DNA from: Methanohalophilus portucalensis
Lineage (GTDB): Archaea > Halobacteriota > Methanosarcinia > Methanosarcinales > Methanosarcinaceae
Assembly: GCF_002761295.1 (NCBI RefSeq)
Contig: NZ_CP017881.1
Coordinates: 619,087-683,086, forward strand
DNA length: 64,000 nt
Direction: 5' to 3'
A model generated the notes under the pieces. That model was not told the origin of the DNA, made no database searches, and saw only the letters and a program-made list of their open reading frames with translations. Made by a program: the position numbers and the translations under genes. Positions 1 through 64,000 of this stretch are shown here, in pieces (positions within the stretch are counted from its first letter, which is position 1; every line of letters starts with the position of its first letter).

Positions 1-248
1 ATGACAATAAAAAGCATGGCAAACATGCCTATGAACATTAGCACAATGCCGGTATTTGCAAAGACTCTCCAGTAACGGCGGGGTTTTGCAAGTTTATCCA
101 GAAGAGCCAGCCCCCTGACAGTTCTGATCATGAGTATGGGGCCGTATGCGGATATGTTGTACTTTTCCAGTACTCCCTTTTTGCTAAGATAGGCAACTGC
201 AGCCCAGTATACTAAAAATATCGCCAATATGAGGTTAGTAGTGTCCAA
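1..248 (-). CDS. Site-2 protease family (M50) membrane metalloprotease, N-terminal part, runs off the window
   Basis: Only the first 82 codons are present; the gene continues beyond base 1. The chosen start is TTG at 248, because a GGAG motif sits 7 bases before it and no better start is in frame. The peptide has a hydrophobic N-terminus (about residues 5-20), then a segment KYNISAYGPILMIRTVRG, then a second hydrophobic stretch (about 62-82). This matches from memory the N-terminus of archaeal M50 intramembrane zinc proteases of Methanosarcinales. The catalytic HExxH lies outside the window and cannot be checked, so the family call rests on the N-terminus alone. Confidence 0.6.
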   Translation of the reverse strand, partial: MDTTNLILAIFLVYWAAVAYLSKKGVLEKYNISAYGPILMIRTVRGLALLDKLAKPRRYWRVFANTGIVLMFIGMFAMLFIV

Positions 249-354
249 TTGAATTCTCCGATGGATTATGCCAGTGATGATTAGATGGTTCAATTAATAT
301 CTTTTTATATTAAAATCAAATGGCAGAGGATAGTGTTGCTTGCTATACAATAAA

Positions 355-798
355 TCATATATCGTCGGGATAGACGCCAAATTGTTGAGTGAAGTTGAGC
401 TGGTCTACTTCTTCCCAGTCCTCAGCAATCTTTTCACCCTTTACTCTGCTTATGGTTATGCCTGAAAAACTAACTTTACGGTTTGTAGGAAACACACCCT
501 GGAATGTTTTTTTATGGGTTCCTTCTGCCTTCCAGCGTGTAACAACCTTATCATTTTCAGCTATTATATCTTCTATTTCAAAATGAAGGTCTGGAAGGGC
601 ATGGTGTATGGCGCCCATAAATTCTTTGAGATTTTCCCGATCCAGTTTTTCTCCGCCATAATGCATCAGATAATCGTCTGTACAGTGTTTATCTACTATT
701 ACAGGATTCCAGCCTTCTCTGGCGACTTTCAGCACGAGTTCTTTGTTTTTATCAAGAGAGCCACGGATTTGCTCATCGTTAGTCTCATTTTTTCCCAT
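355..798 (-). CDS. SnoaL-like / NTF2-fold ester cyclase family protein
   Basis: A 147-residue soluble protein of the SnoaL-like polyketide cyclase/NTF2 superfamily. Typical features are the early helix, the central HxxxGGEKL and DLHFEIEDIIAENDKVVTRW stretch (residues about 72-92), and the closing 'G..F.G..P.. R.V.F.GI.I.R...G.I.EDWE..D' pattern. These proteins form cone-shaped barrels that bind small hydrophobic ligands; the substrate here is unknown. A TATA-like element (TTTAAATATAAA, about 815-828) ends only some 20-25 bases before the ATG, so the mRNA could be leaderless. It appears to be a single-gene unit with no functional link to its neighbours. Confidence 0.8.
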   Translation of the reverse strand: MGKNETNDEQIRGSLDKNKELVLKVAREGWNPVIVDKHCTDDYLMHYGGEKLDRENLKEFMGAIHHALPDLHFEIEDIIAENDKVVTRWKAEGTHKKTFQGVFPTNRKVSFSGITISRVKGEKIAEDWEEVDQLNFTQQFGVYPDDI

Positions 799-1098
799 CG
801 TTAATAATAGACAGGGTTTATATTTAAAAAGTTTATTTCACCAAAATTGCAGACTTATCCGGTAGTATCAGTATATGTCAGGTACAATTGGTTCTGACCT
901 GTGGTTCTGTGACATATTTATTCTATATACTCTGTATATTATATTGTAGAAGTATAAGCGCAACAGAGGATTGATTGTAAATTCTGGAAGAGTAAGGCGG
1001 AGGTATTTGGGCTTAGAAACATAAAGTCCCGAATTGTATGGTTTGCACCTGTTTTACAATATCTCTTCCTTCTTCCAATCTCTGAAACTTATTTCTAA
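799..1098. other. Intergenic region without recognisable genes
   Basis: About 300 bases between the SnoaL-like gene and the end of the molybdopterin oxidoreductase gene. The part next to 798 holds the likely TATA box of the SnoaL-like gene. The remainder is AT-rich, with no open frame having a ribosome-binding site and no clear hairpin or repeat. Confidence 0.5.
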
Positions 1099-1761
1099 TT
1101 ATTGAAACCTTGGACCATCCACATCTGCATCATTATTGTAGCCACGCCTTTCCCAGAATCCTTCATAATTATCATCGTCCGTCACCTCGATCCCGGTGAT
1201 CCATTTGGACCACTTGTAACCATATTTTCCCTCTGCTACAAGTTGCAGGGGAAAACCTCTTTCCTGGGGGAGAGTGACGTTGTTAAGTTTGTAGGCAACG
1301 ATAATATTGTTATCAATCAGGTAATCCAGGGAAAGGGATGTAGAATAACCGTCTTTTGAATAGAAAATAACAGTATTCGCCCCTGCACTGACTTCTGCTT
1401 CTTCCAGGAGGGTTTCCACCGGTACACCGGTCCACAGTGCTGTAAAGCGCCAGCCTTCTACACAGTCAAGCGGCACAATCCTGGAAATGGCCGGGTAGGA
1501 GGTGAGCTGCTCATAACTTATATTTTCAGTTTCATTTACCATTCCATTAATTTTAAGCGTGTAGGTCTCTCTATCAATATACTGGGTTCCCTCGATGCCA
1601 TTGTTGCGTTGCTCTTCAATAGGTGTAAGTTCAACACCGTTATATTCCAGTGTTTCTGTCTCATTGTCCCGCATACCATCTTCTGTTTCCTGCGGTGTGT
1701 TGGAAATGCAGCCTGCTACAAGCACTATAATGATAAGGAAAAGAAATATTGGATATCTAAT
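1099..1761 (-). CDS. Molybdopterin-dependent oxidoreductase, sulfite-oxidase (SUOX) fold, lipoprotein
   Basis: A protein of the Oxidored_molyb (PF00174) family, exported and probably lipid-anchored. The likely Mo ligand is the Cys in 'VPLDCVEGWRF', followed by 'LWTGVPVETLLEEA'; 'GYSTSLSLDYLIDNN' and 'FPLQLVAEGKYGYKWSKWI' near the end are typical of the fold. The first NTG start in the frame is GTG at 1725, but that yields only LVAGC, a lipobox Cys with no signal peptide in front. Reading 12 codons further upstream gives RYPIFLFLIIIVLVAGC, a proper lipoprotein signal, beginning with ATT at 1761 that has GAGGTGG 5 bases before it. I therefore extend the gene to 1761 and flag the unusual start. 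The physiological substrate and the partner cytochrome are not apparent. Confidence 0.78.
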   Translation of the reverse strand: MRYPIFLFLIIIVLVAGCISNTPQETEDGMRDNETETLEYNGVELTPIEEQRNNGIEGTQYIDRETYTLKINGMVNETENISYEQLTSYPAISRIVPLDCVEGWRFTALWTGVPVETLLEEAEVSAGANTVIFYSKDGYSTSLSLDYLIDNNIIVAYKLNNVTLPQERGFPLQLVAEGKYGYKWSKWITGIEVTDDDNYEGFWERRGYNNDADVDGPRFQ

Positions 1762-2003
1762 GAAACCACCTCTGTATATGGAACTTGGAACTTATTGCAA
1801 AAATAGGTTTTGTATAATGTACTGAACTGTTTCTGCTTGCAAAGAAATGTACTTTTTAGAGCATTTATTGGAATGGCTAGCAAGTTGTCGTTGTTGTCTA
1901 AATTACAAGTTTCCTGCGATAGATTTATAAAAAATCATGTTATTTAGACGTTGCATATTCTGGTTGCAGAGAAATGTCAAACCAAATCTGCAATAAAAAG
2001 TGT

Positions 2004-2086
2004 GCGAGAGTAGCCAAGCGGCCAACGGCGATGGACTCAAGATCCATTCTCGTAGGAGTTCGTGGGTTCGAATCCCCCCTCTCGCA
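2004..2086 (+). tRNA. tRNA-Leu (anticodon CAA)
   Basis: A class II tRNA with acceptor GCGAGAG pairing with CTCTCGC, a D-arm starting AGCCAAGC, and anticodon loop CTCAAGA on a TGGA/TCCA stem (anticodon CAA, reading UUG). It also has a long variable arm and the T-loop GGTTCGAATCC. The discriminator base is A (2086) and the CCA end is encoded at 2087-2089. No intron is seen. Confidence 0.95.
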
Positions 2087-2272
2087 CCAATCCATATTTT
2101 ACATGTTTTAAATTCATTTAACAACTACCTCTTTTATCGGATCTATTTTCTCAGTTTTCAAGAATCATTTATGGCAGAAATGTAACTTGACTGGGAAATA
2201 TAATAAATATCAATTTCTATCAGGTATGTGCCAGAAATGCCATATTCATAACTATTAGCAGGAGGTTTAAAG

Positions 2273-2434
2273 ATGGGCTTTAAATGTGCAATATGTTCAA
2301 AAGAAGAAAACTCTCTTCTGAAGGTAAATCATGTTAAATTAAGAGTTATAAAAATTTGTGAAGATTGCTGGTTTCAAGAACATAACAAAGGCAACTTGAT
2401 CTCTCTTAAAGGTGGATGTGATTGCTGCAGATAA
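2273..2434 (+). CDS. 53-residue cysteine-rich (zinc-ribbon-like) protein of unknown function
   Basis: A short open frame with a full ribosome-binding site (AGGAGGT, 2259-2265) 7 bases before the ATG and a TATA-like element around 2200-2212. The protein begins MGFKCAICSKEE, has a second CEDC pair around residues 31-34 and ends GGCDCCR. The two CxxC knuckles suggest one bound zinc or a similar metal; the terminal CDCC cluster is unusual. No family is recognised. It faces the decayed DGC-type gene on the other strand and could be a remnant of the same metal-related locus, but that is inference. Confidence 0.6.
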   Translation: MGFKCAICSKEENSLLKVNHVKLRVIKICEDCWFQEHNKGNLISLKGGCDCCR

Positions 2435-2445
2435 TTAGAGGGTTT

Positions 2446-2704
2446 CATCTTAACACAAAATGAAGAGGGCATCAATCAATTGCAACAATCTCATCGGTAC
2501 CTTCGGTACTTTTTATAACCCCTGAAAATTGCCTCCAATTCCGATGGTACACATAATCTTACCTTTCCCCGGTTTGGTAAGCTCAACAGTTATCTTGTTT
2601 GCCACCTGTCCTACATCGAAGATACCAGAACACACATACAGTCCAATAATAGCTGCTTCACATGCACAAGTTGGCTTTTCTGTCACTTTCAGTTCTTCTG
2701 TCAT
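2446..2704 (-). pseudogene. Decayed DGC-family putative zinc-binding protein
   Basis: The first 63 codons read as the start of a DGC-domain (PF08859-type) protein: a CACEA motif, then LYVCSGIFDVGQVANKI and GKIMCTIGIGGN. The frame then ends at TAA shortly after 'GGNFQG'. Moving to the neighbouring frame at the G-run near 2520 restores the family sequence VIKSTEGTDEIVAID, then a TGA where the family's conserved DGC glycine should be, then CPLHFVLR and a stop. One lost G plus one GGA-to-TGA change explain both lesions, and the C-terminal part of the family is missing. Function is therefore probably lost. Confidence 0.7.
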
Positions 2705-2873
2705 GATTCATTCTCCATGACTTTGATACTTATGTATTCACTTTATCCACAATGAATTGATCAACCAAAGAGCTTTCAAGATCGTCTGTATCTCTACAGA
2801 GTTTAGGTAAAAATTTTCTTTAGTATAGGATGAATCAAATAAGGTACTCACAAAAAATCTATTTATATGTTAG

Positions 2874-2909
2874 TATTTCAAGATTCGTTGAAATACATAT
2901 ATATACAAG
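2874..2909 (+). promoter_or_regulatory. 8-bp inverted repeat abutting a TATA box upstream of the arsenic/stress gene group
   Basis: TATTTCAA (2874-2881) and TTGAAATA (2888-2895) form a perfect dyad with a 6-base spacer. It runs directly into CATATATATAC (2896-2906), a good archaeal TATA box placed about 70 bases before the ATG at 2972. A regulator bound here would block TBP/TFB. The size suits a dimeric winged-helix (ArsR-like) repressor, which fits the Acr3 gene downstream, but no regulator gene is adjacent. Confidence 0.5.
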
Positions 2910-2971
2910 AAACAACAACCACTTAACTAGCGATATTCGATATATTAGTTGTCACAGAACGGAGATACAGT

Positions 2972-3286
2972 ATGGCTGAAGTTACCATCAATTCAAGCAT
3001 ATGTGGATTTGAGCATAATGTTGTTGGGAAAAAGGAAGGAAAAAACATAATTATTGACATCGAAACGGATTGTGATAAAATAAAAAAGATGTCTCATATG
3101 GAAGTACCCATTGATCAGACACTTGATATCAAAGACAATTATGTGATATCAAAGGCCCAGCAATTGAACTGCTCATCCAATTGTCTTGTGCCCTGTGGAG
3201 TATTACATGTGTGCAGGATGGAAATGGGAATCCTGTCTGAATCCCTGGCAAAAAAATCCGGAAGAGTCAGCATCGATTTCCAATAA
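2972..3286 (+). CDS. Small cysteine-containing methanogen protein (DUF6951-like)
   Basis: A 104-residue soluble protein starting after CGGAGATACAGT. It opens with VTINSSICGFEHNV, has a Cys at residue 34 (ETDCDKIKKM) and two Cys pairs in 'LNCSSNCLVPCGVLHVCRMEMG' (about 70-90). The pattern of an early 'S.ICGF', a middle ESDC-like motif and a late C..C.VP....V.E.G recalls the DUF6951 family of small archaeal proteins; this is a tentative match from memory. It is the first gene of a run with a universal stress protein and an arsenite pump. The Cys pattern would suit metal or metalloid binding, which is inference. Confidence 0.6.
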   Translation: MAEVTINSSICGFEHNVVGKKEGKNIIIDIETDCDKIKKMSHMEVPIDQTLDIKDNYVISKAQQLNCSSNCLVPCGVLHVCRMEMGILSESLAKKSGRVSIDFQ

Positions 3287-3364
3287 ATTATCGTATTGAA
3301 AATAAATGTCTGATATTATATCAAGATCTCCTTGTTTATTAAGTAGATAATATTTGGGGAAAAC

Positions 3365-4219
3365 ATGATTCAAACTATACTTATACCTACTGATTTTACG
3401 ATTGAGAGTGAGAAACTGCTCTCTTGTATTGCAGAATTGAAGAAAACAGGCTTGAAGAAAGCTGTATTGTTGCATGTTGTGGACATTTTTAAATCCCAGG
3501 GACTTGCTCCCATGTTCGAGGAAAATGCAAAGAAAAAAATTGCCGAATACAAGCAACTACTGGATGAAATGGGAATCGATACAGTCACACATGTTGTTGA
3601 AGGCGATGTCAATAAAACTATAATTAAAGTTGCAGATGAAGAAAACGTAGATTGTATTGTTATGGGTGCAACCACATCAGGAATTATAAAAGGAAAGCTT
3701 ACAGGCAGGACTACAAACTATATTTCCCGAAGATCCGATAAGATTCTGCTCATTGAGAAATACAATAAACTTGAAAACGGTGAAGAAGAGTTATACGCGA
3801 AGGCATGTTCTGCAAAGTTTTCAAAAGTAATGGTTCCGTTAGACTTCTCGGATAATTCAAGTAAAATACTTGATGTGCTTTGGCAAATGACAGATGTCAT
3901 CCATGAAGTTGTCTTTGTACATATTATAGAAAATACAAAAAATAAGCCTCAACTTGAACATAAGAAAAAGGAAAGTTTTGATAAACTCTATGAGATCGGT
4001 AATGATTTGGAGAAAAAGCTGGTAGTTAATTATGTTGTAAAGGAAGGCAAACCCGCAAAAGTACTGGATGAACTTGCAGAAGAAATGGGTATCACCCTGA
4101 TAATGATAACCACACATGGAACCGAATCATTAAAGGATATTCTTCTGGGAAGTACTGCCGAAAACCTCCTCCGAAATACTGTCAAACCAATATTGCTAAT
4201 TCCTGCAGACAACAGGTGA
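3365..4219 (+). CDS. Universal stress protein with two tandem UspA domains
   Basis: 284 residues in two UspA halves. The first begins MIQTILIPTDFT and runs to about residue 135 (IVMGATTSG...SDKILLIEK). The second begins FSKVMVPLDFSDNS at about 158 and ends with LLGSTAENLLRNTVKPILLIP, which carries the G(S/T)-type nucleotide-binding loop. The first half lacks a clear GS loop, so only the second is likely to bind ATP. It is a cytoplasmic stress protein. Its stop codon overlaps the GTG start of the Acr3 gene (GTGA), so the two are translationally coupled. Confidence 0.9.
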   Translation: MIQTILIPTDFTIESEKLLSCIAELKKTGLKKAVLLHVVDIFKSQGLAPMFEENAKKKIAEYKQLLDEMGIDTVTHVVEGDVNKTIIKVADEENVDCIVMGATTSGIIKGKLTGRTTNYISRRSDKILLIEKYNKLENGEEELYAKACSAKFSKVMVPLDFSDNSSKILDVLWQMTDVIHEVVFVHIIENTKNKPQLEHKKKESFDKLYEIGNDLEKKLVVNYVVKEGKPAKVLDELAEEMGITLIMITTHGTESLKDILLGSTAENLLRNTVKPILLIPADNR

Positions 4220-5280
4220 AAACAATGGAAGAAGAAAGAGAACTTGATTTTTTCAGCAAGTATTTGTCCATATGGGTAGCCATCTGTATTGTACTGGGTA
4301 CTGCAATAGGTTCCCTGTTCCCCAAATTTGCAGATGCAATTGGTCAATATGAAATTGCAAATGTGTCTATTCCAATTGCAATCGTCCTTTTGGTCATGAT
4401 GTATCCCATAATGTTAAAAATAAGTTTTGAAGAAATACTAAAAGTAAAAGAAAATAAAAAACCTCTTTATCTGACCGTTTTTGTAAACTGGGCAATCAAA
4501 CCATTTACAATGACCATAATTTCCTGGATATTTATCAGTATATTTTTCTCTGGCCTTATACCACTTAATCTTCAAGCGGAATATATTGCGGGCTTGATTA
4601 TACTGGGACTTGCACCCTGTACCGCAATGGTACTGGTCTGGACATATTTAGCAAACGGTAATATCAATTATGCTCTTGTACAGGTTTCTGTAAATGACCT
4701 GATTATATTGATATTGTTTGCTCCCCTGGGAGCGTTTCTTGTTGGGCAGACCACTGACTTCCCAATACCTGTACTAACCATATTCTATTCTGTATTATTC
4801 TATGTAGCGCTCCCTCTTGTCCTTGCAATGTTAACCAGGCATTATGTCATTAAAAGCAAAGGCCTAAGCTGGTTTGAAAATAATCTAATCAATAAAATAG
4901 AATGGATTACACCCGCGGGACTCCTTATAACCCTGGTCTTGATTTTTACTCTTCAGGGTGAAATGATAATCAAATATCCCCTCCATATTGTCTTGATTGC
5001 TATACCTATCATAGTGCAAACATATTTTATATTTGCAATAAGCTATTATGGTGCAAAAAAGCTGAAAATCCCCTTCTATGAAGCTGCACCTTCTACATTT
5101 ATTGCACCAAGTAACTTCTTTGAACTGGCAGTAGCCACCACATTAATACTGTTTGGTGCAACTTCAGGAGCCACACTGGCAACTGTAGTAGGTGTACTGG
5201 TCGAAGTACCTGTAATGTTATCACTTGTAAAGATAATGAAAATGAACAGGCACAAATTCCAGTTTGAAGAAGGAATGTGA
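4216..5280 (+). CDS. Arsenite efflux transporter, ACR3 (arsenical-resistance-3) family
   Basis: A 354-residue membrane protein with about ten transmembrane helices that exports As(III) across the cell membrane. Family marks are SIWVAICIVLGTAIGSLFP at the start, ANVSIPIAIVLLVMMYPIM in helix 2, the conserved Cys in LGLAPCTAMVLVWTYL (about residue 135) and the conserved Glu in APSNFFELAVATTLILFG (about residue 305). The GTG start overlaps the stress-protein stop; ATG four codons in is an alternative. No ArsR, ArsC or ArsM gene lies beside it. Confidence 0.9.
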   Translation: MKTMEEERELDFFSKYLSIWVAICIVLGTAIGSLFPKFADAIGQYEIANVSIPIAIVLLVMMYPIMLKISFEEILKVKENKKPLYLTVFVNWAIKPFTMTIISWIFISIFFSGLIPLNLQAEYIAGLIILGLAPCTAMVLVWTYLANGNINYALVQVSVNDLIILILFAPLGAFLVGQTTDFPIPVLTIFYSVLFYVALPLVLAMLTRHYVIKSKGLSWFENNLINKIEWITPAGLLITLVLIFTLQGEMIIKYPLHIVLIAIPIIVQTYFIFAISYYGAKKLKIPFYEAAPSTFIAPSNFFELAVATTLILFGATSGATLATVVGVLVEVPVMLSLVKIMKMNRHKFQFEEGM

Positions 5281-5344
5281 CAGTTGGTATGAAAATTATA
5301 AGATGCATATTCATCTTCTTTTTTTATAACACAGGTGATCTTTC

Positions 5345-6199
5345 TTGGAATCAGGAATTAAACACGAATATATTGTGGAAGCAACGATCTCAGCCATACA
5401 AAGGGCAGAGACTGAATTGCCGGATGATGTGGTTACTTGTCTGGAAAAAGCTGAACAGAAGGAGAGCAGTGAGATTGCACGCTCTCATTTGCAGGCAATA
5501 CTGAAAAATACAGGGATTGCTCGCAGGCATTCTGTGCCCATATGTCAGGATACCGGAATTATCATCCTTTTTGTGGAAATCGGCCGCAAAATCTCACCCC
5601 TTCCCGATATTGAACAAGCTCTTATTGAGGGTGTCAGGAAAGCCACATCTGCCGTACCTCTGCGACCCAATGCCGTACATCCTCTGACACGCATTAATAG
5701 TGGGGATAATACCGGAGATGGTTTGCCGGATATAAAATATTATTTTAATGATTCAGAAGAATTGAGGATCACAGCCGTTCCCAAAGGTGCAGGCTCGGAA
5801 AATATGAGCATACTGAAAATGCTTAACCCCACAGAAGGTGATTCAGTCGACCGTCTTGTCCTTGAAACTGTCAGGAATGCCGGGGGAAAGCCCTGCCCGC
5901 CTGTGATACTGGGTATTGGTGTTGGTGGATCATTTGACAAAGCCGCCCTGCTTGCCAAGAGTGCTTTGCTGGAGCAGGTAAATTACATGGATGAAAAAGA
6001 ACATGCTCTGCTGAAAAAAGTCAATTCCCTGGGAGTTGGTCCCATGGGTACAGGTGGCGATACGACGGCTCTGGCGGTACATATCAGGACTGCTCACTGC
6101 CACACAGCTTCCCTGCCCGTGGCTATCAACATCCAGTGCTGGGCCAACAGGCATGCTACAGCTGTTGTTGGAGGTGACGGCAAATGGAATATCATCTGA
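5345..6199 (+). CDS. Fumarate hydratase class I, alpha subunit
   Basis: 284 residues, the iron-sulfur half of a two-subunit class I fumarase/tartrate dehydratase (TtdA family), which interconverts fumarate and malate. Visible cluster ligands are the Cys in HSVPICQDTG (about residue 62) and the two Cys near the C-terminus (HCHTASLPVAINIQCWANR). KGAGSENMS and GIGVGGSFDKAALLAKSALL are standard family blocks. The start is TTG at 5345, with AGGTGATC directly upstream; no ATG fits. It overlaps the beta gene by 16 bases, so the two are made together. A TATA-like stretch near 5290 suggests its own promoter. Confidence 0.93.
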   Translation: MESGIKHEYIVEATISAIQRAETELPDDVVTCLEKAEQKESSEIARSHLQAILKNTGIARRHSVPICQDTGIIILFVEIGRKISPLPDIEQALIEGVRKATSAVPLRPNAVHPLTRINSGDNTGDGLPDIKYYFNDSEELRITAVPKGAGSENMSILKMLNPTEGDSVDRLVLETVRNAGGKPCPPVILGIGVGGSFDKAALLAKSALLEQVNYMDEKEHALLKKVNSLGVGPMGTGGDTTALAVHIRTAHCHTASLPVAINIQCWANRHATAVVGGDGKWNII

Positions 6200-6759
6200 A
6201 AACCCCTCTCACCATCGAGGACATAGAATCCCTGCGCATTGGTGATGTAGTTTACATATCAGGCAATGTTTTCACAGCCCGGGATGAGGCTCATTCACGT
6301 ATCCTGGAAACCCCCCTGGAAAATATGCCCATTGATCTGGAAGGAGCAGCTATCTATCATTGCGGTCCTCTTATGCAGGAAAAGGAACCTGGAATATGGC
6401 AACCGGTGGCAGCCGGTCCGACCACCAGTGCACGTATGTCTGCAATGACTCCTCAACTTCTGGAAAAACACAATGTGAGAATGTTGATAGGTAAGGGCGG
6501 AATGGACAATGTAGCCGATTCAATGAAAGGAAAATGTGTCTATCTTGCCTATACTGGAGGTTGTGCTGCATTGGCGGTCAATTCCATAACAAAGGTTTGT
6601 GGTGTCCACTGGCTTGATCTGGGTATGCCAGAAGCAGTATGGGTACTTGAAATGGATGAATTCGGCCCCTTGATTGTGGGAATAGATACTGGGGGAGAAG
6701 ACCTTTTCTGGAATATCAGGGAAAAGGTAAACGAAAATCTCGAAAAGAATCTTAGATAA
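6184..6759 (+). CDS. Fumarate hydratase class I, beta subunit
   Basis: 191 residues, the TtdB-type partner of the preceding gene; together they form the oxygen-sensitive [4Fe-4S] fumarase of the incomplete methanogen citric-acid route. Recognisable blocks are GDVVYISGNVFTARDEAH, GAAIYHCGPLM, AGPTTSARM, GKGGMDN and YTGGCAALAV. The length is normal for a split beta subunit. Its 3' end overlaps the convergent TadC-like gene by 8 bases, leaving no room for a separate terminator. Confidence 0.93.
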   Translation: MEYHLKTPLTIEDIESLRIGDVVYISGNVFTARDEAHSRILETPLENMPIDLEGAAIYHCGPLMQEKEPGIWQPVAAGPTTSARMSAMTPQLLEKHNVRMLIGKGGMDNVADSMKGKCVYLAYTGGCAALAVNSITKVCGVHWLDLGMPEAVWVLEMDEFGPLIVGIDTGGEDLFWNIREKVNENLEKNLR

Positions 6760-7735
6760 GGAAGGTGAAAGTGGCCCAGGCTATGATGGTCAGCAATAAG
6801 GAGTGCTTTAAGCCTGCTGACACCTGTCCTTCCCCCATCTGGCCTGCTACGATTCCTGTAACAAACCCCTGGATCACAGAAGCGTGGAATAATATACGGG
6901 TGAAATGATCCGGATCAAAAGCACCTATGAATTGACTTCCTGCACCTGCAGATGCTGCTGCATTCCCGGCTTCTGCCATGGTTGGTACGAATTTAGAGGT
7001 TAGCATAAGAACCACGAAGAGGAAAACAAGGAATGACATGTAACTAATCACAACATAAACCACCATGTTTCCCTTTCTTTCCCTCTGCAAGGTTTTGATC
7101 TCATTTGCATCCCTGGCAGCTGCATCAAGTACGGATGAAGTTCTTCCGCCGGCCCTGTTTGCCTGTGTAATTAAAGCTACAGACCTTGAAATAAGGGGTG
7201 TATTCAGACGTTGGGCAAAATTTTCCAGCGTAACCTCAAAAGAAATGCCCCAGGAAAGGGAAGCATCCATTTTTTTAACTTCTTCTGTCAGTACTCCATA
7301 GTCAGCTTTTGTCAATGTATTGACTGCTGCAGGCAATGTAAGTCCGGCACGGCTCATCTCTGCCATGTCCCTGAGGAAATTTGGTATGTATTCCTCTACC
7401 TGATTTATAAAACGCCTTTTTTTGAAGAAAGTGTATGAAGGAAATGAAATTGAAATTAGAACTGAAAATATTATCACATCATCTATAAATGGTGTACCCC
7501 ATGTCAACTTCAGTCCTATTATCAGAAAGATCAATGAAAGTGGTCCGCTAAATACTATAGAATAGGGGGGGTTTCTAAATAAAAATTCCTTTGGCTTTTT
7601 AGCAAATTCCTTTATGAGCACATATTCTCTGGCTTTTTCCAGTTTTTCTTTTATCGTGAGATCTTCAAGCTCCTGAAGTTTTTCCTCGCTTAAAGGTTCA
7701 TTCCTTTCTACCGGATCGTTGCCAATAAACTTCAT
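6752..7735 (-). CDS. Type II secretion F-domain membrane protein, TadC-like
   Basis: 327 residues with one T2SSF (FlaJ/TadC) domain: an N-terminal cytoplasmic part, two transmembrane helices around residues 58-95, the domain RDMAEMSRAGLTLPAAVNTL...LISRSVALITQANRAGG, and two further hydrophobic segments (about 210-235 and 310-327). It should form the inner-membrane platform of a type IV filament assembly machine together with the TadB-like protein encoded just before it (one base between the genes). Archaeal FlaJ usually carries both F domains in one long protein; here they are two genes, as in Tad systems. Confidence 0.85.
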   Translation of the reverse strand: MKFIGNDPVERNEPLSEEKLQELEDLTIKEKLEKAREYVLIKEFAKKPKEFLFRNPPYSIVFSGPLSLIFLIIGLKLTWGTPFIDDVIIFSVLISISFPSYTFFKKRRFINQVEEYIPNFLRDMAEMSRAGLTLPAAVNTLTKADYGVLTEEVKKMDASLSWGISFEVTLENFAQRLNTPLISRSVALITQANRAGGRTSSVLDAAARDANEIKTLQRERKGNMVVYVVISYMSFLVFLFVVLMLTSKFVPTMAEAGNAAASAGAGSQFIGAFDPDHFTRILFHASVIQGFVTGIVAGQMGEGQVSAGLKHSLLLTIIAWATFTFLI

Positions 7736-7736
7736 T

Positions 7737-8660
7737 TTACTCCTCCGGAGTCAAACTACTGATAAGGATCACAAATAAAATACTTCCTACAGGCACTATG
7801 GCATACACAAGAATATAGAGAAACAGCATATTTGCCCCACCCATTATAGACATGATCGATATGACTATTATAAGGAAAAGCGGCCCTGCTACAAAGGCAG
7901 TAACATAAGTTTCACCGAGAAGCCCCAGTGTTTCAAGAAATTCCTTTTGCCTCTGCCTGTTTTCCACTATGTACTGATCGGTCTTTATTTTAAAATAAGG
8001 TTCCAGCTCGCCCCCGGATGTAACAACTGTAATTGCTCCCTGCAAGAATTCCTGAAGCATAGGTGATGGAGTGGTGAGTGAAATGTTCTTCATGGCTGTT
8101 ACCAGATCCTTTCCCAGCACTTCCATGTCCCTTACCAGATAGCGTACTTCAACCGCAACTTCCCCGTAGATGGAATTCTTGGCCAGAGACTTAAAAAGTT
8201 CTACAGGAAGCACTCCAGCTCCTGACATTGCAGACATATAATTTATAGCATAGGGCAGTATTTGTTCGATGTTGCGTTTTCTGTCTCCTGCAATCAAAGC
8301 TGGATAGAGAATAAATCCTTTAAATATGGATACAAAAGATAATAGTAGAATTGCTATACTTCCGGATACCTGCACGATAAGGGCTTTATATGGAACAATG
8401 GGGGCAAACCAGTAAGGCAGGTATAAACGTGTGCCCGGAATTTCCGGTATACCCGTAATGAAAATTAATACATTAAAGAATAAAAATACCAGTATGCTTC
8501 CTATTATAGCAGAAAGCATTGCTCCGGATAAATACATATCATAACCTATGTTCATCCTGCTTTTCAGCAGGTTGTGGCGGAGACGGTGGTATTTGAGTCT
8601 CTTTTTTGCAAAAAGGTCCCCGAAAAGGGTATATGCATAGCTGAAGTATCGTTTACTCAT
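7737..8660 (-). CDS. Type II secretion F-domain membrane protein, TadB-like
   Basis: 307 residues with paired hydrophobic segments near 45-70 and 100-125, a T2SSF domain (ILPYAINYMSAMSGAGVLPVELFKSLA, then LQEFLQGAITVVTSGGELEPYF) and two C-terminal helices (about 252-300). It is the second platform subunit. Its start overlaps the end of the ATPase gene by 8 bases, indicating coupled translation. The polarity ATPase-TadB-TadC is that of tad/cpa loci. Confidence 0.85.
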   Translation of the reverse strand: MSKRYFSYAYTLFGDLFAKKRLKYHRLRHNLLKSRMNIGYDMYLSGAMLSAIIGSILVFLFFNVLIFITGIPEIPGTRLYLPYWFAPIVPYKALIVQVSGSIAILLLSFVSIFKGFILYPALIAGDRKRNIEQILPYAINYMSAMSGAGVLPVELFKSLAKNSIYGEVAVEVRYLVRDMEVLGKDLVTAMKNISLTTPSPMLQEFLQGAITVVTSGGELEPYFKIKTDQYIVENRQRQKEFLETLGLLGETYVTAFVAGPLFLIIVISIMSIMGGANMLFLYILVYAIVPVGSILFVILISSLTPEE

Positions 8661-10611
8661 CTTGCATTTCCTGCTTTACCAGTTTAATTATTGTTTCAGG
8701 TTCTCTCTTATAGGCAACAATTATCTTCGAAAAATCCTTATAATTGCTAATTCCTTTCTGTAAAGCCCATTCTATAACTTCCTGGCGTTGTTGCAATTCC
8801 TTCCTGACAGTTGCATCATCCCATCCACGATCCTGCATCAGACTTTCAATTACATAGGACCTTCCTGAGTACTGGAAGGAGTCTTTCCCCGCCCCCCACA
8901 AGAACACTTCATTTGTAAGCAGTTCGCCGGTTCGCGGATCTACTCCAACGATTTCCGTAATGGACTTGCATCTCCTAACTCGATCTTCACCAACTTTGAC
9001 CTGTGCCTGCACACAAACAACGTCAAGCGCCTGTATCATAATTCTGGGTACATTGATGGGAGGATTTTCAAGGCGATGGACGATTGATTGTACGGAATCT
9101 GCATGTATGGTGGAAAATGTGGTGTGGCCTGTAGACATTGCCTGAAACAGTACATATGCTTCAGCTCCTCTTACTTCTCCTACAAGAATGTATTCCGGGC
9201 GCTGTCGCAGGGATGCTCTCAGGAGCTCATACATACCTATGGATCCTCTTTCTTCTCCTGCAAAAGCCTGTCTTGTTACGCCCGGTATCCAGTTGGGATG
9301 AGCAAGATTGAGTTCCCTGGTGTCTTCAATCGAAACCAATTTCATTTCGGGCTGGATGAACATGGAAATTGCATTCATGGAAGTTGTTTTACCTGATGCT
9401 GTTCCACCAGCAAATATGATACTTTTGTTTGATTCAACAGCAAGCCAGAGATAGGCCATCATTGCTGTGGAATAAGTATGAAAACCAATTAATTGAGGTG
9501 GGGTTATTGGATTTTCATTAAAACGGCGAATCGTAAAAGTGCTTCCATAGGTTGTTACTTCCCTTCCAAGGGTCAGCTGTATTCTGGACCCATCCGGCAT
9601 TGTTGCATCAAGCAAAGGGTTTGCAATAGAGATGTGCTTTCCACATATCTGAGCCATTCTGATTACAAAAGAATCGAGTTTCTCATCCAGGTCAAAAGTT
9701 ATACTCGAAGGAATTGATTCATACTTTTTGTGATAGACATAGATTGGGGTAACAGGTCCGTCACAGGAAATATCTTCAATATCCGAATCGCGCATCACCG
9801 CATCAATATCCCCATAACCCAGGAAATCCCGCTGGATATAATAGGTAAGTTTTTCTCTGTTTGCCGGGGACAGGTCAATCCTGTAATCTTTCAGGAATTC
9901 GGTAAACCTGGACCTGAGTACATCTTTTGCATCTGATTTTTCGGTCTCCTTCAGATCAATATCCAGAGTCTCTATCAGACGCGATTTAATATCTTCGAGC
10001 AACTTTTTTTCCATATCAGTTAGCTCAGGTTCAATGACCTTGTACTGATATTCATGTATTTCCATGTCATAAAGGATGCGAATGTAGGAATAGGGAGGAT
10101 TTATGGGATAAAGTTCAATTTCACGTACACCAGGATTATCTTCGCCGGATAGGTCTACAAGAGGACCATGTTTTACAATATCGTATTTTTCGAATTCAAT
10201 CTCACGTTTTGTGATTATGTCTTTTATTTTCTGCAACATTGAAGACTTTTGTATTTCAATATTTTCTTCATCAACCATCATTTGTTCTTCTGTAATTTCC
10301 CGGATGGCTTTTTCCCAGACAGTTTGTACTTCTTCTGGTATCTTCCCCTGTTGCAGTTCCTGATTTATTAATTCTTTTTCAACAAGTTTGTCAATCCCTT
10401 CATTGACATTAGGTTCATTAGCTAAATCTGAAAATACAGTGTCCATCATTTCAATCTGTTCTTCAAGATTGAAATCATCTGGATTGTCGCCGTCCCCCCC
10501 AGGCGCATTTTTATGAATGTCTGTATTCCTCTCTTTGTCGGACTCCTCTGTGTCCCCCCTGCCCCTTTTTTCTTCCATTCTCTGTATTTGTTCTTCTGAA
10601 GAGGAAGCCAT
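8653..10611 (-). CDS. Type II/IV secretion ATPase (TadA/CpaF/FlaI family)
   Basis: 652 residues. Residues 1-150 are highly charged and probably disordered or regulatory (Glu/Asp-rich). The central part (about 255-330) is the N-terminal domain common to TadA/CpaF, with DFLGYGDIDAVMRDSDIEDISCDG. The catalytic core has Walker A GGTASGKTTSMNA (about residue 415), an Asp-box (SIEDTRELNLAHPNW), Walker B (RPEYILVGEVRGAEA) and a His box (STGHTTFSTIHADS). It powers pilus assembly or secretion at the membrane. No prepilin or prepilin peptidase gene is nearby, so its filament is encoded elsewhere or was not recognised. Confidence 0.9.
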   Translation of the reverse strand: MASSSEEQIQRMEEKRGRGDTEESDKERNTDIHKNAPGGDGDNPDDFNLEEQIEMMDTVFSDLANEPNVNEGIDKLVEKELINQELQQGKIPEEVQTVWEKAIREITEEQMMVDEENIEIQKSSMLQKIKDIITKREIEFEKYDIVKHGPLVDLSGEDNPGVREIELYPINPPYSYIRILYDMEIHEYQYKVIEPELTDMEKKLLEDIKSRLIETLDIDLKETEKSDAKDVLRSRFTEFLKDYRIDLSPANREKLTYYIQRDFLGYGDIDAVMRDSDIEDISCDGPVTPIYVYHKKYESIPSSITFDLDEKLDSFVIRMAQICGKHISIANPLLDATMPDGSRIQLTLGREVTTYGSTFTIRRFNENPITPPQLIGFHTYSTAMMAYLWLAVESNKSIIFAGGTASGKTTSMNAISMFIQPEMKLVSIEDTRELNLAHPNWIPGVTRQAFAGEERGSIGMYELLRASLRQRPEYILVGEVRGAEAYVLFQAMSTGHTTFSTIHADSVQSIVHRLENPPINVPRIMIQALDVVCVQAQVKVGEDRVRRCKSITEIVGVDPRTGELLTNEVFLWGAGKDSFQYSGRSYVIESLMQDRGWDDATVRKELQQRQEVIEWALQKGISNYKDFSKIIVAYKREPETIIKLVKQEMQDE

Positions 10612-10627
10612 ATAGTTACACCTTCAT

Positions 10628-11431
10628 TTATTGAGCAAAAAATATACCTTTAATTCTCTGGAAAAAACCCTTTTTAGGCTGCGAACCTGTTTCATCCAGA
10701 TATGTCGGGGAAATTTCAATACCTGCCATTTGGGCTGCTATTCTTTTCAAACTCAATGATGCAGCTGATGTTGGATAATTGCAAACGACGGGTTTTTGCA
10801 GGGAAAGAGATTTTTGAATTGCAATATCAGCAGGTATTTCCCCTATTATGTCCACCCCACTCGATTCATTAATTTTCTCTCTCAAATTCTGACTAAGTCC
10901 ATTTTCAATACGGTTAACTACAACACCGCTTATTGGTACATCATAACCTCGGGCTATTGTTGCCGTTTTAAGGGAGTCTGTTTTTGAAGTGATCTCCGGA
11001 TTCATTATCACCATAACATAATGTGAGAGTTTGAGAGGGATTATTATATTTGGATTGATTCCGGATGGTGTGTCCATTATTATAAAATCAAATTCCCTGT
11101 TCAACTGGTCAAGCACCGTTTCAAGCATCTTGATATTAGCTTTCTGATAGCCTTTAATTGTGTATCCGGCAGGAAGTATTTTAACACCGTAGGGCCCCTC
11201 ATAAATTGCCTCTCTTACATCAACATCTCCTGCAAGCACATCATGCAGGGTTTTGTTTATATTTAAGCTGAAGAACAATCCCACATTTGCCATACCAAGG
11301 TCGGTATCAATAATTAGCACTCTTTTCCCCATCCCTGCAAGAGCTGTGGCTACATTGGCAGAAACAGTAGTCTTTCCAGTTCCCCCCTTTCCAGAGGCAA
11401 ATGTATAAATCGAAGCCACTTTATTACCCAA
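10628..11431 (-). CDS. MinD/ParA-family ATPase (TadZ/CpaE-like position)
   Basis: 267 residues with the deviant Walker A ASGKGGTGKTTVSANVATALA, the switch I/II IDTDLGMANVGLFF and FIIMDTPSGI, and a C-terminal tail ending KKGFFQRIKGIFFAQ that looks like a membrane-binding amphipathic helix. Such proteins dimerise on ATP and localise large complexes. It is first in the secretion cassette, 16 bases ahead of the ATPase, which suits a polar-localisation role as for CpaE/TadZ. The start is TTG at 11431; GTG at 11419 is equally possible. Upstream sequence is a strong AT-rich promoter. Confidence 0.85.
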   Translation of the reverse strand: MGNKVASIYTFASGKGGTGKTTVSANVATALAGMGKRVLIIDTDLGMANVGLFFSLNINKTLHDVLAGDVDVREAIYEGPYGVKILPAGYTIKGYQKANIKMLETVLDQLNREFDFIIMDTPSGINPNIIIPLKLSHYVMVIMNPEITSKTDSLKTATIARGYDVPISGVVVNRIENGLSQNLREKINESSGVDIIGEIPADIAIQKSLSLQKPVVCNYPTSAASLSLKRIAAQMAGIEISPTYLDETGSQPKKGFFQRIKGIFFAQ

Positions 11432-11631
11432 TAAATATTATATTTATTTATTATATATTAAGATTTGTTTTCCTGCAGAAGTTTATATAGCTTTTTCGAT
11501 ATACGACTCCATTAAGATTTGCCTTTGAATAAGCATAAATGAAAAGTAGATAACTTGATTAAACAAATCCTTTTGAAAACTTAAATAAGTTATCAATGTA
11601 ATATAGTACAAAACTCATATAAGGTGTAAAA

Positions 11632-13152
11632 ATGGAACTTAAAGTCCAGCCAATCGATATTAAAGTCGGAAAATACAAAATCATACTTAATTCCATAGAT
11701 GCTAAAGAACTGGGTGTTTATGAAGGAGATCGGGTTCGTGTAACAGGACATGTTACAGTTACAGCAATTGTGGATTTTACAGAAGATATGATATCTCCTG
11801 GAATGATCGGACTGTATCACGAAGTTAAAGAACAGCTTCAGAGGGAGTGGACCGAAATTGTAGAGGTCGAACCTGCAGAGAAACCCAAATCTGCACGATT
11901 GATCCGCAAAAACATGGATGGGGAAAAACTTGTTCAGGAAGAGATATATGGCCTTGTCAAAGATATTGTGGAAGAGAACTTGAGTGAAATCGAACTAGCT
12001 GCTTTCCTGACATCCACTTATATAAATGATATGACGGATGACGAAACCGAATGGCTTACCCGGGCAATGATAGATACAGGAGAAAAACTTGAATTTGCGA
12101 AGGGTCCGATTATGGATAAGCATTCTATCGGAGGAGTGCCGGGTAATAAGATTTCTCTTCTGGTAGTACCTATTGTAGCCGCTAACGGGCTACTTATTCC
12201 AAAAACAAGTTCCCGTGCAATTACAGGTGCAGGGGGGACATCTGATCTCATGGAAATTCTTGCACCGGTTGAATTTTCCGCTTCCCAGGTAAAGGAAATG
12301 ACAGAAAAGGTTGGAGGTGTTCTGGTATGGGGTGGTGCTACCAACATAGCCCCTGCAGATGACAAGCTTATCAAAGTAGAATACCCTCTCTCCATTGATC
12401 CACACTGTCAGCTCTTAGCATCAATAATGGCTAAAAAGGGAGCTGTTGGTGCTGAGAACGTGGTTATTGACATACCCACCGGTCCCGGAACCAAGATTGT
12501 AAACGTGCAGGAAGGTAGAAAACTTGCTCGTGATCTTATCAATCTGGGTGACCGCCTCGGGATGAATGTGGACTGTGCACTTACCTATGGTGCCTCTCCG
12601 ATTGGTCGAACTGTGGGACCAGCACTTGAAGTACGAGAGGCTCTCAAGGTGCTGGAAACAGGCGAAGGACCTAACAGTCTGATCGAAAAAAGTATGGTTC
12701 TTGCAGGAATGCTGCTTGAGATGGGTGGAGTGGCTGCCCGTGGCCAGGGTAATGAACTTGCCATGGAAACCCTTAAAAATGGCAAAGCTCTTGCCAAATT
12801 CCGGGAAATAATAGAAGTACAGGGCGGCAATCCCGATGTGACTTACAAGGATATTATTGCTGGTGAGCATACAGCTGAGATAACCGCACCTGCAAATGGA
12901 TATGTACTTGAATTCAAGAATAAGAGAGTGGTGCAGATTGCACGGCTTGCCGGTGCACCCAATGATAAGGGAGCGGGTGTGCTGATTCATAAGAAACAGG
13001 GAGAACCGGTCAAAAAAGGTGAACCCGTTCTTACCATTCATGCAGAAAAGAAAAATAAACTGGAAACAGCTCTGCAGAATGCCCAAAGAGATTCCCCTAT
13101 AGTGGTTGAAGGTATGCTACTTGAACGAGTACAATCCTTTAAGGAAGTGTAA
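11632..13152 (+). CDS. deoA: AMP phosphorylase
   Basis: 506 residues, the archaeal member of the thymidine phosphorylase family. It splits AMP (and CMP, UMP) with phosphate into the base and ribose 1,5-bisphosphate, feeding the archaeal NMP/RuBisCO pathway. It has the extra N-terminal domain of about 85 residues (MELKVQPIDIKVGKYKI) that sets AMP phosphorylases apart from bacterial DeoA. Active-site blocks are GPIMDKHSIGGVPGNK, TSSRAITGAGGTSDLME and ALTYGASPIGRTVGPALE. The ATG is preceded by AAGGTG. Ribose-1,5-bisphosphate isomerase and RuBisCO genes are not in the window. Confidence 0.93.
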   Translation: MELKVQPIDIKVGKYKIILNSIDAKELGVYEGDRVRVTGHVTVTAIVDFTEDMISPGMIGLYHEVKEQLQREWTEIVEVEPAEKPKSARLIRKNMDGEKLVQEEIYGLVKDIVEENLSEIELAAFLTSTYINDMTDDETEWLTRAMIDTGEKLEFAKGPIMDKHSIGGVPGNKISLLVVPIVAANGLLIPKTSSRAITGAGGTSDLMEILAPVEFSASQVKEMTEKVGGVLVWGGATNIAPADDKLIKVEYPLSIDPHCQLLASIMAKKGAVGAENVVIDIPTGPGTKIVNVQEGRKLARDLINLGDRLGMNVDCALTYGASPIGRTVGPALEVREALKVLETGEGPNSLIEKSMVLAGMLLEMGGVAARGQGNELAMETLKNGKALAKFREIIEVQGGNPDVTYKDIIAGEHTAEITAPANGYVLEFKNKRVVQIARLAGAPNDKGAGVLIHKKQGEPVKKGEPVLTIHAEKKNKLETALQNAQRDSPIVVEGMLLERVQSFKEV

Positions 13153-13169
13153 AGCGGCCATTACGCTTT
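13151..13169 (+). terminator. Hairpin with T-runs after deoA
   Basis: AAAGCG (13151-13156) and CGCTTT (13164-13169) pair across a 7-base loop, followed by two runs of five T within the next 25 bases. It lies directly after the deoA stop. It is a modest stem, but its position and the T-runs suit termination. Confidence 0.5.
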
Positions 13170-13194
13170 AATACCCTTTTTCCTATTTTTGCCC

Positions 13195-13722
13195 ATGAAA
13201 AGAATTGTCATACTGCGTCTGGGACACAGGCCTCAAAGAGATAAACGTATCACAACCCACGTGGCTCTTACAGCAAGGGCTTTCGGTGCTGAAGGGATAC
13301 TCCTTGCAAGTAACGATCCCTCTATTACCCGGAGCGTGACCCAGATGTGCCAACGCTGGGGAGGAGAATTTTATATCCGTAATGATGTAAAATGGAAGAC
13401 CGAGATTAAAAAATGGAAATCAGAAGGCGGGAAAGTTTGCCATCTTTCAATGTATGGTATCAATCTTCCAGATGCCGTTGCGTCTATGCAGGAATGTGAA
13501 AAACTCATGATCGTTGTCGGGGCGGAAAAAGTCCCTTTTGAGGTCTATGAACTGGCTGACTGGAATGTTGCTGTGGGTAACCAGCCCCATTCAGAAGTGG
13601 CCGCTGTAGCCGTTACTCTGGACAGGATTGCAGAAGATGAGCCCTTGAAGAATGAATTTAAAGATGCACAACTTCATGTTGTACCAATGGATCGCGGGAA
13701 GAAAGTAATCGAAAATTCCTGA
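13195..13722 (+). CDS. tRNA (cytidine-56-2'-O)-methyltransferase, aTrm56
   Basis: 175 residues of the SPOUT superfamily; it methylates the ribose of C56 in the T-loop of archaeal tRNAs. The sequence [31 protein letters not shown] at the N-terminus is diagnostic, and the knot region is near the C-terminus ([34 protein letters not shown]). The ATG at 13195 is chosen over the in-frame TTG two codons earlier because the family begins with M-K-R. No ribosome-binding site precedes it, so it may be leaderless. Confidence 0.9.
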
Positions 13723-13723
13723 T

Positions 13724-13873
13724 TCAGTCTTCCTTTTTGTCCTTCACCTCGACACCCCTGTATATCTTATTGCGCTCGTATCCACCAAATCCCCGGTGTT
13801 TGCGATCCCTTTTTCTGGATGATTCTGCAAGCATGTCTTCCAGTTCTTCATCCGATATTTCATCTGAATCTAT
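13724..13873 (-). CDS. 49-residue charged protein downstream of and in frame with Nif3
   Basis: This open frame begins right after the TGA stop of the Nif3-like gene and stays in the same frame. It encodes an acidic helix-like start (DSDEISDEELEDMLAESS) followed by a basic Gly-rich part (RKHRGFGGYERNKIYRG), which looks like real protein. There is no ATG, GTG or TTG before Met-14. A good GAGGTGA (13878-13884) overlaps the Nif3 stop and points at ATA (13873-13871), 4 bases on. It is either a separate small protein with an ATA start or a C-terminal tail of Nif3 cut off by one stop codon. No family is recognised. Confidence 0.5.
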   Translation of the reverse strand: MDSDEISDEELEDMLAESSRKRDRKHRGFGGYERNKIYRGVEVKDKKED

Positions 13874-13882
13874 ATTCTCACC

Positions 13883-14653
13883 TCAGGAAGTGCGTATCAG
13901 GGGATTGTGGTCAATAAATTCGGTGTCGATACCCAGGTCATTTTCCAAACGGGTTGCAAGGGCTTGCATTGCAGGATTTTCGGTGGCATAATGGGTTGCA
14001 TCCACCAGCAGCATATCCGCAAAATTGCGGATCACATCATGTTTAAGTTCGGAGGATACATAGGCATCGACATCCATTGAATTCGCGATATCAAGGAATG
14101 GTCCTTTAAATCCACTTCCACCGAAGACCATAACTTTGGAAATTATTTCTTTTTCACCGACATATTGTACATGGGTGTTCAGGGACTTGCACACGTGATT
14201 GATGAAAACATCCTTCGAGACAGGATCCATTTCTCCTATACATCCCATGTCCAGTTTCTCAATATTTTTAAGACCCAGCTTTTCAGCAAGGATGTCATTC
14301 ACTCCTCCTTCTGCGCGGTCATAGTTGGTATGCATTGCATAGAGGGAAATATTGTTATCCAGCGCGATCTTCAGGCGTTTTGCCAGGTTGCAGGATATTG
14401 AATTTATCGAATGGAATAATAAAGTATGGTGTGTAATTAGCAGGTCTGCTCCGATATCTGCTGCCCGGTTTAGTGTGTATTCGGTAGGATCCAGGGCCAC
14501 AGCTATTCGATGAACTTCATTTTTCAGGTCCAGCGTCAATCCAATCCTGCCTTCATCAAATTCTTCTGCCAGTTCTGGAGGTGCAATTACCTCCAATTTT
14601 CTTACAATTTCTGAAAGGTTCATATTTCTGAAATTAATTTGTCCCAATATCAA
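13883..14653 (-). CDS. Nif3-like dinuclear metal-centre protein
   Basis: 256 residues of the Nif3/YbgI (GTP cyclohydrolase I type 2-like) family, which forms hexameric rings with a two-metal site in each subunit. Metal-ligand motifs are LLITHHTLLFHS (about residue 73), HTNYDRAEGGVND (about 108) and HYATENPAM near the C-terminus (about 222). The biochemical role of the family is unsettled. The stop TGA is followed in frame by the 49-residue open frame described separately. Confidence 0.88.
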   Translation of the reverse strand: MILGQINFRNMNLSEIVRKLEVIAPPELAEEFDEGRIGLTLDLKNEVHRIAVALDPTEYTLNRAADIGADLLITHHTLLFHSINSISCNLAKRLKIALDNNISLYAMHTNYDRAEGGVNDILAEKLGLKNIEKLDMGCIGEMDPVSKDVFINHVCKSLNTHVQYVGEKEIISKVMVFGGSGFKGPFLDIANSMDVDAYVSSELKHDVIRNFADMLLVDATHYATENPAMQALATRLENDLGIDTEFIDHNPLIRTS

Positions 14654-14706
14654 ACTGTCGGGTTTTAAATCGATAGCTTTTTATTGATATGTACACATGT
14701 ACATAA

Positions 14707-14845
14707 CGCATAGGAAATAGCCGATTGTCTCTGTCGGAAAAAACACTGGCCGAATAGATTTTACTTCTCTTAAAAATCGTTACATGCATCATTTATCGGT
14801 AGTCTCCAAACCTTTCTGTCTATTCGGAAAGTGTTATTCTATGCG
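14707..14845. repeat. Nested imperfect inverted repeat in the Nif3-modD intergenic region
   Basis: Inner arms AACACTGGCCGAATAGA (14742-14758) and TCTATTCGGAAAGTGTT (14819-14835) pair at 15 of 17 positions around a 60-base centre. Outer arms CGCATAG (14707-14713) and CTATGCG (14839-14845) are perfect. The asymmetry comes from about 28 extra bases between the outer and inner left arms. It sits about 80-220 bases upstream of the ModD-like gene. It may be a structured leader or terminator, or the remains of a small inverted-repeat element. No coding sequence lies inside. Confidence 0.5.
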
Positions 14846-14925
14846 CTAGGCAAAATGAGGGATGTCCAGGAATTTCTATACACTTAGGATTTGAAATGCT
14901 GGCGTAAATTAAAGGTTGGTTTAGT

Positions 14926-15717
14926 ATGATAGAGTATTTTGAACATTACTTGCAGGAAGACTGTCCTTACGGGGATGAAACCACAGAATTGCTTCAGATA
15001 AATGGTGAAGGTACCCTGAACATTCTGTCACGGGATGAGGGAATTGGAGCATGTGCGGATGATCTGGAACAATTCTACAAAAGTAAAGGACTGGATGTGA
15101 CCTACAGAGTTGAGAACGGTGAATATTTTGAAGGAGGAGCTGTAATATTCTCTGCACAAGGAAACCTCAGAAAATTGTTCAAACTCTGGCGTATCTCCCA
15201 GACTTTCCTTTCAATAGTATGTGCGATTGCAACGCGGACTCACAATTTCGTAGAAGCTGCAAGAAAAGAAAATCCCGATATTATGATCGCCACAAGTCGC
15301 AAAACCCATCCGGGATTCAGAAAATATGAATTAAAGGCAGTAAAGGTAGCTGGCGGAACACACCACCGTAATTCTTTGAGTGATTCCATTCTTGTGACAC
15401 AGAATCATCTGGATGTAGCAGATTCTTTTGAGAATCTCAAGGCAGTGAAAAAAATAGAAATAGAACCACGTGATAATGATGAAGCACTCAAATACGCTGA
15501 AATTGCCGATGTCCTGTTACTTGATCATTATTCTCCCGAAGAGATGGCTATTATTGTTAACAAACTTAAAACAATAAATCCGGGACTTGAGATTGCTGTG
15601 GGTGGTATTAAGTCGGATGAGATTCCACAATATGCTCCTTATGTGGATATTATTGTCTCCACTGCACCTTATTATGCTCAGCCTCTTGATCTGACCACCA
15701 GAATTGAAAGAATGTAA
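14926..15717 (+). CDS. ModD/NadC-family (quinolinate phosphoribosyltransferase-like) protein
   Basis: 263 residues with the type II phosphoribosyltransferase fold of NadC. Family blocks are LQEDCPYGDETTELL at the N-terminus, IATRTHNFVEAARKENPDIMIATSRKTHPGFR, the substrate loop AGGTHHRNSLSDSILVTQNHL and the C-terminal barrel (DVLLLDHYSP, IAVGGI, DIIVSTAPYYA). ModD-type paralogues occur in molybdenum-transport operons. Here the next gene is DUF364 and the operon beyond encodes the molybdenum formylmethanofuran dehydrogenase, so a molybdenum or pterin role is more likely than NAD synthesis. The actual substrate is unknown. Confidence 0.75.
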   Translation: MIEYFEHYLQEDCPYGDETTELLQINGEGTLNILSRDEGIGACADDLEQFYKSKGLDVTYRVENGEYFEGGAVIFSAQGNLRKLFKLWRISQTFLSIVCAIATRTHNFVEAARKENPDIMIATSRKTHPGFRKYELKAVKVAGGTHHRNSLSDSILVTQNHLDVADSFENLKAVKKIEIEPRDNDEALKYAEIADVLLLDHYSPEEMAIIVNKLKTINPGLEIAVGGIKSDEIPQYAPYVDIIVSTAPYYAQPLDLTTRIERM

Positions 15718-15726
15718 GGTGTTCCG

Positions 15727-16500
15727 ATGGATGATACACTAACCAGATTGATTGACAGGCTTGCTAAAGAAAATGCTGATACTTTTCCTGAAAGCATTGT
15801 AGATGAAATATCTCTGGGAGTGGTTTACAGTGGTGCCAGAATTGGTATCCACGGCGGTGTTGCTGCAACTCAGATTCCTCAATCAGCCCACTGTGAGACC
15901 CTTCCATCCGCAGGTAAAATTCATAATAATCCTTTGCCACGGGTTCTTGAGATGGGTAAATCATCCAATTCCCTAAAAAGAACAGCGGCGACCAGTGCAC
16001 TCAATGCTTTCATCAAAAAGACCGGGGAAGAGATTTCTTCTTACGAATCGTCAGATACCAGTGTATTGGATATTATAAAAAATAATGATAGTGTAGCAAT
16101 GGTGGGCCATTTTGCCCCCATGATTCCCGGTATATTAAAAAAAGCCTCAACCCTTTATGTGGCGGAAAAAAGGCCAATAAAAGATGAAAGGATAACCATT
16201 GTACCTGAGGAAGAGCTGAAAGAAACAATAGCATCATCAGATGTTGCTATTATCACAGGTACCACTCTTTTGAACAACTCCCTTGATCCTCTGATGGAAT
16301 CAATAAGCCAGGCATCTAACTCGATTCTGCTTGGTCCTACTACGCCCCTTTATCCGGACCTTTTCTTTGAACAGGGATTTACTGCTGTAATGGGTACAAG
16401 AATCGATGATACGCCAACAATGCTAAGAATAGTTAGCCAGGCTGGCGGGACAAAACAGATTCACAAAAGCTGTGGCACAAAAATATCCTTTGTGCAGTAA
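15727..16500 (+). CDS. DUF364 domain protein (putative heavy-metal chelation family)
   Basis: 257 residues. The N-terminal part (ISLGVVYSGARIGIHGGVAAT) and the Rossmann-like C-terminal DUF364 domain (VAMVGHFAPMIPGILKKAS, DVAIITGTTLLNNSLDPLM, ILLGPTTPLYPDLFFEQGFTAVMGTRI) are clear. The DUF364/DUF4213 family has been proposed to bind metals, often in molybdenum-linked loci. It starts 9 bases after the ModD-like stop behind AAGGTGTTCCG and is surely in the same operon. It ends 3 bases from the convergent fdhD-like gene. Confidence 0.8.
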   Translation: MDDTLTRLIDRLAKENADTFPESIVDEISLGVVYSGARIGIHGGVAATQIPQSAHCETLPSAGKIHNNPLPRVLEMGKSSNSLKRTAATSALNAFIKKTGEEISSYESSDTSVLDIIKNNDSVAMVGHFAPMIPGILKKASTLYVAEKRPIKDERITIVPEEELKETIASSDVAIITGTTLLNNSLDPLMESISQASNSILLGPTTPLYPDLFFEQGFTAVMGTRIDDTPTMLRIVSQAGGTKQIHKSCGTKISFVQ

Positions 16501-16503
16501 ATA

Positions 16504-17274
16504 TCAGATTAAGCGCTCAGAATTAGAATAAATATAGAGATTGGGCCTGCGTGCAAATCCCACAAGTGTCATATTATTTTCCATGGCATGTTTGATTCCC
16601 TGATCCATTGGTGCAGCTTTACTCACCATAAGGGGAATTCTGGCATTGACACCTTTTCCCACCATTGTAACGGACAACCTGCCAGAAGTTGCCATTATGC
16701 AATCATTAAGTTTGACACCTTCAAGTGCAGCTTTGCCGATTGCTTTATCAACTGCTGATGCCCGGCTGACATCCTCACAAAATGTGAGTATTTCTCCTTC
16801 AGAGGTCGCGATTACAGTCGAATGGGCACCACCGGTACGCCTCCAGATTTTGCCCTTTTCAAAAATATGGTCGATAAGATCGAACAGGGTACTGCTTTTG
16901 ACCCTCATTTCAGGGTTAGGAGTGGTCTTATCTAAGGATAATGGTTTTGTTTTGCAGAACAACTTATTTTTATCTATTACGATAGAAGTTATCTGGTTAA
17001 CGTTTGCAATGTGGCCTTCACATAGGAGGTGGCCGGCAGCCATTTCCTTAAGTTGTCGGGGGCTTGCCAAAAAAGAAGATATGAAGTTGCCATTGAGGAA
17101 TACCTCATACATTTTCTCAATAACAACATCTACATTGATTTTTTTTGGAGAAGCATCTCCTTTCACTTCGATACACTGGACGGGAATGTAAGGAGCGGTA
17201 GTATCCCGCTCCTCCTCTTTCCACGTAATCTCTGTATCCGGTTTCTTATCGAAGTGCCAGTCTGCTTTACTCAT
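16504..17274 (-). CDS. FdhD-like sulfurtransferase family protein lacking the CxxC motif
   Basis: 256 residues. The FdhD fold is recognisable from LLCEGHIANVNQITS, RTGGAHSTVIATSEGEILTFCEDVSRASAVDKAIG, CIMATSGRLSVTMVGKG and IPLMVSKAAPMDQGIKHA. FdhD proteins pass sulfur from a cysteine desulfurase to the Mo/W of formate dehydrogenases using a CxxC loop. At the matching place (about residues 125-145, before RTGGAH) this protein has MRVKSSTLFDLIDHIFEKG and no cysteine. Its other cysteines are scattered singly. It begins 2 bases after the fmdB stop, so it is the last gene of the fmd operon, and a role in maturing the Fmd molybdenum site is inferred. Confidence 0.8.
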   Translation of the reverse strand: MSKADWHFDKKPDTEITWKEEERDTTAPYIPVQCIEVKGDASPKKINVDVVIEKMYEVFLNGNFISSFLASPRQLKEMAAGHLLCEGHIANVNQITSIVIDKNKLFCKTKPLSLDKTTPNPEMRVKSSTLFDLIDHIFEKGKIWRRTGGAHSTVIATSEGEILTFCEDVSRASAVDKAIGKAALEGVKLNDCIMATSGRLSVTMVGKGVNARIPLMVSKAAPMDQGIKHAMENNMTLVGFARRPNLYIYSNSERLI

Positions 17275-17276
17275 GC

Positions 17277-18584
17277 TTAACTCTTCATTTCCTTTATCTT
17301 CGCAAAGAGCTGCTTGAGGGTATCCTCATTGCTTTCTGTGAAGTCAAAGGGAGAGGAAGTAAAGGGTTTGAAATAGACAGACACGTTGTCCAGCCTGTAG
17401 AATGTACCGTCACATTCCATTGCATCAATTACACCAGGCAGTATTACATCAGCTGCAGTTGGTGTTGGACCTGGAGCAATGTCTATGCATACCATTGGAA
17501 TTTCTGTGAGATAAGATGCACAGTCTGCCGGAGTATGTGCTATAAGGTCGGCACCTACAACCATTGCCGCATCCGTGTCCTTTTCCCTGAGAATATCCAC
17601 ACAGGTGGTCTCACCAGGGTTGTATCTGGGGTAGCCGCGTGTGAAATCAAGACCGAATGGATACCCATAGAGATAGGATGCAAGCATATTGAATCCTGCA
17701 ACATTGCAGTGACCACGAAGGGCACCAATACTGGCTTTCGTTCCGTGGTTGTTGTTCAACTCTTTTATGACGTTAAGTGCCATTTCGATGTTACGGTGTT
17801 TACCATATGATGAACTGACACCCAGACCAACAGAGAAACTGGCAAAGTTGGCATCGAGAATCATGTCCACCATTTCCTCCATGATGGAAATTGGTACACC
17901 GGTGACTTTTTCAACAGAGTGGTGAGGCTCTTTTCCGTTAAGGATTGTCAAAAGAGCATTGAACAATTCATAATCACTGTTGGGATTGAGCTGGACATGA
18001 AGGTCTGAAGCATCGGCGGTCGGTGTCCTTCTTGGATCCACAGTAATAACTTTCCTGTCGAAACGTCCTCTCTTGGTCCAGTAACCTCTGGGGAAAATAC
18101 CATACTTGGACATATGCCTGGGCATAGATTCCAGCGGGTTGGTACCCCAGTAGATGTTTACGTCACTGCGGTTCTTTTTGGTACCCGCAGTTGCTGCAGC
18201 ACATCCTGCTTCCTGGATACCCATTACAGTTGGGCCGTGACAGATTGTCGCATTGGAATCTACTGTTCCACCAAGATATTCGCCTATATGCAGACCTACT
18301 TCCTGTGCTTCACAGGAGGTTTCACTTCCCATAAAGAGCATGGGTTTTTTAGAAGCGGAGAGGATTTCTGCAGCCTTTGTAAGGGCTTCCTCCCAGCTGA
18401 CTTCCACGAATTCCCCATCCTTTTTGATCATGGGCTTTTTGATACGGTGATCACTCACTATTTCCTGGAACTTTGCATTACCCATCTTACATGCGTTCTT
18501 GACAGTGATGCTGTTATCTTTCAGTTCAACCTGTACATCATCACAAGAAGCACCACAGACGGGACAGAATATGTTCTTGAACAT
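17277..18584 (-). CDS. fmdB: Formylmethanofuran dehydrogenase subunit B (molybdenum-type operon)
   Basis: 435 residues, the catalytic molybdopterin subunit that reduces CO2 to formate for formyl-methanofuran synthesis, or runs in reverse in methylotrophic growth. It has the N-terminal [4Fe-4S] motif CPVCGASCDD...NACKMG and the metal-ligand loop ATICHGPTVMG, with Cys rather than selenocysteine. Molybdopterin domain blocks include INIYWGTNPLESMPRHMSKYG, ALRGHCNVAGFN and PTPTAADVILPG. The ATG at 18584 is chosen, not the one six codons earlier, because AGGAGGT lies 7 bases before it. It follows fmdD with a 1-base gap to that stop. Confidence 0.95.
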   Translation of the reverse strand: MFKNIFCPVCGASCDDVQVELKDNSITVKNACKMGNAKFQEIVSDHRIKKPMIKKDGEFVEVSWEEALTKAAEILSASKKPMLFMGSETSCEAQEVGLHIGEYLGGTVDSNATICHGPTVMGIQEAGCAAATAGTKKNRSDVNIYWGTNPLESMPRHMSKYGIFPRGYWTKRGRFDRKVITVDPRRTPTADASDLHVQLNPNSDYELFNALLTILNGKEPHHSVEKVTGVPISIMEEMVDMILDANFASFSVGLGVSSSYGKHRNIEMALNVIKELNNNHGTKASIGALRGHCNVAGFNMLASYLYGYPFGLDFTRGYPRYNPGETTCVDILREKDTDAAMVVGADLIAHTPADCASYLTEIPMVCIDIAPGPTPTAADVILPGVIDAMECDGTFYRLDNVSVYFKPFTSSPFDFTESNEDTLKQLFAKIKEMKS

Positions 18585-18585
18585 T

Positions 18586-18975
18586 TCACTTACCTCCTGC
18601 ATATACTTTCAATACAATATCCTTGGCTGTGAGAACCTCCTCGTCAGTGGGCTCTATATCTACAGGACTTCCCTTGTAAATCGGTGATCCTGTGGAGAAG
18701 GTGTGTGGGTCGATTACCACATTGGACCAGATAGCACGGGGCATGAATATGTTACCGCACATTACCCTGTCAGTGCATCTTGTGTATACAGCTACGGTAT
18801 GTTTACCATCCATGCTGGTTACTTTAACCTTTTCAGGACAACCCAGTTCTTCAAAATCCAAGGGAGAGATCCAGCACAGGGCACATTCCTTCATGTAACC
18901 TTCGGAATATTTTTCGCCACCCTTGGCAAATTGTCCTTCGTAAATTGTACTTCCGGTATTTAGTAATGCTTTCAT
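18586..18975 (-). CDS. fmdD: Formylmethanofuran dehydrogenase subunit D
   Basis: 129 residues forming the molybdopterin-dinucleotide-binding beta barrel that completes the active site of subunit B. Recognisable parts are the N-terminal LNTGSTIYEGQFAKGG, CALCWISPLDFEELGCPEKVKV, and GNIFMPRAIWSNVVIDPHTFSTGSPIYKG, which is conserved in the family. In many molybdopterin enzymes this barrel is fused to the catalytic chain; here it is separate, as in Fwd/Fmd of methanogens. Confidence 0.94.
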   Translation of the reverse strand: MKALLNTGSTIYEGQFAKGGEKYSEGYMKECALCWISPLDFEELGCPEKVKVTSMDGKHTVAVYTRCTDRVMCGNIFMPRAIWSNVVIDPHTFSTGSPIYKGSPVDIEPTDEEVLTAKDIVLKVYAGGK

Positions 18976-18984
18976 AATATCACC

Positions 18985-19794
18985 TCAGAGCTCCAGGTTT
19001 GCTTCCTTGCCAGCATACAGGACCCCTTTTGGTTTTTTGGATATGGCAAAGTCACCTGTGAATTTTTTGAATACTCCGCCACATTCGATGTCTTCGAAAC
19101 AGAGATCATATTGCTCGTCTTCATACTGCATACCGGGAGTGAAATTGGTAATATGGCCTTCGACCACAATTGTTCCACCGCTCATTTCGGCACCAATTGC
19201 ACGTATAGCATTTCCTCTGATGACAATAAGACCGCCAGACTGGCGTATACCACAGAAATTTTCGGCACTACCGTTAACAATGATCTCGCCGCCTGTTAAT
19301 CCTCCGCCGATCTGGCTCTGGGCATTTCCGTCAACAACGATACGCCCTCCGGTCATTCCTTTCCAGCTGCCGCGGTAGGCACATCCCAGGTGATCGACTG
19401 TGTTGCCCTTTACATGGAGCAAACCGCCTTTCATCTCGGTTCCTGCCCAGGAATCTGCATCCCCTTCCACGACAATTTCGCCGCCTTTCATCTCAGCTCC
19501 GACTTTCAGGCCGGTGGAACCCTGTATAGTGATCTTGCCGGCGGTCATTTCCGCTCCGATCATTTTCACACGGGCTACATCCCCTTTGATCACAATGGAA
19601 GTCTCTTCAGCAGAGCTTCCGCCCTGACCTTTCACATCAAAGAAGTTCTTTAAAGGTAGTTGGTCCGGTCCCTGCCAGACAATCAACTGCTCAATTTCTT
19701 CCTTGCTCTTGCCTGCAAACTCATCTGGTTTGATTACATCGGCTTCGATCTTAATATCAATTTCAGTGTTTGGTGTAAGTACTACCTCTGTCAT
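18985..19794 (-). CDS. fmdC: Formylmethanofuran dehydrogenase subunit C
   Basis: 269 residues, mostly a right-handed beta-helix of repeated G-x-x-G-x-x-x-G turns from about residue 70 to 225 (examples: MIGAEMTAGKITIQGSTG, GCAYRGSWKGMTGGRIVVDG, IGAEMSGGTIVVEGHI). This fold is shared with the C-terminal domain of glutamate synthase. It bridges subunits A and B and helps form the internal formate tunnel. It lies 4 bases from fmdA and 9 from fmdD. Confidence 0.95.
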   Translation of the reverse strand: MTEVVLTPNTEIDIKIEADVIKPDEFAGKSKEEIEQLIVWQGPDQLPLKNFFDVKGQGGSSAEETSIVIKGDVARVKMIGAEMTAGKITIQGSTGLKVGAEMKGGEIVVEGDADSWAGTEMKGGLLHVKGNTVDHLGCAYRGSWKGMTGGRIVVDGNAQSQIGGGLTGGEIIVNGSAENFCGIRQSGGLIVIRGNAIRAIGAEMSGGTIVVEGHITNFTPGMQYEDEQYDLCFEDIECGGVFKKFTGDFAISKKPKGVLYAGKEANLEL

Positions 19795-19798
19795 GACA

Positions 19799-21556
19799 TC
19801 ACTTCTCCATGTTTACGTTGATGGGGGTTGGGTTGACGAGGTATTTCTCAGGTGTCGGATAGTTCTCGAAACCAAGGGTGTAGTATCTGAACCAATCCTT
19901 CACGTCCTCAAGCATCTTCTTTTCCTCGTTTGCATCGACCTTTATGTCACTGTAGTAGGTCCTTCTTTCGGGAATCGACATTATCTCGCCGTTATGGGCT
20001 GCAATTTCTCCGCCCTTGATGGTATAATCGGCATACCTGAATTTGGTGAGCAGATCATTGTAGTTGGCTGTAACGTCCAACCTGGTTGGATCGATATCAT
20101 AAATGGTTACATCACCATCTGCTCCCACAGCAAGACTTCCTTTCCTGTGTGCCATACCATTGGTCTTTGCAGGAGTGGCACGGGTAATGGTTGCAATGTC
20201 ATAGAGAGACAGTTCACGGCTGACACCGCCGAGTGTACTTCTGTCGTTTGCCCACTTGTGAACTTCGCTGAATGTCTCATTCCTGTAAGCCTCTGACATC
20301 AACCAGGTCATGACATTCGGATATTTGGTGAATGGTCCACCGTTAGGATTATCGGTTGTCATGATGGTCTTCCATGGATCATCGATCAGAAGCAGTGATT
20401 CAAGTCCCATTGCCCACTGGACACTGTGTACGGGGTTGCTCTTAAGATATGTGAACGGGCATACACCGGAACCACATTCAAGCTCTACATCACAGTTGGA
20501 CCATTTACCGCCTGTAAGGACTGCGATATCATGAATAGACGGACCGTCACCGGTCATACATGTGGCTTCACCGAAAGGTACGCTACCACTGTCAATTACC
20601 ACATGATCCTGACTGTTGACATAATCTGTAATATCCTTTACACCGGATTCAAAGTCTCTCCAGGATGTTCCGCCAAAAGCATTGAATTGCAAGTGGGTCA
20701 GGTAGATGGATTTATCCTTTGTAGGATCGATCTTTGTTTCTGCCCATTCGACTCCCATGTCCTGATTGGGTTTGACTTTTGATGGAATCGTAAGGGATTC
20801 CTTTGTTGTTTCATAACATCCCGGGTGACCCAGATTGTTGGCGTGCAGGTGTACTGGCATAGGGATACCGAGCATTTCATTGACTTCGGTAAGTCCTTCG
20901 ATGATTTCCCTTGGTGTAATCTCAAAGTGGATGTTTGTCTCATCCAGGGATTCGACATTCTTTCCCCATCCCCAGTTCTCCACACCGGCAGGGTTCACAC
21001 ATTTTATACCATAGGTCTTGTGTGTCCTCATCATCCAGGCCACATATGCAGCAGCTTTGTCAATGTCGCCTTCCTTGAGATAGCGCATCATGAACCAGTT
21101 GTTACCAAGAACAAGGTATCCTCCCATGTCCAGCATTGGGATAGAATGCATCTCTTCATGGGTATGACGTGCTTCCAGAGGCGGGACTGCAGCTTCAAAA
21201 GCTGTTGTATATCCCATCTGGGCATACTCATATCCTTCAAGATATACGGAAGGAACCGTTTCCCCGGTTCCGCCATGGGTTATTGAGGTCTTTGGACGAT
21301 TCCACTTGTAACTGTCCTCTGGCCGCATCAGACGACCGGAGTTTACTTTGGCACCCGCAATATGGGTGTGTGAATCTACACCACCTGGCATTACAGTTTT
21401 ACCAGTGGCATCAACGACCTTTGCGTCTTTCATTTCCGCATCAGATAATTCAGGGACAACTTTTCCGTCCTTGATATAGATGTCCATGATATCCCCATTT
21501 ATCTCATTGAGGGGATCAAAAACATGTCCATTTTTTATTGCAATAGTAGCTGCCAT
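19799..21556 (-). CDS. fmdA: Formylmethanofuran dehydrogenase subunit A (amidohydrolase)
   Basis: 585 residues of the dihydroorotase-like amidohydrolase family. It condenses formate with methanofuran at a dinuclear zinc centre. The metal-binding HxH is in MPGGVDSHTHIAGAKVN (about residue 60); later ligands lie in MPVHLHANNLGHPG (about 237) and YLTHLQFNAFGG (about 290), and the catalytic Asp region is MTTDNPNGGPFTKYP. The length is typical. It is separated from fmdF by one base and from fmdC by four. Confidence 0.96.
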   Translation of the reverse strand: MAATIAIKNGHVFDPLNEINGDIMDIYIKDGKVVPELSDAEMKDAKVVDATGKTVMPGGVDSHTHIAGAKVNSGRLMRPEDSYKWNRPKTSITHGGTGETVPSVYLEGYEYAQMGYTTAFEAAVPPLEARHTHEEMHSIPMLDMGGYLVLGNNWFMMRYLKEGDIDKAAAYVAWMMRTHKTYGIKCVNPAGVENWGWGKNVESLDETNIHFEITPREIIEGLTEVNEMLGIPMPVHLHANNLGHPGCYETTKESLTIPSKVKPNQDMGVEWAETKIDPTKDKSIYLTHLQFNAFGGTSWRDFESGVKDITDYVNSQDHVVIDSGSVPFGEATCMTGDGPSIHDIAVLTGGKWSNCDVELECGSGVCPFTYLKSNPVHSVQWAMGLESLLLIDDPWKTIMTTDNPNGGPFTKYPNVMTWLMSEAYRNETFSEVHKWANDRSTLGGVSRELSLYDIATITRATPAKTNGMAHRKGSLAVGADGDVTIYDIDPTRLDVTANYNDLLTKFRYADYTIKGGEIAAHNGEIMSIPERRTYYSDIKVDANEEKKMLEDVKDWFRYYTLGFENYPTPEKYLVNPTPINVNMEK

Positions 21557-21557
21557 A

Positions 21558-22583
21558 TTATTCCACCTCTTTCTTCTCCAGCCATATAGCGTTTGTCGGG
21601 CAGATCATGGCACATGCGCCACAGGAGCCACAAACGTCCTGATCAACTACATTAACTGCTCCGTTCTCGACTTCCAGCAATGCTTTCTCATCCATGTTAT
21701 TGAGGTGCCCTGCAGCAAGTTCCTTGTTTGCATAAGCGTTCACAGGACAGACAATTACACAGTTTCCGCAGCCAAGACAGTCATATTTGTCGGTTACAAG
21801 TTTGGAAGTAAGTGTTGGCTTGACGGAAGGTTTGTCGAGGAGTTTTTTCTCGAATACTTTCTTCTTTTCCATTTCAGCTGCAATTGCAGTTTTCTTGACA
21901 TCAATTGCCTGTACTGGGCAGGAAACTGCGCATGCTCCACAGTAGATACATGCATCAGGTCTCTGGGCCACTTTGTCAACACGTTCCCCGGCTTCCCAGT
22001 CCGGATTGAATAATGCATTGCAGGGGCATACATCAACACAGGTACGGCATGCTTGACAGATATCCTCATCCCTGAACCAGGTTCCTTCAAATGGTTTCTC
22101 CACTTCTATGGCATCAACCGGACAAACGGATTCACACCATCCACAATGCACGCAGCATTCCTGGTTGATTGTTGTTGTACCATCGATTTTTGCTTCATTA
22201 TCGTTGGAGAGCCACTGATCCACTTCAATGCAACCCTGTGGACATACCTGTTCACAAAGTCCGCAGTGTACACAATCATCATTGACAGTGGTTGGTTTAA
22301 TAGCATTTATGAGGAAGGTTTTTTCCTCTACTGGCTTTCCGTCTTCTCTCATTTCAAGAGCGCCTGTAGGACAAACTTTGGAACACATTCCACATGTTAT
22401 ACATGTGTTCGGTCTGATCTCCAGGAACTCTTTGTCGATGAGTCCTCTGGCAACCGGTCCGACTGAACCGATGACCAGTGTCTCTTTTGGACACACCATG
22501 ACACAAGTTCCACAGCCGATACACTTCTCAGGAATGTATACCACCTGTTTGTTGTCCTTTGTCGATATCACTGTTTCATTCAT
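21558..22583 (-). CDS. fmdF: Formylmethanofuran dehydrogenase subunit F, polyferredoxin
   Basis: 341 residues with eight CxxCxxCxxxCP motifs (for example CIGCGTCVMVCP, CITCGMCSKVCP, CVHCGLCEQVCP, CLGCGNCVIVCP, CGSCGACAMICP). This gives room for eight [4Fe-4S] clusters wired in a chain that carries low-potential electrons to subunit B. It overlaps the fmdE stop by four bases (ATGA) and is one base from fmdA. Confidence 0.95.
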   Translation of the reverse strand: MNETVISTKDNKQVVYIPEKCIGCGTCVMVCPKETLVIGSVGPVARGLIDKEFLEIRPNTCITCGMCSKVCPTGALEMREDGKPVEEKTFLINAIKPTTVNDDCVHCGLCEQVCPQGCIEVDQWLSNDNEAKIDGTTTINQECCVHCGWCESVCPVDAIEVEKPFEGTWFRDEDICQACRTCVDVCPCNALFNPDWEAGERVDKVAQRPDACIYCGACAVSCPVQAIDVKKTAIAAEMEKKKVFEKKLLDKPSVKPTLTSKLVTDKYDCLGCGNCVIVCPVNAYANKELAAGHLNNMDEKALLEVENGAVNVVDQDVCGSCGACAMICPTNAIWLEKKEVE

Positions 22584-23185
22584 ATTGTAGTCTCCGTTTG
22601 GCTATCGTTACATGCATCACAAAGAACTTCATTGTTTCTTTGAATAAAACTTTCATTACATTTCTGGCATAATTTTATTGTCTTTTTCTTTTTTACCGGC
22701 ACATCTATATCTACCATTTCATAGGAATAGACATTCTCACCGGCTTCAAGAAGCACAGGAACAACTTCTTCGTGGCGAAGTTTCTTTGTGTTCATATACC
22801 AGGCATGTAATTTAGGGTAATCTTTAGTCTTCTCCGGGTCGAGATATATTCTTACTCCCTTAACAGAAGCAATTCCCGATGGAGCTTGTTTGTTCACAGT
22901 TACAGCCATTTTACCTGTGTCGTGAACTCTCAAACGTTTATTGCCTGTAGTGGAACCTTCGAGTATCTGAAAAGGGTCCGGTATACAATTATACGTTTCA
23001 CTTAGGGCGTATATCCTTTCCCCTTCCTTAACATCAAGTACCCTTTTTGCAATATTTAGCATGTGGATTCCTATTAAAGCACCACTGCTCAAAAAACCGT
23101 GGAATGGAACGACCTTTTCAACCTGTGAAAATAGTTCTGGATTTTCCACTTTTATCTTTTCTTGGATCTCATCCATAGTTTCCAT
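22580..23185 (-). CDS. fmdE: Formylmethanofuran dehydrogenase subunit E
   Basis: 201 residues: an FmdE domain (FHGFLSSGALIGIHMLNIAKRVLDV, then ALSETYNCIPDPFQILEGSTTGNKRLRVHDTGKMAVTV) and a C-terminal zinc ribbon with CQKCN and CDAC pairs. It is the first gene of the operon, as in the fmdEFACDB operon described for Methanosarcina barkeri. Its exact role in the complex is not established; the metal-binding tail suggests a regulatory or assembly function. The promoter lies about 75-90 bases upstream. Confidence 0.92.
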   Translation of the reverse strand: METMDEIQEKIKVENPELFSQVEKVVPFHGFLSSGALIGIHMLNIAKRVLDVKEGERIYALSETYNCIPDPFQILEGSTTGNKRLRVHDTGKMAVTVNKQAPSGIASVKGVRIYLDPEKTKDYPKLHAWYMNTKKLRHEEVVPVLLEAGENVYSYEMVDIDVPVKKKKTIKLCQKCNESFIQRNNEVLCDACNDSQTETTI

Positions 23186-23206
23186 ATAAAAACCTCTAAT
23201 AAAGAA

Positions 23207-23276
23207 GGCCGGTGAGATGCTTATAAGCTTCCGGATGCCTAAAGAACATAGCGATGAAAATTATATATAATTATCG
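23207..23276 (-). promoter_or_regulatory. Promoter and leader of the fmd operon with palindromic TATA region
   Basis: A perfect 14-base palindrome AATTATATATAATT (23259-23272) coincides with the TATA position, flanked by CGAT/ATCG. Transcription would start near 23240, giving a leader of about 55 bases that contains the palindrome GCTTATAAGC between two CCGG blocks (about 23210-23236), a possible hairpin. A dimeric regulator, such as a molybdate-responsive protein, could act here; no such protein gene is in the window. Confidence 0.45.
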
Positions 23277-23373
23277 ATGTGCATCAACCCTGCAGACGTA
23301 CCAAAAAAGAGGCTATGCAGCCTTGCTAAAGGCTGCAATAACTATCTGCAAAGAAGATCAGATCTCCATCCTT

Positions 23374-26121
23374 TTATTCTAATGGGATGGAATTATCTTC
23401 AGCCAGGCTCTTTGAAAGCTGGTTTAGCACATTTTCCATCTGATCTATTTCTTCCCCATAGCCGGTCCAATTGCCTTCCTTCAGATATTCCTGGGCCTGA
23501 TTGTAATGGTCCAATGCTTTTTGTGCAAGTTGCCGGGAGGTTTGGGATACTTCCGGTTGATCGGTTTCTTCTTCCCTGTCAACACGACCTTCAACCAGCA
23601 TTTGAAGGGATTCCCTCAGATTCTCTCCCATGACAACTTTTTGTCCTGAAGAAACAACGACTCTTCTGAGTTCCGGTATTTCAGACTGTTCAGCACTTAT
23701 GAACAGGGGTTCTGAATACAATATCGAGTTACCGATTGGAACTACAAGCAGATTTCCCCTGATTACACGGGAACCACTTTGACCCCAGAGGGTCAGTTGC
23801 TGAGAAATATCAGGATCCTGATCGATTCTGGATTCAATTTGGGTAGGTCCATAGACAAGTTCTCCCTTTGGCAATTCGTAATGCTTGAGTTGTCCATAGT
23901 TTGGGTTATCGCATCTGGCTGCAATCCAGGCAATCATATTCTCTCTGTTACGGGGTGTAAACGGTTGCAGCAACACATATTCCAATCCACCATTATCGGG
24001 TAATCTGGTGATCATGTAATAGGGTTCCATCTCAATGCTGCTTCCCCTGTAAACTTCCCTTGGTATTTCCCAGGCATCCTCTTTATTGTAGAATTCTTGG
24101 GCAGATTTCATGTGGTAATTTTCGTATAAGTCCATCTGGACCTTAAAGAAATTCTTGGGATAGCGGATATGTTTTTGCAGGCCTTCCGGCATTTCATCAA
24201 ATGACTTAAACAAATCCGGGAATATCTTAGAGTAGGTATTCACTACCGGTTCATCCTCTGTCACATAGAAATCAACCGTTCCATCATAGGCATCTACAAC
24301 AACTTTCACTGAATTACTGATGTAATTAATACCGTTAAACTGCACTCCATAATAGGTTTCAGAATAAGGATACTTGTTAGCCGTAGTGTAAGCATCCATT
24401 ATCCAGTAGATCTTACCTTCATGGATTACCGGATACGGATCAGTGTCATATTCAAGGAAAGGTGCTATTTCCTGTGCCCTGTCCTCGATCTGTTGACGGT
24501 ACAACAAGCGGGATTCATCATCGATATACTGGCTCAGGACAAAATTCGGTTCACTAAAGGTATATGCGAATATCAGCTGCTTTACAAATGAATCCAGTAG
24601 TATTCCACTTTTACCTTCATATTGTGTAAATACATTCTGCCCTTGTTTTGGATAATCAAATTCATCCTTTCCGGTATTTACTATATTGTAATCCCTGTTG
24701 ATTTCCCCGTAATATATCCGTGCATTATCAACTTCAAATTCTCCTTGTGGAGGTATATCCTGTAAGACAAATTCAGGTCTGCCATCTTCGGTCTTTGTAC
24801 TGACCGGATTCATAACCATCCCGTAACCATGGGTATATACCAATTTTTCATTGACCCATGTCTTGGCTTCAGGGGCTAGTCGAGAGGTATCCAGTTCCCT
24901 GGCCGATATCATATACTGCTTGTACCCGTCGTCCGTATGATAGCGGTCTGTATCAACATCGTTGAAAGTATAATAGGTTCGGATCTGCTGAAGCTGTTTA
25001 TAGGTCTGCTCCAGGGCACGCCGGTCCCATATCCTTATATTATCAATTACCTCTGAATTGTTTTCCAGCTCTGATGAAGTCAAATCCAAATTGGCTTCGA
25101 ATGGCTTTTCTTCAACATCAGAAAGTCCGTAAGCGGCTCTAGTATATTCAATATTGTATTGCAGATAGGGTTCTTCAAGCTGGATTTCAGTAGGTTCTAC
25201 CTTGAATTGCTGATAAATCCCCGGTACAAAGGAACTGGCCACTATAAATAGTGCTATAAGGGCTATAGCCACAAAAGGTATTTTTATGTTTTTCAGCTTT
25301 ACGTTGGCCAGTAAAGCAATTGAGGTCAGCACTGACAATATAGTCAGGATGGTGAAAATCGGCAAGCTTACATTTACATCGGTATAACCGGCGCCTGCGA
25401 CAACCCCCTGCTGGGAGAATAATATTTCATATCTTTCAAGGAAAAATCCAAAAGCAATTAGTGCAAACAGGAATGCAAGTATTGCAGAAATATGGACAAG
25501 AACTTTTGTAGGCAATTTATCCATTATTTCTTTTAAATCAATCGACTGATTCAAAAAATAAGGTTCTTCAGAATCTTCTATTTCAATTCTATCGGAGCTG
25601 AATAAAGGTTCAAGCCTGTAAAAATAAAGAGCCAGTACCAGTATCAGAGAAAGAATTGTCAGGCCGAGGAACACACCTCTTATCATATGAAGGAAAGGTA
25701 ACTGGAATACGTAAAACCCAATATCATTCATAAGAATGGGGTCTTCTAATCCGAAAGATGTACTGTTAAAATATAACAGTATAGTTTTCCAGTTTCCACT
25801 GAATATGAGACCAAAGATAAATGATACAGCCACAATTGACACTAGGATTATCTGGGAATCCACTTTTTCTGATGTAATGTTCTTCTCTGTAAGGATCTTA
25901 TCAATTGAGTCTCTTGCAAATTTTGCATTTATATAAAGGAATAAGAATGCAATAATAAAACCAGGAATTATTGCAATTAATTTCCATTGTAATATTGTTG
26001 TAAATACGGATGTGTATCCTACCATATCAAACCATAGGTAATCCGTGTAAATTCCTACAAGGGGACCTATCCCCACAAATAATGCCAGAATTAACAGGAA
26101 TATAATTTTCATATCTTTCAT
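23374..26121 (-). CDS. UPF0182 family large membrane protein
   Basis: About 915 residues. The first 290 or so residues hold seven hydrophobic segments (IIFLLILALFVGIGPLVGIY, IAIIPGFIIAFLFLYINA, and so on). The rest is a large extracytoplasmic domain with the family blocks WDRRALEQTYKQLQQIRTYYTFNDVD, YTHGYGMVMNPVS, IYYGE and IRYPKNFFKVQ. The family is widespread and conserved, with no settled function. The ATG at 26121 has GGGG 6 bases before it; an ATG four codons earlier is the alternative. The acidic C-terminal tail (about 840-915) is predicted to be a coiled region. Confidence 0.9.
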   Translation of the reverse strand: MKDMKIIFLLILALFVGIGPLVGIYTDYLWFDMVGYTSVFTTILQWKLIAIIPGFIIAFLFLYINAKFARDSIDKILTEKNITSEKVDSQIILVSIVAVSFIFGLIFSGNWKTILLYFNSTSFGLEDPILMNDIGFYVFQLPFLHMIRGVFLGLTILSLILVLALYFYRLEPLFSSDRIEIEDSEEPYFLNQSIDLKEIMDKLPTKVLVHISAILAFLFALIAFGFFLERYEILFSQQGVVAGAGYTDVNVSLPIFTILTILSVLTSIALLANVKLKNIKIPFVAIALIALFIVASSFVPGIYQQFKVEPTEIQLEEPYLQYNIEYTRAAYGLSDVEEKPFEANLDLTSSELENNSEVIDNIRIWDRRALEQTYKQLQQIRTYYTFNDVDTDRYHTDDGYKQYMISARELDTSRLAPEAKTWVNEKLVYTHGYGMVMNPVSTKTEDGRPEFVLQDIPPQGEFEVDNARIYYGEINRDYNIVNTGKDEFDYPKQGQNVFTQYEGKSGILLDSFVKQLIFAYTFSEPNFVLSQYIDDESRLLYRQQIEDRAQEIAPFLEYDTDPYPVIHEGKIYWIMDAYTTANKYPYSETYYGVQFNGINYISNSVKVVVDAYDGTVDFYVTEDEPVVNTYSKIFPDLFKSFDEMPEGLQKHIRYPKNFFKVQMDLYENYHMKSAQEFYNKEDAWEIPREVYRGSSIEMEPYYMITRLPDNGGLEYVLLQPFTPRNRENMIAWIAARCDNPNYGQLKHYELPKGELVYGPTQIESRIDQDPDISQQLTLWGQSGSRVIRGNLLVVPIGNSILYSEPLFISAEQSEIPELRRVVVSSGQKVVMGENLRESLQMLVEGRVDREEETDQPEVSQTSRQLAQKALDHYNQAQEYLKEGNWTGYGEEIDQMENVLNQLSKSLAEDNSIPLE

Positions 26122-26224
26122 AATAAACCCCATGAGTAACCTGACTCATATAAAAGTCTCATATAGAGAAGAAGTTGCATGTTTATAAACCTTTTTTCCC
26201 ACATGATTGGGATAATTATATGAA

Positions 26225-26245
26225 TATTGGTACATTTAACCAATA
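26225..26245. promoter_or_regulatory. 7-bp inverted repeat between divergent promoters
   Basis: TATTGGT (26225-26231) and ACCAATA (26239-26245) form a perfect dyad with a 7-base spacer. It sits between the TATA box of the UPF0182 gene (TTTATAAAC, about 26180) and that of the surface-protein pair (CTTATATAC, about 26268). A shared operator for both transcripts is possible. Confidence 0.35.
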
Positions 26246-26301
26246 CACAAAGTAAATATAATCTGCCTTATATACATTCCCTTTAATAAAGAGGTATATT
26301 C

Positions 26302-27906
26302 ATGTATTCAAGACTTTTCTTATCCCTCCTGTTAATATGTGCTATGGCCACCACAGCATCTGCTTATACACTTGATGACGTCGAGTGGGACAAAAGTATA
26401 GATTCCGCAACCCTTCATTGGGGAGATTCCGTGGAGGATAATGGTTATACTATTACTGCTGAGGATTTTCAAAAGGATGAACACGTCTATATCAGCATAT
26501 CAAAAAATGGCCAAACCTTGAAACATGGAGCATTGCTTGTTGGCGATAATCTTGAATACAGGGATACTGAAGAAGGAAAAGACATCCGGGTTCATGTGAA
26601 TGAAGTTAAGGTTAATATTGATGATTGGACTGGAAATATGGAAGATCCTACCGCTGAAATTAGGACCTATAATCGAGGGGAGCCTGAGTTTGACATTAGT
26701 ATCGAAACAGACAGGGATGAATACGACCCCCGTATAACTTCCGAAACCGAAATGGAAGTCACATTGAAAATCAAAAATGATGGTTCAGCCAAAGCTGAAG
26801 ATGTTCAGCTTTCTATAGACCCAGCAGGAATGGATGTTGTTGGAGGCGACCTTACAGAAACCATATCTTCGCTTGAGATCGATGAGACTACAGAGGAATA
26901 CAAATTAACCCTAAATGTTCCTCATCTGTGGGAGGAAACGGATTTGGATATTGTTGCTACAGTAGAAGGATATGATATCAACGGGGATTTGCATGAAAAT
27001 GAAGAGATCGAAACTGTAACAATCGCTCCCAAGGTTGAATTGATATTAACCAAATCCGTTTCAGAAGAACTTTATATGGATGAAACAGGCAGATTTTCGG
27101 TTTCAATACGCAACAATGGTCTTTATCATGTGAGTGATATTACTGTAGAAGATGGAATCTTCGATCATATGGAACTGCTTGATGATGTAGCTCTTAATAA
27201 GAAAATTTCTCTTGAGGCAGGAGAAACCATTAAACTTTTTGAATACTCAATGAAACCCACCAAATCAGGAGAATTCAAAGCGCCTGCTACAGTTGCTTCT
27301 TTCAAAGCATCTAATGGGGAAATCTACGAATATGAATCCAACCAACCTGAAATTCAGATTGATGGTCCAGTAATAACAGTCACGCAGAGAACGGCGAGTT
27401 CAACGATCAGACCTTCAGATGAGGTGAAAGTTATCGTTAAGGTAAGCAATAAAGGCAACAAGGATGCGAGTGTGAATGCAGTATCTGAAATACCTGATGA
27501 TGTTACCTTTGTAAGAGGAGAAACCAGTCTGGACCAGGTTATTCCAAAAGGTAAATCAAAAAGTTACAATTATATAATTCGTGCAGGAAATGAGGGTAAT
27601 TTCACAGTGCCAGCTGTTAGAGCTTCTTTTATTGATATGGAAAATTACAAAGGAGAAAGGGTCTCCAATATCCTGCAATTTAATGTCACCAATACTTCAA
27701 CTCAGGATGCAGCAACTGATGAGTCAAACGAGGCTGATTCACAAACATCCGGTGGTGGTGGAGACGATAATAGTATTTTCAGTGATGACGAATCAAATGG
27801 CGGTTCCGGTGAAACAAATGAAAACAACAAAGTCCAACCCGGATTTGGTGCATTGATGGTAATTTTTGTATTGGCAGGAATATACGTATTTGGGATAAAG
27901 CGGTAA
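26302..27906 (+). CDS. Exported surface protein with CARDB-like repeats and PGF-CTERM sorting tail
   Basis: 534 residues. It has a signal peptide (MYSRLFLSLLLICAMATTASA) and an all-beta N-terminal domain (about 22-130). Two or three immunoglobulin-like 'conserved repeat' domains follow (DISIETDRDEYDPRITSE..., LTKSVSEELYMDETGRFSVSI, VTQRTASSTIRPSDEVKVIVKV). A Gly/Ser/Asp-rich linker (about 468-508) ends in PGFGALMVIFVLAGIYVFGIKR. The last element, PGF plus a hydrophobic helix plus basic residues, matches the archaeosortase A (PGF-CTERM) signal, so the protein is probably cleaved and lipid-anchored on the cell surface. It lies in a two-gene unit with a shorter relative; the function is otherwise unknown. 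Confidence 0.8.
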   Translation: MYSRLFLSLLLICAMATTASAYTLDDVEWDKSIDSATLHWGDSVEDNGYTITAEDFQKDEHVYISISKNGQTLKHGALLVGDNLEYRDTEEGKDIRVHVNEVKVNIDDWTGNMEDPTAEIRTYNRGEPEFDISIETDRDEYDPRITSETEMEVTLKIKNDGSAKAEDVQLSIDPAGMDVVGGDLTETISSLEIDETTEEYKLTLNVPHLWEETDLDIVATVEGYDINGDLHENEEIETVTIAPKVELILTKSVSEELYMDETGRFSVSIRNNGLYHVSDITVEDGIFDHMELLDDVALNKKISLEAGETIKLFEYSMKPTKSGEFKAPATVASFKASNGEIYEYESNQPEIQIDGPVITVTQRTASSTIRPSDEVKVIVKVSNKGNKDASVNAVSEIPDDVTFVRGETSLDQVIPKGKSKSYNYIIRAGNEGNFTVPAVRASFIDMENYKGERVSNILQFNVTNTSTQDAATDESNEADSQTSGGGGDDNSIFSDDESNGGSGETNENNKVQPGFGALMVIFVLAGIYVFGIKR

Positions 27907-27919
27907 TTGAGGAAATAGT

Positions 27920-29188
27920 ATGAAGCGCAACCTCACATCCTTGCCTTTCAGGATTTTTCTTTTTTTTCTGGTAATCTTTTTTGCAGCAAATATAACTGTA
28001 ATGGCAGTTTCTGCAGCGGATATCGATTGGAAAGACCCGGAAGAATATACTCTCGATTGGGGTGAAGAGGTTAATGTTAGTGGTTATACAATAAAAGCAG
28101 TTGACTTTTCGAAATCTTCCCCTACGGATGTCGAGGACGATTTTGTTATGTTATCTGTAAGATCAAATAAGTCCGATAGCTGGACTGCTGTTTTGGGTAC
28201 GAACCAATCATTTTATTCTCCGACAAAGGTTTTTAATGATCTTGTAAAAATAAATGCTTCCAAAATTGTAACCGGCAGTGATATCCCGATTCCTTATACT
28301 GTAATAAATGTATCAATTTCAAACGAAACTAAAACCTCTACTTCCTGGATAAATGACTCTGTTTCATTTTCCAGGATTACTGTTAATGAAATATATATTG
28401 ACCAAAAAGCACATGTTACCGTTAAGGTCTCAAATCTTAAAGGCATTCATTTTGAAAAAATATCCATAAATACTTCTCTTCCTGATGGTCTCATAGTTGA
28501 TCCTGATCAGGATCTTGATTTTAAAGGTTCACTACCCCCTCGCAAAGATAAGACATTTCATTATTCTGTACGGGCAATCAAGCCAGGAAATTATACCCTG
28601 AATCCTGTTCATTTAAATCTGACTTATCTTGGTATTGATTATCATCTAAAGACAAATGATAGTAATCTGGTAGTCCATGGTCCTTTCATCAATATCAGTA
28701 AAAACTATTCGTTAAAAGCAGAAGATGACACTTATTTTATAGATGTCAGTACAATAACTACAAACGAAGGGGATCGTGCTGCATATGTTAAATTTGAAGA
28801 TCGAATGCCATCTGAAGCCAAAATAATCGGGAAAGATAAAGGTAAATCGGGTGTTTTATACCCTGATCAGTCGTTTACTATAAATAGTTCTTTAAAGGTG
28901 GAGGAAAAAGGAAACCTGGTACTCCCTGCCAGTTTTGCATCATTTTCAGATTCTTCTGGTTACAGTGGCTCTGTATCATCGGGAAATATTCTCATTCCCC
29001 TTGCCACCTTTAATGAAGCTGTCGAAAAAGCAAAATCAAAAGAGCCTCTTGAAATAAATGAATCGGTAAAACCAGATAACGCATCCATCAATGGAACAAA
29101 TAATAATTCTTCCTTTGGTTCGGTGAGGTCTATAAAAGATTTTGTGAATGTAACAATGGAATTCATATATGATTCCCTCAATTTTTAA
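27920..29188 (+). CDS. Exported surface protein, paralogue of the preceding gene without a sorting tail
   Basis: 422 residues. The N-terminal hydrophobic stretch (FRIFLFFLVIFFAANITVMAVSA) serves as a signal peptide. The next part, ADIDWKDPEEYTLDWGEEVNVSGYTIKAVDF, is clearly related to the start of the upstream protein (DDVEWDKSIDSATLHWGDSVEDNGYTI), and two beta-sandwich domains follow. There are many Asn-x-Ser/Thr sites, as expected for a glycosylated surface protein. The C-terminus lacks a PGF tail or membrane helix, so it may be secreted or held by its partner. It starts behind GAGGAAAT, 13 bases after the upstream stop. Confidence 0.75.
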   Translation: MKRNLTSLPFRIFLFFLVIFFAANITVMAVSAADIDWKDPEEYTLDWGEEVNVSGYTIKAVDFSKSSPTDVEDDFVMLSVRSNKSDSWTAVLGTNQSFYSPTKVFNDLVKINASKIVTGSDIPIPYTVINVSISNETKTSTSWINDSVSFSRITVNEIYIDQKAHVTVKVSNLKGIHFEKISINTSLPDGLIVDPDQDLDFKGSLPPRKDKTFHYSVRAIKPGNYTLNPVHLNLTYLGIDYHLKTNDSNLVVHGPFINISKNYSLKAEDDTYFIDVSTITTNEGDRAAYVKFEDRMPSEAKIIGKDKGKSGVLYPDQSFTINSSLKVEEKGNLVLPASFASFSDSSGYSGSVSSGNILIPLATFNEAVEKAKSKEPLEINESVKPDNASINGTNNNSSFGSVRSIKDFVNVTMEFIYDSLNF

Positions 29189-29217
29189 TAATTGTAGCTA
29201 TATTGATATGAACAGAC

Positions 29218-30195
29218 ATGAAAAAAACTGATACAATTATATTCACACATGGTGATTCGGACGGAGTATGCTCGGGAGCCATAGCCAAAAGTGCATACCC
29301 GGATGCCAGGGTCTATTTTACCAGTCCGGTGAGTCTGCATAATAGACTTGATATGGCTGAAGATTATGATAATATCATTATCTGCGATATAGCCGTGGAT
29401 GAACGCTCATGTGTAAATCTCTACAATAAGATTAATGATATTGCCAGTCGTGCAGATGTCACCTACATTGACCACCATCCTCTTCCAAGGATGTGCTGGG
29501 ATGAACCCTGGTTTTACCATGACCTGAACACATGTGCCGCAGAACTTACATACAAGGTCTTTAAATCCCGTCTGGAAAGGGATATCCGCAGGATCGCGGT
29601 GTATGGTGCCATAGGTGACTATAAGGATAATACACCTGCAATTAAGAAATGGACAAGGGATTGGGATAAAAGAAGTCTCTATTTCCAGGCAGGAACATTG
29701 ATCCAGGCATTGCAATATGTTGGTAGAAACTATGATTTTAAAAGAGAAATCACTGACCCTCTTTCTACTGATTTGATTCCTTCAGAAATACCCAATCTCA
29801 TTCCCTATGCAAAAAAAGCATCAAGAATTGAAGAAGAGTTGAGGATACGTGTAAAGGAGTTGGTCCATCCCCTTCATTCGATAGCTTATGTGCTTGATCC
29901 TGAAGGTTACCTTTCCAAATCCGCAATCTATGCAGCCTCTTATGGAAGAAAAGGAATAGGGATTGCAGCCGAACACAGGAATAATAAAGCTGCTTATGAT
30001 CTGAGCTTGCGCTCCCGTAACAGCAGTGTGGATATCAACCTCCTTTTGCGAGATATTGCGCCCCAGTACGGTGGTAGTGGCGGCGGTCACCCAATGGCTG
30101 CAGGGGCCCGTATTCCAGAAGAAAAACTTGATGCATTCCTTCAGGAATTTGACCGAAGGGTCAATCTGGCTGAAACAAAGCAGGGAGATCTATGA
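29218..30195 (+). CDS. DHH-family phosphoesterase with DHHA1 domain
   Basis: 325 residues. The DHH motifs are FTHGDSDGVCSGA (motif I), IICDIAVDE (II) and YIDHHPLPRM (III, about residue 81). The C-terminal DHHA1 glycine box is GGSGGGHPMAAGARI. Such enzymes hydrolyse phosphodiesters with Mn2+, as nanoRNases or RecJ-like exonucleases (archaeal GAN/RecJ relatives). Which of these applies cannot be read from the sequence. Its stop overlaps the EngB start. Confidence 0.85.
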   Translation: MKKTDTIIFTHGDSDGVCSGAIAKSAYPDARVYFTSPVSLHNRLDMAEDYDNIIICDIAVDERSCVNLYNKINDIASRADVTYIDHHPLPRMCWDEPWFYHDLNTCAAELTYKVFKSRLERDIRRIAVYGAIGDYKDNTPAIKKWTRDWDKRSLYFQAGTLIQALQYVGRNYDFKREITDPLSTDLIPSEIPNLIPYAKKASRIEEELRIRVKELVHPLHSIAYVLDPEGYLSKSAIYAASYGRKGIGIAAEHRNNKAAYDLSLRSRNSSVDINLLLRDIAPQYGGSGGGHPMAAGARIPEEKLDAFLQEFDRRVNLAETKQGDL

Positions 30196-30815
30196 AGCCT
30201 ACTGCAGTACCCAAAAACAATGATTTTGAAATTGTATTTGCCGGTCGCTCCAATGTAGGCAAATCCTCTATTGTAAAAGCTCTTTCCGGAAGTAAAGTGA
30301 AGGTCGGCAAAAGACCTGGTGTCACCCTGAAACCCACTCATGTGAAGAAAGGAGAATTAGTGATTACCGACCTTCCCGGTTTTGGATTTATGAATGGTGT
30401 AAAAGAGCGCAAACAGGATATCGTAAAGGATAAGATCGTACGTTATATAGAAGAGGGAAATCAGCGGATTAACATCGCTGCTATAGTAGTTGATGCAGGT
30501 TCTTTTGTTGAGGTTGTGGATCGCTGGGATCAACGGGGCGAGCTTCCCATTGATATAGAAATATTCGATTTTTTTATAGAAATGGATCTTGAACCCCTGA
30601 TAGTTGTAAATAAAATGGATAAGGTCAAGGAAGAGGATAAAGATGAGGTCCTTGATGCTATTATTGAAAGATTGGGGCTTTTTCCACCATGGAGGCAGTG
30701 GATTGACAGGGTAGCACCGATAAGTGCTAAAAAAGGAGATCTGCAAGCCTTAAATTCTATTATAAGGAAGCGCATCCATTCGGCTAAAAGGGATTCCTTG
30801 CTAAAATATATCTGA
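30192..30815 (+). CDS. engB: Ribosome-assembly GTPase, EngB (YihA/YsxC) family
   Basis: 207 residues with the G1 loop GRSNVGKSSIVKAL (about residue 18), G2 threonine in KRPGVTLKPTH, G3 DLPGFGFMNGVKE, G4 NKMDK (about 137) and G5 SAKKGD. The G1-GR and DLPGFG variants are typical of EngB, which acts in large-subunit assembly. Translation is coupled to the DHH gene (ATGA-type overlap, GGAGATCT before the ATG). Confidence 0.92.
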   Translation: MKPTAVPKNNDFEIVFAGRSNVGKSSIVKALSGSKVKVGKRPGVTLKPTHVKKGELVITDLPGFGFMNGVKERKQDIVKDKIVRYIEEGNQRINIAAIVVDAGSFVEVVDRWDQRGELPIDIEIFDFFIEMDLEPLIVVNKMDKVKEEDKDEVLDAIIERLGLFPPWRQWIDRVAPISAKKGDLQALNSIIRKRIHSAKRDSLLKYI

Positions 30816-30828
30816 AAATAGGGTATTG

Positions 30829-31773
30829 TTAGCCCCTTATGCGGAAATCCACACCCATGTCCCTGGCTATCTGGCTGCATTTATCAGTATCAATTTCAGG
30901 AACATCTACCACGCTGAAACGTAAATGAAGACCTGCTTTTTTTGATTCTTCCGCAAATTTCAGCAGGGCAGCATATGAGTTTTGGTAGAATGGTTTACAA
31001 ATCCTGTCATAAACTTCTGCGGATTCTGCATTGAGGCTGACTGAAACTGCATCCAATCCGGCATCCACAAGACAATCAACCACATTGATCCCTGGATTTA
31101 TAAGTTGGCCGTGTCCATTGGTATCCAGTCTTACATATGTTCCCTTTGCTTTCAACCAGCGGGTGACAGCAAGCAGCACGTCAAAACGGGCTGTAGGCTC
31201 TCCGAATCCTGTGAAAACGATCTCTTTATACTTTTTCAGATCATGCTTTTCCAGTTCTGCAATTATCTCTTTTTCGGAAGGGTCTCTTTTAAGCCACAGG
31301 TTATATCCGTATAATCCTTCTCCCTGATTGCGAATACAAAAATAACAGTCTGCACTGCATTGATTGGTTATGTTCAGGTACAGGTTACCATGTGCCTCAT
31401 AGCATATTGAGGGTTTATCAGTTTTCATTTTATTCCAAACTCCATCGGGAATAAGAGGAAAGTTAGAGGTATTACATACAGAAGTATCAATAAAATACAT
31501 CCAGGCTTCTCTGTTGCTTTCCAGTTTTACTTTTTTTCTTGTAAAGAACTTGCCTTCAAGTATATCAAGGCTATTTAAAATATCCCTGTCAATACAATAT
31601 ACTTCTCCCTTGATATTACAACAATTACCAGTGTCCACAACAGCTGGAAAACTACCCAGATCGAACATGCAATATTGATCAGTTGTAGTATCTTTTCCAA
31701 TAAATACAGAATCTCTGATTATATGATGATTGGAGAATCCATTTTTTAGAGTCCCATAAACAAAAATATCCAT
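30829..31773 (-). CDS. Fusion of a gamma-glutamylcyclotransferase-like domain and a TatD-associated-type radical SAM domain
   Basis: 314 residues. Residues 1-95 are an AIG2/GGCT fold (MDIFVYGTLKNGFSNHHII, DLGSFPAV, IKGEVYCID, LDILEG). Residues about 125-314 are a compact radical SAM domain with the CxxxCxxC cluster site CSADCYFCIRNQGEGLYGYNLWL, GFGEPTARFDVLL, VRLDTNGHGQL and DAVSVSLNAESAEVYDRICKP. The second half resembles the TatD-linked radical SAM family (TIGR04038). GGCT proteins remove gamma-glutamyl groups as 5-oxoproline; radical SAM domains start radical chemistry. What the combined enzyme does is unknown, and no TatD gene is adjacent. Confidence 0.8.
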   Translation of the reverse strand: MDIFVYGTLKNGFSNHHIIRDSVFIGKDTTTDQYCMFDLGSFPAVVDTGNCCNIKGEVYCIDRDILNSLDILEGKFFTRKKVKLESNREAWMYFIDTSVCNTSNFPLIPDGVWNKMKTDKPSICYEAHGNLYLNITNQCSADCYFCIRNQGEGLYGYNLWLKRDPSEKEIIAELEKHDLKKYKEIVFTGFGEPTARFDVLLAVTRWLKAKGTYVRLDTNGHGQLINPGINVVDCLVDAGLDAVSVSLNAESAEVYDRICKPFYQNSYAALLKFAEESKKAGLHLRFSVVDVPEIDTDKCSQIARDMGVDFRIRG

Positions 31774-31775
31774 GA

Positions 31776-32966
31776 TTAACCCAATCCGAAATTCAGCTTT
31801 GTGAGTGTTTTTTTCACAGGATCAGGAAGTTTGCCACACTGGATTGCTTTCATGTGTTGTGGTGAGATTGTCCGTATGGCCTTTGACATCAATCTGTCAG
31901 ATCTCATCAGGTTGTCCATCATTTTCCGGATATAAACAGCAGTTTTTATCTCCAGTCCCATTTGCTCCCTCCATCTCCTTTCATAAATGGAGAGTTCACA
32001 TTTACCGGCAATATATTCTCCAGCCGTTTCTCCTGCCAGTTTCCCCCCTATCATGGCCGTGGGAATTCCTCCTCCGTTGGTAGCGATCAACTGACCTGCA
32101 GCATCACCGGCAAGCATTACATTGTTTGAGACAGTTCTTTCGGGAGCGCCCCCTACCGGCACCACTCCGGAAACCACAGAAAGTATCCTTGCATCCTGCA
32201 GTTTATCGCCGGCAATTGGGTGTTTGTACATGAACTTTTCCAGATAATCCCGGGCACACATATTCTTCTCGAAAAGCACTTCCCGGATCCCCACACCGAT
32301 GTTTGCGGTATTTCCTCCCTGTGAAATAATCCAGGCATATCCACCGGGAACATAGTCTTTTCCGAAATACATCTCTACGGCATCCCTATCCGCTGCGGTG
32401 TTTGCAAGTTCATATTCAAAAGCAGTTCCGATTCCCATTGGATCATGTTCCCGTTTCATACCGTGGGCTCTTGCAACAATAGAATTTGGACCGTCTGCAC
32501 CTATCAGGACTTTACCCCTGATTGTCGATGGGCCAAAGACTCCGTCTACTTCAATTGTATTTCCGTTAACATCGGTTACATTGGTCCCCACCATCAACTC
32601 AGCGCCTTCCTCAGCTGCCCGGGATGCCAGGTGTCTGTCAAACCTTCTCCTGTCAAGAGAATCAGCCTCTACTTCAAAACCCTTTGAGTAGCCGTCAGGT
32701 GCAATAAAACGTTGGTAATTGCTGGTAGCATGCACACAGCTCTTCGGATAATCAAGCAGGGTGTGAGGAAGGTGTGCATCGGGCACAAGTTCCTGCAGGG
32801 TATCTGCATGGGGCATAAACCCGCCGCATTGAAGGGGCACACCGATGTCTTTTTTCCTGTCAACCATTAAAACGGATGCACCGGTCTGTGCGGCATACAT
32901 TGCGGCTGTGGTGCCCGCCGGACCCGCTCCGACAACTACCACATCATATATTTCATCGGGATGCAT
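31776..32966 (-). CDS. Geranylgeranyl reductase family flavoprotein (archaeal lipid saturation)
   Basis: 396 residues. It has the FAD motif VVVVGAGPAGTTAAMYAA, then VLMVDRKKDIGVPLQCGG, LIGADGPNSIVARAHG, the family's substrate-side motif GGYAWIISQGGNTANIGVGI, and NVMLAGDAAGQLIATNGGGIPTAMIGG. It reduces the geranylgeranyl chains of archaeal ether lipids in the membrane. The ATG start has a short distance to a TATA-like region. It is followed after 2 bases by the GGCT-radical SAM gene, but the functional link is not obvious. Confidence 0.9.
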   Translation of the reverse strand: MHPDEIYDVVVVGAGPAGTTAAMYAAQTGASVLMVDRKKDIGVPLQCGGFMPHADTLQELVPDAHLPHTLLDYPKSCVHATSNYQRFIAPDGYSKGFEVEADSLDRRRFDRHLASRAAEEGAELMVGTNVTDVNGNTIEVDGVFGPSTIRGKVLIGADGPNSIVARAHGMKREHDPMGIGTAFEYELANTAADRDAVEMYFGKDYVPGGYAWIISQGGNTANIGVGIREVLFEKNMCARDYLEKFMYKHPIAGDKLQDARILSVVSGVVPVGGAPERTVSNNVMLAGDAAGQLIATNGGGIPTAMIGGKLAGETAGEYIAGKCELSIYERRWREQMGLEIKTAVYIRKMMDNLMRSDRLMSKAIRTISPQHMKAIQCGKLPDPVKKTLTKLNFGLG

Positions 32967-33012
32967 GGGAATAATTGCTACTTTGGTATTACTTATAAAC
33001 CTATTTCGTCAA

Positions 33013-33465
33013 TCACATGCCGCCCCCTATCTGGGACAGCTCGAATTCCATGTCATCGGGGACTCTTGCAGTGAATACAAAAACAGTATACCTGAGTTTC
33101 CTTGCCTCGGAGATAGCTGTCTTTTGCCTGTCGCTTAATTCTTCAGTAGAACTTATGCACAGCATCTTGCGGTTTGCTCCAACCAAAAAATCAAATTGTT
33201 CTGCATAAGCATTCAAAAAATCAACCATATCCCGGAGTTCATCCCAGCGACTGCACATGTGCAGGCTTTTCGTAGAAGAATTTTCTACATACCAATCCTT
33301 ACTCATGTAGGGGTAGGAATCATACTGATCCTTAATTTCTTCATAGGCTTTCTGTATTTTGGGCATGTCCTTTGCAAGGTTTACCCATTTCCATTCATTC
33401 TGCGAAAAGTATTTCCCGGCCAATATGTCAGCAATTTCCTTTTTATCTTTTGAATCAAGTTTCAT
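33013..33465 (-). CDS. Conserved methanogen protein of unknown function
   Basis: 150 residues, soluble, starting after AGGTGATCTC. The first half is helical and Trp/Tyr-rich (SQNEWKWVNLAKDM, YDSYPYMSKDWYVENSSTKSLHMCSRWDELRDMVDFLNAYAE). The second half is alternating beta/alpha (FDFLVGANRKMLCISS, RKLRYTVFVFTARVPDDM). Two cysteines are present but no metal motif. It sits directly after the DHPS-like gene (11 bases), suggesting a shared transcript. I do not recognise a family with a known role. Confidence 0.7.
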   Translation of the reverse strand: MKLDSKDKKEIADILAGKYFSQNEWKWVNLAKDMPKIQKAYEEIKDQYDSYPYMSKDWYVENSSTKSLHMCSRWDELRDMVDFLNAYAEQFDFLVGANRKMLCISSTEELSDRQKTAISEARKLRYTVFVFTARVPDDMEFELSQIGGGM

Positions 33466-33476
33466 GAGATCACCTG

Positions 33477-34955
33477 TTAAAAATCATCGTCCTGTACATA
33501 ACTCCTGTCAAATTCAATCGCAATTTCAGCTTTTTCCAGTTCCCTTCCAAGATAACCAGCGTGCTCAAGGCTTGTGACAAGTCCTTTATCTATTATCATG
33601 TTCAGGATTTCTGCAGCATTTTTACCGATGATAGTTTCCTTTGCATGTTCTGCGACTATGTACCTTTTTCCATCATTTATATGTGCAATTCCTATATGGA
33701 ATGCTCCGGCTGGATCCAGTTGCCAGCTGGGGCTACTATTTGCAGCAGTTGCATCATTGGGCATATCAATATCCGGTCGCTTTCGTTTTTCTTTGATCAT
33801 GAACATGTCTATTCCCAGGTCCTTTGGGGAACTGTGCCTCTCCTCTGCCAGTTTCATCATTGAAGAGGCAGTTTTTAGTTCGGCAATGGAACCCTGGGTC
33901 TTATCACTGTATTCGGGTGTGAAAAGAATGGCTGCGCCGACCTCATGTGCTATTCCGCACAGGGTTGCATTTATACCTATAGAATCAGCATCCATGAGTT
34001 CCGTAACATTGCCAGCCCCAAAGAAAAGAGGGATATCCGGGTAAGTAACACGGAAATTTCTGTACCTTTCTACAGAAGATGTAAATCCGTGGCCAATTGG
34101 ATCAAGCACAGGGTCTGCAATTATATTTTCAATTCCGAATTCCTTTGCTCGTTTGATATTCTGCATCAATGTATCATATTTATTGCCACTGGACGGGATT
34201 ATCACAACAGCACACCCCTTTGCAGCGATCTCGGCTCCCAGCTCGTCAATATTTGTATCATTGAGGCTGAGGACCATATCAATATCAGCATCAATTGCAC
34301 TACGTATATGGCCAGAATCCAGTGTATCCACACTTAGGGGTGATCCAGTCACTTCTCTTGCATTGAGAATGGCCTCATGGACGTTTTCAGTGGGTGTATC
34401 TATGGCCATGCCCAGATCGATGATGTCAGCACCTTTTAGGGTGAATTCTGCCACTTTACTCTGAAGAAGGTCACAATCCATATTTCCCGCATCAACGATT
34501 TCTCCCATGACTTTCATTTGGGAATTGCCCCCTACTTTCGTACCATTGAATATTAAAGGAGCAAAGGCACTCTTTTCCATCTGGCTCAATTTCTTGTATG
34601 CTTCCTGTTGACGTATATCTTTGAGTAATTCACATGCAGGGACTTTATTTGAAAACTGCACATCTCCTGCAAACCGTATTGCGTAATCCAGATCATAAGC
34701 ATGTTTAGGGCCTAAGTAGACAGGGCAACCTATTTTGTTTGCAACTTCTGTGAAATCACCCGGGACAAGACCGGGGACAAGGACCATATCAAATTGTCCG
34801 GGTTTGAAATTATCGTCTTCATAGGAATGAATTAACCTGTGTGGGGTGATGAAAGCAGCTACGTCAGTATCAACAGTAAGTACACTTGTATCAGAACCAA
34901 CCGCATGACGAACTGTGCTTTCCGCCAGGTGACCTGTAGCTACAAGAATTTTCAT
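33477..34955 (-). CDS. Dihydropteroate synthase-like protein (methanogen family)
   Basis: 492 residues. The N-terminal 150 residues are specific to the archaeal family (MKILVATGHLAESTVRHAVG, VPGLVPGDFTEVANKIG). The central TIM barrel is pterin-binding-like: KVMGEIVDAGNMDCD, GADIIDLGMAIDTPTENVHEAI, PLSVDTLDSGHIRSAID, IIADPVLDPIGHGFTSSVERY, FFGAGNVTELMDADSIGINATL. The family (TIGR00284) is common in methanogens and was proposed to act in tetrahydromethanopterin synthesis, which is not proven. It starts with ATG and has no ribosome-binding site close by. Confidence 0.88.
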   Translation of the reverse strand: MKILVATGHLAESTVRHAVGSDTSVLTVDTDVAAFITPHRLIHSYEDDNFKPGQFDMVLVPGLVPGDFTEVANKIGCPVYLGPKHAYDLDYAIRFAGDVQFSNKVPACELLKDIRQQEAYKKLSQMEKSAFAPLIFNGTKVGGNSQMKVMGEIVDAGNMDCDLLQSKVAEFTLKGADIIDLGMAIDTPTENVHEAILNAREVTGSPLSVDTLDSGHIRSAIDADIDMVLSLNDTNIDELGAEIAAKGCAVVIIPSSGNKYDTLMQNIKRAKEFGIENIIADPVLDPIGHGFTSSVERYRNFRVTYPDIPLFFGAGNVTELMDADSIGINATLCGIAHEVGAAILFTPEYSDKTQGSIAELKTASSMMKLAEERHSSPKDLGIDMFMIKEKRKRPDIDMPNDATAANSSPSWQLDPAGAFHIGIAHINDGKRYIVAEHAKETIIGKNAAEILNMIIDKGLVTSLEHAGYLGRELEKAEIAIEFDRSYVQDDDF

Positions 34956-34994
34956 GGGAGAATAATCGATTGGATATTAAAAATAAGTATCTGT

Positions 34995-35019
34995 GAAAGA
35001 TGCTTTTGAGGCATCTTTC
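34995..35019 (-). terminator. Hairpin downstream of ftsZ
   Basis: GAAAGATGC (34995-35003) and GCATCTTTC (35011-35019) form a perfect 9-bp stem with a 7-base loop, only 6 bases beyond the ftsZ stop. On the minus strand it is followed within about 15 bases by a short T-run. A good candidate for the end of the RHH-ftsZ transcript. Confidence 0.65.
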
Positions 35020-35025
35020 CAGATT

Positions 35026-36186
35026 TTAATTAATTATGTCTATGATAGAACCGCCATTGTCAGAAGATCGATTCATTGGTTCGACTACCTGACGGCTTCC
35101 GTTTGGGACCTTTGTATAACGTGATTCAGTATTCTTTTCTACAATATCGGCCTGATATTGAGGTCCGAGTACCTGTGCTGACTGCACTCCGGTCATAATG
35201 GCCATTACACGAATCTTTCCTTCATAGTCATCGCGAATTCTGGCTCCCCAGATTACATTTGCATTTGATGACAATTCATATGTCAGGGATGCTGCAACTT
35301 CTTCAGCTTCCTTGAGGCTCAGGTCCGGCCCTCCGGTAATATGTACAAGGCTACCTGTGGCACCGCGGTAATCGACATCGAGAAGTGGGTGATTCAAAGC
35401 TGCCCTTACTACATCTTCGCTCTTGTCCTGATTCTTACTTTCCCCTACAAGCATTACGGCCACGCCACCACATCCCATAATAGCACGGATGTCTGCATAG
35501 TCCAGATTGATAAGGGATGGCTGTGTAATCGTTTCAGTGATGCCCTTTACGGTTTCAGCGATTAGCTGATCCATTACTGAAAATGCCTGCTCTATAGGGA
35601 GGTTTGGTACATAGTTGAGAAGCCTGTTGTTGTCAAGTACAATAACAGTATCTGCTGCAAGGCGGAAATCCTCTATTCCCTCTTCAGCTTTCACAGCACG
35701 GGCCCTTTCTACCCTGAAAGGACTGGAGACCATGCCTACTACAATTGCTCCCTGTTCTTTTGCTATATCAGCCACAACGGGGGCAACACCGGTACCGGTA
35801 CCTCCTCCCATACCTGCAGTTACAAAAACAAGGTCACTTTCCTTGAATACCTCTTCAAGGGTTCCACGGGCAAGGTCTGCTGCTTTGGCCCCGACTTCCG
35901 GGAAGCCACCCGCACCAAGTCCACGAGTTAAGGTTTTACCAACAAGGATCTTCTTGTCAGCACGTATGTGATCAAGATGTTGTTTGTCCGTATTTATTGC
36001 AATAGTTTCGGCACCTTCGATACCGATATTATAAAGACGGTTGATGGTGTTGTTTCCGGCGCCTCCGCAACCAACAATGGTTATTCTGGGAAGTCCGAAT
36101 TCAAAATCTTCTTCATCTTCAAAATTCTGGCGATACTCTCTTTCCTGTTCTGATAGTTTCAATGCATCTTGCACTATTGATTGCAC
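35026..36186 (-). CDS. ftsZ: Cell division protein FtsZ
   Basis: 386 residues from the GTG at 36186. This start has GAGGGGAT 4 bases before it and gives the N-terminus (V/M)[14 protein letters not shown] typical of archaeal FtsZ1; the TTG ten codons earlier is a poorer choice. GTP-binding blocks are [33 protein letters not shown] (tubulin signature, about residue 130) and the T7 loop [13 protein letters not shown]. It polymerises into the division ring. It is preceded by a ribbon-helix-helix gene in the same orientation and has a hairpin terminator. Confidence 0.96.
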
Positions 36187-36228
36187 ATTCATCCCCTCTG
36201 ATGATTCATGACTCAACGGCCTTCAAAA

Positions 36229-36405
36229 TCACGACATGGCACTCAGTATCTCCGATCTGCGGAGAAGCTTTTCACCCCTATCGTCAATTAATTCTCTCAC
36301 AGCCGTCCGTATTGCTTCGCTTGCGGACGGGAATTCGCCCTGAGCTACCATATAATCGATCATCTCCAACTGTTGTTCCGGAAGTCTGATCGTTATTCTT
36401 TGCAT
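36229..36405 (-). CDS. Ribbon-helix-helix transcription regulator (CdrS-like)
   Basis: 58 residues. The start chosen is the ATG at 36405, behind GAGG at 8 bases; a longer frame to 36441 would run into the upstream repeat array. The protein opens with the beta strand MQRITIRLPEQQLEMIDYMV, then GEFPSASEAIRTAVREL, a standard RHH (CopG/Arc) DNA-binding fold. Size, sequence style and location right before ftsZ resemble the haloarchaeal division regulator CdrS. It probably controls this operon through the repeats upstream. Confidence 0.85.
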   Translation of the reverse strand: MQRITIRLPEQQLEMIDYMVAQGEFPSASEAIRTAVRELIDDRGEKLLRRSEILSAMS

Positions 36406-36421
36406 TTGTGTAGCCTCGGGG

Positions 36422-36505
36422 GTCTGACATGTGACAGACATAAGTCTGACTTAAAGCAGCCAAGCATCTGCTTTCTGTCTGACTATATTCTGACGGTTGT
36501 CTGAC
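36422..36505 (-). repeat. Array of TCTGAC repeats in 11-bp register upstream of the RHH-ftsZ operon
   Basis: GTCTGAC occurs at 36422, 36444, 36477 and 36499, and TTCTGAC at 36488. All distances are multiples of 11 bp (22, 33, 11, 11). The missing positions hold weaker copies (GACAGAC at 36433, ATCTGCT at 36466, AGCAGCC at 36455). The array thus covers eight turns of 11 bp on one face of the DNA. It lies between the TATA box (36511-36520) and the start codon, spanning the expected transcription start. It is a probable operator for a cooperative RHH repressor. Confidence 0.75.
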
Positions 36506-36510
36506 TTATT

Positions 36511-36520
36511 ATTTATAAAT
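36511..36520 (-). promoter_or_regulatory. TATA box of the RHH-ftsZ operon
   Basis: ATTTATAAAT (36511-36520), a palindromic TATA element, lies about 110 bases before the chosen ATG. Transcription should start near 36490, inside the TCTGAC repeat array. That gives an untranslated leader of roughly 85 bases. Confidence 0.6.
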
Positions 36521-36547
36521 AGTTGTATATAAGGGTATCTATTTATG

Positions 36548-37261
36548 TCAACCCTTTGTTATACAATCGTAATCGACACTGGCTCTTTTAAGGCCGGGTA
36601 TGTTTCCCCACATGCCAATATACTCACCCTGAACAACAAGGGCACCATTTATACCCCCAATCCCTTCTAAAACTTTAAATGCTTTTTCCACAGCTTCCTT
36701 GCCAGGATCGGTTGCGTTTGAAAGAGCGGTTGCAGCAGAGTCAGCAAGGGATACATTTTCGGAAAAAACAACTGCAGCATCTGCCATTCCAAAACTGATC
36801 GATGGACCGACAGTGCCTGATGAAGTGCATATCCCTGTCACATTGTCAACCGGATCAAGCACAAAACCAACATCCTTTACGGCGGATTCTCCTGCATATA
36901 TACCTACAACAATCTGTCTATTTGTTACATAGGCTATGTCTCCTCCATTGTCAACCAGTGCAAAACTTGCTCCTGCATCTACCATTGCTTCAACAGCAAG
37001 TGAAGCAATCGTACCGGCCACGGCACTCATCGGACCAAGTCCCATTGTAGCTGAAGCATCTGTCATTCTTCTGACTACTTCAGGAGCATCTTCGGGGCAT
37101 GAATGAGGTTCCAGTGTAATCTGAAAATAAGGGTCCCTTCGAATATAATTCTCAAGCAGTGACCTGTGGAAGCCAATAGCTTCTTTGGCTGCTTCCACAT
37201 GGCTGGCATCATCTGCATGGATGCTAACTATAGTTTCCTTGAGACGGTAATGTTCTTTCAT
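36548..37261 (-). CDS. UPF0280 / COG2122 protein, sulfide assimilation into homocysteine
   Basis: 237 residues; ATG at 37261 is preferred to a TTG three codons upstream. Family blocks are [60 protein letters not shown] and [24 protein letters not shown], which recall ApbE/flavin-transferase-like folds. In Methanosarcina acetivorans the COG2122 protein MA1715 was shown to help assimilate sulfide for homocysteine. Its two partner proteins are encoded immediately upstream, so the three form one operon. Confidence 0.88.
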
Positions 37262-37275
37262 GATTTGCAAGATAA

Positions 37276-37662
37276 TTATTTCTCAAGGCTCAGGGCATGG
37301 TGCGGACACATTTTGATACAGGTGCCACACTGTATACATTTTTCTATGTCCTGGGCAATACCCCATTCCTCATCAAAGGAAAACACATGTCCGGGACAAA
37401 CCGATATACAGGCTCCACATTCTACACATTCTTCCTCATCCCTGACGATCGGATGGTCTAGAACTGTTACTTTAGCACCCTTTGACTCAAGTGCTTCCCT
37501 TATAGACTTGAAATCATCAGTTTCGACCTCGGCAATTATCTCTCCGTATGTGGAATCGAAATGTGCCTGCGAAATGTTCAGGGCAGTTTTAGTTTCAATC
37601 ATAGATTCTGCAAGTATAGGCTCACCTATGACATTGGACGAAATGTTGATCTTTATCATCAT
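37276..37662 (-). CDS. NIL-domain ferredoxin of the homocysteine pathway
   Basis: 128 residues: an N-terminal NIL domain (about 1-75; [45 protein letters not shown]) and two [4Fe-4S] motifs [12 protein letters not shown] and [12 protein letters not shown]. It matches the M. acetivorans MA1822 type that supplies electrons to the COG1900 protein. The start at ATG 37662 has GGAGG 8 bases upstream; a GTG at 37668 lies inside that motif and is rejected. The gene overlaps the stop of the COG1900 gene. Confidence 0.9.
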
Positions 37663-37664
37663 CC

Positions 37665-39167
37665 TCACCGCCTCCTTGCAAACAGTTTGCTGATATCATT
37701 ACTCGTGATTATACCGATTACATATCTGTCTTTATCTATCACAGGCATTGCTGATACTTCCTTCATGTCAAGATTGCGTGCTGCAATATCTATGGGATCG
37801 GTGGCATTGGAGGTGAGAACCCTTTTTGTCATTATATCCTTCACATAATTACATCCCGTTTCAGCAACAGCTTTGGATATGTCCCATGCAGTCACAATAC
37901 CTGCCAGTTTTCCATCCTCTGAAACTACAGGCAAATGGCTAAAAGTATTTTCCATGATCATTTTAGCTGCTTCATGAAAGGTTGCATTCTCATCGATGAC
38001 TACTACATCCTTTGCCATTATATCCTGTACCAATGGGTTCCTCGTTGTTTGTCTCATTGGTTTGCATGTGGCTTTTGCAGGAAGTCTCTGGGAGGGGGTG
38101 TTTACAAAAAATTCTCCAGCTGCGACCCATTTTTTCAGTTCCCCTGCAATCTCACGTGATTTTTTGAAACTTGACATGGAGGAGGTAGGTGTATCTTTGC
38201 CGTTTATTTCGATGCTACCGGAGCGTAGTTCTTCATAATTGACCTTTCTGAGAACAGGCCTGTCCCTACTTGGCACCCCGTAATCCAGTACGTTTGTCAC
38301 TACATCTTTATCTGTAACTGCGGTTGATTGTGCAAGTTGTTCATTCAGGATCGGTATAGGTATGCCCATTCCAACGTAGAGGGAAGTGCCGTATTCATGG
38401 AAATTCGCCGCACGAATATAATCTGCACTCATATCTTTCAGGTCACCCCTAAGCATCAATGTACCAAAATTAGTTTCCGGGCTGTGCTGTGTTCCTTCCC
38501 CAATAATATGTCCTTTTGTCCCACCAAGGAAGATAGGGGTGCCAACTCCGATTGTCTGATAATCAGGGTCATTGGATAATGGTGATAGTACACCAGCGCC
38601 GGAATAGGTTACATTTCCATAGTTGGGAAGTAACGAACCCATATATGTGTAAATCGTTCTGTTTATCCCGTTAGTAGCAACATTGTATTTCTGATATCCG
38701 TTACGGGGGTTGATCATGATTGCCTGGTTCAGGTCATATATGTTGAGTGTAGTGTCAAGTGTTTTTCTGGGATAACAATCGGTACCATAAGATGTGGCAT
38801 GAAGATCAATGGATTTGCCGCGTATCAGGTCCTCAATTACATGGGCCCCGCCATAATCGAAACCTTCAGTTTCGGAAAGTTGTCCTGCGCCTATAAAGGC
38901 ATCTACTGCAGCTACGCCTGAGTAGGCTTCCACGCCATTCAAAAAAACCTTATTCATTTTCATTGGTGGCTCTGGATGTCCGAAATTGAGCCAGGCTCCT
39001 GAGGAACACATTGCTCCAAATGTACCTGTGGTAACTACATCAACTTCCTTAGCAGCCTCTTTTGCACCCAGTTCTCCCACTATACCTACCATTTCCTCAG
39101 CCGTCACAACATTGACACTACCCTCTTTTATTCTCCTGTTTATCTCCTCTATGGATTTTTCTACCAT
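37665..39167 (-). CDS. Homocysteine biosynthesis protein (COG1900/DUF39) with two C-terminal CBS domains
   Basis: 500 residues from the ATG at 39167 (GAGGTAGATTTC before it). The N-terminal 370 residues are DUF39 (VTTGTFGAMCSSGAWLNFGHPEPPMK, GGAHVIEDLIRGKSIDLHATSYGTDCYP, GTQHSPETNFGTLMLRGDLKDM). Residues about 388-500 hold two CBS motifs (VQDIMAKDVVVIDENATFHEAAKMI, VKDIMTKRVLTSNATDPIDIAARN) that sense adenosyl ligands. It converts aspartate semialdehyde plus sulfide to homocysteine with the NIL-ferredoxin. The conserved cysteines near residues 47 and 123 are likely catalytic. CBS control by S-adenosylmethionine is a reasonable inference. Confidence 0.9.
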   Translation of the reverse strand: MVEKSIEEINRRIKEGSVNVVTAEEMVGIVGELGAKEAAKEVDVVTTGTFGAMCSSGAWLNFGHPEPPMKMNKVFLNGVEAYSGVAAVDAFIGAGQLSETEGFDYGGAHVIEDLIRGKSIDLHATSYGTDCYPRKTLDTTLNIYDLNQAIMINPRNGYQKYNVATNGINRTIYTYMGSLLPNYGNVTYSGAGVLSPLSNDPDYQTIGVGTPIFLGGTKGHIIGEGTQHSPETNFGTLMLRGDLKDMSADYIRAANFHEYGTSLYVGMGIPIPILNEQLAQSTAVTDKDVVTNVLDYGVPSRDRPVLRKVNYEELRSGSIEINGKDTPTSSMSSFKKSREIAGELKKWVAAGEFFVNTPSQRLPAKATCKPMRQTTRNPLVQDIMAKDVVVIDENATFHEAAKMIMENTFSHLPVVSEDGKLAGIVTAWDISKAVAETGCNYVKDIMTKRVLTSNATDPIDIAARNLDMKEVSAMPVIDKDRYVIGIITSNDISKLFARRR

Positions 39168-39307
39168 GAAATCTACCTCTGTTAATATCAATTGGTAATA
39201 TTAGAGTATCTATATATTACTTCTGGTTATTGGATATAATTCTTTTTTGTTTTTGTGAATCAAAGAGTTATTATATTTGGTGAAATATATGGCAAATGGG
39301 AGTTGGT

Positions 39308-42133
39308 ATGGTGTTAATGGGTACTAGCATACATAATTCATTATTTGACAATATGTTATATGAAATCCTGGCAACGGATATGTCATTTGACCAAAAGATG
39401 GAAGAAATTGCAAAAGCCCTTCCTCAAATACTTCGATATCCGGAGAAGGCGTCTGCAAGGATATTATTTGGTCCTTATTCTTATAAGTCTCCTGGCTTTG
39501 AGCAGGGTAAATATCAAATCTCCTCTTCAAATATATCCAAAAATGAAGAGAAAAACCATGAGTTATGTCTTGAGTTATTTTATAATAACCTTTCATTGAA
39601 AAATAATTACGAACCTTTCACTTTTGATGAAAAACAAAAACTTGATTTTATTGCAAAGATTTTGTCTATATTTATTGATAAGGAGATCGAAGTGAAAAAA
39701 GCCCGGTATGATTACGATTTCCTTTTGGGTAGTACCAATGAAATCCCCTATTCCCTAAACAGTGAAGGAAAAATTGTCTACATTTCACCCAAGATTCAAG
39801 AATACGGTTTGCGTCCTGAACAAATGATTTCCCGGTCATTTACAGATTATTTATGCCCGGATGATAGGTATGAGTGGTTGAATATATTTAAAAAAATAAA
39901 ATCAGTGGATATATTGCCTCTTAAAGCACAGATGCGTATTCAGAATAACAGTAAAGAGTTGCATTGGTTCCAGAATCATATAGACCCAATATATGATGAA
40001 ATGGGGAATTTTTTGGGAAGTAATGGTTTACTCAGTGAAATAAACAGGAGAAAAGAGGCGGAAATCCATTCTCAGGAACAGTCCAATGCGTTTCGTTTTC
40101 TAGCAAGAGCGTGTAATCAGTTCGTAGACCCATTTTTTGAAGATATTGATCTGCTTATAGAACCAATTCTGGAAAAGATCCGGGGAATTCTTGATGCAGA
40201 TTCAATTTTTATCTATGAACTAAACCATAGCGAAAATAATATGCATCTAACACATTACACTTGCGTGCCACTTTTAAAAGGTAGATGCGAATTGGAAATG
40301 GATAAATTAAGCTCACTGTCAACTGCACAATTCCCGACTATAATTGAGAAATTCCAGAAAAATGAGCCTTATTATGTGAATTCTATAGAGCAACTTCCAG
40401 ATTCTGAAAAAAATCTGAAAGGACTCTTAACAACATTGGATCTTGAATCGGCCCAGATTATGCCTGTACATGTCGAAAATCAGTTGGTAGGATTTATCGG
40501 TGTAGTTTCGGCCACAAAAAACAAACATTGGCCATCCTATAGTGATGATCTCCTCAGGATATTGTTTGATTCCATATTCAATGCAAAGGAGCGCGGTAAG
40601 ACCTATACTATGCTTGATAATACAATGCATCTTTACCGTTCTCTTTTTGACAGATCAAATGATGCTATCTTTATCCACTCTTCTGAAGGTACAATAATAG
40701 ATGCCAATAGAAGTGCCTGCAAAACAATTGGCTGTTCCCATTCTGATATGTTATCTATGAAAATTGCTGATCTCTATCCTCATGAATCTAAATATATGGC
40801 ACAGTCACGATCAGCAATCCAGAAAACATTGAATGAAGGATCTACACGTTTCGAATCGAAAATGAAACATATGAATGATTCAGTTATTGATGTTGAGATC
40901 AGTTCTTCTGTACTTGATAAAGAAAATAGTATCATGCTCAGTATAGTACGAGATATTACTGAACGTAAAAGTTCAGAATTGGAACTGGAAAATTATCGCA
41001 AACATCTGGAAGAAATTGTGGATCAACGTACCTCTGAACTCCAAACTGCCAATTCCTGGGTCTCTGCTCTCTATGACAATGCTCCTATAGGTATCGGTGT
41101 GCTTAATAAAGATCTGGAATTGATAGATCTTAATAAAGGTATGGCCGAAATTACTGGCATTCCTAGAGAAAATATTGTAGGTAAATCACTATTTTCTATA
41201 TGCACTGAAGGATCTTCGAAGTATCTTGATAAGGACTTAGGGCCAGATATTCTTGAAAAACAATTTTCCACAGAATTGCACTGGGTATGCAATAAAAAAC
41301 ACATCTGTATACAGTTCAATTCTCAGCCACTGGATTTGAAAGATTCTCCTCAAAAGGTAATCTTTACTGCACAGGACATTACACGAAGAAAACAGGCTGA
41401 AATCGCCCTTAAAGATTATGCAGGTCAATTGGAGAAATCTAATGAAATGAAGGATCTTTTTACCGATATAATGCGCCATGATCTTTTAAATCCTGCAAAT
41501 ATCGTGAAAGGTTTTACAGACGTACTCATTAAGAAAGAAAAGGAAGAAAAAAAGATTCATTTTCTATCAAGGATCAGGGATAACACAGAACGCTTGATCG
41601 ATATGATCGAAAACACAGCTTACCTGTCCAAACTTGAATCTACTGAAACCCTTGATCTGCAAAAAATGGACCTGGGTCGAATATTAACTTCCTGTATTTC
41701 AGAGATGGCTCCTCTGGCTGATAATGAAAATATGGATATAATACACGATCTGCAACAGCCATATCCTCTAAAGGCCAATCCTATAATCAAGGAGGTTTTT
41801 ATCAATCTGCTTTCAAATGCAATCAAATATAGCCCTTCGGAAAGTTCAATTCATGTAGGGGTGCAGGAAAACGACTCTTCATTTAAAATAATGATTAAGG
41901 ATAGGGGTTCTGGGATTGCTGATGATGATAAACCATACATATTTAACAGGTTTAACAGGGCACAAAAAGGAAGCATAAAGGGTACAGGTCTTGGACTTGC
42001 AATAGTAAAAAGAATTGTAGATTTGCATGGTGGCAGTGTTGGTGTGGAAGATAACCCGGAAGGGCAGGGTAGTGTTTTCTGGGTATATATAAAAAAAGGC
42101 ACTGAAAACAATAGAAATTTAGGTCTTGGGTAA
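39308..42133 (+). CDS. Sensor histidine kinase with PAS-GAF-PAS-PAS input
   Basis: About 941 residues, soluble (no membrane helices seen). Order: an N-terminal region (1-130); PAS (about 140-255, ending SEINRRKEAE); GAF (about 265-435); PAS (about 445-560, ending DITERKSSE); PAS (about 585-695, ending DITRRKQAE); HisKA with the phospho-acceptor in MRHDLLNPANIVKGF; HATPase with NLLSNAIKYSP, IKDRGSGIADDD and GTGLGLAIVKRIVDLHGG. No response regulator is attached. ATG 39308 follows GGGAG by 5 bases; ATG 39296 is the alternative. It ends overlapping the convergent kinase by 15 bases. Confidence 0.88.
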   Translation: MVLMGTSIHNSLFDNMLYEILATDMSFDQKMEEIAKALPQILRYPEKASARILFGPYSYKSPGFEQGKYQISSSNISKNEEKNHELCLELFYNNLSLKNNYEPFTFDEKQKLDFIAKILSIFIDKEIEVKKARYDYDFLLGSTNEIPYSLNSEGKIVYISPKIQEYGLRPEQMISRSFTDYLCPDDRYEWLNIFKKIKSVDILPLKAQMRIQNNSKELHWFQNHIDPIYDEMGNFLGSNGLLSEINRRKEAEIHSQEQSNAFRFLARACNQFVDPFFEDIDLLIEPILEKIRGILDADSIFIYELNHSENNMHLTHYTCVPLLKGRCELEMDKLSSLSTAQFPTIIEKFQKNEPYYVNSIEQLPDSEKNLKGLLTTLDLESAQIMPVHVENQLVGFIGVVSATKNKHWPSYSDDLLRILFDSIFNAKERGKTYTMLDNTMHLYRSLFDRSNDAIFIHSSEGTIIDANRSACKTIGCSHSDMLSMKIADLYPHESKYMAQSRSAIQKTLNEGSTRFESKMKHMNDSVIDVEISSSVLDKENSIMLSIVRDITERKSSELELENYRKHLEEIVDQRTSELQTANSWVSALYDNAPIGIGVLNKDLELIDLNKGMAEITGIPRENIVGKSLFSICTEGSSKYLDKDLGPDILEKQFSTELHWVCNKKHICIQFNSQPLDLKDSPQKVIFTAQDITRRKQAEIALKDYAGQLEKSNEMKDLFTDIMRHDLLNPANIVKGFTDVLIKKEKEEKKIHFLSRIRDNTERLIDMIENTAYLSKLESTETLDLQKMDLGRILTSCISEMAPLADNENMDIIHDLQQPYPLKANPIIKEVFINLLSNAIKYSPSESSIHVGVQENDSSFKIMIKDRGSGIADDDKPYIFNRFNRAQKGSIKGTGLGLAIVKRIVDLHGGSVGVEDNPEGQGSVFWVYIKKGTENNRNLGLG

Positions 42134-43780
42134 TTTCACATGAACTGTAGTACCCAATCCTTCCATACTCCTTGCCCATATACTTCCATTATGAATATCG
42201 ATTACCTTTTTGCATATATGGAGTCCCAGGCCAACACCATTATAGATGCGGGTTGTGGATCCATCTATTTGGTAAAACATGTCAAAAATACGCGGAAGTT
42301 TTTCTTTTGGTATTCCTATACCATTATCTTTTATCTTTATGTGTATATATTCTTCTTCTTCTTTCAGTGTAATTTTTATTTTCCCGGATCCCTGTGTGAA
42401 TTTTGATGCATTGTCCAGTATATTAAGGAAAACGTTTGTTAACCTGTCTCTGTCACCATAGATAAGGGAAGACTTATTTTGGATATCAATACTTATATCG
42501 ACATCTTTTCCTTCTGTGTGGACTTTCATTTTTTCCATGGAATCAGTTATGATTTCACCAACATCCACCTCTTCGAAGTGATACTGGTATTTGCCCTCTT
42601 TTTCCATACTCATATAAAGCAGGGAGTCAATTAGCCTTTTGAGCCGGTCTGCATTACGTACAACTGCCAAATTTGCTTTTTTCTGGTCTTCGTTTAATTC
42701 ACCCAGTCGTCCTTTATCAAGCAGGTCACTGAATCCCTTGATAGATATCAGGGGTGTTTTCAGTTCATGGGTCAGGTTTGCGAGGAATTCACTCTTTAGC
42801 TTATCCAGATGTTTAAGGTCTTCATAGGCTCGCTGGGTCATCTCGAAAAGCTGGGCATTTTCAATTGCAATCCCGATGTGTTTGCCTACATGTTCCAGTA
42901 CTTGCAGGCTTTTTTCACTGACTTCATGATTGAGAGGGATAGAAAGCTGGATAAAACCCATTACTTTTTCCCTGGAATAGAGGCGGAATAAAAGATATTT
43001 CTTGCGTTGCATTTGGCCCTGGTAATGGAAAGTATCTTCTGCAACAAGGGGGCCGGATGGAGCACCTGCAGAATTATTAAACATGTTTTCGACTACAGAA
43101 TAGTGGATGCTTTCAGGATATTCTCCTCTTGGACCTATATAGGCACGCAATACTGCCTCTTTTTCTTCTGGGTTTATTATGTATACTCCACCGGCAGTAA
43201 TGTCAAGAAGGTCTCCCATTTCCATTAACATTTCATCAAGGAGATCATCCACATCAAGAGATTCTGATGCAAGAGCAGATGCTGAATATAGGATGGATAT
43301 ATCACGTTCCTTTTCCAGAATGGTCCGTTCGGACATTTTACGGTCTGTTACATCAAGCAAAATTCCATGGTATTCCAGATTATCATCACATTTGCAGGGG
43401 AATGTAATCTCTGAAATCCATTTTATGCTGCCTGAAGAATCTACAACACGATATTCACAGGTAAACTGGTTTGACGAATTTTTCCGGAAGCTGTCAAACT
43501 CATTATGGACAAAGCTGCGATCTTCGGGATGGATTAATTCATTATATGTCATCCTTCCTTCCAGGAAGTCTTCAGGTTTGTATCCAAAAATTGTTACTCT
43601 TTCAGATACATAATTTGTCCTGGCACGCTGATCCCCTTCCCAAAAAAAAACAATCATGGGGCTTTTATCGATTATTTCTTCGAAGCTTGTTGCAACTGTG
43701 AATATATTAGTACCTTTATATTTTTCCTTGGGTTTAAGGTGCCTCAAATTGTTTCCCGGTACGGGCTTTTCTGTAACCAT
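42119..43780 (-). CDS. Sensor histidine kinase with PAS-GAF input
   Basis: 553 residues. PAS (about 28-155; YVSERVTIFGYKPEDFLEGR, LLDVTDRKMSE), GAF (about 165-320; ITAGGVYIINPEEKEAVL, HVGKHIGIAIENAQLFE), HisKA with LKSEFLANLTHELKTPLISIKGFSDLL (H in HELKTP) and HATPase with NVFLNILDNASKFT, IKDNGIGIPKEKL and GVGLGLHICKKVIDIHNGS. It is cytoplasmic. The classic HELKTP box contrasts with the HDLLNP box of its convergent neighbour, so they are not recent duplicates. A 26-bp palindrome lies about 65 bases upstream of the start. Confidence 0.9.
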   Translation of the reverse strand: MVTEKPVPGNNLRHLKPKEKYKGTNIFTVATSFEEIIDKSPMIVFFWEGDQRARTNYVSERVTIFGYKPEDFLEGRMTYNELIHPEDRSFVHNEFDSFRKNSSNQFTCEYRVVDSSGSIKWISEITFPCKCDDNLEYHGILLDVTDRKMSERTILEKERDISILYSASALASESLDVDDLLDEMLMEMGDLLDITAGGVYIINPEEKEAVLRAYIGPRGEYPESIHYSVVENMFNNSAGAPSGPLVAEDTFHYQGQMQRKKYLLFRLYSREKVMGFIQLSIPLNHEVSEKSLQVLEHVGKHIGIAIENAQLFEMTQRAYEDLKHLDKLKSEFLANLTHELKTPLISIKGFSDLLDKGRLGELNEDQKKANLAVVRNADRLKRLIDSLLYMSMEKEGKYQYHFEEVDVGEIITDSMEKMKVHTEGKDVDISIDIQNKSSLIYGDRDRLTNVFLNILDNASKFTQGSGKIKITLKEEEEYIHIKIKDNGIGIPKEKLPRIFDMFYQIDGSTTRIYNGVGLGLHICKKVIDIHNGSIWARSMEGLGTTVHVKLPKT

Positions 43781-44148
43781 TAATATTCATCCCTTCTCCA
43801 TCCTTAATTAGCAAAATTATATTGCAATTGATTGCTCTTTTTTAAACATATATAAACTTATATATGTTTGGGAGAATATATAATATTATTTTTAATGTAT
43901 AGAAATCAAGTCCATACATATTATAATTGATATGTTATTTTTATTTTAAATGTATTTCATTTTCGCCATCATTATGAGAAAAATATATGTAGCATGTTTT
44001 GTTGCACTATTCTTGCATAAATGACTCATATGGCGGGTTTACCCTATTATCTTGTTGTCTAGTTTCCAAAAAGTTATATAAAGGCAGAAGGCTATACGAG
44101 ACAGACCTTTAACATATCATATTAAAACTAAATTCAGAGTTGATTATA
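43781..44148. promoter_or_regulatory. AT-rich divergent promoter region with a 26-bp palindrome
   Basis: No gene is seen in these 368 bases. AAACATATATAA (43844-43855) and TTATATATGTTT (43858-43869) are perfect 12-bp arms two bases apart, placed where the TATA box of the minus-strand kinase would be. On the other side TTATATAAA (44074-44082), preceded by a purine-rich BRE, is the likely promoter of the FKBP gene, starting near 44107. The centre (43900-44040) is AT-rich and otherwise featureless. Confidence 0.6.
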
Positions 44149-44874
44149 TTGGCAATCGAAAATGGAGATTTCATAAAAGTATCATATACTGGTAAATTCG
44201 AAGGCGGTCTGATTTTTGACACTACCGATGAGGAATTGGCCAAGGAAAACCAGATCTTCAATCCACGTGGAGTTTATGGCGGTGATGTGGTAGTTGTAGG
44301 TGCCGGTCATACCATTAAAGGACTTGACGAGGATTTTGTTGGCAAGGATGTTGGATACAAGGGAGAACTTGTCATTCCTCCTGAAAAAGGATTTGGAGAA
44401 CATGACCCCAAGAAGGTTGAGACCATTTCCCTGAATAAATTCGAGGACCGTAAAGCAACTCCCGGGATGGGTGTAGAAATAGAAGGAAAACGCGGTGTGG
44501 TCACCAAGGTCATCGGAAGACGTGCACGCGTTGACTTCAATCATCCCCTTGCAGGTAAGGAAGTAACCTATGAATACACCATTGATGAGAAACTCGAAGG
44601 AGATGTTGACAAAATAAATGGTTTGCTTTCCCTTTACACCGGAGTACCAGAAATCGAAGTTGAAGTTGAAGATAAGACTGCCATTATCAATATCCCTGTT
44701 GCACTGAGCTTTAACCAGCGCTGGCTCATGTCAAAAAATAGGATTGCTTCTGAGATAATCGAAAATATCGGAATGAAAAATGTCAAATTTGTCGAGACTT
44801 ATCCGGTAGAATCTTCTGCACCTGCTGAAGAGGCAGAAGCAGAAAGCGAAGATAATGACTCTGGTGAAGAGTAA
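44149..44874 (+). CDS. FKBP-type peptidyl-prolyl cis-trans isomerase (SlyD-like)
   Basis: 241 residues. The start TTG at 44149 gives AIENGDFIKVSYTGKFEGG, the family's usual beginning, with GAGTTGAT just upstream; another TTG three codons earlier is less fitting. FKBP domain (about 3-90), interrupted by the insert-in-flap chaperone domain (about 90-145: GVEIEGKRGVVTKVIGRRARVDFNHPLAGKEV). A further C-terminal domain of about 90 residues and an acidic tail (SAPAEEAEAESEDNDSGEE) follow. It folds or refolds proteins in the cytoplasm. Confidence 0.9.
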   Translation: MAIENGDFIKVSYTGKFEGGLIFDTTDEELAKENQIFNPRGVYGGDVVVVGAGHTIKGLDEDFVGKDVGYKGELVIPPEKGFGEHDPKKVETISLNKFEDRKATPGMGVEIEGKRGVVTKVIGRRARVDFNHPLAGKEVTYEYTIDEKLEGDVDKINGLLSLYTGVPEIEVEVEDKTAIINIPVALSFNQRWLMSKNRIASEIIENIGMKNVKFVETYPVESSAPAEEAEAESEDNDSGEE

Positions 44875-44937
44875 TCTTCGCCAATTTTTTATATTATAAG
44901 CGCTGTTCACCAGATGCTTGTGATTGTTTTTCATTAT

Positions 44938-45022
44938 GCTGAGGTAGCCAAGCGGACTACGGCGCCGGTCTTGAAAACCGGTGGTGCTCTGCGCCCCGGG
45001 AGTTCGAATCTCCCCCTCAGCG
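44938..45022 (+). tRNA. tRNA-Ser (anticodon UGA)
   Basis: A class II tRNA: acceptor GCTGAGG pairing with CCTCAGC, anticodon loop CTTGAAA on a CGGT/ACCG stem (TGA), a variable arm around GTGCTCTGCGCC, and T-loop AGTTCGAATCT. The discriminator is G (45022), usual for serine. Unlike the leucine and arginine tRNAs in this window, CCA is not encoded. A T-rich stretch follows. Confidence 0.95.
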
Positions 45023-45062
45023 TCTCTTTATTTTTCTAACAATCAAAAAAAAAGAAGGTAGA

Positions 45063-45590
45063 TTATTCTTTCAGGAATTCCTGGACAGTTTTGCCGAATG
45101 AGGGAGCAGCCTTCGGGTCTCTGGCAGTGATTATATGGCCATCTCTGATAACATCTTTGTCTTTATATTCAGCTCCTCCCTTTTTTATTTGTTTTACACT
45201 TTCCGGATCGCTGAATACGGTGCTCTTTTTACCTTTTAGTATTCCTGCTTTTGCCAGCACTACCGGCGATATACAGATAGCAGCGATTAATTTACCCTGT
45301 TTGTAGGCATCCTGGACAATTTTGTGTAGTTCTTTGTTATCCCAGAGATACTGCTTTGCACCTCCGCCTCCTGAAATAACGATGGCATCATAACTGTCTG
45401 CTTTTTCAGAGGAAATAGTTGTGTCGGGCTTGACTTTACATCCAAGCATCCCTCTGGCAACTTTCTTTTGGTTTGTTGCAACGACTATGTCAAATCCTGC
45501 ATTTTCAAAGATTTCTCTGGGTTGAAGGAATTCTTCGTCACGGAAATTTTCCTGGGCGATTACCATTAGTATTTTCTTCTTATTATCCAT
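45063..45590 (-). CDS. DJ-1/PfpI family protein
   Basis: 175 residues of the class I glutamine-amidotransferase-like DJ-1/PfpI superfamily. The nucleophile elbow is GKLIAAICISPVVLA (Cys about 106), the preceding Glu site is FRDEEFLQPREIF, and SGGGGAKQYLWDN is characteristic. Members act as proteases, deglycases or stress chaperones; which applies here is not visible. ATG 45590 is chosen, since GGTGATC directly precedes it; the GTG at 45599 lies inside that motif. Confidence 0.9.
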   Translation of the reverse strand: MDNKKKILMVIAQENFRDEEFLQPREIFENAGFDIVVATNQKKVARGMLGCKVKPDTTISSEKADSYDAIVISGGGGAKQYLWDNKELHKIVQDAYKQGKLIAAICISPVVLAKAGILKGKKSTVFSDPESVKQIKKGGAEYKDKDVIRDGHIITARDPKAAPSFGKTVQEFLKE

Positions 45591-45705
45591 ACCGATCACC
45601 GTATTATGATATCTGATGTATCCTATTTGGTACTGGCGATTACAATCTAATATAACAAATCATCCTGGACTTCTCAGTTAATCCCGGTTCATGCAACATA
45701 GTAAA

Positions 45706-48435
45706 TTAATTTTTTGTAATATTGAGATTATTAATCAGTTGTACAAGTTCCTGACGTCGGAACATTCCTTTATGCATAATGCAGGCAACATTATCGTCAA
45801 GCATTTTTCTGTTTTCTTCGGTAAGTTCCTGTGCCGTACAGATAATAATAGATATATTTGAAGTCGAATCCAGGTTTTGAATATATTCAATAACATCATA
45901 GCCACTGAACTCTGGCATCATCAAATCAAGCAGTACTATATCGGGTTGCTGTTTTTGGAGAATTTTGATAGCTTCTTCCCCTCCGGCAGCATCCAGTATC
46001 CAAAAACCTTCAGAATCCAGCATGGAATGGATAAGCTCCCTATCTTGTTCCTCATCATCCACCACAAGAATCGTTGTCTCTTCTGGTTTCATATTTTTCC
46101 TGACTCTTTCAAGTGTTTCGATAAGGTCGGTTTTGTCAACAGGTTTCACAAAATAATCTTCCACCGTCCACATGCTATCGATTTTGGCTTTGTCCAGTAC
46201 GGATATCATGATAACAGGTATGTCCCGTGTATGGCTGTCCTTTTTGAGTCTATCAAGTACGGTCCAGCCGTCCTGGCCCGGCATCATTATATCAAGGGTG
46301 ACGGCAAGTGGTTTGAGTTCCCTGACCTTTTTTATTACCTGATCCCCTCTTTCCACTCCTATTGCATGGTATCCTTTAGAACTCAGCATCGCAAGCAGAA
46401 GTTCTCTTGATTTTGGATCATCTTCAGCAACGACAACTACCGGGTCGTCTCCTTTAGGATTGTGAGGTGCAGCGACAAAGGTTTCATCATCCACTTTCAT
46501 CTCAGGTATTTTCTTTTCAACTTTATCTTCCGGTATCAATTCGTTTGTTTCTGCAGGATCAACAGGTATGGAAAATGTAAATGTGCTGCCTTTTCCTTCT
46601 TCACTTTTCACTTCAAGTGATCCACCGTGAAGTTCTATGAACTTAGTTATAAGTGCAAGTCCCAGTCCTGTACCTTCATATTCTCTATTTGCTGATGAAT
46701 CAAGCTGGACAAAAGGTTTGAACAATTTGTCCCGATCATTTTCAGCAATGCCTATGCCTGTGTCTTCTACAGCTACATGGACCATCTTTTCGGATTTGGT
46801 AGGAATAATTCTAACATTCCCTCCCTCCGGGGTGAATTTTATCGCATTACTTAACAGATTATAAAGCACTTGTTTAATTTTTCCTTTATCTGCTTTTATT
46901 TTTGGAATGTTTTCGGCTGGCTCTATCTGTAAGTTTATGGATTTCTTGGATGCCAGTGGTGAAATGATTGTTTTAACTTCTCTGAACACATCATTAAAAT
47001 AGAATATTTCGTACTGGAGATCCATTTTTCCTGCTTCTACTTTTGATATATCAAGGATGCTGTTTATGAGATCGAGCAAATGTTTGCCACTTTTAAGCAC
47101 ATTTCCCACATACTTGGTTTGTTTTTCGTTCAGTTCTCCAAAAACCTGGTCAAGTAGTATATCCGAAAATCCGATTATGGAATTAAGTGGGGTGCGCAAT
47201 TCATGACTCATTGTCGCCAGGAATTCACTTTTTGTGCGGTTGGCAGTTTCAGATTCTATTTTTGCATTTTCCATCTCAAGTTCTGTATTTTTACGTTTTG
47301 TGATGTCCACTACAATACCGCTTACAATAACTGGATTCCCTTGCTTGTCTTTTTCTGTAATTGCACCCCTGTCGTGATACCATTTCCATTTACCATCCTT
47401 TGTCTCTATTCGATAGTCCACTTCATAGGTAGGACATTTTCCTTCTATATGGCAACGCATTGCTTCCATTGCATTTTTTTTATCCTGGGGGTGCAGTAGT
47501 TTCATGAAATCAGTATAATGCGCATCTTTAAATTCATCCATGGAATATCCCAGTCTGGTAACTTTGCCGGGATCAAAGTTTACTTTGCCACTAGGAATGT
47601 CCATTTCCCACCAGCTAAGGTTGCCTTCTCCCATTGCATTCTGTAGTCTGTGTTGCAATTTTCCAATCTGTTCTTCCGCTTTTTTCCTTCTGGAGATATC
47701 CCTTGCAATACTGAGTATTACTTTTTCTTCACGATAATCAATGACTTTACTGCTTATTTCCGTGGGGATTTTTTTGCCGTCTTTGGTCAGATGGACAGTT
47801 TCAAATATCAATGAGCCATTTTTAAGAATTTGTTCTATCATTTCGGGTACTTCTTTGGTATTTGCTTGACTATCAATATCCATAGGTGTCAGGTTTAGTA
47901 ATTCTCCTCTGGTGTATCCCAGTCTTTTGCAGGCAATTTCATTTATCTCCACAAAATTGCCTTCCTGATCATGGATGAAAATTGCATCAGCTGCGTTATC
48001 AAAAATAGTATGGAATTTTTTTTCGGAACGGGTGAGTTTGTCTTCCGCATTCCTGCTCTTTATAGCCTTGGTCAAACCCTTTTTCACCAATTCCACCAGT
48101 TTTTTTTCTTCATCCAGAAAGCACGTGTCTTCTGATGATTTGTTTTTGAAATACTCCAGTTTGCCTTTTGTATTTCCATTGACATTGATGCTGTGCTCAA
48201 GTTTAAGGTCAGTCTCAAGGAAGTTGGTGCTTGTAAATATTTTATCTTCAAAAGTTATGCGTGCAAAATACTGATTTCCACCACATCTGTCTGCCAGAAG
48301 TTCTGTAATATCCTCCATCAGTTTATCTGTATTCTCTGAAGATGTCAGGATATCGTAGAAACTGTCAAGACATTCTAATATCTGAAGGGTACAAGAATTT
48401 TCAGATTTAGTATCAGTATGTTTTTTGTTGGTCAT
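45706..48435 (-). CDS. Hybrid sensor histidine kinase with two C-terminal receiver domains
   Basis: 909 residues, no membrane segments. Order: N-terminal helical/GAF-like part (1-125); PAS (about 135-250, ending DISRRKKAEE); PAS/PAC with MDEFKDAHYTDFMKLLHPQDKKNAME (about 260-375, ending VDITKRKNTE); HisKA (FLATMSHELRTPLNSIIGF); HATPase (NLLSNAIKFTPEGG, VEDTGIGIAEND, GTGLGLALITKFIEL). First receiver at about 665-785 (VVAEDDPKSRELL, TLDIMMPGQDG, YFVKPVDK) and second at about 792-905 (ILVVDDEEQD, LLDLMMPEFSG, CIMHKG). Two receivers in line suggest a phosphorelay ending within the protein or on an unknown partner. Confidence 0.9.
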   Translation of the reverse strand: MTNKKHTDTKSENSCTLQILECLDSFYDILTSSENTDKLMEDITELLADRCGGNQYFARITFEDKIFTSTNFLETDLKLEHSINVNGNTKGKLEYFKNKSSEDTCFLDEEKKLVELVKKGLTKAIKSRNAEDKLTRSEKKFHTIFDNAADAIFIHDQEGNFVEINEIACKRLGYTRGELLNLTPMDIDSQANTKEVPEMIEQILKNGSLIFETVHLTKDGKKIPTEISSKVIDYREEKVILSIARDISRRKKAEEQIGKLQHRLQNAMGEGNLSWWEMDIPSGKVNFDPGKVTRLGYSMDEFKDAHYTDFMKLLHPQDKKNAMEAMRCHIEGKCPTYEVDYRIETKDGKWKWYHDRGAITEKDKQGNPVIVSGIVVDITKRKNTELEMENAKIESETANRTKSEFLATMSHELRTPLNSIIGFSDILLDQVFGELNEKQTKYVGNVLKSGKHLLDLINSILDISKVEAGKMDLQYEIFYFNDVFREVKTIISPLASKKSINLQIEPAENIPKIKADKGKIKQVLYNLLSNAIKFTPEGGNVRIIPTKSEKMVHVAVEDTGIGIAENDRDKLFKPFVQLDSSANREYEGTGLGLALITKFIELHGGSLEVKSEEGKGSTFTFSIPVDPAETNELIPEDKVEKKIPEMKVDDETFVAAPHNPKGDDPVVVVAEDDPKSRELLLAMLSSKGYHAIGVERGDQVIKKVRELKPLAVTLDIMMPGQDGWTVLDRLKKDSHTRDIPVIMISVLDKAKIDSMWTVEDYFVKPVDKTDLIETLERVRKNMKPEETTILVVDDEEQDRELIHSMLDSEGFWILDAAGGEEAIKILQKQQPDIVLLDLMMPEFSGYDVIEYIQNLDSTSNISIIICTAQELTEENRKMLDDNVACIMHKGMFRRQELVQLINNLNITKN

Positions 48436-48651
48436 GGCTATCAGTTTCCTTTTGTATATACAAATAGTCGGTTTGGTTTTTATTTATAATTATCACTTAT
48501 AATAAACAGGTCTCTACTATTTTTGATCACAACTTATTTTTATGTAGAAGGTGTTAGCACAAATATCATCTAGTACCGATTGAGCCTTTTTCCTGGTGTT
48601 TCTTTTCAGACATTAACATTATATAAGAGAAAGTCATATTGGGCCGAGTAA
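48436..48651. promoter_or_regulatory. Promoter region of the S13-S4-S11-RpoD operon
   Basis: No gene is seen here. TTATATAAGA (48619-48628) is a good TATA box, so transcription of the ribosomal operon should begin near 48652. The left part is AT-rich and carries the promoter of the divergent hybrid kinase. Confidence 0.6.
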
Positions 48652-48750
48652 GTCTGTATCATAGGTTTTTACACAGCCTGTAAAAGGGCAGTGCTGGACC
48701 TTAGTTCCAGGGCTACGGGACGCAAGAATGTGTCCTTAAGGAGGTTTATA
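48652..48750 (+). promoter_or_regulatory. Structured leader of the ribosomal protein operon (three hairpins)
   Basis: Three stems follow each other: TTTTACA/TGTAAAA (48667-48685, 5-base loop), CTGGA/TCCAG (48694-48710, 7-base loop) and GGACGC/GTGTCC (48718-48735, 6-base loop, one G-T pair). The last stem ends 3 bases before AAGGAGGT. A fold that exposes or hides this ribosome-binding site could serve feedback by a ribosomal protein, by analogy with S4 control of the bacterial alpha operon. This is inference from structure and position. Confidence 0.5.
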
Positions 48751-49197
48751 ATGGCAGACGAAGAAATAAGACATCTTGTACGTATAATGAACACTGACTT
48801 GCAGGGTAAGCAGAAGGTCCTTTATGCACTCACCGGTATCAAGGGGATTGGCAGAAGGACTGCAAGACTCATTGCAGAAAGTGCAGAAGTAGATCCATCA
48901 GAAACCATTGGTTATCTTTCTGATGAGGGTATTGCCAGGCTTAATGAAGCTATAGAGACATTTGAAAACCATCTTCCTGTGTGGATGCTTAATAGGCAAA
49001 AGGATTTGTTGACAGGTGAAAATAAACACCTTCTTGGACAGGATATTGACCTGACTATAAGGGAAGATTTGAACGATCTTAAAAAGATTCGTGCCTATCG
49101 TGGTATACGCCATGAAAGAGGTTTGAAGGTACGTGGACAGAGAACCAAATCCGCAGGACGCGGTGGGTCCACAATAGGTGTCAGCAAAACAAGATGA
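48751..49197 (+). CDS. rps13: 30S ribosomal protein S13 (uS13)
   Basis: 148 residues. The start is ATG 48751 behind AAGGAGGT; an open frame continues 20 codons further upstream but that part is the leader. Typical S13 features: [40 protein letters not shown] (helix-hairpin-helix), [33 protein letters not shown] at the C-terminus. It lies in the small-subunit head and contacts tRNA and the large subunit. First gene of the operon. Confidence 0.97.
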
Positions 49198-49209
49198 AGG
49201 TGATTTGAT

Positions 49210-49764
49210 ATGGTTTATCCCGGAAAGAAAAGAAAAAGTTATGACACCCCGAAGCACCCCTGGCAAGCTTCCCGTATGGCAAATGAGGTTGACCTGATTA
49301 AAAAATACGGCCTCAGAAATAAAAAAGAACTCTGGAAAGCACAAAGTATTCTCAGACGTTACAGGGCAGATGCCCGTAGATTACTTGCTGATTCTGCAGA
49401 AGCTGAACTTACCGGTCACGCAAAGACTGAAGCAGACCAGATTCTATCCAAATTGATTCGTTATTCCATGATAAAAGGCGATGCCGAGATCGATGACATT
49501 CTGGCATTAAATACAGAAGCTATACTCGAAAGAAGGCTTCAGACCCTTGTCCACAGACTTGGTTTAGCCAGAACTCCCAAGCAGGCAAGACAGTTTATTA
49601 CCCATGGTCATATTGCAATTGGTGGTAAGAAGTTGACAGTCCCTGGTATGCTGGTGTCAAAACAGGATGAGATGATGATAGATTACTATGGAACATCACC
49701 TATGACTACCGAGTCACACCCGGAGAGACCCGCTCAGATTGCATCTTCCCTTGTGGAGGAATGA
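49210..49764 (+). CDS. rps4: 30S ribosomal protein S4 (uS4)
   Basis: 184 residues of the archaeal/eukaryotic S9e/S4 type: [59 protein letters not shown], and the S4 RNA-binding domain [44 protein letters not shown] (about 108-155). It is a primary rRNA-binding protein that nucleates the 30S body. It starts 12 bases after the S13 stop. Confidence 0.97.
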
Positions 49765-49775
49765 AGGAGGTTTGA

Positions 49776-50159
<384 letters not shown>

Positions 50160-50207
50160 TTGGAGTATAATATATAGAAGGTTTGTAATTTCACGAGGTT
50201 CCCGAAA

Positions 50208-51008
50208 ATGGATATCGATATACTTGAGCTGTCTGATAGATCTGCCAGATTTATTTTGTCAGATGTGGATGCAGCTTTTGCGAACGGATTGAGGCGGGCT
50301 ATGCTTGCCGATGTCCCCACTCTCGCAATCGATGAAGTCAATATTTACAACAATACTTCAGTCCTTTATGATGAACAGGTAGCTTTGAGACTGGCTCTGG
50401 TACCTCTTGTGACAAGCTTCGATGAGTTTACTCCTCATGAAGAGTGTTCCTGTGAAGATGGGTGTCCGGCATGTACGGTTTCTCTCACGTTGAGTGTGGA
50501 AGCACCAATGGATGAGGAAAATACTGTTTATTCAGGGGACCTTGTATCCGCAGATCCCAAAGTAAAAGCTGCTGATTCTAATATCCCTGTTGTTAAGCTT
50601 AAAGGCGGGCAGGAACTTTTCCTTGAAGCGATTGCAAGGATGGGTTACGGTCACGACCACGCTAAATGGCAGGCAGGAGTTGCCTGTGGTTACAAAAATG
50701 TGCCAGTGATCACAATTGAAGGCTGTGACCTCTGCGAAAAGTGCGTTGAGGCATGTCCTCGCGATATATTGGCCCTTGGTGAGGAATCTGCAGAAGTTGT
50801 GAATGATAGACTATTGAATTGCTCTCTCTGCAAGCAGTGTGTAGAAGTCTGTGGAATTGATGCAATCTCGGTTCGTGAGAATGATACATCTTTTATTTTC
50901 ACTCTTGAATCCGATGGTTCATATAGTGCAGAAGAGTTAATTATAAATGCAGTTAATACTATCAGGACGAAAGCTTCAACCCTTGATGACATCCTGGGTG
51001 AATTGTAA
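50208..51008 (+). CDS. rpoD: DNA-directed RNA polymerase subunit D (Rpo3) with two [4Fe-4S] motifs
   Basis: 266 residues. The N-terminal dimerisation domain (RSARFILSDVDAAFANGLRRAMLADVPTLAIDEVNIYNNTSVLYDEQVALRLALVPL) pairs with subunit L as the assembly platform of RNA polymerase. Domain 3 carries two complete ferredoxin motifs, CDLCEKCVEACP (about residue 173) and CSLCKQCVEVCG (about 205). Eight cysteines therefore allow two [4Fe-4S] clusters, as described for Methanosarcina acetivorans. There is an extra CSCEDGCPAC segment at about 82-91. Its start is 48 bases after S11. Confidence 0.96.
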   Translation: MDIDILELSDRSARFILSDVDAAFANGLRRAMLADVPTLAIDEVNIYNNTSVLYDEQVALRLALVPLVTSFDEFTPHEECSCEDGCPACTVSLTLSVEAPMDEENTVYSGDLVSADPKVKAADSNIPVVKLKGGQELFLEAIARMGYGHDHAKWQAGVACGYKNVPVITIEGCDLCEKCVEACPRDILALGEESAEVVNDRLLNCSLCKQCVEVCGIDAISVRENDTSFIFTLESDGSYSAEELIINAVNTIRTKASTLDDILGEL

Positions 51009-51145
51009 TAGGAGATACCCTTTCCTATTATCCTTTTATAGGATCTAATAGCAGAAGCAAAAATTCATAATTGGAATTTTTGTGACCATCCATATGGGCA
51101 AAGTATATATACCATTGGCCCATTTATGGCGAAAAACAACAGCGT

Positions 51146-51230
51146 GCGAGGGTTGCCCAGCCAGGCCAAAGGCGCTAGGTTGAGGGCCTAGTCTCGTAGG
51201 AGTTCGAGGGTTCGAATCCCTTCCCTCGCA
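51146..51230 (+). tRNA. tRNA-Leu (anticodon GAG)
   Basis: Class II tRNA with acceptor GCGAGGG pairing with CCCTCGC, D-arm TGCCCAGCCAGGCCAAAGGCG, anticodon stem CTAGG/CCTAG with loop TTGAGGG (GAG), variable arm and T-loop GGTTCGAATCC. Discriminator A; CCA is encoded at 51231-51233. It stands between the RpoD operon and a run of poorly known genes. Confidence 0.95.
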
Positions 51231-51488
51231 CCAAATACTTTTTTAAATCACTAAAAACATTTTTATAATTGTGTTTCTTGGTTTTATGTCTCATAATATT
51301 ACATAGCATTCCTTAACTGTGTTATTTTAACGATAAGTTTAGTATTTAATTCAGGTAAACTTAAACTCTCCTTTATCTTTTTGATGTGAATTTGATAGGT
51401 TTGCGTTTTGCACAATAGTTAAATATAATTGAGTTATTACAAACTTAGTTGATTAAATATCGCTCCATAGTTAAAGGGGGATTTATTC

Positions 51489-52112
51489 ATTTCAATAAAG
51501 AATATCTGGGGTAAAATAGAGAATACACTAAAGTCAATAAAAGGCATCGAAGAAACTCTTTTACTGAATCAGGCTGACAGGCATTATATTCTTGGGCTTG
51601 AGTTTTCGGATGAAAAGAAATCTTCCGGAAGCCTTGGAATAAAAAATAATACCGGGGTAAAAAAAACACTTGGCTCACAGATTCTCGTCTCTTTCCTAAC
51701 AAACCAGGAATATGACTGGCCAGAAAATAATCTGAAACTCATATACGGGGATGAAATTGTGGGTGAAGATATCAGTGATCCGCTGGAGCTTGCACGACTT
51801 GAAAAATGCAAGGATTGCTGTGTGATGGGTAACATAGTGTTTTATAATGACCGTTTCAAAAGTCTGAAAGCACCGGATTTAGAACTTGAAATGTTAATTC
51901 AGGCAAAGCCTTTCCCTGAAGTTGAGAATATCTCCTGTGTTTCAGAAGCTATGGTTGCATTACCCTCAAGGTTAAGTGATTCCTATATCAAATCCAGGAT
52001 GGGTATTGAATCGAACAACTCTATGGGAACTTTCCTGTTAGGTCTGGATTTAAAACCGGATTTTTGTACAAATATGGAATATTGCGAACCAGTCGAAGTT
52101 TGTAATTTTTAA
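51489..52112 (+). CDS. Protein of unknown function, about 207 residues, unusual start
   Basis: The only NTG start in frame near the front is GTG 51759, but the frame is open back to 51471 and the upstream 90 codons look coding (SIKNIWGKIENTLKSIKGIEE, GSQILVSFLTNQEYDWPENNLKLIYGDEIVG). A purine-rich AAAGGGGGAT (51474-51482) precedes ATT at 51489 by 6 bases. The C-terminal half has EKCKDCCVMGNIVFY and ends NMEYCEPVEVCNF. Either the gene starts at ATT or it has lost its first codons. No family is recognised. Confidence 0.55.
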   Translation: MSIKNIWGKIENTLKSIKGIEETLLLNQADRHYILGLEFSDEKKSSGSLGIKNNTGVKKTLGSQILVSFLTNQEYDWPENNLKLIYGDEIVGEDISDPLELARLEKCKDCCVMGNIVFYNDRFKSLKAPDLELEMLIQAKPFPEVENISCVSEAMVALPSRLSDSYIKSRMGIESNNSMGTFLLGLDLKPDFCTNMEYCEPVEVCNF

Positions 52113-52264
52113 CTCTGATTCATCTTTTTTTTGCATAACTTCCAATAATCGGCAATAATTTGGTAAAGTATTAATGCTTGAACTTACTTCATATACTCAA
52201 TAATAGAGAATTGATTATTTATGGGCGTAAGTTTTAGATTTATATGATGTAAAAGGAGATTGAT

Positions 52265-53236
52265 ATGTCTGTTTTGAGGGATATGGGGTGCAATGTTCCT
52301 TCTAGGATTGTTAGTAACTTTGATCCATTCTATAATCCACAGAAAATTGAGGGTATGATTATAGGCAACGATCTAGATTCTCTTCTGAGTGCCTCTTTCC
52401 TTAAAACAAAATTTGGATGGGACATAGTTGGTGTTTATGACTACAAGACATTAAGTTTTTCAGATAAAGTGGGAGATTTCCACAATAAGTTGCTTGAAGG
52501 AAAATATATTGCTGTGGATCTGGACATATATCATCCATGCATCTTCTCCATTGGACATCATATAATAGGATCCAGCTGTCAGGACTGCCTTGAAGGTCAT
52601 TCAAATTCGCTGAATCCGAACCTTCTAAGGGGTATCTATCTCCAAAATTACAGGAGAAAATATCCCTTAAGTACCATTCATTTTCTTCTCTGGTTGTTTG
52701 AATCCGAAGATGGCCTGGATATAAAGACCAGAAGCCTTGTATGGCTTGCAGATTCTTCTTATGTAAATGGACAGCGTCACAGATTCAGGTCGAATGTTCA
52801 TGAATGGGTGATGAACTTTTTCAGATCACAGGCATTTCTGGATTCTTTCGAATTAATTGATACGTATAAGTTTGAATATTTATTATCCGACTGGCTATTC
52901 CCTCTACTTGAGGGAACCGGTTTGAATATCTCAAGGGGTCAGGTTAGGTCTTATCATCTGGGTCTTTCCGGTTATCAATGCCAGTGGACATCTACTGAAA
53001 ATGAAAGAGATTGTATCATTGCGATGCTTGAGCTGATAGAACATATTACAGGTTGGTGCAAACCTGTCTTCCCGCGTAAATTCATCGACATAAAAGGTGT
53101 CCGCAGAAGCATTTTCCTAAGCGATATTTTCAACAATAGTACAAATCTGGACTCTTTTTTGCTTAGGAACAATGTGTTTTCGTTTGTATTTCCCACGTCA
53201 AAAACAATTAATTATACAACAGGAATTAAATTGTGA
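52265..53236 (+). CDS. Unknown protein resembling a degenerate DHH phosphoesterase
   Basis: 323 residues, starting behind AAAAGGAGATTGAT. The order of motifs imitates the DHH family: GNDLDSLLSASFLKTKFGWDIVGVYD (motif I), KYIAVDLDIYHP (II) and SIGHHIIGSSCQDC (III, GHH in place of DHH). DHH enzymes need the Asp of DHH for metal binding, so activity may be altered. The C-terminal half (AMLELIEHITGWCKPVFPRKFIDIKGVRR) is not recognised. It lies beside an unknown gene and a DNA methyltransferase in an accessory-looking stretch. The DHH relation is a suggestion only. Confidence 0.5.
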   Translation: MSVLRDMGCNVPSRIVSNFDPFYNPQKIEGMIIGNDLDSLLSASFLKTKFGWDIVGVYDYKTLSFSDKVGDFHNKLLEGKYIAVDLDIYHPCIFSIGHHIIGSSCQDCLEGHSNSLNPNLLRGIYLQNYRRKYPLSTIHFLLWLFESEDGLDIKTRSLVWLADSSYVNGQRHRFRSNVHEWVMNFFRSQAFLDSFELIDTYKFEYLLSDWLFPLLEGTGLNISRGQVRSYHLGLSGYQCQWTSTENERDCIIAMLELIEHITGWCKPVFPRKFIDIKGVRRSIFLSDIFNNSTNLDSFLLRNNVFSFVFPTSKTINYTTGIKL

Positions 53237-53271
53237 TCTGGGTGGATTTCGGGTTATTGGGTTTATTGTGG

Positions 53272-54276
53272 TTACCTGTTTTCATTCTTTTTGCTCGTTT
53301 TCTTAATTGCTTTCTCTATACTCCATCTCCCCCTGCCCAATTCCTCCCCTATTATCTCTATAGTATCTTTTTTGTTTTTTCCGCATTGGCGCAATTCCCT
53401 GTATCTTGTACACAGGTAATCTTCTTCCTGAGGGGTCCAGGGGTTTCCCTGGTTTTCCAGATTTTTGATGACAGGATTGCGTAATTCCGGGATCATAAAT
53501 CCCGGTTTGATTATATTGCTCTGGCTAATTTCCCGGGTTTTTGTTCTAAACATCGTTTCTGATATTTCAAAACCAATGCAGCGTCTATTCAGGCCAATTG
53601 CAACGGTTGCAGTTGAAAATCCGCCCAGGAACATGTCACAAACAAGATCACCTTCATTACTACTGTATTGGATAATTTTTTTCAGAAGATTGTAGGGCAA
53701 TTCATTTTTATTTTTAATTTTACCGGGTTTGTACTCCCTGTTAATTACCCAGACATCTTCCCTATCCCTGTAATTCAGCGATCTGCCATCTTCTGTTTTT
53801 TCACAGGTTCCGTACCTTGATTCAAGATTAAATGTGCGCCTTTTGCCGGGTTTTTCGTAGTATAAAATATGATAATGGGAGGATACGTATTTTGCTTTTG
53901 TGTAAACACCAAAATTGTATTTCCATATTATGTGATTGATCTCTTCCAGATTTGTCTGGTACAGGGCATGGAGGATATGGTAAAGATTTGTGTATCCCGA
54001 AACAATGTAGATGGAGCCACCAGGTTTGAGAATTCTTTCTGCTTCTTTAATCCAGGCCAGGCTGAAATCTGCATATTTATCTTCCGGGATTTCTACATAT
54101 CCATCAACTACAAATTTTTCATTCCTATTGTAATGCTGATGTAATTTGTCCCCTTTTATCCCATATGGAGGATCGGTAATAATCAGATCTACCGACCCGT
54201 TGGGGATATGAGTTGCAGCTCCTGTAATGCAATCCTCATTGTAAAATACATTCCCATAAATTTCAACGGGCTTCAT
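53272..54276 (-). CDS. Site-specific DNA methyltransferase (amino-methyltransferase, DPPY type), orphan
   Basis: 334 residues. Catalytic motif IV is DLIITDPPYGIKGDKL (about residue 34); the SAM-binding motif I follows later (DMFLGGFSTATVAIGLNRRCIGFEIS, about 215-240). This motif order is that of the beta group of N4-cytosine/N6-adenine methyltransferases. The C-terminal 60 residues (WTPQEEDYLCTRYRELRQCG...IEIIGEELGRGRWSIEKAIKK) look like a Myb/SANT-type helical domain. The ATG at 54276 has AAGGAG 6 bases before it. No restriction endonuclease gene is adjacent, so it is probably a regulatory or protective orphan enzyme. Confidence 0.85.
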   Translation of the reverse strand: MKPVEIYGNVFYNEDCITGAATHIPNGSVDLIITDPPYGIKGDKLHQHYNRNEKFVVDGYVEIPEDKYADFSLAWIKEAERILKPGGSIYIVSGYTNLYHILHALYQTNLEEINHIIWKYNFGVYTKAKYVSSHYHILYYEKPGKRRTFNLESRYGTCEKTEDGRSLNYRDREDVWVINREYKPGKIKNKNELPYNLLKKIIQYSSNEGDLVCDMFLGGFSTATVAIGLNRRCIGFEISETMFRTKTREISQSNIIKPGFMIPELRNPVIKNLENQGNPWTPQEEDYLCTRYRELRQCGKNKKDTIEIIGEELGRGRWSIEKAIKKTSKKNENR

Positions 54277-54433
54277 TTTCAACTCCTTACGCCAGGTATT
54301 TTCATAACCTATCTGGAAGAATAAATAAATATTGTCTGAAGAGTGGCTGTTTTTGAGTCTTCTATATTACTTTCACCTTGCTTGGAGGTCCTTGAAATAG
54401 TTTATATTCTTATTTCTTATTGAGGTGATCAGT

Positions 54434-54508
54434 ATGGATGAATTCTTCAAAGGACTTATAGAGAGAACCAAACGCTATGAAAAACTGGACCACTTTAGGA
54501 ACAATTAA
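54434..54508 (+). CDS. 24-residue peptide with a strong ribosome-binding site
   Basis: MDEFFKGLIERTKRYEKLDHFRNN follows a near-perfect ribosome-binding site, GAGGTGATC, at 3 bases, and a TATA-like TTTATATTC about 35 bases upstream. The charged sequence could form one amphipathic helix. A long hairpin ends the unit directly after the stop. Promoter, ribosome site, short frame and terminator together suggest a real small gene or a small RNA carrying a short frame. No homologue is known to me. Confidence 0.45.
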   Translation: MDEFFKGLIERTKRYEKLDHFRNN

Positions 54509-54521
54509 CAATAAAAAGGCT

Positions 54522-54568
54522 GGCCGGTCTTCATCACCCTCCCGTCATGGTTTCTGATGATACCGGCC
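54522..54568 (+). terminator. Long hairpin with T-run after the 24-residue peptide
   Basis: GGCCGGT (54522-54528) pairs with ACCGGCC (54562-54568), and inside it TCATCA (54531-54536) pairs with TGATGA (54555-54560), leaving an 18-base loop. TTTT follows at once. This is the strongest stem in the window and lies 14 bases after the small frame. It may also serve the convergent cis-prenyltransferase gene, whose stop is at 54580. Confidence 0.7.
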
Positions 54569-54579
54569 TTTTATGAATT

Positions 54580-55470
54580 TTAGCTATTTTTTTCAGGTAA
54601 TTTTTTTGGTTGAGAATCAATATCTCTTACATCCAGTTTTCTCTCTATATTATGGATAAAATGCAGTGTCCTGTTGGAAAGTGTCCTGCTTCTTTCTTCC
54701 TGTCTCTGCTGGTATGTACGGATGGAACGAAGGAAATCGATTTTCCTGAAATCCGGCCAGTAGGGGGCGCAGAAATAGGCTGCACATTCATTTCCACATG
54801 CTTGCCAGGGAAGGAAATTCGAAACCCTTTCATTTCCTCCTGTACGGATTATGAGATCAACGTTTGATACGGCCGAATTTTCTTCTGGATATAGGTGTCT
54901 TGATATGGTTTTTTCAGTTATTTCACCCTTTTCGATATCCCCTGTTTTTACCTTCCTGGCAACTTCACGTATTGCCTGTATGATATCCTGTCTTCCGCCA
55001 TAAGCAATTGCAATGTTAAGTTTTAGCCTGTCATAGTCCTTTGTTGCCATCTCAACTTTATCAATACTCTGCAAAAGGTCCCCGGGTAACAAGGTTCTGT
55101 CTCCAATTACACGTACTTTTAGGCGTCTTTTATGTGTCCTTTCATCAACACACATCTCTTCAAGTCTGGTTCCTATAAGTTTTAGTATGCTTTTCTTCTC
55201 ATCTTTTTTCCTGTTGAAATTCTCAGTAGAAAAAGCATATATTGTCAATTCCTTGATGCCGCTTTCATAGGACCATTCAATGACTTTTTCAGTAATATCG
55301 GCTCCCCGGGTATGGCCGTATGAGGTGAATTTACCAATTCTTTTGGCGTATCTGCGGTTTCCATCCATTATAATAGCTATATGCTGCGGTAATTTAGAAT
55401 TGCGGATATTTTTTTCCAGAATAAATTCATATCCTTTATACAATAATTTCGGTAATATCCGCCACATCAT
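54580..55470 (-). CDS. uppS: cis-Prenyltransferase (polyprenyl diphosphate synthase, UppS family)
   Basis: 296 residues. Key blocks: LPQHIAIIMDGNRRYAKRIG (catalytic Asp in MDGNRR), GHTRGADITEKVIEWSYESGIKELTIYAFSTENFNR, LNIAIAYGGRQDIIQAIREV, VDLIIRTGGNERVSNFLPWQACGNECAAYFCAPYWPDF. It adds cis isoprene units to make the long-chain lipid carrier (dolichol-type) used for glycan transfer in archaea. The start ATG 55470 overlaps no neighbour; DUF2551 lies 20 bases upstream in the same direction. Confidence 0.92.
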   Translation of the reverse strand: MMWRILPKLLYKGYEFILEKNIRNSKLPQHIAIIMDGNRRYAKRIGKFTSYGHTRGADITEKVIEWSYESGIKELTIYAFSTENFNRKKDEKKSILKLIGTRLEEMCVDERTHKRRLKVRVIGDRTLLPGDLLQSIDKVEMATKDYDRLKLNIAIAYGGRQDIIQAIREVARKVKTGDIEKGEITEKTISRHLYPEENSAVSNVDLIIRTGGNERVSNFLPWQACGNECAAYFCAPYWPDFRKIDFLRSIRTYQQRQEERSRTLSNRTLHFIHNIERKLDVRDIDSQPKKLPEKNS

Positions 55471-55490
55471 AATCAGAGCTACAGGCGATG

Positions 55491-55796
55491 TTAATAATTG
55501 TCAAGTACTGAACGTACGATATCCCTGTAATCATTTTTTAATAAATAGATGTTGTGATCGCCGGTTACATCAATACTCAGGATTCCCAGGCGTGTGTTCA
55601 TGAGCCCAACCATAGCTGAAACTCCCCTGTAACTGATATCAAAATCCTTTTCGTGAAGGAATTTATAGATATCATTGGTGGTATATTTTCCGCCGTCAAG
55701 GAACAGCTTAAGTACCACTTTGCGTATCCCTGTGTCATCCCGGCCAAGATATTTTATCAGCCTTGATCTTACCCGGTTTTCTATGGTTTCCAGCAC
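55491..55796 (-). CDS. DUF2551 winged-helix-like protein
   Basis: 101 residues. The sequence VLETIENRVRSRLIKYLGRDDTGIRKVVLKLFL...YTTNDIYKFLHEKDFDISYRGVSAMVGLMNTRLGILSIDVTGDHNIYLLK matches the DUF2551 family of methanogens, which looks like a winged-helix DNA-binding domain. GTG 55796 is chosen, 3 bases after GAGGTG; the GTG at 55802 lies inside that motif. It precedes the cis-prenyltransferase by 20 bases; a regulatory link is possible but unproven. Confidence 0.85.
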   Translation of the reverse strand: MLETIENRVRSRLIKYLGRDDTGIRKVVLKLFLDGGKYTTNDIYKFLHEKDFDISYRGVSAMVGLMNTRLGILSIDVTGDHNIYLLKNDYRDIVRSVLDNY

Positions 55797-56006
55797 GAAC
55801 ACCTCTATCTAAACTATGTTATTTTTGCATATATATTTATGCTAACTTGTAATATGTATCCCTGAAAAGAAACAATCGCAAGACCTTTTATTTTTCTGAT
55901 GCGGGATACCTATTTATCTGCCTTTTAAAGCTTGAACTGCCCTTTATAATTCATTTTAACATAAAAACATATTGTTTTATTTTAAGTTCAAGGGTATTTT
56001 TGCACC

Positions 56007-57053
56007 TTAAACAGGCATGCTTTCAACAATAAGGCCATCTGAGGTAGGGTACTTTTCAATAATTTCAATTTTATCACTAATGTCCCGAATCTCATCTGCA
56101 ATATCTTCAAGTATCCATGATGCGATTTCAATATTATTTACCTTTAGTTCATACATTTCTTCAGGAACTTCAAATTCCTGCAATTGATCACGTATTTTAG
56201 TAGTATTTTTAGTATGTATTATTCCAAATATGATAGTTCCATCATCGGTTATTTCGTCAAATGGGCGAGAAGTATTTTCTGCAATCCTGATAAGACGTTT
56301 CCTTAGCTGTATAGCGTCTTTATACGCAGATGAACAGAAATGGCCCCTTTTAAAAAGTTTCATGACTTTTAATGCACTATCTCGTGAACCCGCTACAGCA
56401 TTTGAAATATCGTCCTTTAACCGGTACCCTCTGCGATGCAATTCCCCGTAATTTGTATCTGTAAATTCCAGTTCATTGAAATTTATGTAACAGTCAACGT
56501 TATCACACAAATCAGCAAACTTTCCAATACCTTCTATGGCAGGCACTTCGATTCCTGTTTCCAGTCCTGCTTGTTTACAATTGAGGATTGCCGTTTTAAA
56601 TTTACTTTTTTCAATATATTCCCATTCCTGCAGGGGAGGGTGAAAACGTATCTCGTCCAGTCCTGCTTCAACAAGATTATTTATTGTTTTTTCATCTACG
56701 GGTAAGGCAGTATAGAGATGAATATGGTACTTTTGTCCGAATGTGCTTTTCAGTAGATGGATGTAATGCAGGACCCTTCCAATTTCAAGGAGTGGTTCAC
56801 CACCCGTAATTCCTGTTCCCAGGGCCTGCATACGCATGCTTTCTTCTATTACTTCATCGTCGCATTGCACTTTCCTTTCATTGGCATATGCGGCATCGCT
56901 TTTTCTCTCTTCTGATAGCGGGCAATAGAAACAATTCTTACCACAAAGGCCGGTTACGTATAACACCATTTTTGCACCATCACGGCACATTTTGCAACCG
57001 GTTGAAAGATAACTGTAAAAAGAGCCTGCTTCTGCTTGCTGGATATTTGCCAT
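56007..57053 (-). CDS. Radical SAM protein, COG2108 type
   Basis: 348 residues. The cluster motif is LYVTGLCGKNCFYCPLSEER (CxxxCxxC, about residues 38-45), preceded by two cysteines in LSTGCKMCRDGAK. GTGITGGEPLLEIGRVLHYI is the SAM-binding glycine motif. The barrel continues to about 215, and a C-terminal helical part follows (YKDAIQLRKRLIRIAEN). The family is common in methanogens and resembles pyruvate-formate-lyase activases; its substrate is unknown. It is transcribed alone, away from the ferredoxin gene. Confidence 0.85.
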   Translation of the reverse strand: MANIQQAEAGSFYSYLSTGCKMCRDGAKMVLYVTGLCGKNCFYCPLSEERKSDAAYANERKVQCDDEVIEESMRMQALGTGITGGEPLLEIGRVLHYIHLLKSTFGQKYHIHLYTALPVDEKTINNLVEAGLDEIRFHPPLQEWEYIEKSKFKTAILNCKQAGLETGIEVPAIEGIGKFADLCDNVDCYINFNELEFTDTNYGELHRRGYRLKDDISNAVAGSRDSALKVMKLFKRGHFCSSAYKDAIQLRKRLIRIAENTSRPFDEITDDGTIIFGIIHTKNTTKIRDQLQEFEVPEEMYELKVNNIEIASWILEDIADEIRDISDKIEIIEKYPTSDGLIVESMPV

Positions 57054-57132
57054 TGCTTTTGCATGAATATATCAGTATATAACTTTTTCTTTACCCATCA
57101 GGGTTAACTAGTATAAAATCAGACACCATTTC

Positions 57133-57315
57133 ATGGTTTGTGGGTCACATGTAGCCGTAATCGGATGTAAAGGCTGTAGAAAATGCATATCTATTTGCAT
57201 TGAGAATGCAATTTTTTATAGTGCCGGCCGCGTTCAAATAGACATACAAAAGTGCAATGCTTGTGGTCAATGCGTTTCTCATTGCCCGAATAAGGCTCTT
57301 TTGTTGATGGATTAA
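57133..57315 (+). CDS. Small 2[4Fe-4S] ferredoxin-like protein
   Basis: 60 residues with two binding motifs, CKGCRKCISIC and CNACGQCVSHCP. The first lacks the usual Pro after the fourth Cys. It is an electron carrier in the cytoplasm. ATG 57133 is the only start in frame before the first motif. There is no ribosome-binding site and TATAAAAT is at 57112-57119, so a leaderless or very short-leader mRNA is likely. It stands head to head with the radical SAM gene, for which it could be the electron donor; that is inference. Confidence 0.75.
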   Translation: MVCGSHVAVIGCKGCRKCISICIENAIFYSAGRVQIDIQKCNACGQCVSHCPNKALLLMD

Positions 57316-57393
57316 GCAGTCTTTAATCCTGTAGTCAAATTAGTATAAATATTTCCCATCATGTTTTTATTTGATAGCAAGTATGATTAATAC

Positions 57394-57786
57394 ATGAACA
57401 ATACATGTTATCCGGAACCGGTTGGTTATGTTAAAAGTACCTTTAAGGAACCTGTATTTGATGAAAAAATGTATTCATCAATTTCTTTTATTGAAATCTA
57501 TCCTGATTTTGCAGAAGCCCTGGATGGAGTTGATGAATTTACGAAAATCCAGATATTGTTTCAGTTTGACAAAAGTCAGGGTTATAAGTTAAAGCAAAAG
57601 CGTCGAACAGATGGTAAATTGGTGGGACTATTTGCCACCCGAAGCCCTCATCGTCCAAATGGTATAGGTATAACAACGGTAAACCTGCTTTCAGTCGATG
57701 GATTAACCCTGGAAGTAGAAGGTCTTGATGCTATAGATGGTACCCCTGTACTTGATATTAAACCATATACCAGCAAATTTGACTGA
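57394..57786 (+). CDS. trmO: tRNA N6-threonylcarbamoyladenosine methyltransferase TrmO (TsaA-like)
   Basis: 130 residues. The blocks PVGYVKSTFKEPVFDEKMYSSISFIEIYPDFAEALDGVDEF, LVGLFATRSPHRPNGIGITTVNLLSVDG and LDAIDGTPVLDIKPY are diagnostic of the TrmO/TsaA (UPF0066) fold. In bacteria the enzyme N6-methylates t6A37 in tRNA-Thr with SAM. The protein is short, lacking the C-terminal extension of E. coli TrmO, as is usual in archaea. Upstream TATAAATAT lies at 57344-57352. Confidence 0.9.
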   Translation: MNNTCYPEPVGYVKSTFKEPVFDEKMYSSISFIEIYPDFAEALDGVDEFTKIQILFQFDKSQGYKLKQKRRTDGKLVGLFATRSPHRPNGIGITTVNLLSVDGLTLEVEGLDAIDGTPVLDIKPYTSKFD

Positions 57787-57858
57787 AATAATTTTCCGTG
57801 ATTCGATTTTACCAATAAGTATAAATGATTGTTTTTACATTCAGGATGTGTCGGTAGC

Positions 57859-57933
57859 GGGCGTGTGGCCTAGCCAGGATATGGCGGCAGCCTCCTAAGC
57901 TGTAAGTCAGGGGTTCAACTCCCTTCACGCCCG
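57859..57933 (+). tRNA. tRNA-Arg (anticodon CCU)
   Basis: Acceptor GGGCGTG pairs with CACGCCC, D-arm begins GGCCTAGCCAGGAT, the anticodon loop CTCCTAA on a GCAGC/GCTGT stem gives CCT, and the T-arm contains GGGTTCAACTCCC. Discriminator G; CCA encoded at 57934-57936. It reads AGG codons, frequent in methanogens. Confidence 0.95.
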
Positions 57934-58103
57934 CCATTTTCTTATTATGTAATTAATTATATTGTATTTCTTTTTATACTCAAGTTTGTAAATTCTTCTA
58001 TTCTCTATTGTAATTAAATACTATGAAGTACGAATTATATATTGTTATACAAAGAATACTATATGTATTTGTGCAATATCGATTAATTCATAGAGGTGAG
58101 TTG

Positions 58104-58379
58104 ATGAGAATAAGGATGTTGAATTCCAAATATGAGATTGAAACGCTTAAAGAAGATGAAGAAGTTGTACATCTTTCTTTCAGGCCGAGCAATACGGATA
58201 TTATGCAGATTATCACCAGGTGTAAGGGCTTAAAGGCTTTGCAATTGCCTTCATCCTACAGGAAAACATTGTCTGATGTGGCAATTAAATTCCTTGAAAT
58301 GGAAGATGTTGAGTTACTTGAAGGCGATCTGAAAAGTACTGGTATTTCAATGTATAAAGAAATAGATTCTGAAGAGTGA
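58104..58379 (+). CDS. DUF1699 family protein
   Basis: 91 residues from ATG 58104, which has AGAGGTGAG upstream; a longer frame starting at 58023 has no ribosome-binding site. The sequence MRIRMLNSKYEIETLKEDEEVVHLSFRPSNTDIMQIITRCKGLKALQLPSSYRKTLSDVAIKFLEM matches DUF1699, a small family found in methanogens and of unknown role. Its stop overlaps the next gene by GTGA. Confidence 0.85.
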   Translation: MRIRMLNSKYEIETLKEDEEVVHLSFRPSNTDIMQIITRCKGLKALQLPSSYRKTLSDVAIKFLEMEDVELLEGDLKSTGISMYKEIDSEE

Positions 58380-59002
58380 TTATAGTTTTTATAATATTAT
58401 TTGTAATTTTATATTATTTATCCCTGTCACGTGCATCTTCCAGACAGGGTTATTACAATTTTGACTCGATATTTTTATTTATCTTTTTGTTCATTCGTAT
58501 CATCCATGCTATTATTTCGGAGGAATCTAATATCCATAAGCAGTTACCGGGTATAATTCGTAAGGCTGTAATTGAGGATGTAACTCCCATGAAAGACCTC
58601 ATAAACAGCTATGCGAAAAAAGAGATTATGTTACCCCGCTCTGTGGGGGAACTGTATGAAAACATAAGGAACTTTTATGTTTATGAGGAAAATGGTGAAG
58701 TGGTTGGTTGCTGTGCTCTTCAGGTTGTATGGGAAGATCTGGCCGAAATCCTGTCTTTTGCTGTTAAACCCGAATGCACTGGAATGGGCATTGGGTCGAT
58801 GCTACTTGATGCCAGTATCGAAGAGGGCAAAAACATCGGGGTTAAAAGAGCATTTACCCTTACTTACGTGCCAGAATTTTTTGAAAGACAGGGTTTTTCA
58901 AAAGTTGAAAAAGCATCATTGCCGCATAAGGTATGGGTGGGTTGCATAAAATGTCCCAAATTCCCGGATTGCAATGAAATTGCTTTGCTCAGGTATTTGT
59001 AA
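58376..59002 (+). CDS. GNAT N-acetyltransferase, start uncertain
   Basis: 208 residues from GTG 58376. The GNAT domain occupies about residues 60-208: GIIRKAVIEDVTPMKDLINSYAKKEIMLPRSVGELYENI, then EVVGCCALQVVWEDLAEILSFAVKPECTGMGIGSMLLDASIEEGKNIGV with the acetyl-CoA loop (TGMGIGSML), and YVPEFFERQGFSKVEK. It resembles N-acetylglutamate synthase-like short GNATs (ArgA type). The first 50 residues are two hydrophobic segments, unusual for GNAT; they may be real or the true start may lie near 58520 after GGAGGA, where no NTG codon is available. An acetylglutamate kinase gene is 3 kb away. Confidence 0.75.
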   Translation: MIIVFIILFVILYYLSLSRASSRQGYYNFDSIFLFIFLFIRIIHAIISEESNIHKQLPGIIRKAVIEDVTPMKDLINSYAKKEIMLPRSVGELYENIRNFYVYEENGEVVGCCALQVVWEDLAEILSFAVKPECTGMGIGSMLLDASIEEGKNIGVKRAFTLTYVPEFFERQGFSKVEKASLPHKVWVGCIKCPKFPDCNEIALLRYL

Positions 59003-59049
59003 TTTCTTTATCATGATTCTCGCTTGCATTTATTAAAGGAAGGCTATGG

Positions 59050-59991
59050 ATGATTAGGACCAGATTGAGGGATTTTGTACGCACAGATGAAGACTGTTTT
59101 TTTTCGGTAGTCGATTATTTCCACCCCGACGGTGTAAGGGGAATACTAAGGTATGCTCCTGATGAGAAGGGGGACCGTTTTGCAAATGGGATCAAGTACA
59201 GGAAATACGATTTCGCCGATTCTTTCGGTTACATGCGCAAGCATCACCCGGATTGGATAGCTGATGTACATATAATTCCACAGGAACGGATTTCAGAAAT
59301 TCTCAGCCCTGTAGATCGGCTGCCTGAAGTAGTTGACTTGGATGACCGAATCAAAACAATAGTCAGGGTTCTTTCTGACGCCGGTATACCTATGAACAAA
59401 CAGGGTGTTACCGGTTCAATTCTTCCTGGTTTACAAAATGACATGTCTGATATTGATTTTGTGGTTTACGGGCCGGACTGGTTTAAGGCACGTGACGCCA
59501 TAAACAGGGCAAAACTATCCGGTTTTCGAATTGAGGCAATCGATGAGAATATGTGGCAACGTATTTACAGGAAACGCTCCCCTGAAATTTCATATGATGA
59601 GTTTCTTCTGCATGAATTGAGAAAAGGAAATCGTGGAATGGTAAATGGTACCTATTTTGATCTCCTCTTTACAAGAGATTGGGATCAGATACATCACCCT
59701 CTGGAAAGGGGGCTAGATACCGAGCATATAAAAATAGAGGCTAATGTTACAGATGCGACATTTGCTTTTGATAATCCTGCATTGTATGAAATAGATCATG
59801 AGGAGATCGATCATATCCTTTCATATACTCACACCTATTCGGGTCAGGCATTAGCAGGAGAAAGAATAGAGGCAAGGGGAGTAGTTGAGGATATGGGGCA
59901 TAAAAAAAGGCTTGTAGTAGGTACTTCAAGGGAGCCACGGGGTGAATGGATGCGCTCCCTTACGTTGCTTGAGAAAGAAGGTTTATTGTAA
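59050..59991 (+). CDS. Predicted nucleotidyltransferase (COG1665 type)
   Basis: 313 residues. An N-terminal region (RTRLRDFVRTDEDCFFSVVDYFHPDGVRGILRYAPDEKGDR) is followed by a nucleotidyltransferase fold at about 115-190: NKQGVTGSILPGLQNDMSDIDFVVYG, with the metal-binding G-S...D-x-D pattern (DMSDIDFVV). The C-terminal part includes NGTYFDLLFTRDW and ends SREPRGEWMRSLTLLEKEGLL. The family is archaeal and uncharacterised; the substrate is unknown. It converges on the DUF2098 gene with no gap. Confidence 0.8.
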   Translation: MIRTRLRDFVRTDEDCFFSVVDYFHPDGVRGILRYAPDEKGDRFANGIKYRKYDFADSFGYMRKHHPDWIADVHIIPQERISEILSPVDRLPEVVDLDDRIKTIVRVLSDAGIPMNKQGVTGSILPGLQNDMSDIDFVVYGPDWFKARDAINRAKLSGFRIEAIDENMWQRIYRKRSPEISYDEFLLHELRKGNRGMVNGTYFDLLFTRDWDQIHHPLERGLDTEHIKIEANVTDATFAFDNPALYEIDHEEIDHILSYTHTYSGQALAGERIEARGVVEDMGHKKRLVVGTSREPRGEWMRSLTLLEKEGLL

Positions 59992-60303
59992 TCAGCCCCC
60001 CCCAGTGGACTGATATACATTCTCCAGATTTCCTGAAGAAGTTTCCTCCTCCTGGCTGAGCAGGTAATCTTTTACATCGCTTGCACTGTATTCTTTTTCT
60101 CCCCTTTTTCCTACTTTTTCGCCTGATACTTTCAAGGTATCGACCCTGTAGTAAAGGTCTGTGGTATTCATCAGGGCCCATGTGCCTTCATCATCTTCCT
60201 TTATATCGACGATTTCTCCTAGGGTTCCTGTATTGAGATATCTCACCACCATGCCTTTTTCAAGGGGATGTCCATCGATGTCAGATGTTTCTACATGTTC
60301 CAT
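59992..60303 (-). CDS. DUF2098 family protein
   Basis: 103 residues. The core DGHPLEKGMVVRYLNTGTLGEIVDIKEDDEGTWALMNTTDLYYRVDTLKV is the DUF2098 pattern, a small beta-barrel-like fold seen in methanogens, often near cofactor genes. The C-terminal part is Lys/Glu/Ser-rich and probably flexible. It lies 14 bases downstream of mptA in the same direction and is likely cotranscribed, which may link it to pterin synthesis. Confidence 0.85.
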   Translation of the reverse strand: MEHVETSDIDGHPLEKGMVVRYLNTGTLGEIVDIKEDDEGTWALMNTTDLYYRVDTLKVSGEKVGKRGEKEYSASDVKDYLLSQEEETSSGNLENVYQSTGGG

Positions 60304-60317
60304 TTGTATTGCCTTCT

Positions 60318-61271
60318 TTAACTATTTGCAATCTCATCTTTGAGATCACTGAAATCCGCAACCCTTTCTGCAAATGCATTATGCCTGTGTATGCTTTCCT
60401 CATTTATCTGCTTTATAGTTACGACAGCATCATTGGGCAGGTGGGGGAACTTTTCTACAACTTTCTGTGCCATTGTTCTCACACAGTCTTCGACGAATTT
60501 TGGATTTCTGTGAGCGGTTTCTACCACAAAAGCTTCGTCCTGGCGCTTCAATAATTCGAAGACACTTGTACTCATGGATGTTTCGATAATCTTTATTATT
60601 TCTTCCAAGGACACTTCGACATCACAATTTGTCTGGATCGAAATTATACCTCTGCCACGCTGATTGTGGGTAGGCATTGGCATCCTTTTGAGGAAAAGGG
60701 AGACGGTCTTCTCATCCACTCCAAGTTCTGTAAGTTCTTTCATGGCCTTATCCCGCATAATCTCCTGTGCACAGGGGCATGCGGTCATCCCTACAACTTC
60801 GGAACCAATAAGTTTCTTGACTTCTATGTTGTTTTCTTCATCACGGATTGCAATGGATTCTGCGAATATATCGACAACTTCCTGACATTGCATTTTGTTC
60901 ACCGGTGCTTCACGTTTGATCACATACTCACTTTTCATTATCACTTCTGCCTGAGTGGCATATTCATGTCTTGTGAGTAGGTTCTGTGCAACATCGCCAC
61001 AAAGTTGTTCTATCTCATAAACAGGCATATTGACTGCCTTTTCGAGAACCTCGTCTATAGCTTCAAAATTACGTGAAAGGTTTGCCCCCTTTCTGTCAGA
61101 GGGCAGATCAACAAAAATATCAAAAGTAGATATAAGGACGATTGGTCTTTTATCTTTTCTCTTTATCTCCACCAGTTTTTTCACGTCGGTTACACCGACT
61201 CTGGTGAGGTTAATCGGTACTTTTGGTTTATTTGCCTGGACATCTGGTAAGTCTAATACTGGGAGTTTCAT
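60318..61271 (-). CDS. mptA: GTP cyclohydrolase MptA (methanopterin biosynthesis)
   Basis: 317 residues of the GTP cyclohydrolase IV/FolE2 family: [45 protein letters not shown]-like [18 protein letters not shown], metal-site [12 protein letters not shown] with Cys pair, and [17 protein letters not shown] (metal-binding His). It opens the GTP ring to make 7,8-dihydroneopterin 2',3'-cyclic phosphate, the first step to tetrahydromethanopterin, using Fe2+. The start follows GAGGTCATTTAC. Confidence 0.94.
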
Positions 61272-61516
61272 GTAAATGACCTCAAAACGGGTTAAGTAAA
61301 ATGAATCGGTGGGATAATTTAAAACTATAATTGAAACTTATTCATAGCATGTAAATGTTTTGTTGACGAATTTATTGTATGTGTTTACTACTGTGCATTA
61401 ACCTTTTTGGTTGATTTTAGGCCAAATCATTATCAAAAGGCAACATTAAAAGTTAATTATATATATAACAACATTACAATTAATCAATAACCGGTAACGG
61501 TGGACAAGGTGATTAA

Positions 61517-61819
61517 ATGTCTAAGTCAGAACCGAGAAATTTTGTATTAAGGGATGAGAAAGGAAACGAACATGGGGTCTTTACAGGAAAGCAACCAAGG
61601 CAGGCAGCTCTTAAAGTTGCAAACCGTGGTAAAGGCACCAAGAAAAACCCTGATAAAATCATGCTCCGTGAAAGGGGAACTAAGAAAGTCCATGTTTTCT
61701 ATGGTTGGAAACAGGAAGTTGATGCTCCCAAGAACAAACCAGACTGGATGCCTGACAAAATCAACAAGCCTTTTGTAAGAAAAGAAAAACCAGGCATAAT
61801 CAAACTTGAGCAAGTCTGA
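61517..61819 (+). CDS. Non-histone chromosomal protein MC1
   Basis: 100 residues, very basic: NFVLRDEKGNEHGVFTGKQPRQAALKVANRGKG, DKIMLRERGTKKVHVFYGWKQEVDAPKNKPDWMP, then a Lys-rich tail. MC1 is the abundant DNA-bending chromatin protein of Methanosarcinales and haloarchaea. TATA box TTATATATATAA at about 61458-61469, and AAGGTGATT directly before the ATG, indicate a strong promoter and good translation. Confidence 0.97.
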   Translation: MSKSEPRNFVLRDEKGNEHGVFTGKQPRQAALKVANRGKGTKKNPDKIMLRERGTKKVHVFYGWKQEVDAPKNKPDWMPDKINKPFVRKEKPGIIKLEQV

Positions 61820-61923
61820 TTATTTCTATTACTTTTTTTATTATACTCATATAGGGGTTATCCCCTTGTTTATCTATTTTTCTTTACAAAAAGTTTAAAG
61901 CATTGTTTTCCTATGTAGCCTTT

Positions 61924-62811
61924 ATGTCAGAAGGCCACTATAAGAAGGAAAATATATTGATTGAAGCCCTCCCCTATATTCGTGAATTTTATGACTCTTT
62001 TATGGTGATAAAGGTTGGAGGGCACGCAATGGTAGATCCCGAAATAATGAGTGCAATTGTTGAGGACATTGTGCTTCTCAGATTCGTGGGAATACATCCG
62101 GTCATCGTACATGGCGGCGGACCTGAAATTACTGAAAAAATGGAGCAGATGGGCAAGAAACCCGAATTTGTAGGCGGCTTGCGTATTACCGATGACGAGA
62201 CTGTGGAAATTGCCCGTATGGTACTTGTAGGCAGCATCAATACGAAAATTGTGTCCCTGATTGGTCAGCACGGTGCCAAAGGTGTGGGTCTTTCCGGTAA
62301 AGACGGCAAAATGATAATGGCACGCAAAAAACCTGCCCAGAAGATCATGATAAAGGATATTGAGCACAGTGTGGACCTGGGATGGGTTGGAGAGACCGAG
62401 ATAATCAATCCGGAATTGATCCATATAGTTACAGAACAGGGCTACATACCTGTGATCTCCCCGATTGCTGTGGATAATGAGGGCAATGCCCTGAATATTA
62501 ATGCAGATACGGTTGCCGGAGATATTGCCAAATCCCTGCAGGCCAAGAAACTCATTCTAATGACTGATGTGGCAGGACTTATGAGGGATCCTTCAGACAC
62601 TACTACAAGGATTTCACGGGTACTTGCACCCCAGGTCGATGATATGATTGATGAGGGAATTATTGGTGGCGGTATGATCCCCAAAATGCGCAGTGCATCC
62701 ACAAGTGTGGAAAACGGTGTAGAAAGGGTGCATATAATAAATGGAAGTGTGCCCCATTCCATCCTTCTGGAACTGTTTACAGATGGCGGGATAGGCACTA
62801 TGGTATTTTAA
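61924..62811 (+). CDS. argB: Acetylglutamate kinase
   Basis: 295 residues. MSEGHYKKENILIEALPYIREFYDSFMVIKVGGHAM gives the N-terminal lysine (KVGGHA), GIHPVIVHGGGPEI the substrate glycines, GKDGKMIMARK and GEI-like blocks, and NINADTVAGDIAKSLQAKKLILMTDVAGL the ATP site. It phosphorylates N-acetylglutamate in arginine synthesis. ATG 61924 is chosen over a TTG seven codons upstream: TTTAAA at 61894-61899 lies about 27 bases ahead, consistent with a leaderless mRNA. Confidence 0.95.
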   Translation: MSEGHYKKENILIEALPYIREFYDSFMVIKVGGHAMVDPEIMSAIVEDIVLLRFVGIHPVIVHGGGPEITEKMEQMGKKPEFVGGLRITDDETVEIARMVLVGSINTKIVSLIGQHGAKGVGLSGKDGKMIMARKKPAQKIMIKDIEHSVDLGWVGETEIINPELIHIVTEQGYIPVISPIAVDNEGNALNINADTVAGDIAKSLQAKKLILMTDVAGLMRDPSDTTTRISRVLAPQVDDMIDEGIIGGGMIPKMRSASTSVENGVERVHIINGSVPHSILLELFTDGGIGTMVF

Positions 62812-62815
62812 GTTT

Positions 62816-63856
62816 TCAGGATTTGATGGGGCAGCCAAAGGTTAACCCGTCAAGTTCCAGTACTTTTTCCCATTCTTCCTTGCAATCACAGTTGAGGTTT
62901 TTCAGTATCGCGATATTTTGTGTAAGGGAATAATCCCTGATCGCATCGGCAACCATGTGGCTGCATTCCCTGCAGTTATGAGGTCCACGTTTTGAACCGG
63001 CTCCTACGGGATCGGATGTGATCACGAGTTCGGGGTATTTCTTTTTGGACTCGATGAGTATCTGGACAATACTCCATAGCCAGGGCGGTCTGTATTGGTT
63101 TCTTTCCCATAGGCGTTCCACAAAAGTTCCTCTCTGGACATTACACAGGTTTATGGAGACTGTGTCAACCAGATCGGCAATATCATCTACCGTATCTATA
63201 ATGTCCTCCATTCCTTCGGTTTCTGATAAAAAGGGTGGTTTGAGAAGCAGGTATGCTTTGACAGTAACATCTTTCTCGTGAGCAAGGTGTGCAGCACGGG
63301 AAAAACCTGCATAGGTAAAACCCTTGTTTATGGAACGTTTGCGTATTACATCACTGCTTGTCTCAAGACCAATAGCTATTTCAAAACCGGTGTTTTTGAG
63401 CACTTCTGTGCAGGAAGTAAGGGTATCTTCTGTTACAAATTCAGGCCGGGTTTCCACAAGTACTTTCTTAATCCTTTCGTCTGCTTCCATTTTATTCAGC
63501 AGGGTTTCTCTGACTTGTGCATCAATTTCCTTTTCATCCAGGAAACTGCCGGATGTGAATATTTTGACTATGAATTCCTGCAATCCGGAAGAACGCTCAA
63601 GTGCTTTTTCGTACTGCTGCAAGAGATCTTCAGCTGATGGAGGTGTGGAGGCTCTGTCATAAACAAAACCACACATGGTACACCCTCCTTTTATCCCCCA
63701 CCAGCATCCACTGGTCTTGAAAATAAGGGTAAGGGTATCTGTTACTTCTCCTTGAAGAAGGTCTCTGCCTGTCCAGACAGCAGCAGGCTCATTGTTTGGA
63801 GCCTTTTTAATGCGTTGCTGCTGTCTAATTTCCAGTATTCTATCATTAAGATTCAT
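62816..63856 (-). CDS. Archaeosine biosynthesis radical SAM protein RaSEA
   Basis: 346 residues of the TIGR01210/COG1244 family. The cluster site is [22 protein letters not shown], i.e. C-x7-C-x2-C with an Elp3-like spacing. Further blocks: [51 protein letters not shown], and a C-terminal cysteine set ([22 protein letters not shown]). RaSEA works with ArcS to convert preQ0-lysine on G15 of tRNA to archaeosine; ArcS is not in the window. The ATG overlaps the guaA stop by four bases (ATGA). Confidence 0.9.
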
Positions 63857-64000
63857 TCGAACTCGATTGTAGCAGGTGGTTTTGGTGTTATGTCATAGAC
63901 AACTCTTGCTGCAGTGGGGATTTCCCCGGTTATGCGTGAGCTGATTTTCCTGAGGGTCTCCCAGGGCAATTCCAGGGCCTCTGCGGTCATACCATCTCTT
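63853..64000 (-). CDS. guaA: GMP synthase ATP-pyrophosphatase subunit, C-terminal end, runs off the window
   Basis: Only the last 48 codons are present: [21 protein letters not shown], then [27 protein letters not shown] and TGA. This ending, with the terminal KPPATIEFE, is the invariant C-terminus of GuaA, which aminates XMP to GMP. It is translationally coupled to RaSEA. Confidence 0.9.

Follow-up and report, generated by a model that had tools for sequence, protein, structure and literature searches.

How the level and timing of FtsZ are controlled in archaea is an open question, and the small ribbon-helix-helix (RHH) regulators CdrS and CdrL have been studied in haloarchaea. In the methanogen Methanohalophilus portucalensis, a small RHH gene and ftsZ are preceded by a row of short repeats in 11-bp register, and the question raised by this locus is what binds such a row and to what effect. 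The features below lie in the window, that is, the whole stretch of 64,000 nucleotides that was analysed, and are listed in the direction of transcription.

36526..36532, reverse strand: TATA box TTATATA, 27 nt ahead of the first unit, a distance identical in all Methanosarcinaceae/ANME-3 loci
36499..36505, reverse strand: array slot 1, GTCAGAC (6/6), coinciding with the predicted transcription start
36488..36494, reverse strand: array slot 2, GTCAGAA (5/6)
36477..36483, reverse strand: array slot 3, GTCAGAC (6/6)
36466..36472, reverse strand: array slot 4, AGCAGAT (3/6), weak, as in most ANME-3 relatives (mainly AGCAGAC)
36455..36461, reverse strand: array slot 5, GGCTGCT (3/6), weak
36444..36450, reverse strand: array slot 6, GTCAGAC (6/6)
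36433..36439, reverse strand: array slot 7, GTCTGTC (5/6)
36422..36428, reverse strand: array slot 8, GTCAGAC (6/6), with 16 nt from its end to the RHH start codon
36232..36405, reverse strand: cdrS-like gene for a 58-aa RHH protein (Pfam RHH_1, 33.4 bits), stop codon 36229-36231
35026..36216, reverse strand: ftsZ, second gene of the operon (TIGR00065, 409 bits; Tubulin and FtsZ_C domains)

The repeat row and the operon behind it

The array is a series of eight successive 11-bp slots (36422-36505), the unit being a 7-bp palindrome, GTCNGAC, with a 4-bp spacer, and it spans the RHH-ftsZ leader, reaching from the predicted transcription start to near the start codon. Slot 1 is placed on the expected transcription start because of its distance from the TATA box. 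The original prediction had described five copies of a TCTGAC unit, and they are indeed found where it put them (on the forward strand, GTCTGAC at 36422, 36444, 36477 and 36499, and TTCTGAC at 36488), at distances of 22, 33, 11 and 11 bp, all multiples of 11. The sequence and the 11-bp register of that unit hold, with one refinement: it is a palindrome (in extended form T-GTCNGAC-A) rather than a directional TCTGAC. Partial copies had been recognised in two of the gap slots, GACAGAC (36433) and ATCTGCT (36466), to which a third, AGCAGCC (36455), has to be added. In a matrix pooled from 368 slots, the dyad symmetry extends to flanks that lie outside the search pattern (T-GTCNGAC-A), and the centre base and the spacer are free.

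The eight units together score 40/48 at a period of 11 bp and 17-18 at periods of 8-10 and 12-14 bp, and the maximum reached in 5,000 dinucleotide shuffles was 25. Five GTCAGA sharing one 11-bp phase were found in 0 of 20,000 shuffles (shuffle maximum 2). Within the window the array is by far the top-scoring 11-bp-phased place, the next unrelated one scoring 27. A genome scan had been suggested along with the original prediction: a three-unit pattern search of the whole 2.08-Mb genome returned only the array and one site with 3 mismatches, and neither this search nor one for two-unit pairs found a second array. The two-unit pairs amounted to 29 matches (≤2 mismatches) against about 78 estimated by chance, hence they are not enriched and give no evidence for a genome-wide regulon of arrays.

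On sequence grounds, the RHH protein is a CdrS homolog, a methanogen/ANME member of the CdrS family. Its best NCBIfam model is that of haloarchaeal CdrS (NF058555; 64.8 bits, E 5e-18; the model is specific to haloarchaea and has a cut-off of 100), and a profile of the methanogen RHH proteins retrieves haloarchaeal cdrS at E about 1e-20. Like CdrS, it has a single RHH_1 domain and falls in the range of about 55-60 aa. The AF2 model (pLDDT 89) matches structures of RHH antitoxins, and residues R3, T5 and R7 are invariant in the CdrS-like RHH family. Homologs back the start at 36405 and with it the 58 residues originally given for the first gene; a longer in-frame ORF, from 36441, starts within the array. 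The gene lies directly upstream of ftsZ on the same strand, and FtsZ comes next in nearly all homologous loci. As for ftsZ itself, the alignment of leaders with those of relatives indicates that translation probably starts at the GTG near 36186 (MQSIVQDAL), behind GAGGGG, rather than at the TTG at 36216.

Conservation of the array and its association with cdrS

RHH homologs with FtsZ downstream were gathered from public genomes. An array is present in the same place before RHH-ftsZ in other Methanosarcinaceae, in ANME-2 and ANME-3, in metagenome-assembled genomes named Methanocellales and in Methanomicrobiales, the latter including Methanospirillum, Methanogenium, Methanofollis and Methanoculleus. 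The GTCNGAC units of these relatives are in register and lie after the TATA box and before the start codon of the RHH gene. Of 549 site pairs in 56 loci, 476 are separated by an exact multiple of 11 bp, with a shuffle expectation near zero, and in the downstream coding DNA used as a control the count is 12 of 90. The original prediction had staked itself on the register in related species; with exact register in 56 orthologous loci, the idea survives strongly. The span of the array is in most loci 8-9 slots in Methanosarcinaceae and ANME-2 versus 6-7 in Methanomicrobiales, and from the last unit to the start codon there are usually 13-19 nt in Methanohalophilus and in Methanomicrobiales, compared with 22-31 nt in ANME-3 and its neighbours. 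Eleven loci from several genera can be aligned without gaps through the slots; identity among them is 0.85 in the core, 0.59 at the centre and 0.58 in the spacer (Mann-Whitney p 4e-7). Short or degraded arrays occur in a few loci (L068, L077, L083, L087 and L115).

Three-unit matches were found in 24 non-haloarchaeal genomes of the phylum, and by our tally 22 of them lie at RHH-ftsZ. Two matches in Methanomicrobiales (L224, L225), located in GC-rich sequence between genes, probably have no relation to the array. In other families of Halobacteriota (L204-L214) the units follow each other at steps of 10, 11 or 12 bp, so that about one helical turn is kept and the exact 11 bp is not universal. 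In one ANME-3 genome (L067, about 1787-1890; G111, contig C170), four 11-bp units form an additional row that adjoins a minisatellite with a 12-bp repeat, GTTTGACaacct, present in about 7 copies; both precede a homocysteine-biosynthesis gene, whose ortholog in the window sits just upstream of cdrS-ftsZ.

The array and the RHH gene come and go together. Among 112 genomes of Methanosarcinaceae, the array was found in 11 of 12 with the RHH gene and in 1 of 100 without it (Fisher p 3e-13); in one genome (G037) the RHH gene is kept and the array is degraded. Within the genus of the window, ftsZ is intact in four species (L049-L052) but is preceded by the remains of a broken cdrS; these species form a natural knock-out series. 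They retain the TATA box, and their array is eroding, with 31-35 of 48 core matches versus 40. The identity of their array core to that of intact species is 0.79-0.83, compared with 0.98 between the two intact species. When these two are set side by side, changes fall on 1 of 48 core positions in the units and on 6 of 36 spacer positions, whereas in most pairs of the broken-cdrS species units change at about the same rate as spacers. This contrast rests on few changes, with Fisher p 0.03-0.04.

Relation to CdrS sites and other RHH operators

The pairing of a homologous small RHH protein with ftsZ in one operon is already known from the CdrS-ftsZ2 operon of Halobacterium salinarum and Haloferax volcanii (PMC7439475, PMC8406309). 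A literature search on GTCAGAC, RHH 11-bp operators and methanogen CdrS, in which few subscription papers were covered, did not turn up a published account of the long helix-phased array, in line with the novelty originally claimed for it.

In Haloferax volcanii, ChIP-seq found CdrS at 18 sites, including the promoters of ftsZ1 and dacZ; it acts there chiefly as an activator, from upstream positions, and the cdrS promoter is not among its sites (PMC8406309). We found that the upstream regions of haloarchaeal ftsZ1 (24 genomes, six families) carry two GTCNGAC units 11 bp apart: at period 11, a score of ≥11/12 is reached by 20 of 24, and at periods of 8-10 or 12-14 by 0 of 24. For dacZ (one family) 5 of 10 do so at period 11 and none at the other periods. 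Judging from these orthologs of CdrS ChIP targets, GTCNGAC at 11-bp spacing appears to be the same element there and in the array. The two systems differ in layout. The haloarchaeal sites are short and lie upstream of promoters, whereas in Methanohalophilus the array lies within the cdrS-ftsZ leader (6-9 units across lineages) and stands alone in its genome.

The haloarchaeal cdrS-ftsZ2 promoter is bound by CdrL, a different RHH protein (PMC7439475) that has been reported in Halobacteria only. The motif of this promoter resembles the array unit without being identical to it: GTAAGAC-N4/5-GTCTTAC (with a spacer of N3 in two), and further copies lie at a distance of about 60 bp. Given its binding at this promoter and its restriction to Halobacteria, CdrL presumably uses the GTAAGAC/GTCTTAC element. 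The layout is conserved in most haloarchaeal cdrS promoters (L184-L203), with an inverted pair near −120/−109 and further copies at around −182, −57 and −26, spaced by about 60 bp; it is likely to be the CdrL operator and is possibly looped.

RHH dimers put a two-stranded ribbon in the major groove. In the tandem operators of MetJ, palindromic boxes take one RHH dimer each, at a spacing of 8 bp and with 2-5 boxes, and in operators of the Arc/Mnt type Arc dimers sit about 11 bp apart on one DNA face, at two half-sites only. Like the MetJ boxes, the units of the array are palindromes in tandem, and dimers bound at 11-bp steps would share one face as in Arc. The omega repressor/ParB of pSM19035 likewise has its RHH dimers lined up on a series of short repeats, with a seven-unit native array among others and at least 4 contiguous repeats for full function (PMC9499535); its heptads follow each other directly, at 7 bp, and are directional, whereas the units described here are palindromic and 11 bp apart. 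As in tandem operators of the MetJ, omega and Arc type, the sites of the array are equivalent, fixed in spacing and located over the promoter/leader of their own operon.

A candidate operator for cdrS-ftsZ

The original prediction had proposed a long operator through which the RHH protein controls ftsZ. It is supported by the register, by the co-occurrence with the RHH gene, by the decay where this gene is broken, and by the 11-bp unit pairs in front of haloarchaeal ftsZ1 and dacZ, whose Haloferax promoters are occupied by CdrS. The explanation that we favour, and consider highly probable, is that several CdrS dimers occupy the array as a helix-phased operator located downstream of the TATA box, which leads to steep negative autoregulation of cdrS-ftsZ. 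Binding of CdrS to the array is strongly supported by these sequence comparisons. One dimer per unit, cooperativity, the sign of regulation and a role in dose-sensing are steps that we infer from it. The 7-bp palindrome would suit a single RHH dimer, which most likely reads each GTCNGAC through its antiparallel beta-ribbon (R3, T5, R7). Up to eight dimers could thus be aligned from the transcription start to just ahead of the start codon, all on one face of the DNA because the units are one helical turn apart, and able to touch each other. Such a row, 3' of the TATA box, would block the loading or escape of RNA polymerase, which is why steep negative autoregulation is favoured; cdrS and ftsZ would be repressed jointly, with a steep dependence on the concentration of CdrS. 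As the array is very probably the landing site of CdrS, it is likely to be a switch that sets the dose of FtsZ.

Other readings of the same locus have to be weighed. CdrS might bind the array mainly to activate, or to build a centromere-like nucleoprotein complex, given that some Haloferax targets are activated by CdrS and that the partition complex of the RHH ParB of pSM19035 requires at least 4 contiguous repeats (PMC9499535). The array, however, sits in the leader 3' of the TATA box, the usual position of a repressor (Liao et al. described archaeal regulators at or downstream of the promoter as usually inhibitory), and the operon has no ParA-like gene, so that we regard this as quite unlikely. 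It is also conceivable, but improbable, that a protein other than the operon's own RHH product occupies the array, as CdrL, not CdrS, does at the haloarchaeal cdrS-ftsZ2 promoter with its related motif. The confinement of CdrL reports to Halobacteria speaks against this, as do the joint gain and loss of array and cdrS within one genus and family and the GTCNGAC units at the haloarchaeal orthologs of CdrS targets.

The repeats could instead work in the RNA leader, their palindromes folding into a long, imperfect hairpin through which the translation or the stability of the cdrS-ftsZ mRNA is controlled. Folding of the 56 leaders is indeed more favourable than that of their dinucleotide shuffles (mean z −2.48), and a small excess persists against permuted units and spacers (mean z −0.71, p 9e-5), but most of the excess is accounted for by the palindromic units themselves. 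Moreover, a function in RNA does not explain why the phasing is exactly 11 bp in 56 loci, why there are sites 5' of ftsZ1 and dacZ (upstream of the promoter in Haloferax), or why the array co-occurs with the gene of a DNA-binding protein, and we hold it to be very unlikely. An origin by chance or as a neutral minisatellite produced by replication slippage has a negligible probability, even though a genuine 12-bp-unit minisatellite adjoins the short array of the ANME-3 genome mentioned above (L067). The core is conserved while centre and spacers drift, adjacent units differ in spacer sequence, unlike slippage products, and the array is conserved across distant orders. With slots that are fixed and ungapped across genera, conservation rules out a minisatellite, and shuffles and conservation together rule out chance.

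The CdrS operator reading gives the CdrS family a well-defined candidate for its binding element, GTCNGAC phased at 11 bp, which would be common to methanogens, ANME archaea and haloarchaea. It places a long operator candidate in the leader of the division operon itself, making the control of cdrS-ftsZ a quantitative, testable circuit. A more far-reaching version, which we put forward tentatively and think somewhat doubtful, is that the array acts as a CdrS-counting nucleoprotein filament on the cdrS-ftsZ leader, whose occupancy would render the synthesis of FtsZ ultrasensitive to the amount of CdrS per chromosome copy, the number of units being tuned by lineage. It would represent the ancestral control of archaeal ftsZ, with CdrL taking over in haloarchaea through the diverged GTAAGAC/GTCTTAC element, whose sites are spaced by about 60 bp.

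Haloarchaea also yielded three-unit matches, none of them at cdrS. Many loci of one haloarchaeal family (f23, L133-L146) share a conserved element, GTAAGAC ... GTGAGAC-N4-GTCGGAC-N4-GTCNGAC, before a small gene with a regulator-like start, which in L138 is followed by carB; the element is possibly a further target of CdrS or CdrL. In another family (f22, L147-L150) a three-unit GTCNGAC array is followed closely by a TATA-like box and by a GC-rich stretch that resembles a hairpin, with no clear gene. This stretch possibly encodes a small RNA, and the locus may be the counterpart of the CdrS-bound RNA gene HVO_1885s of Haloferax.
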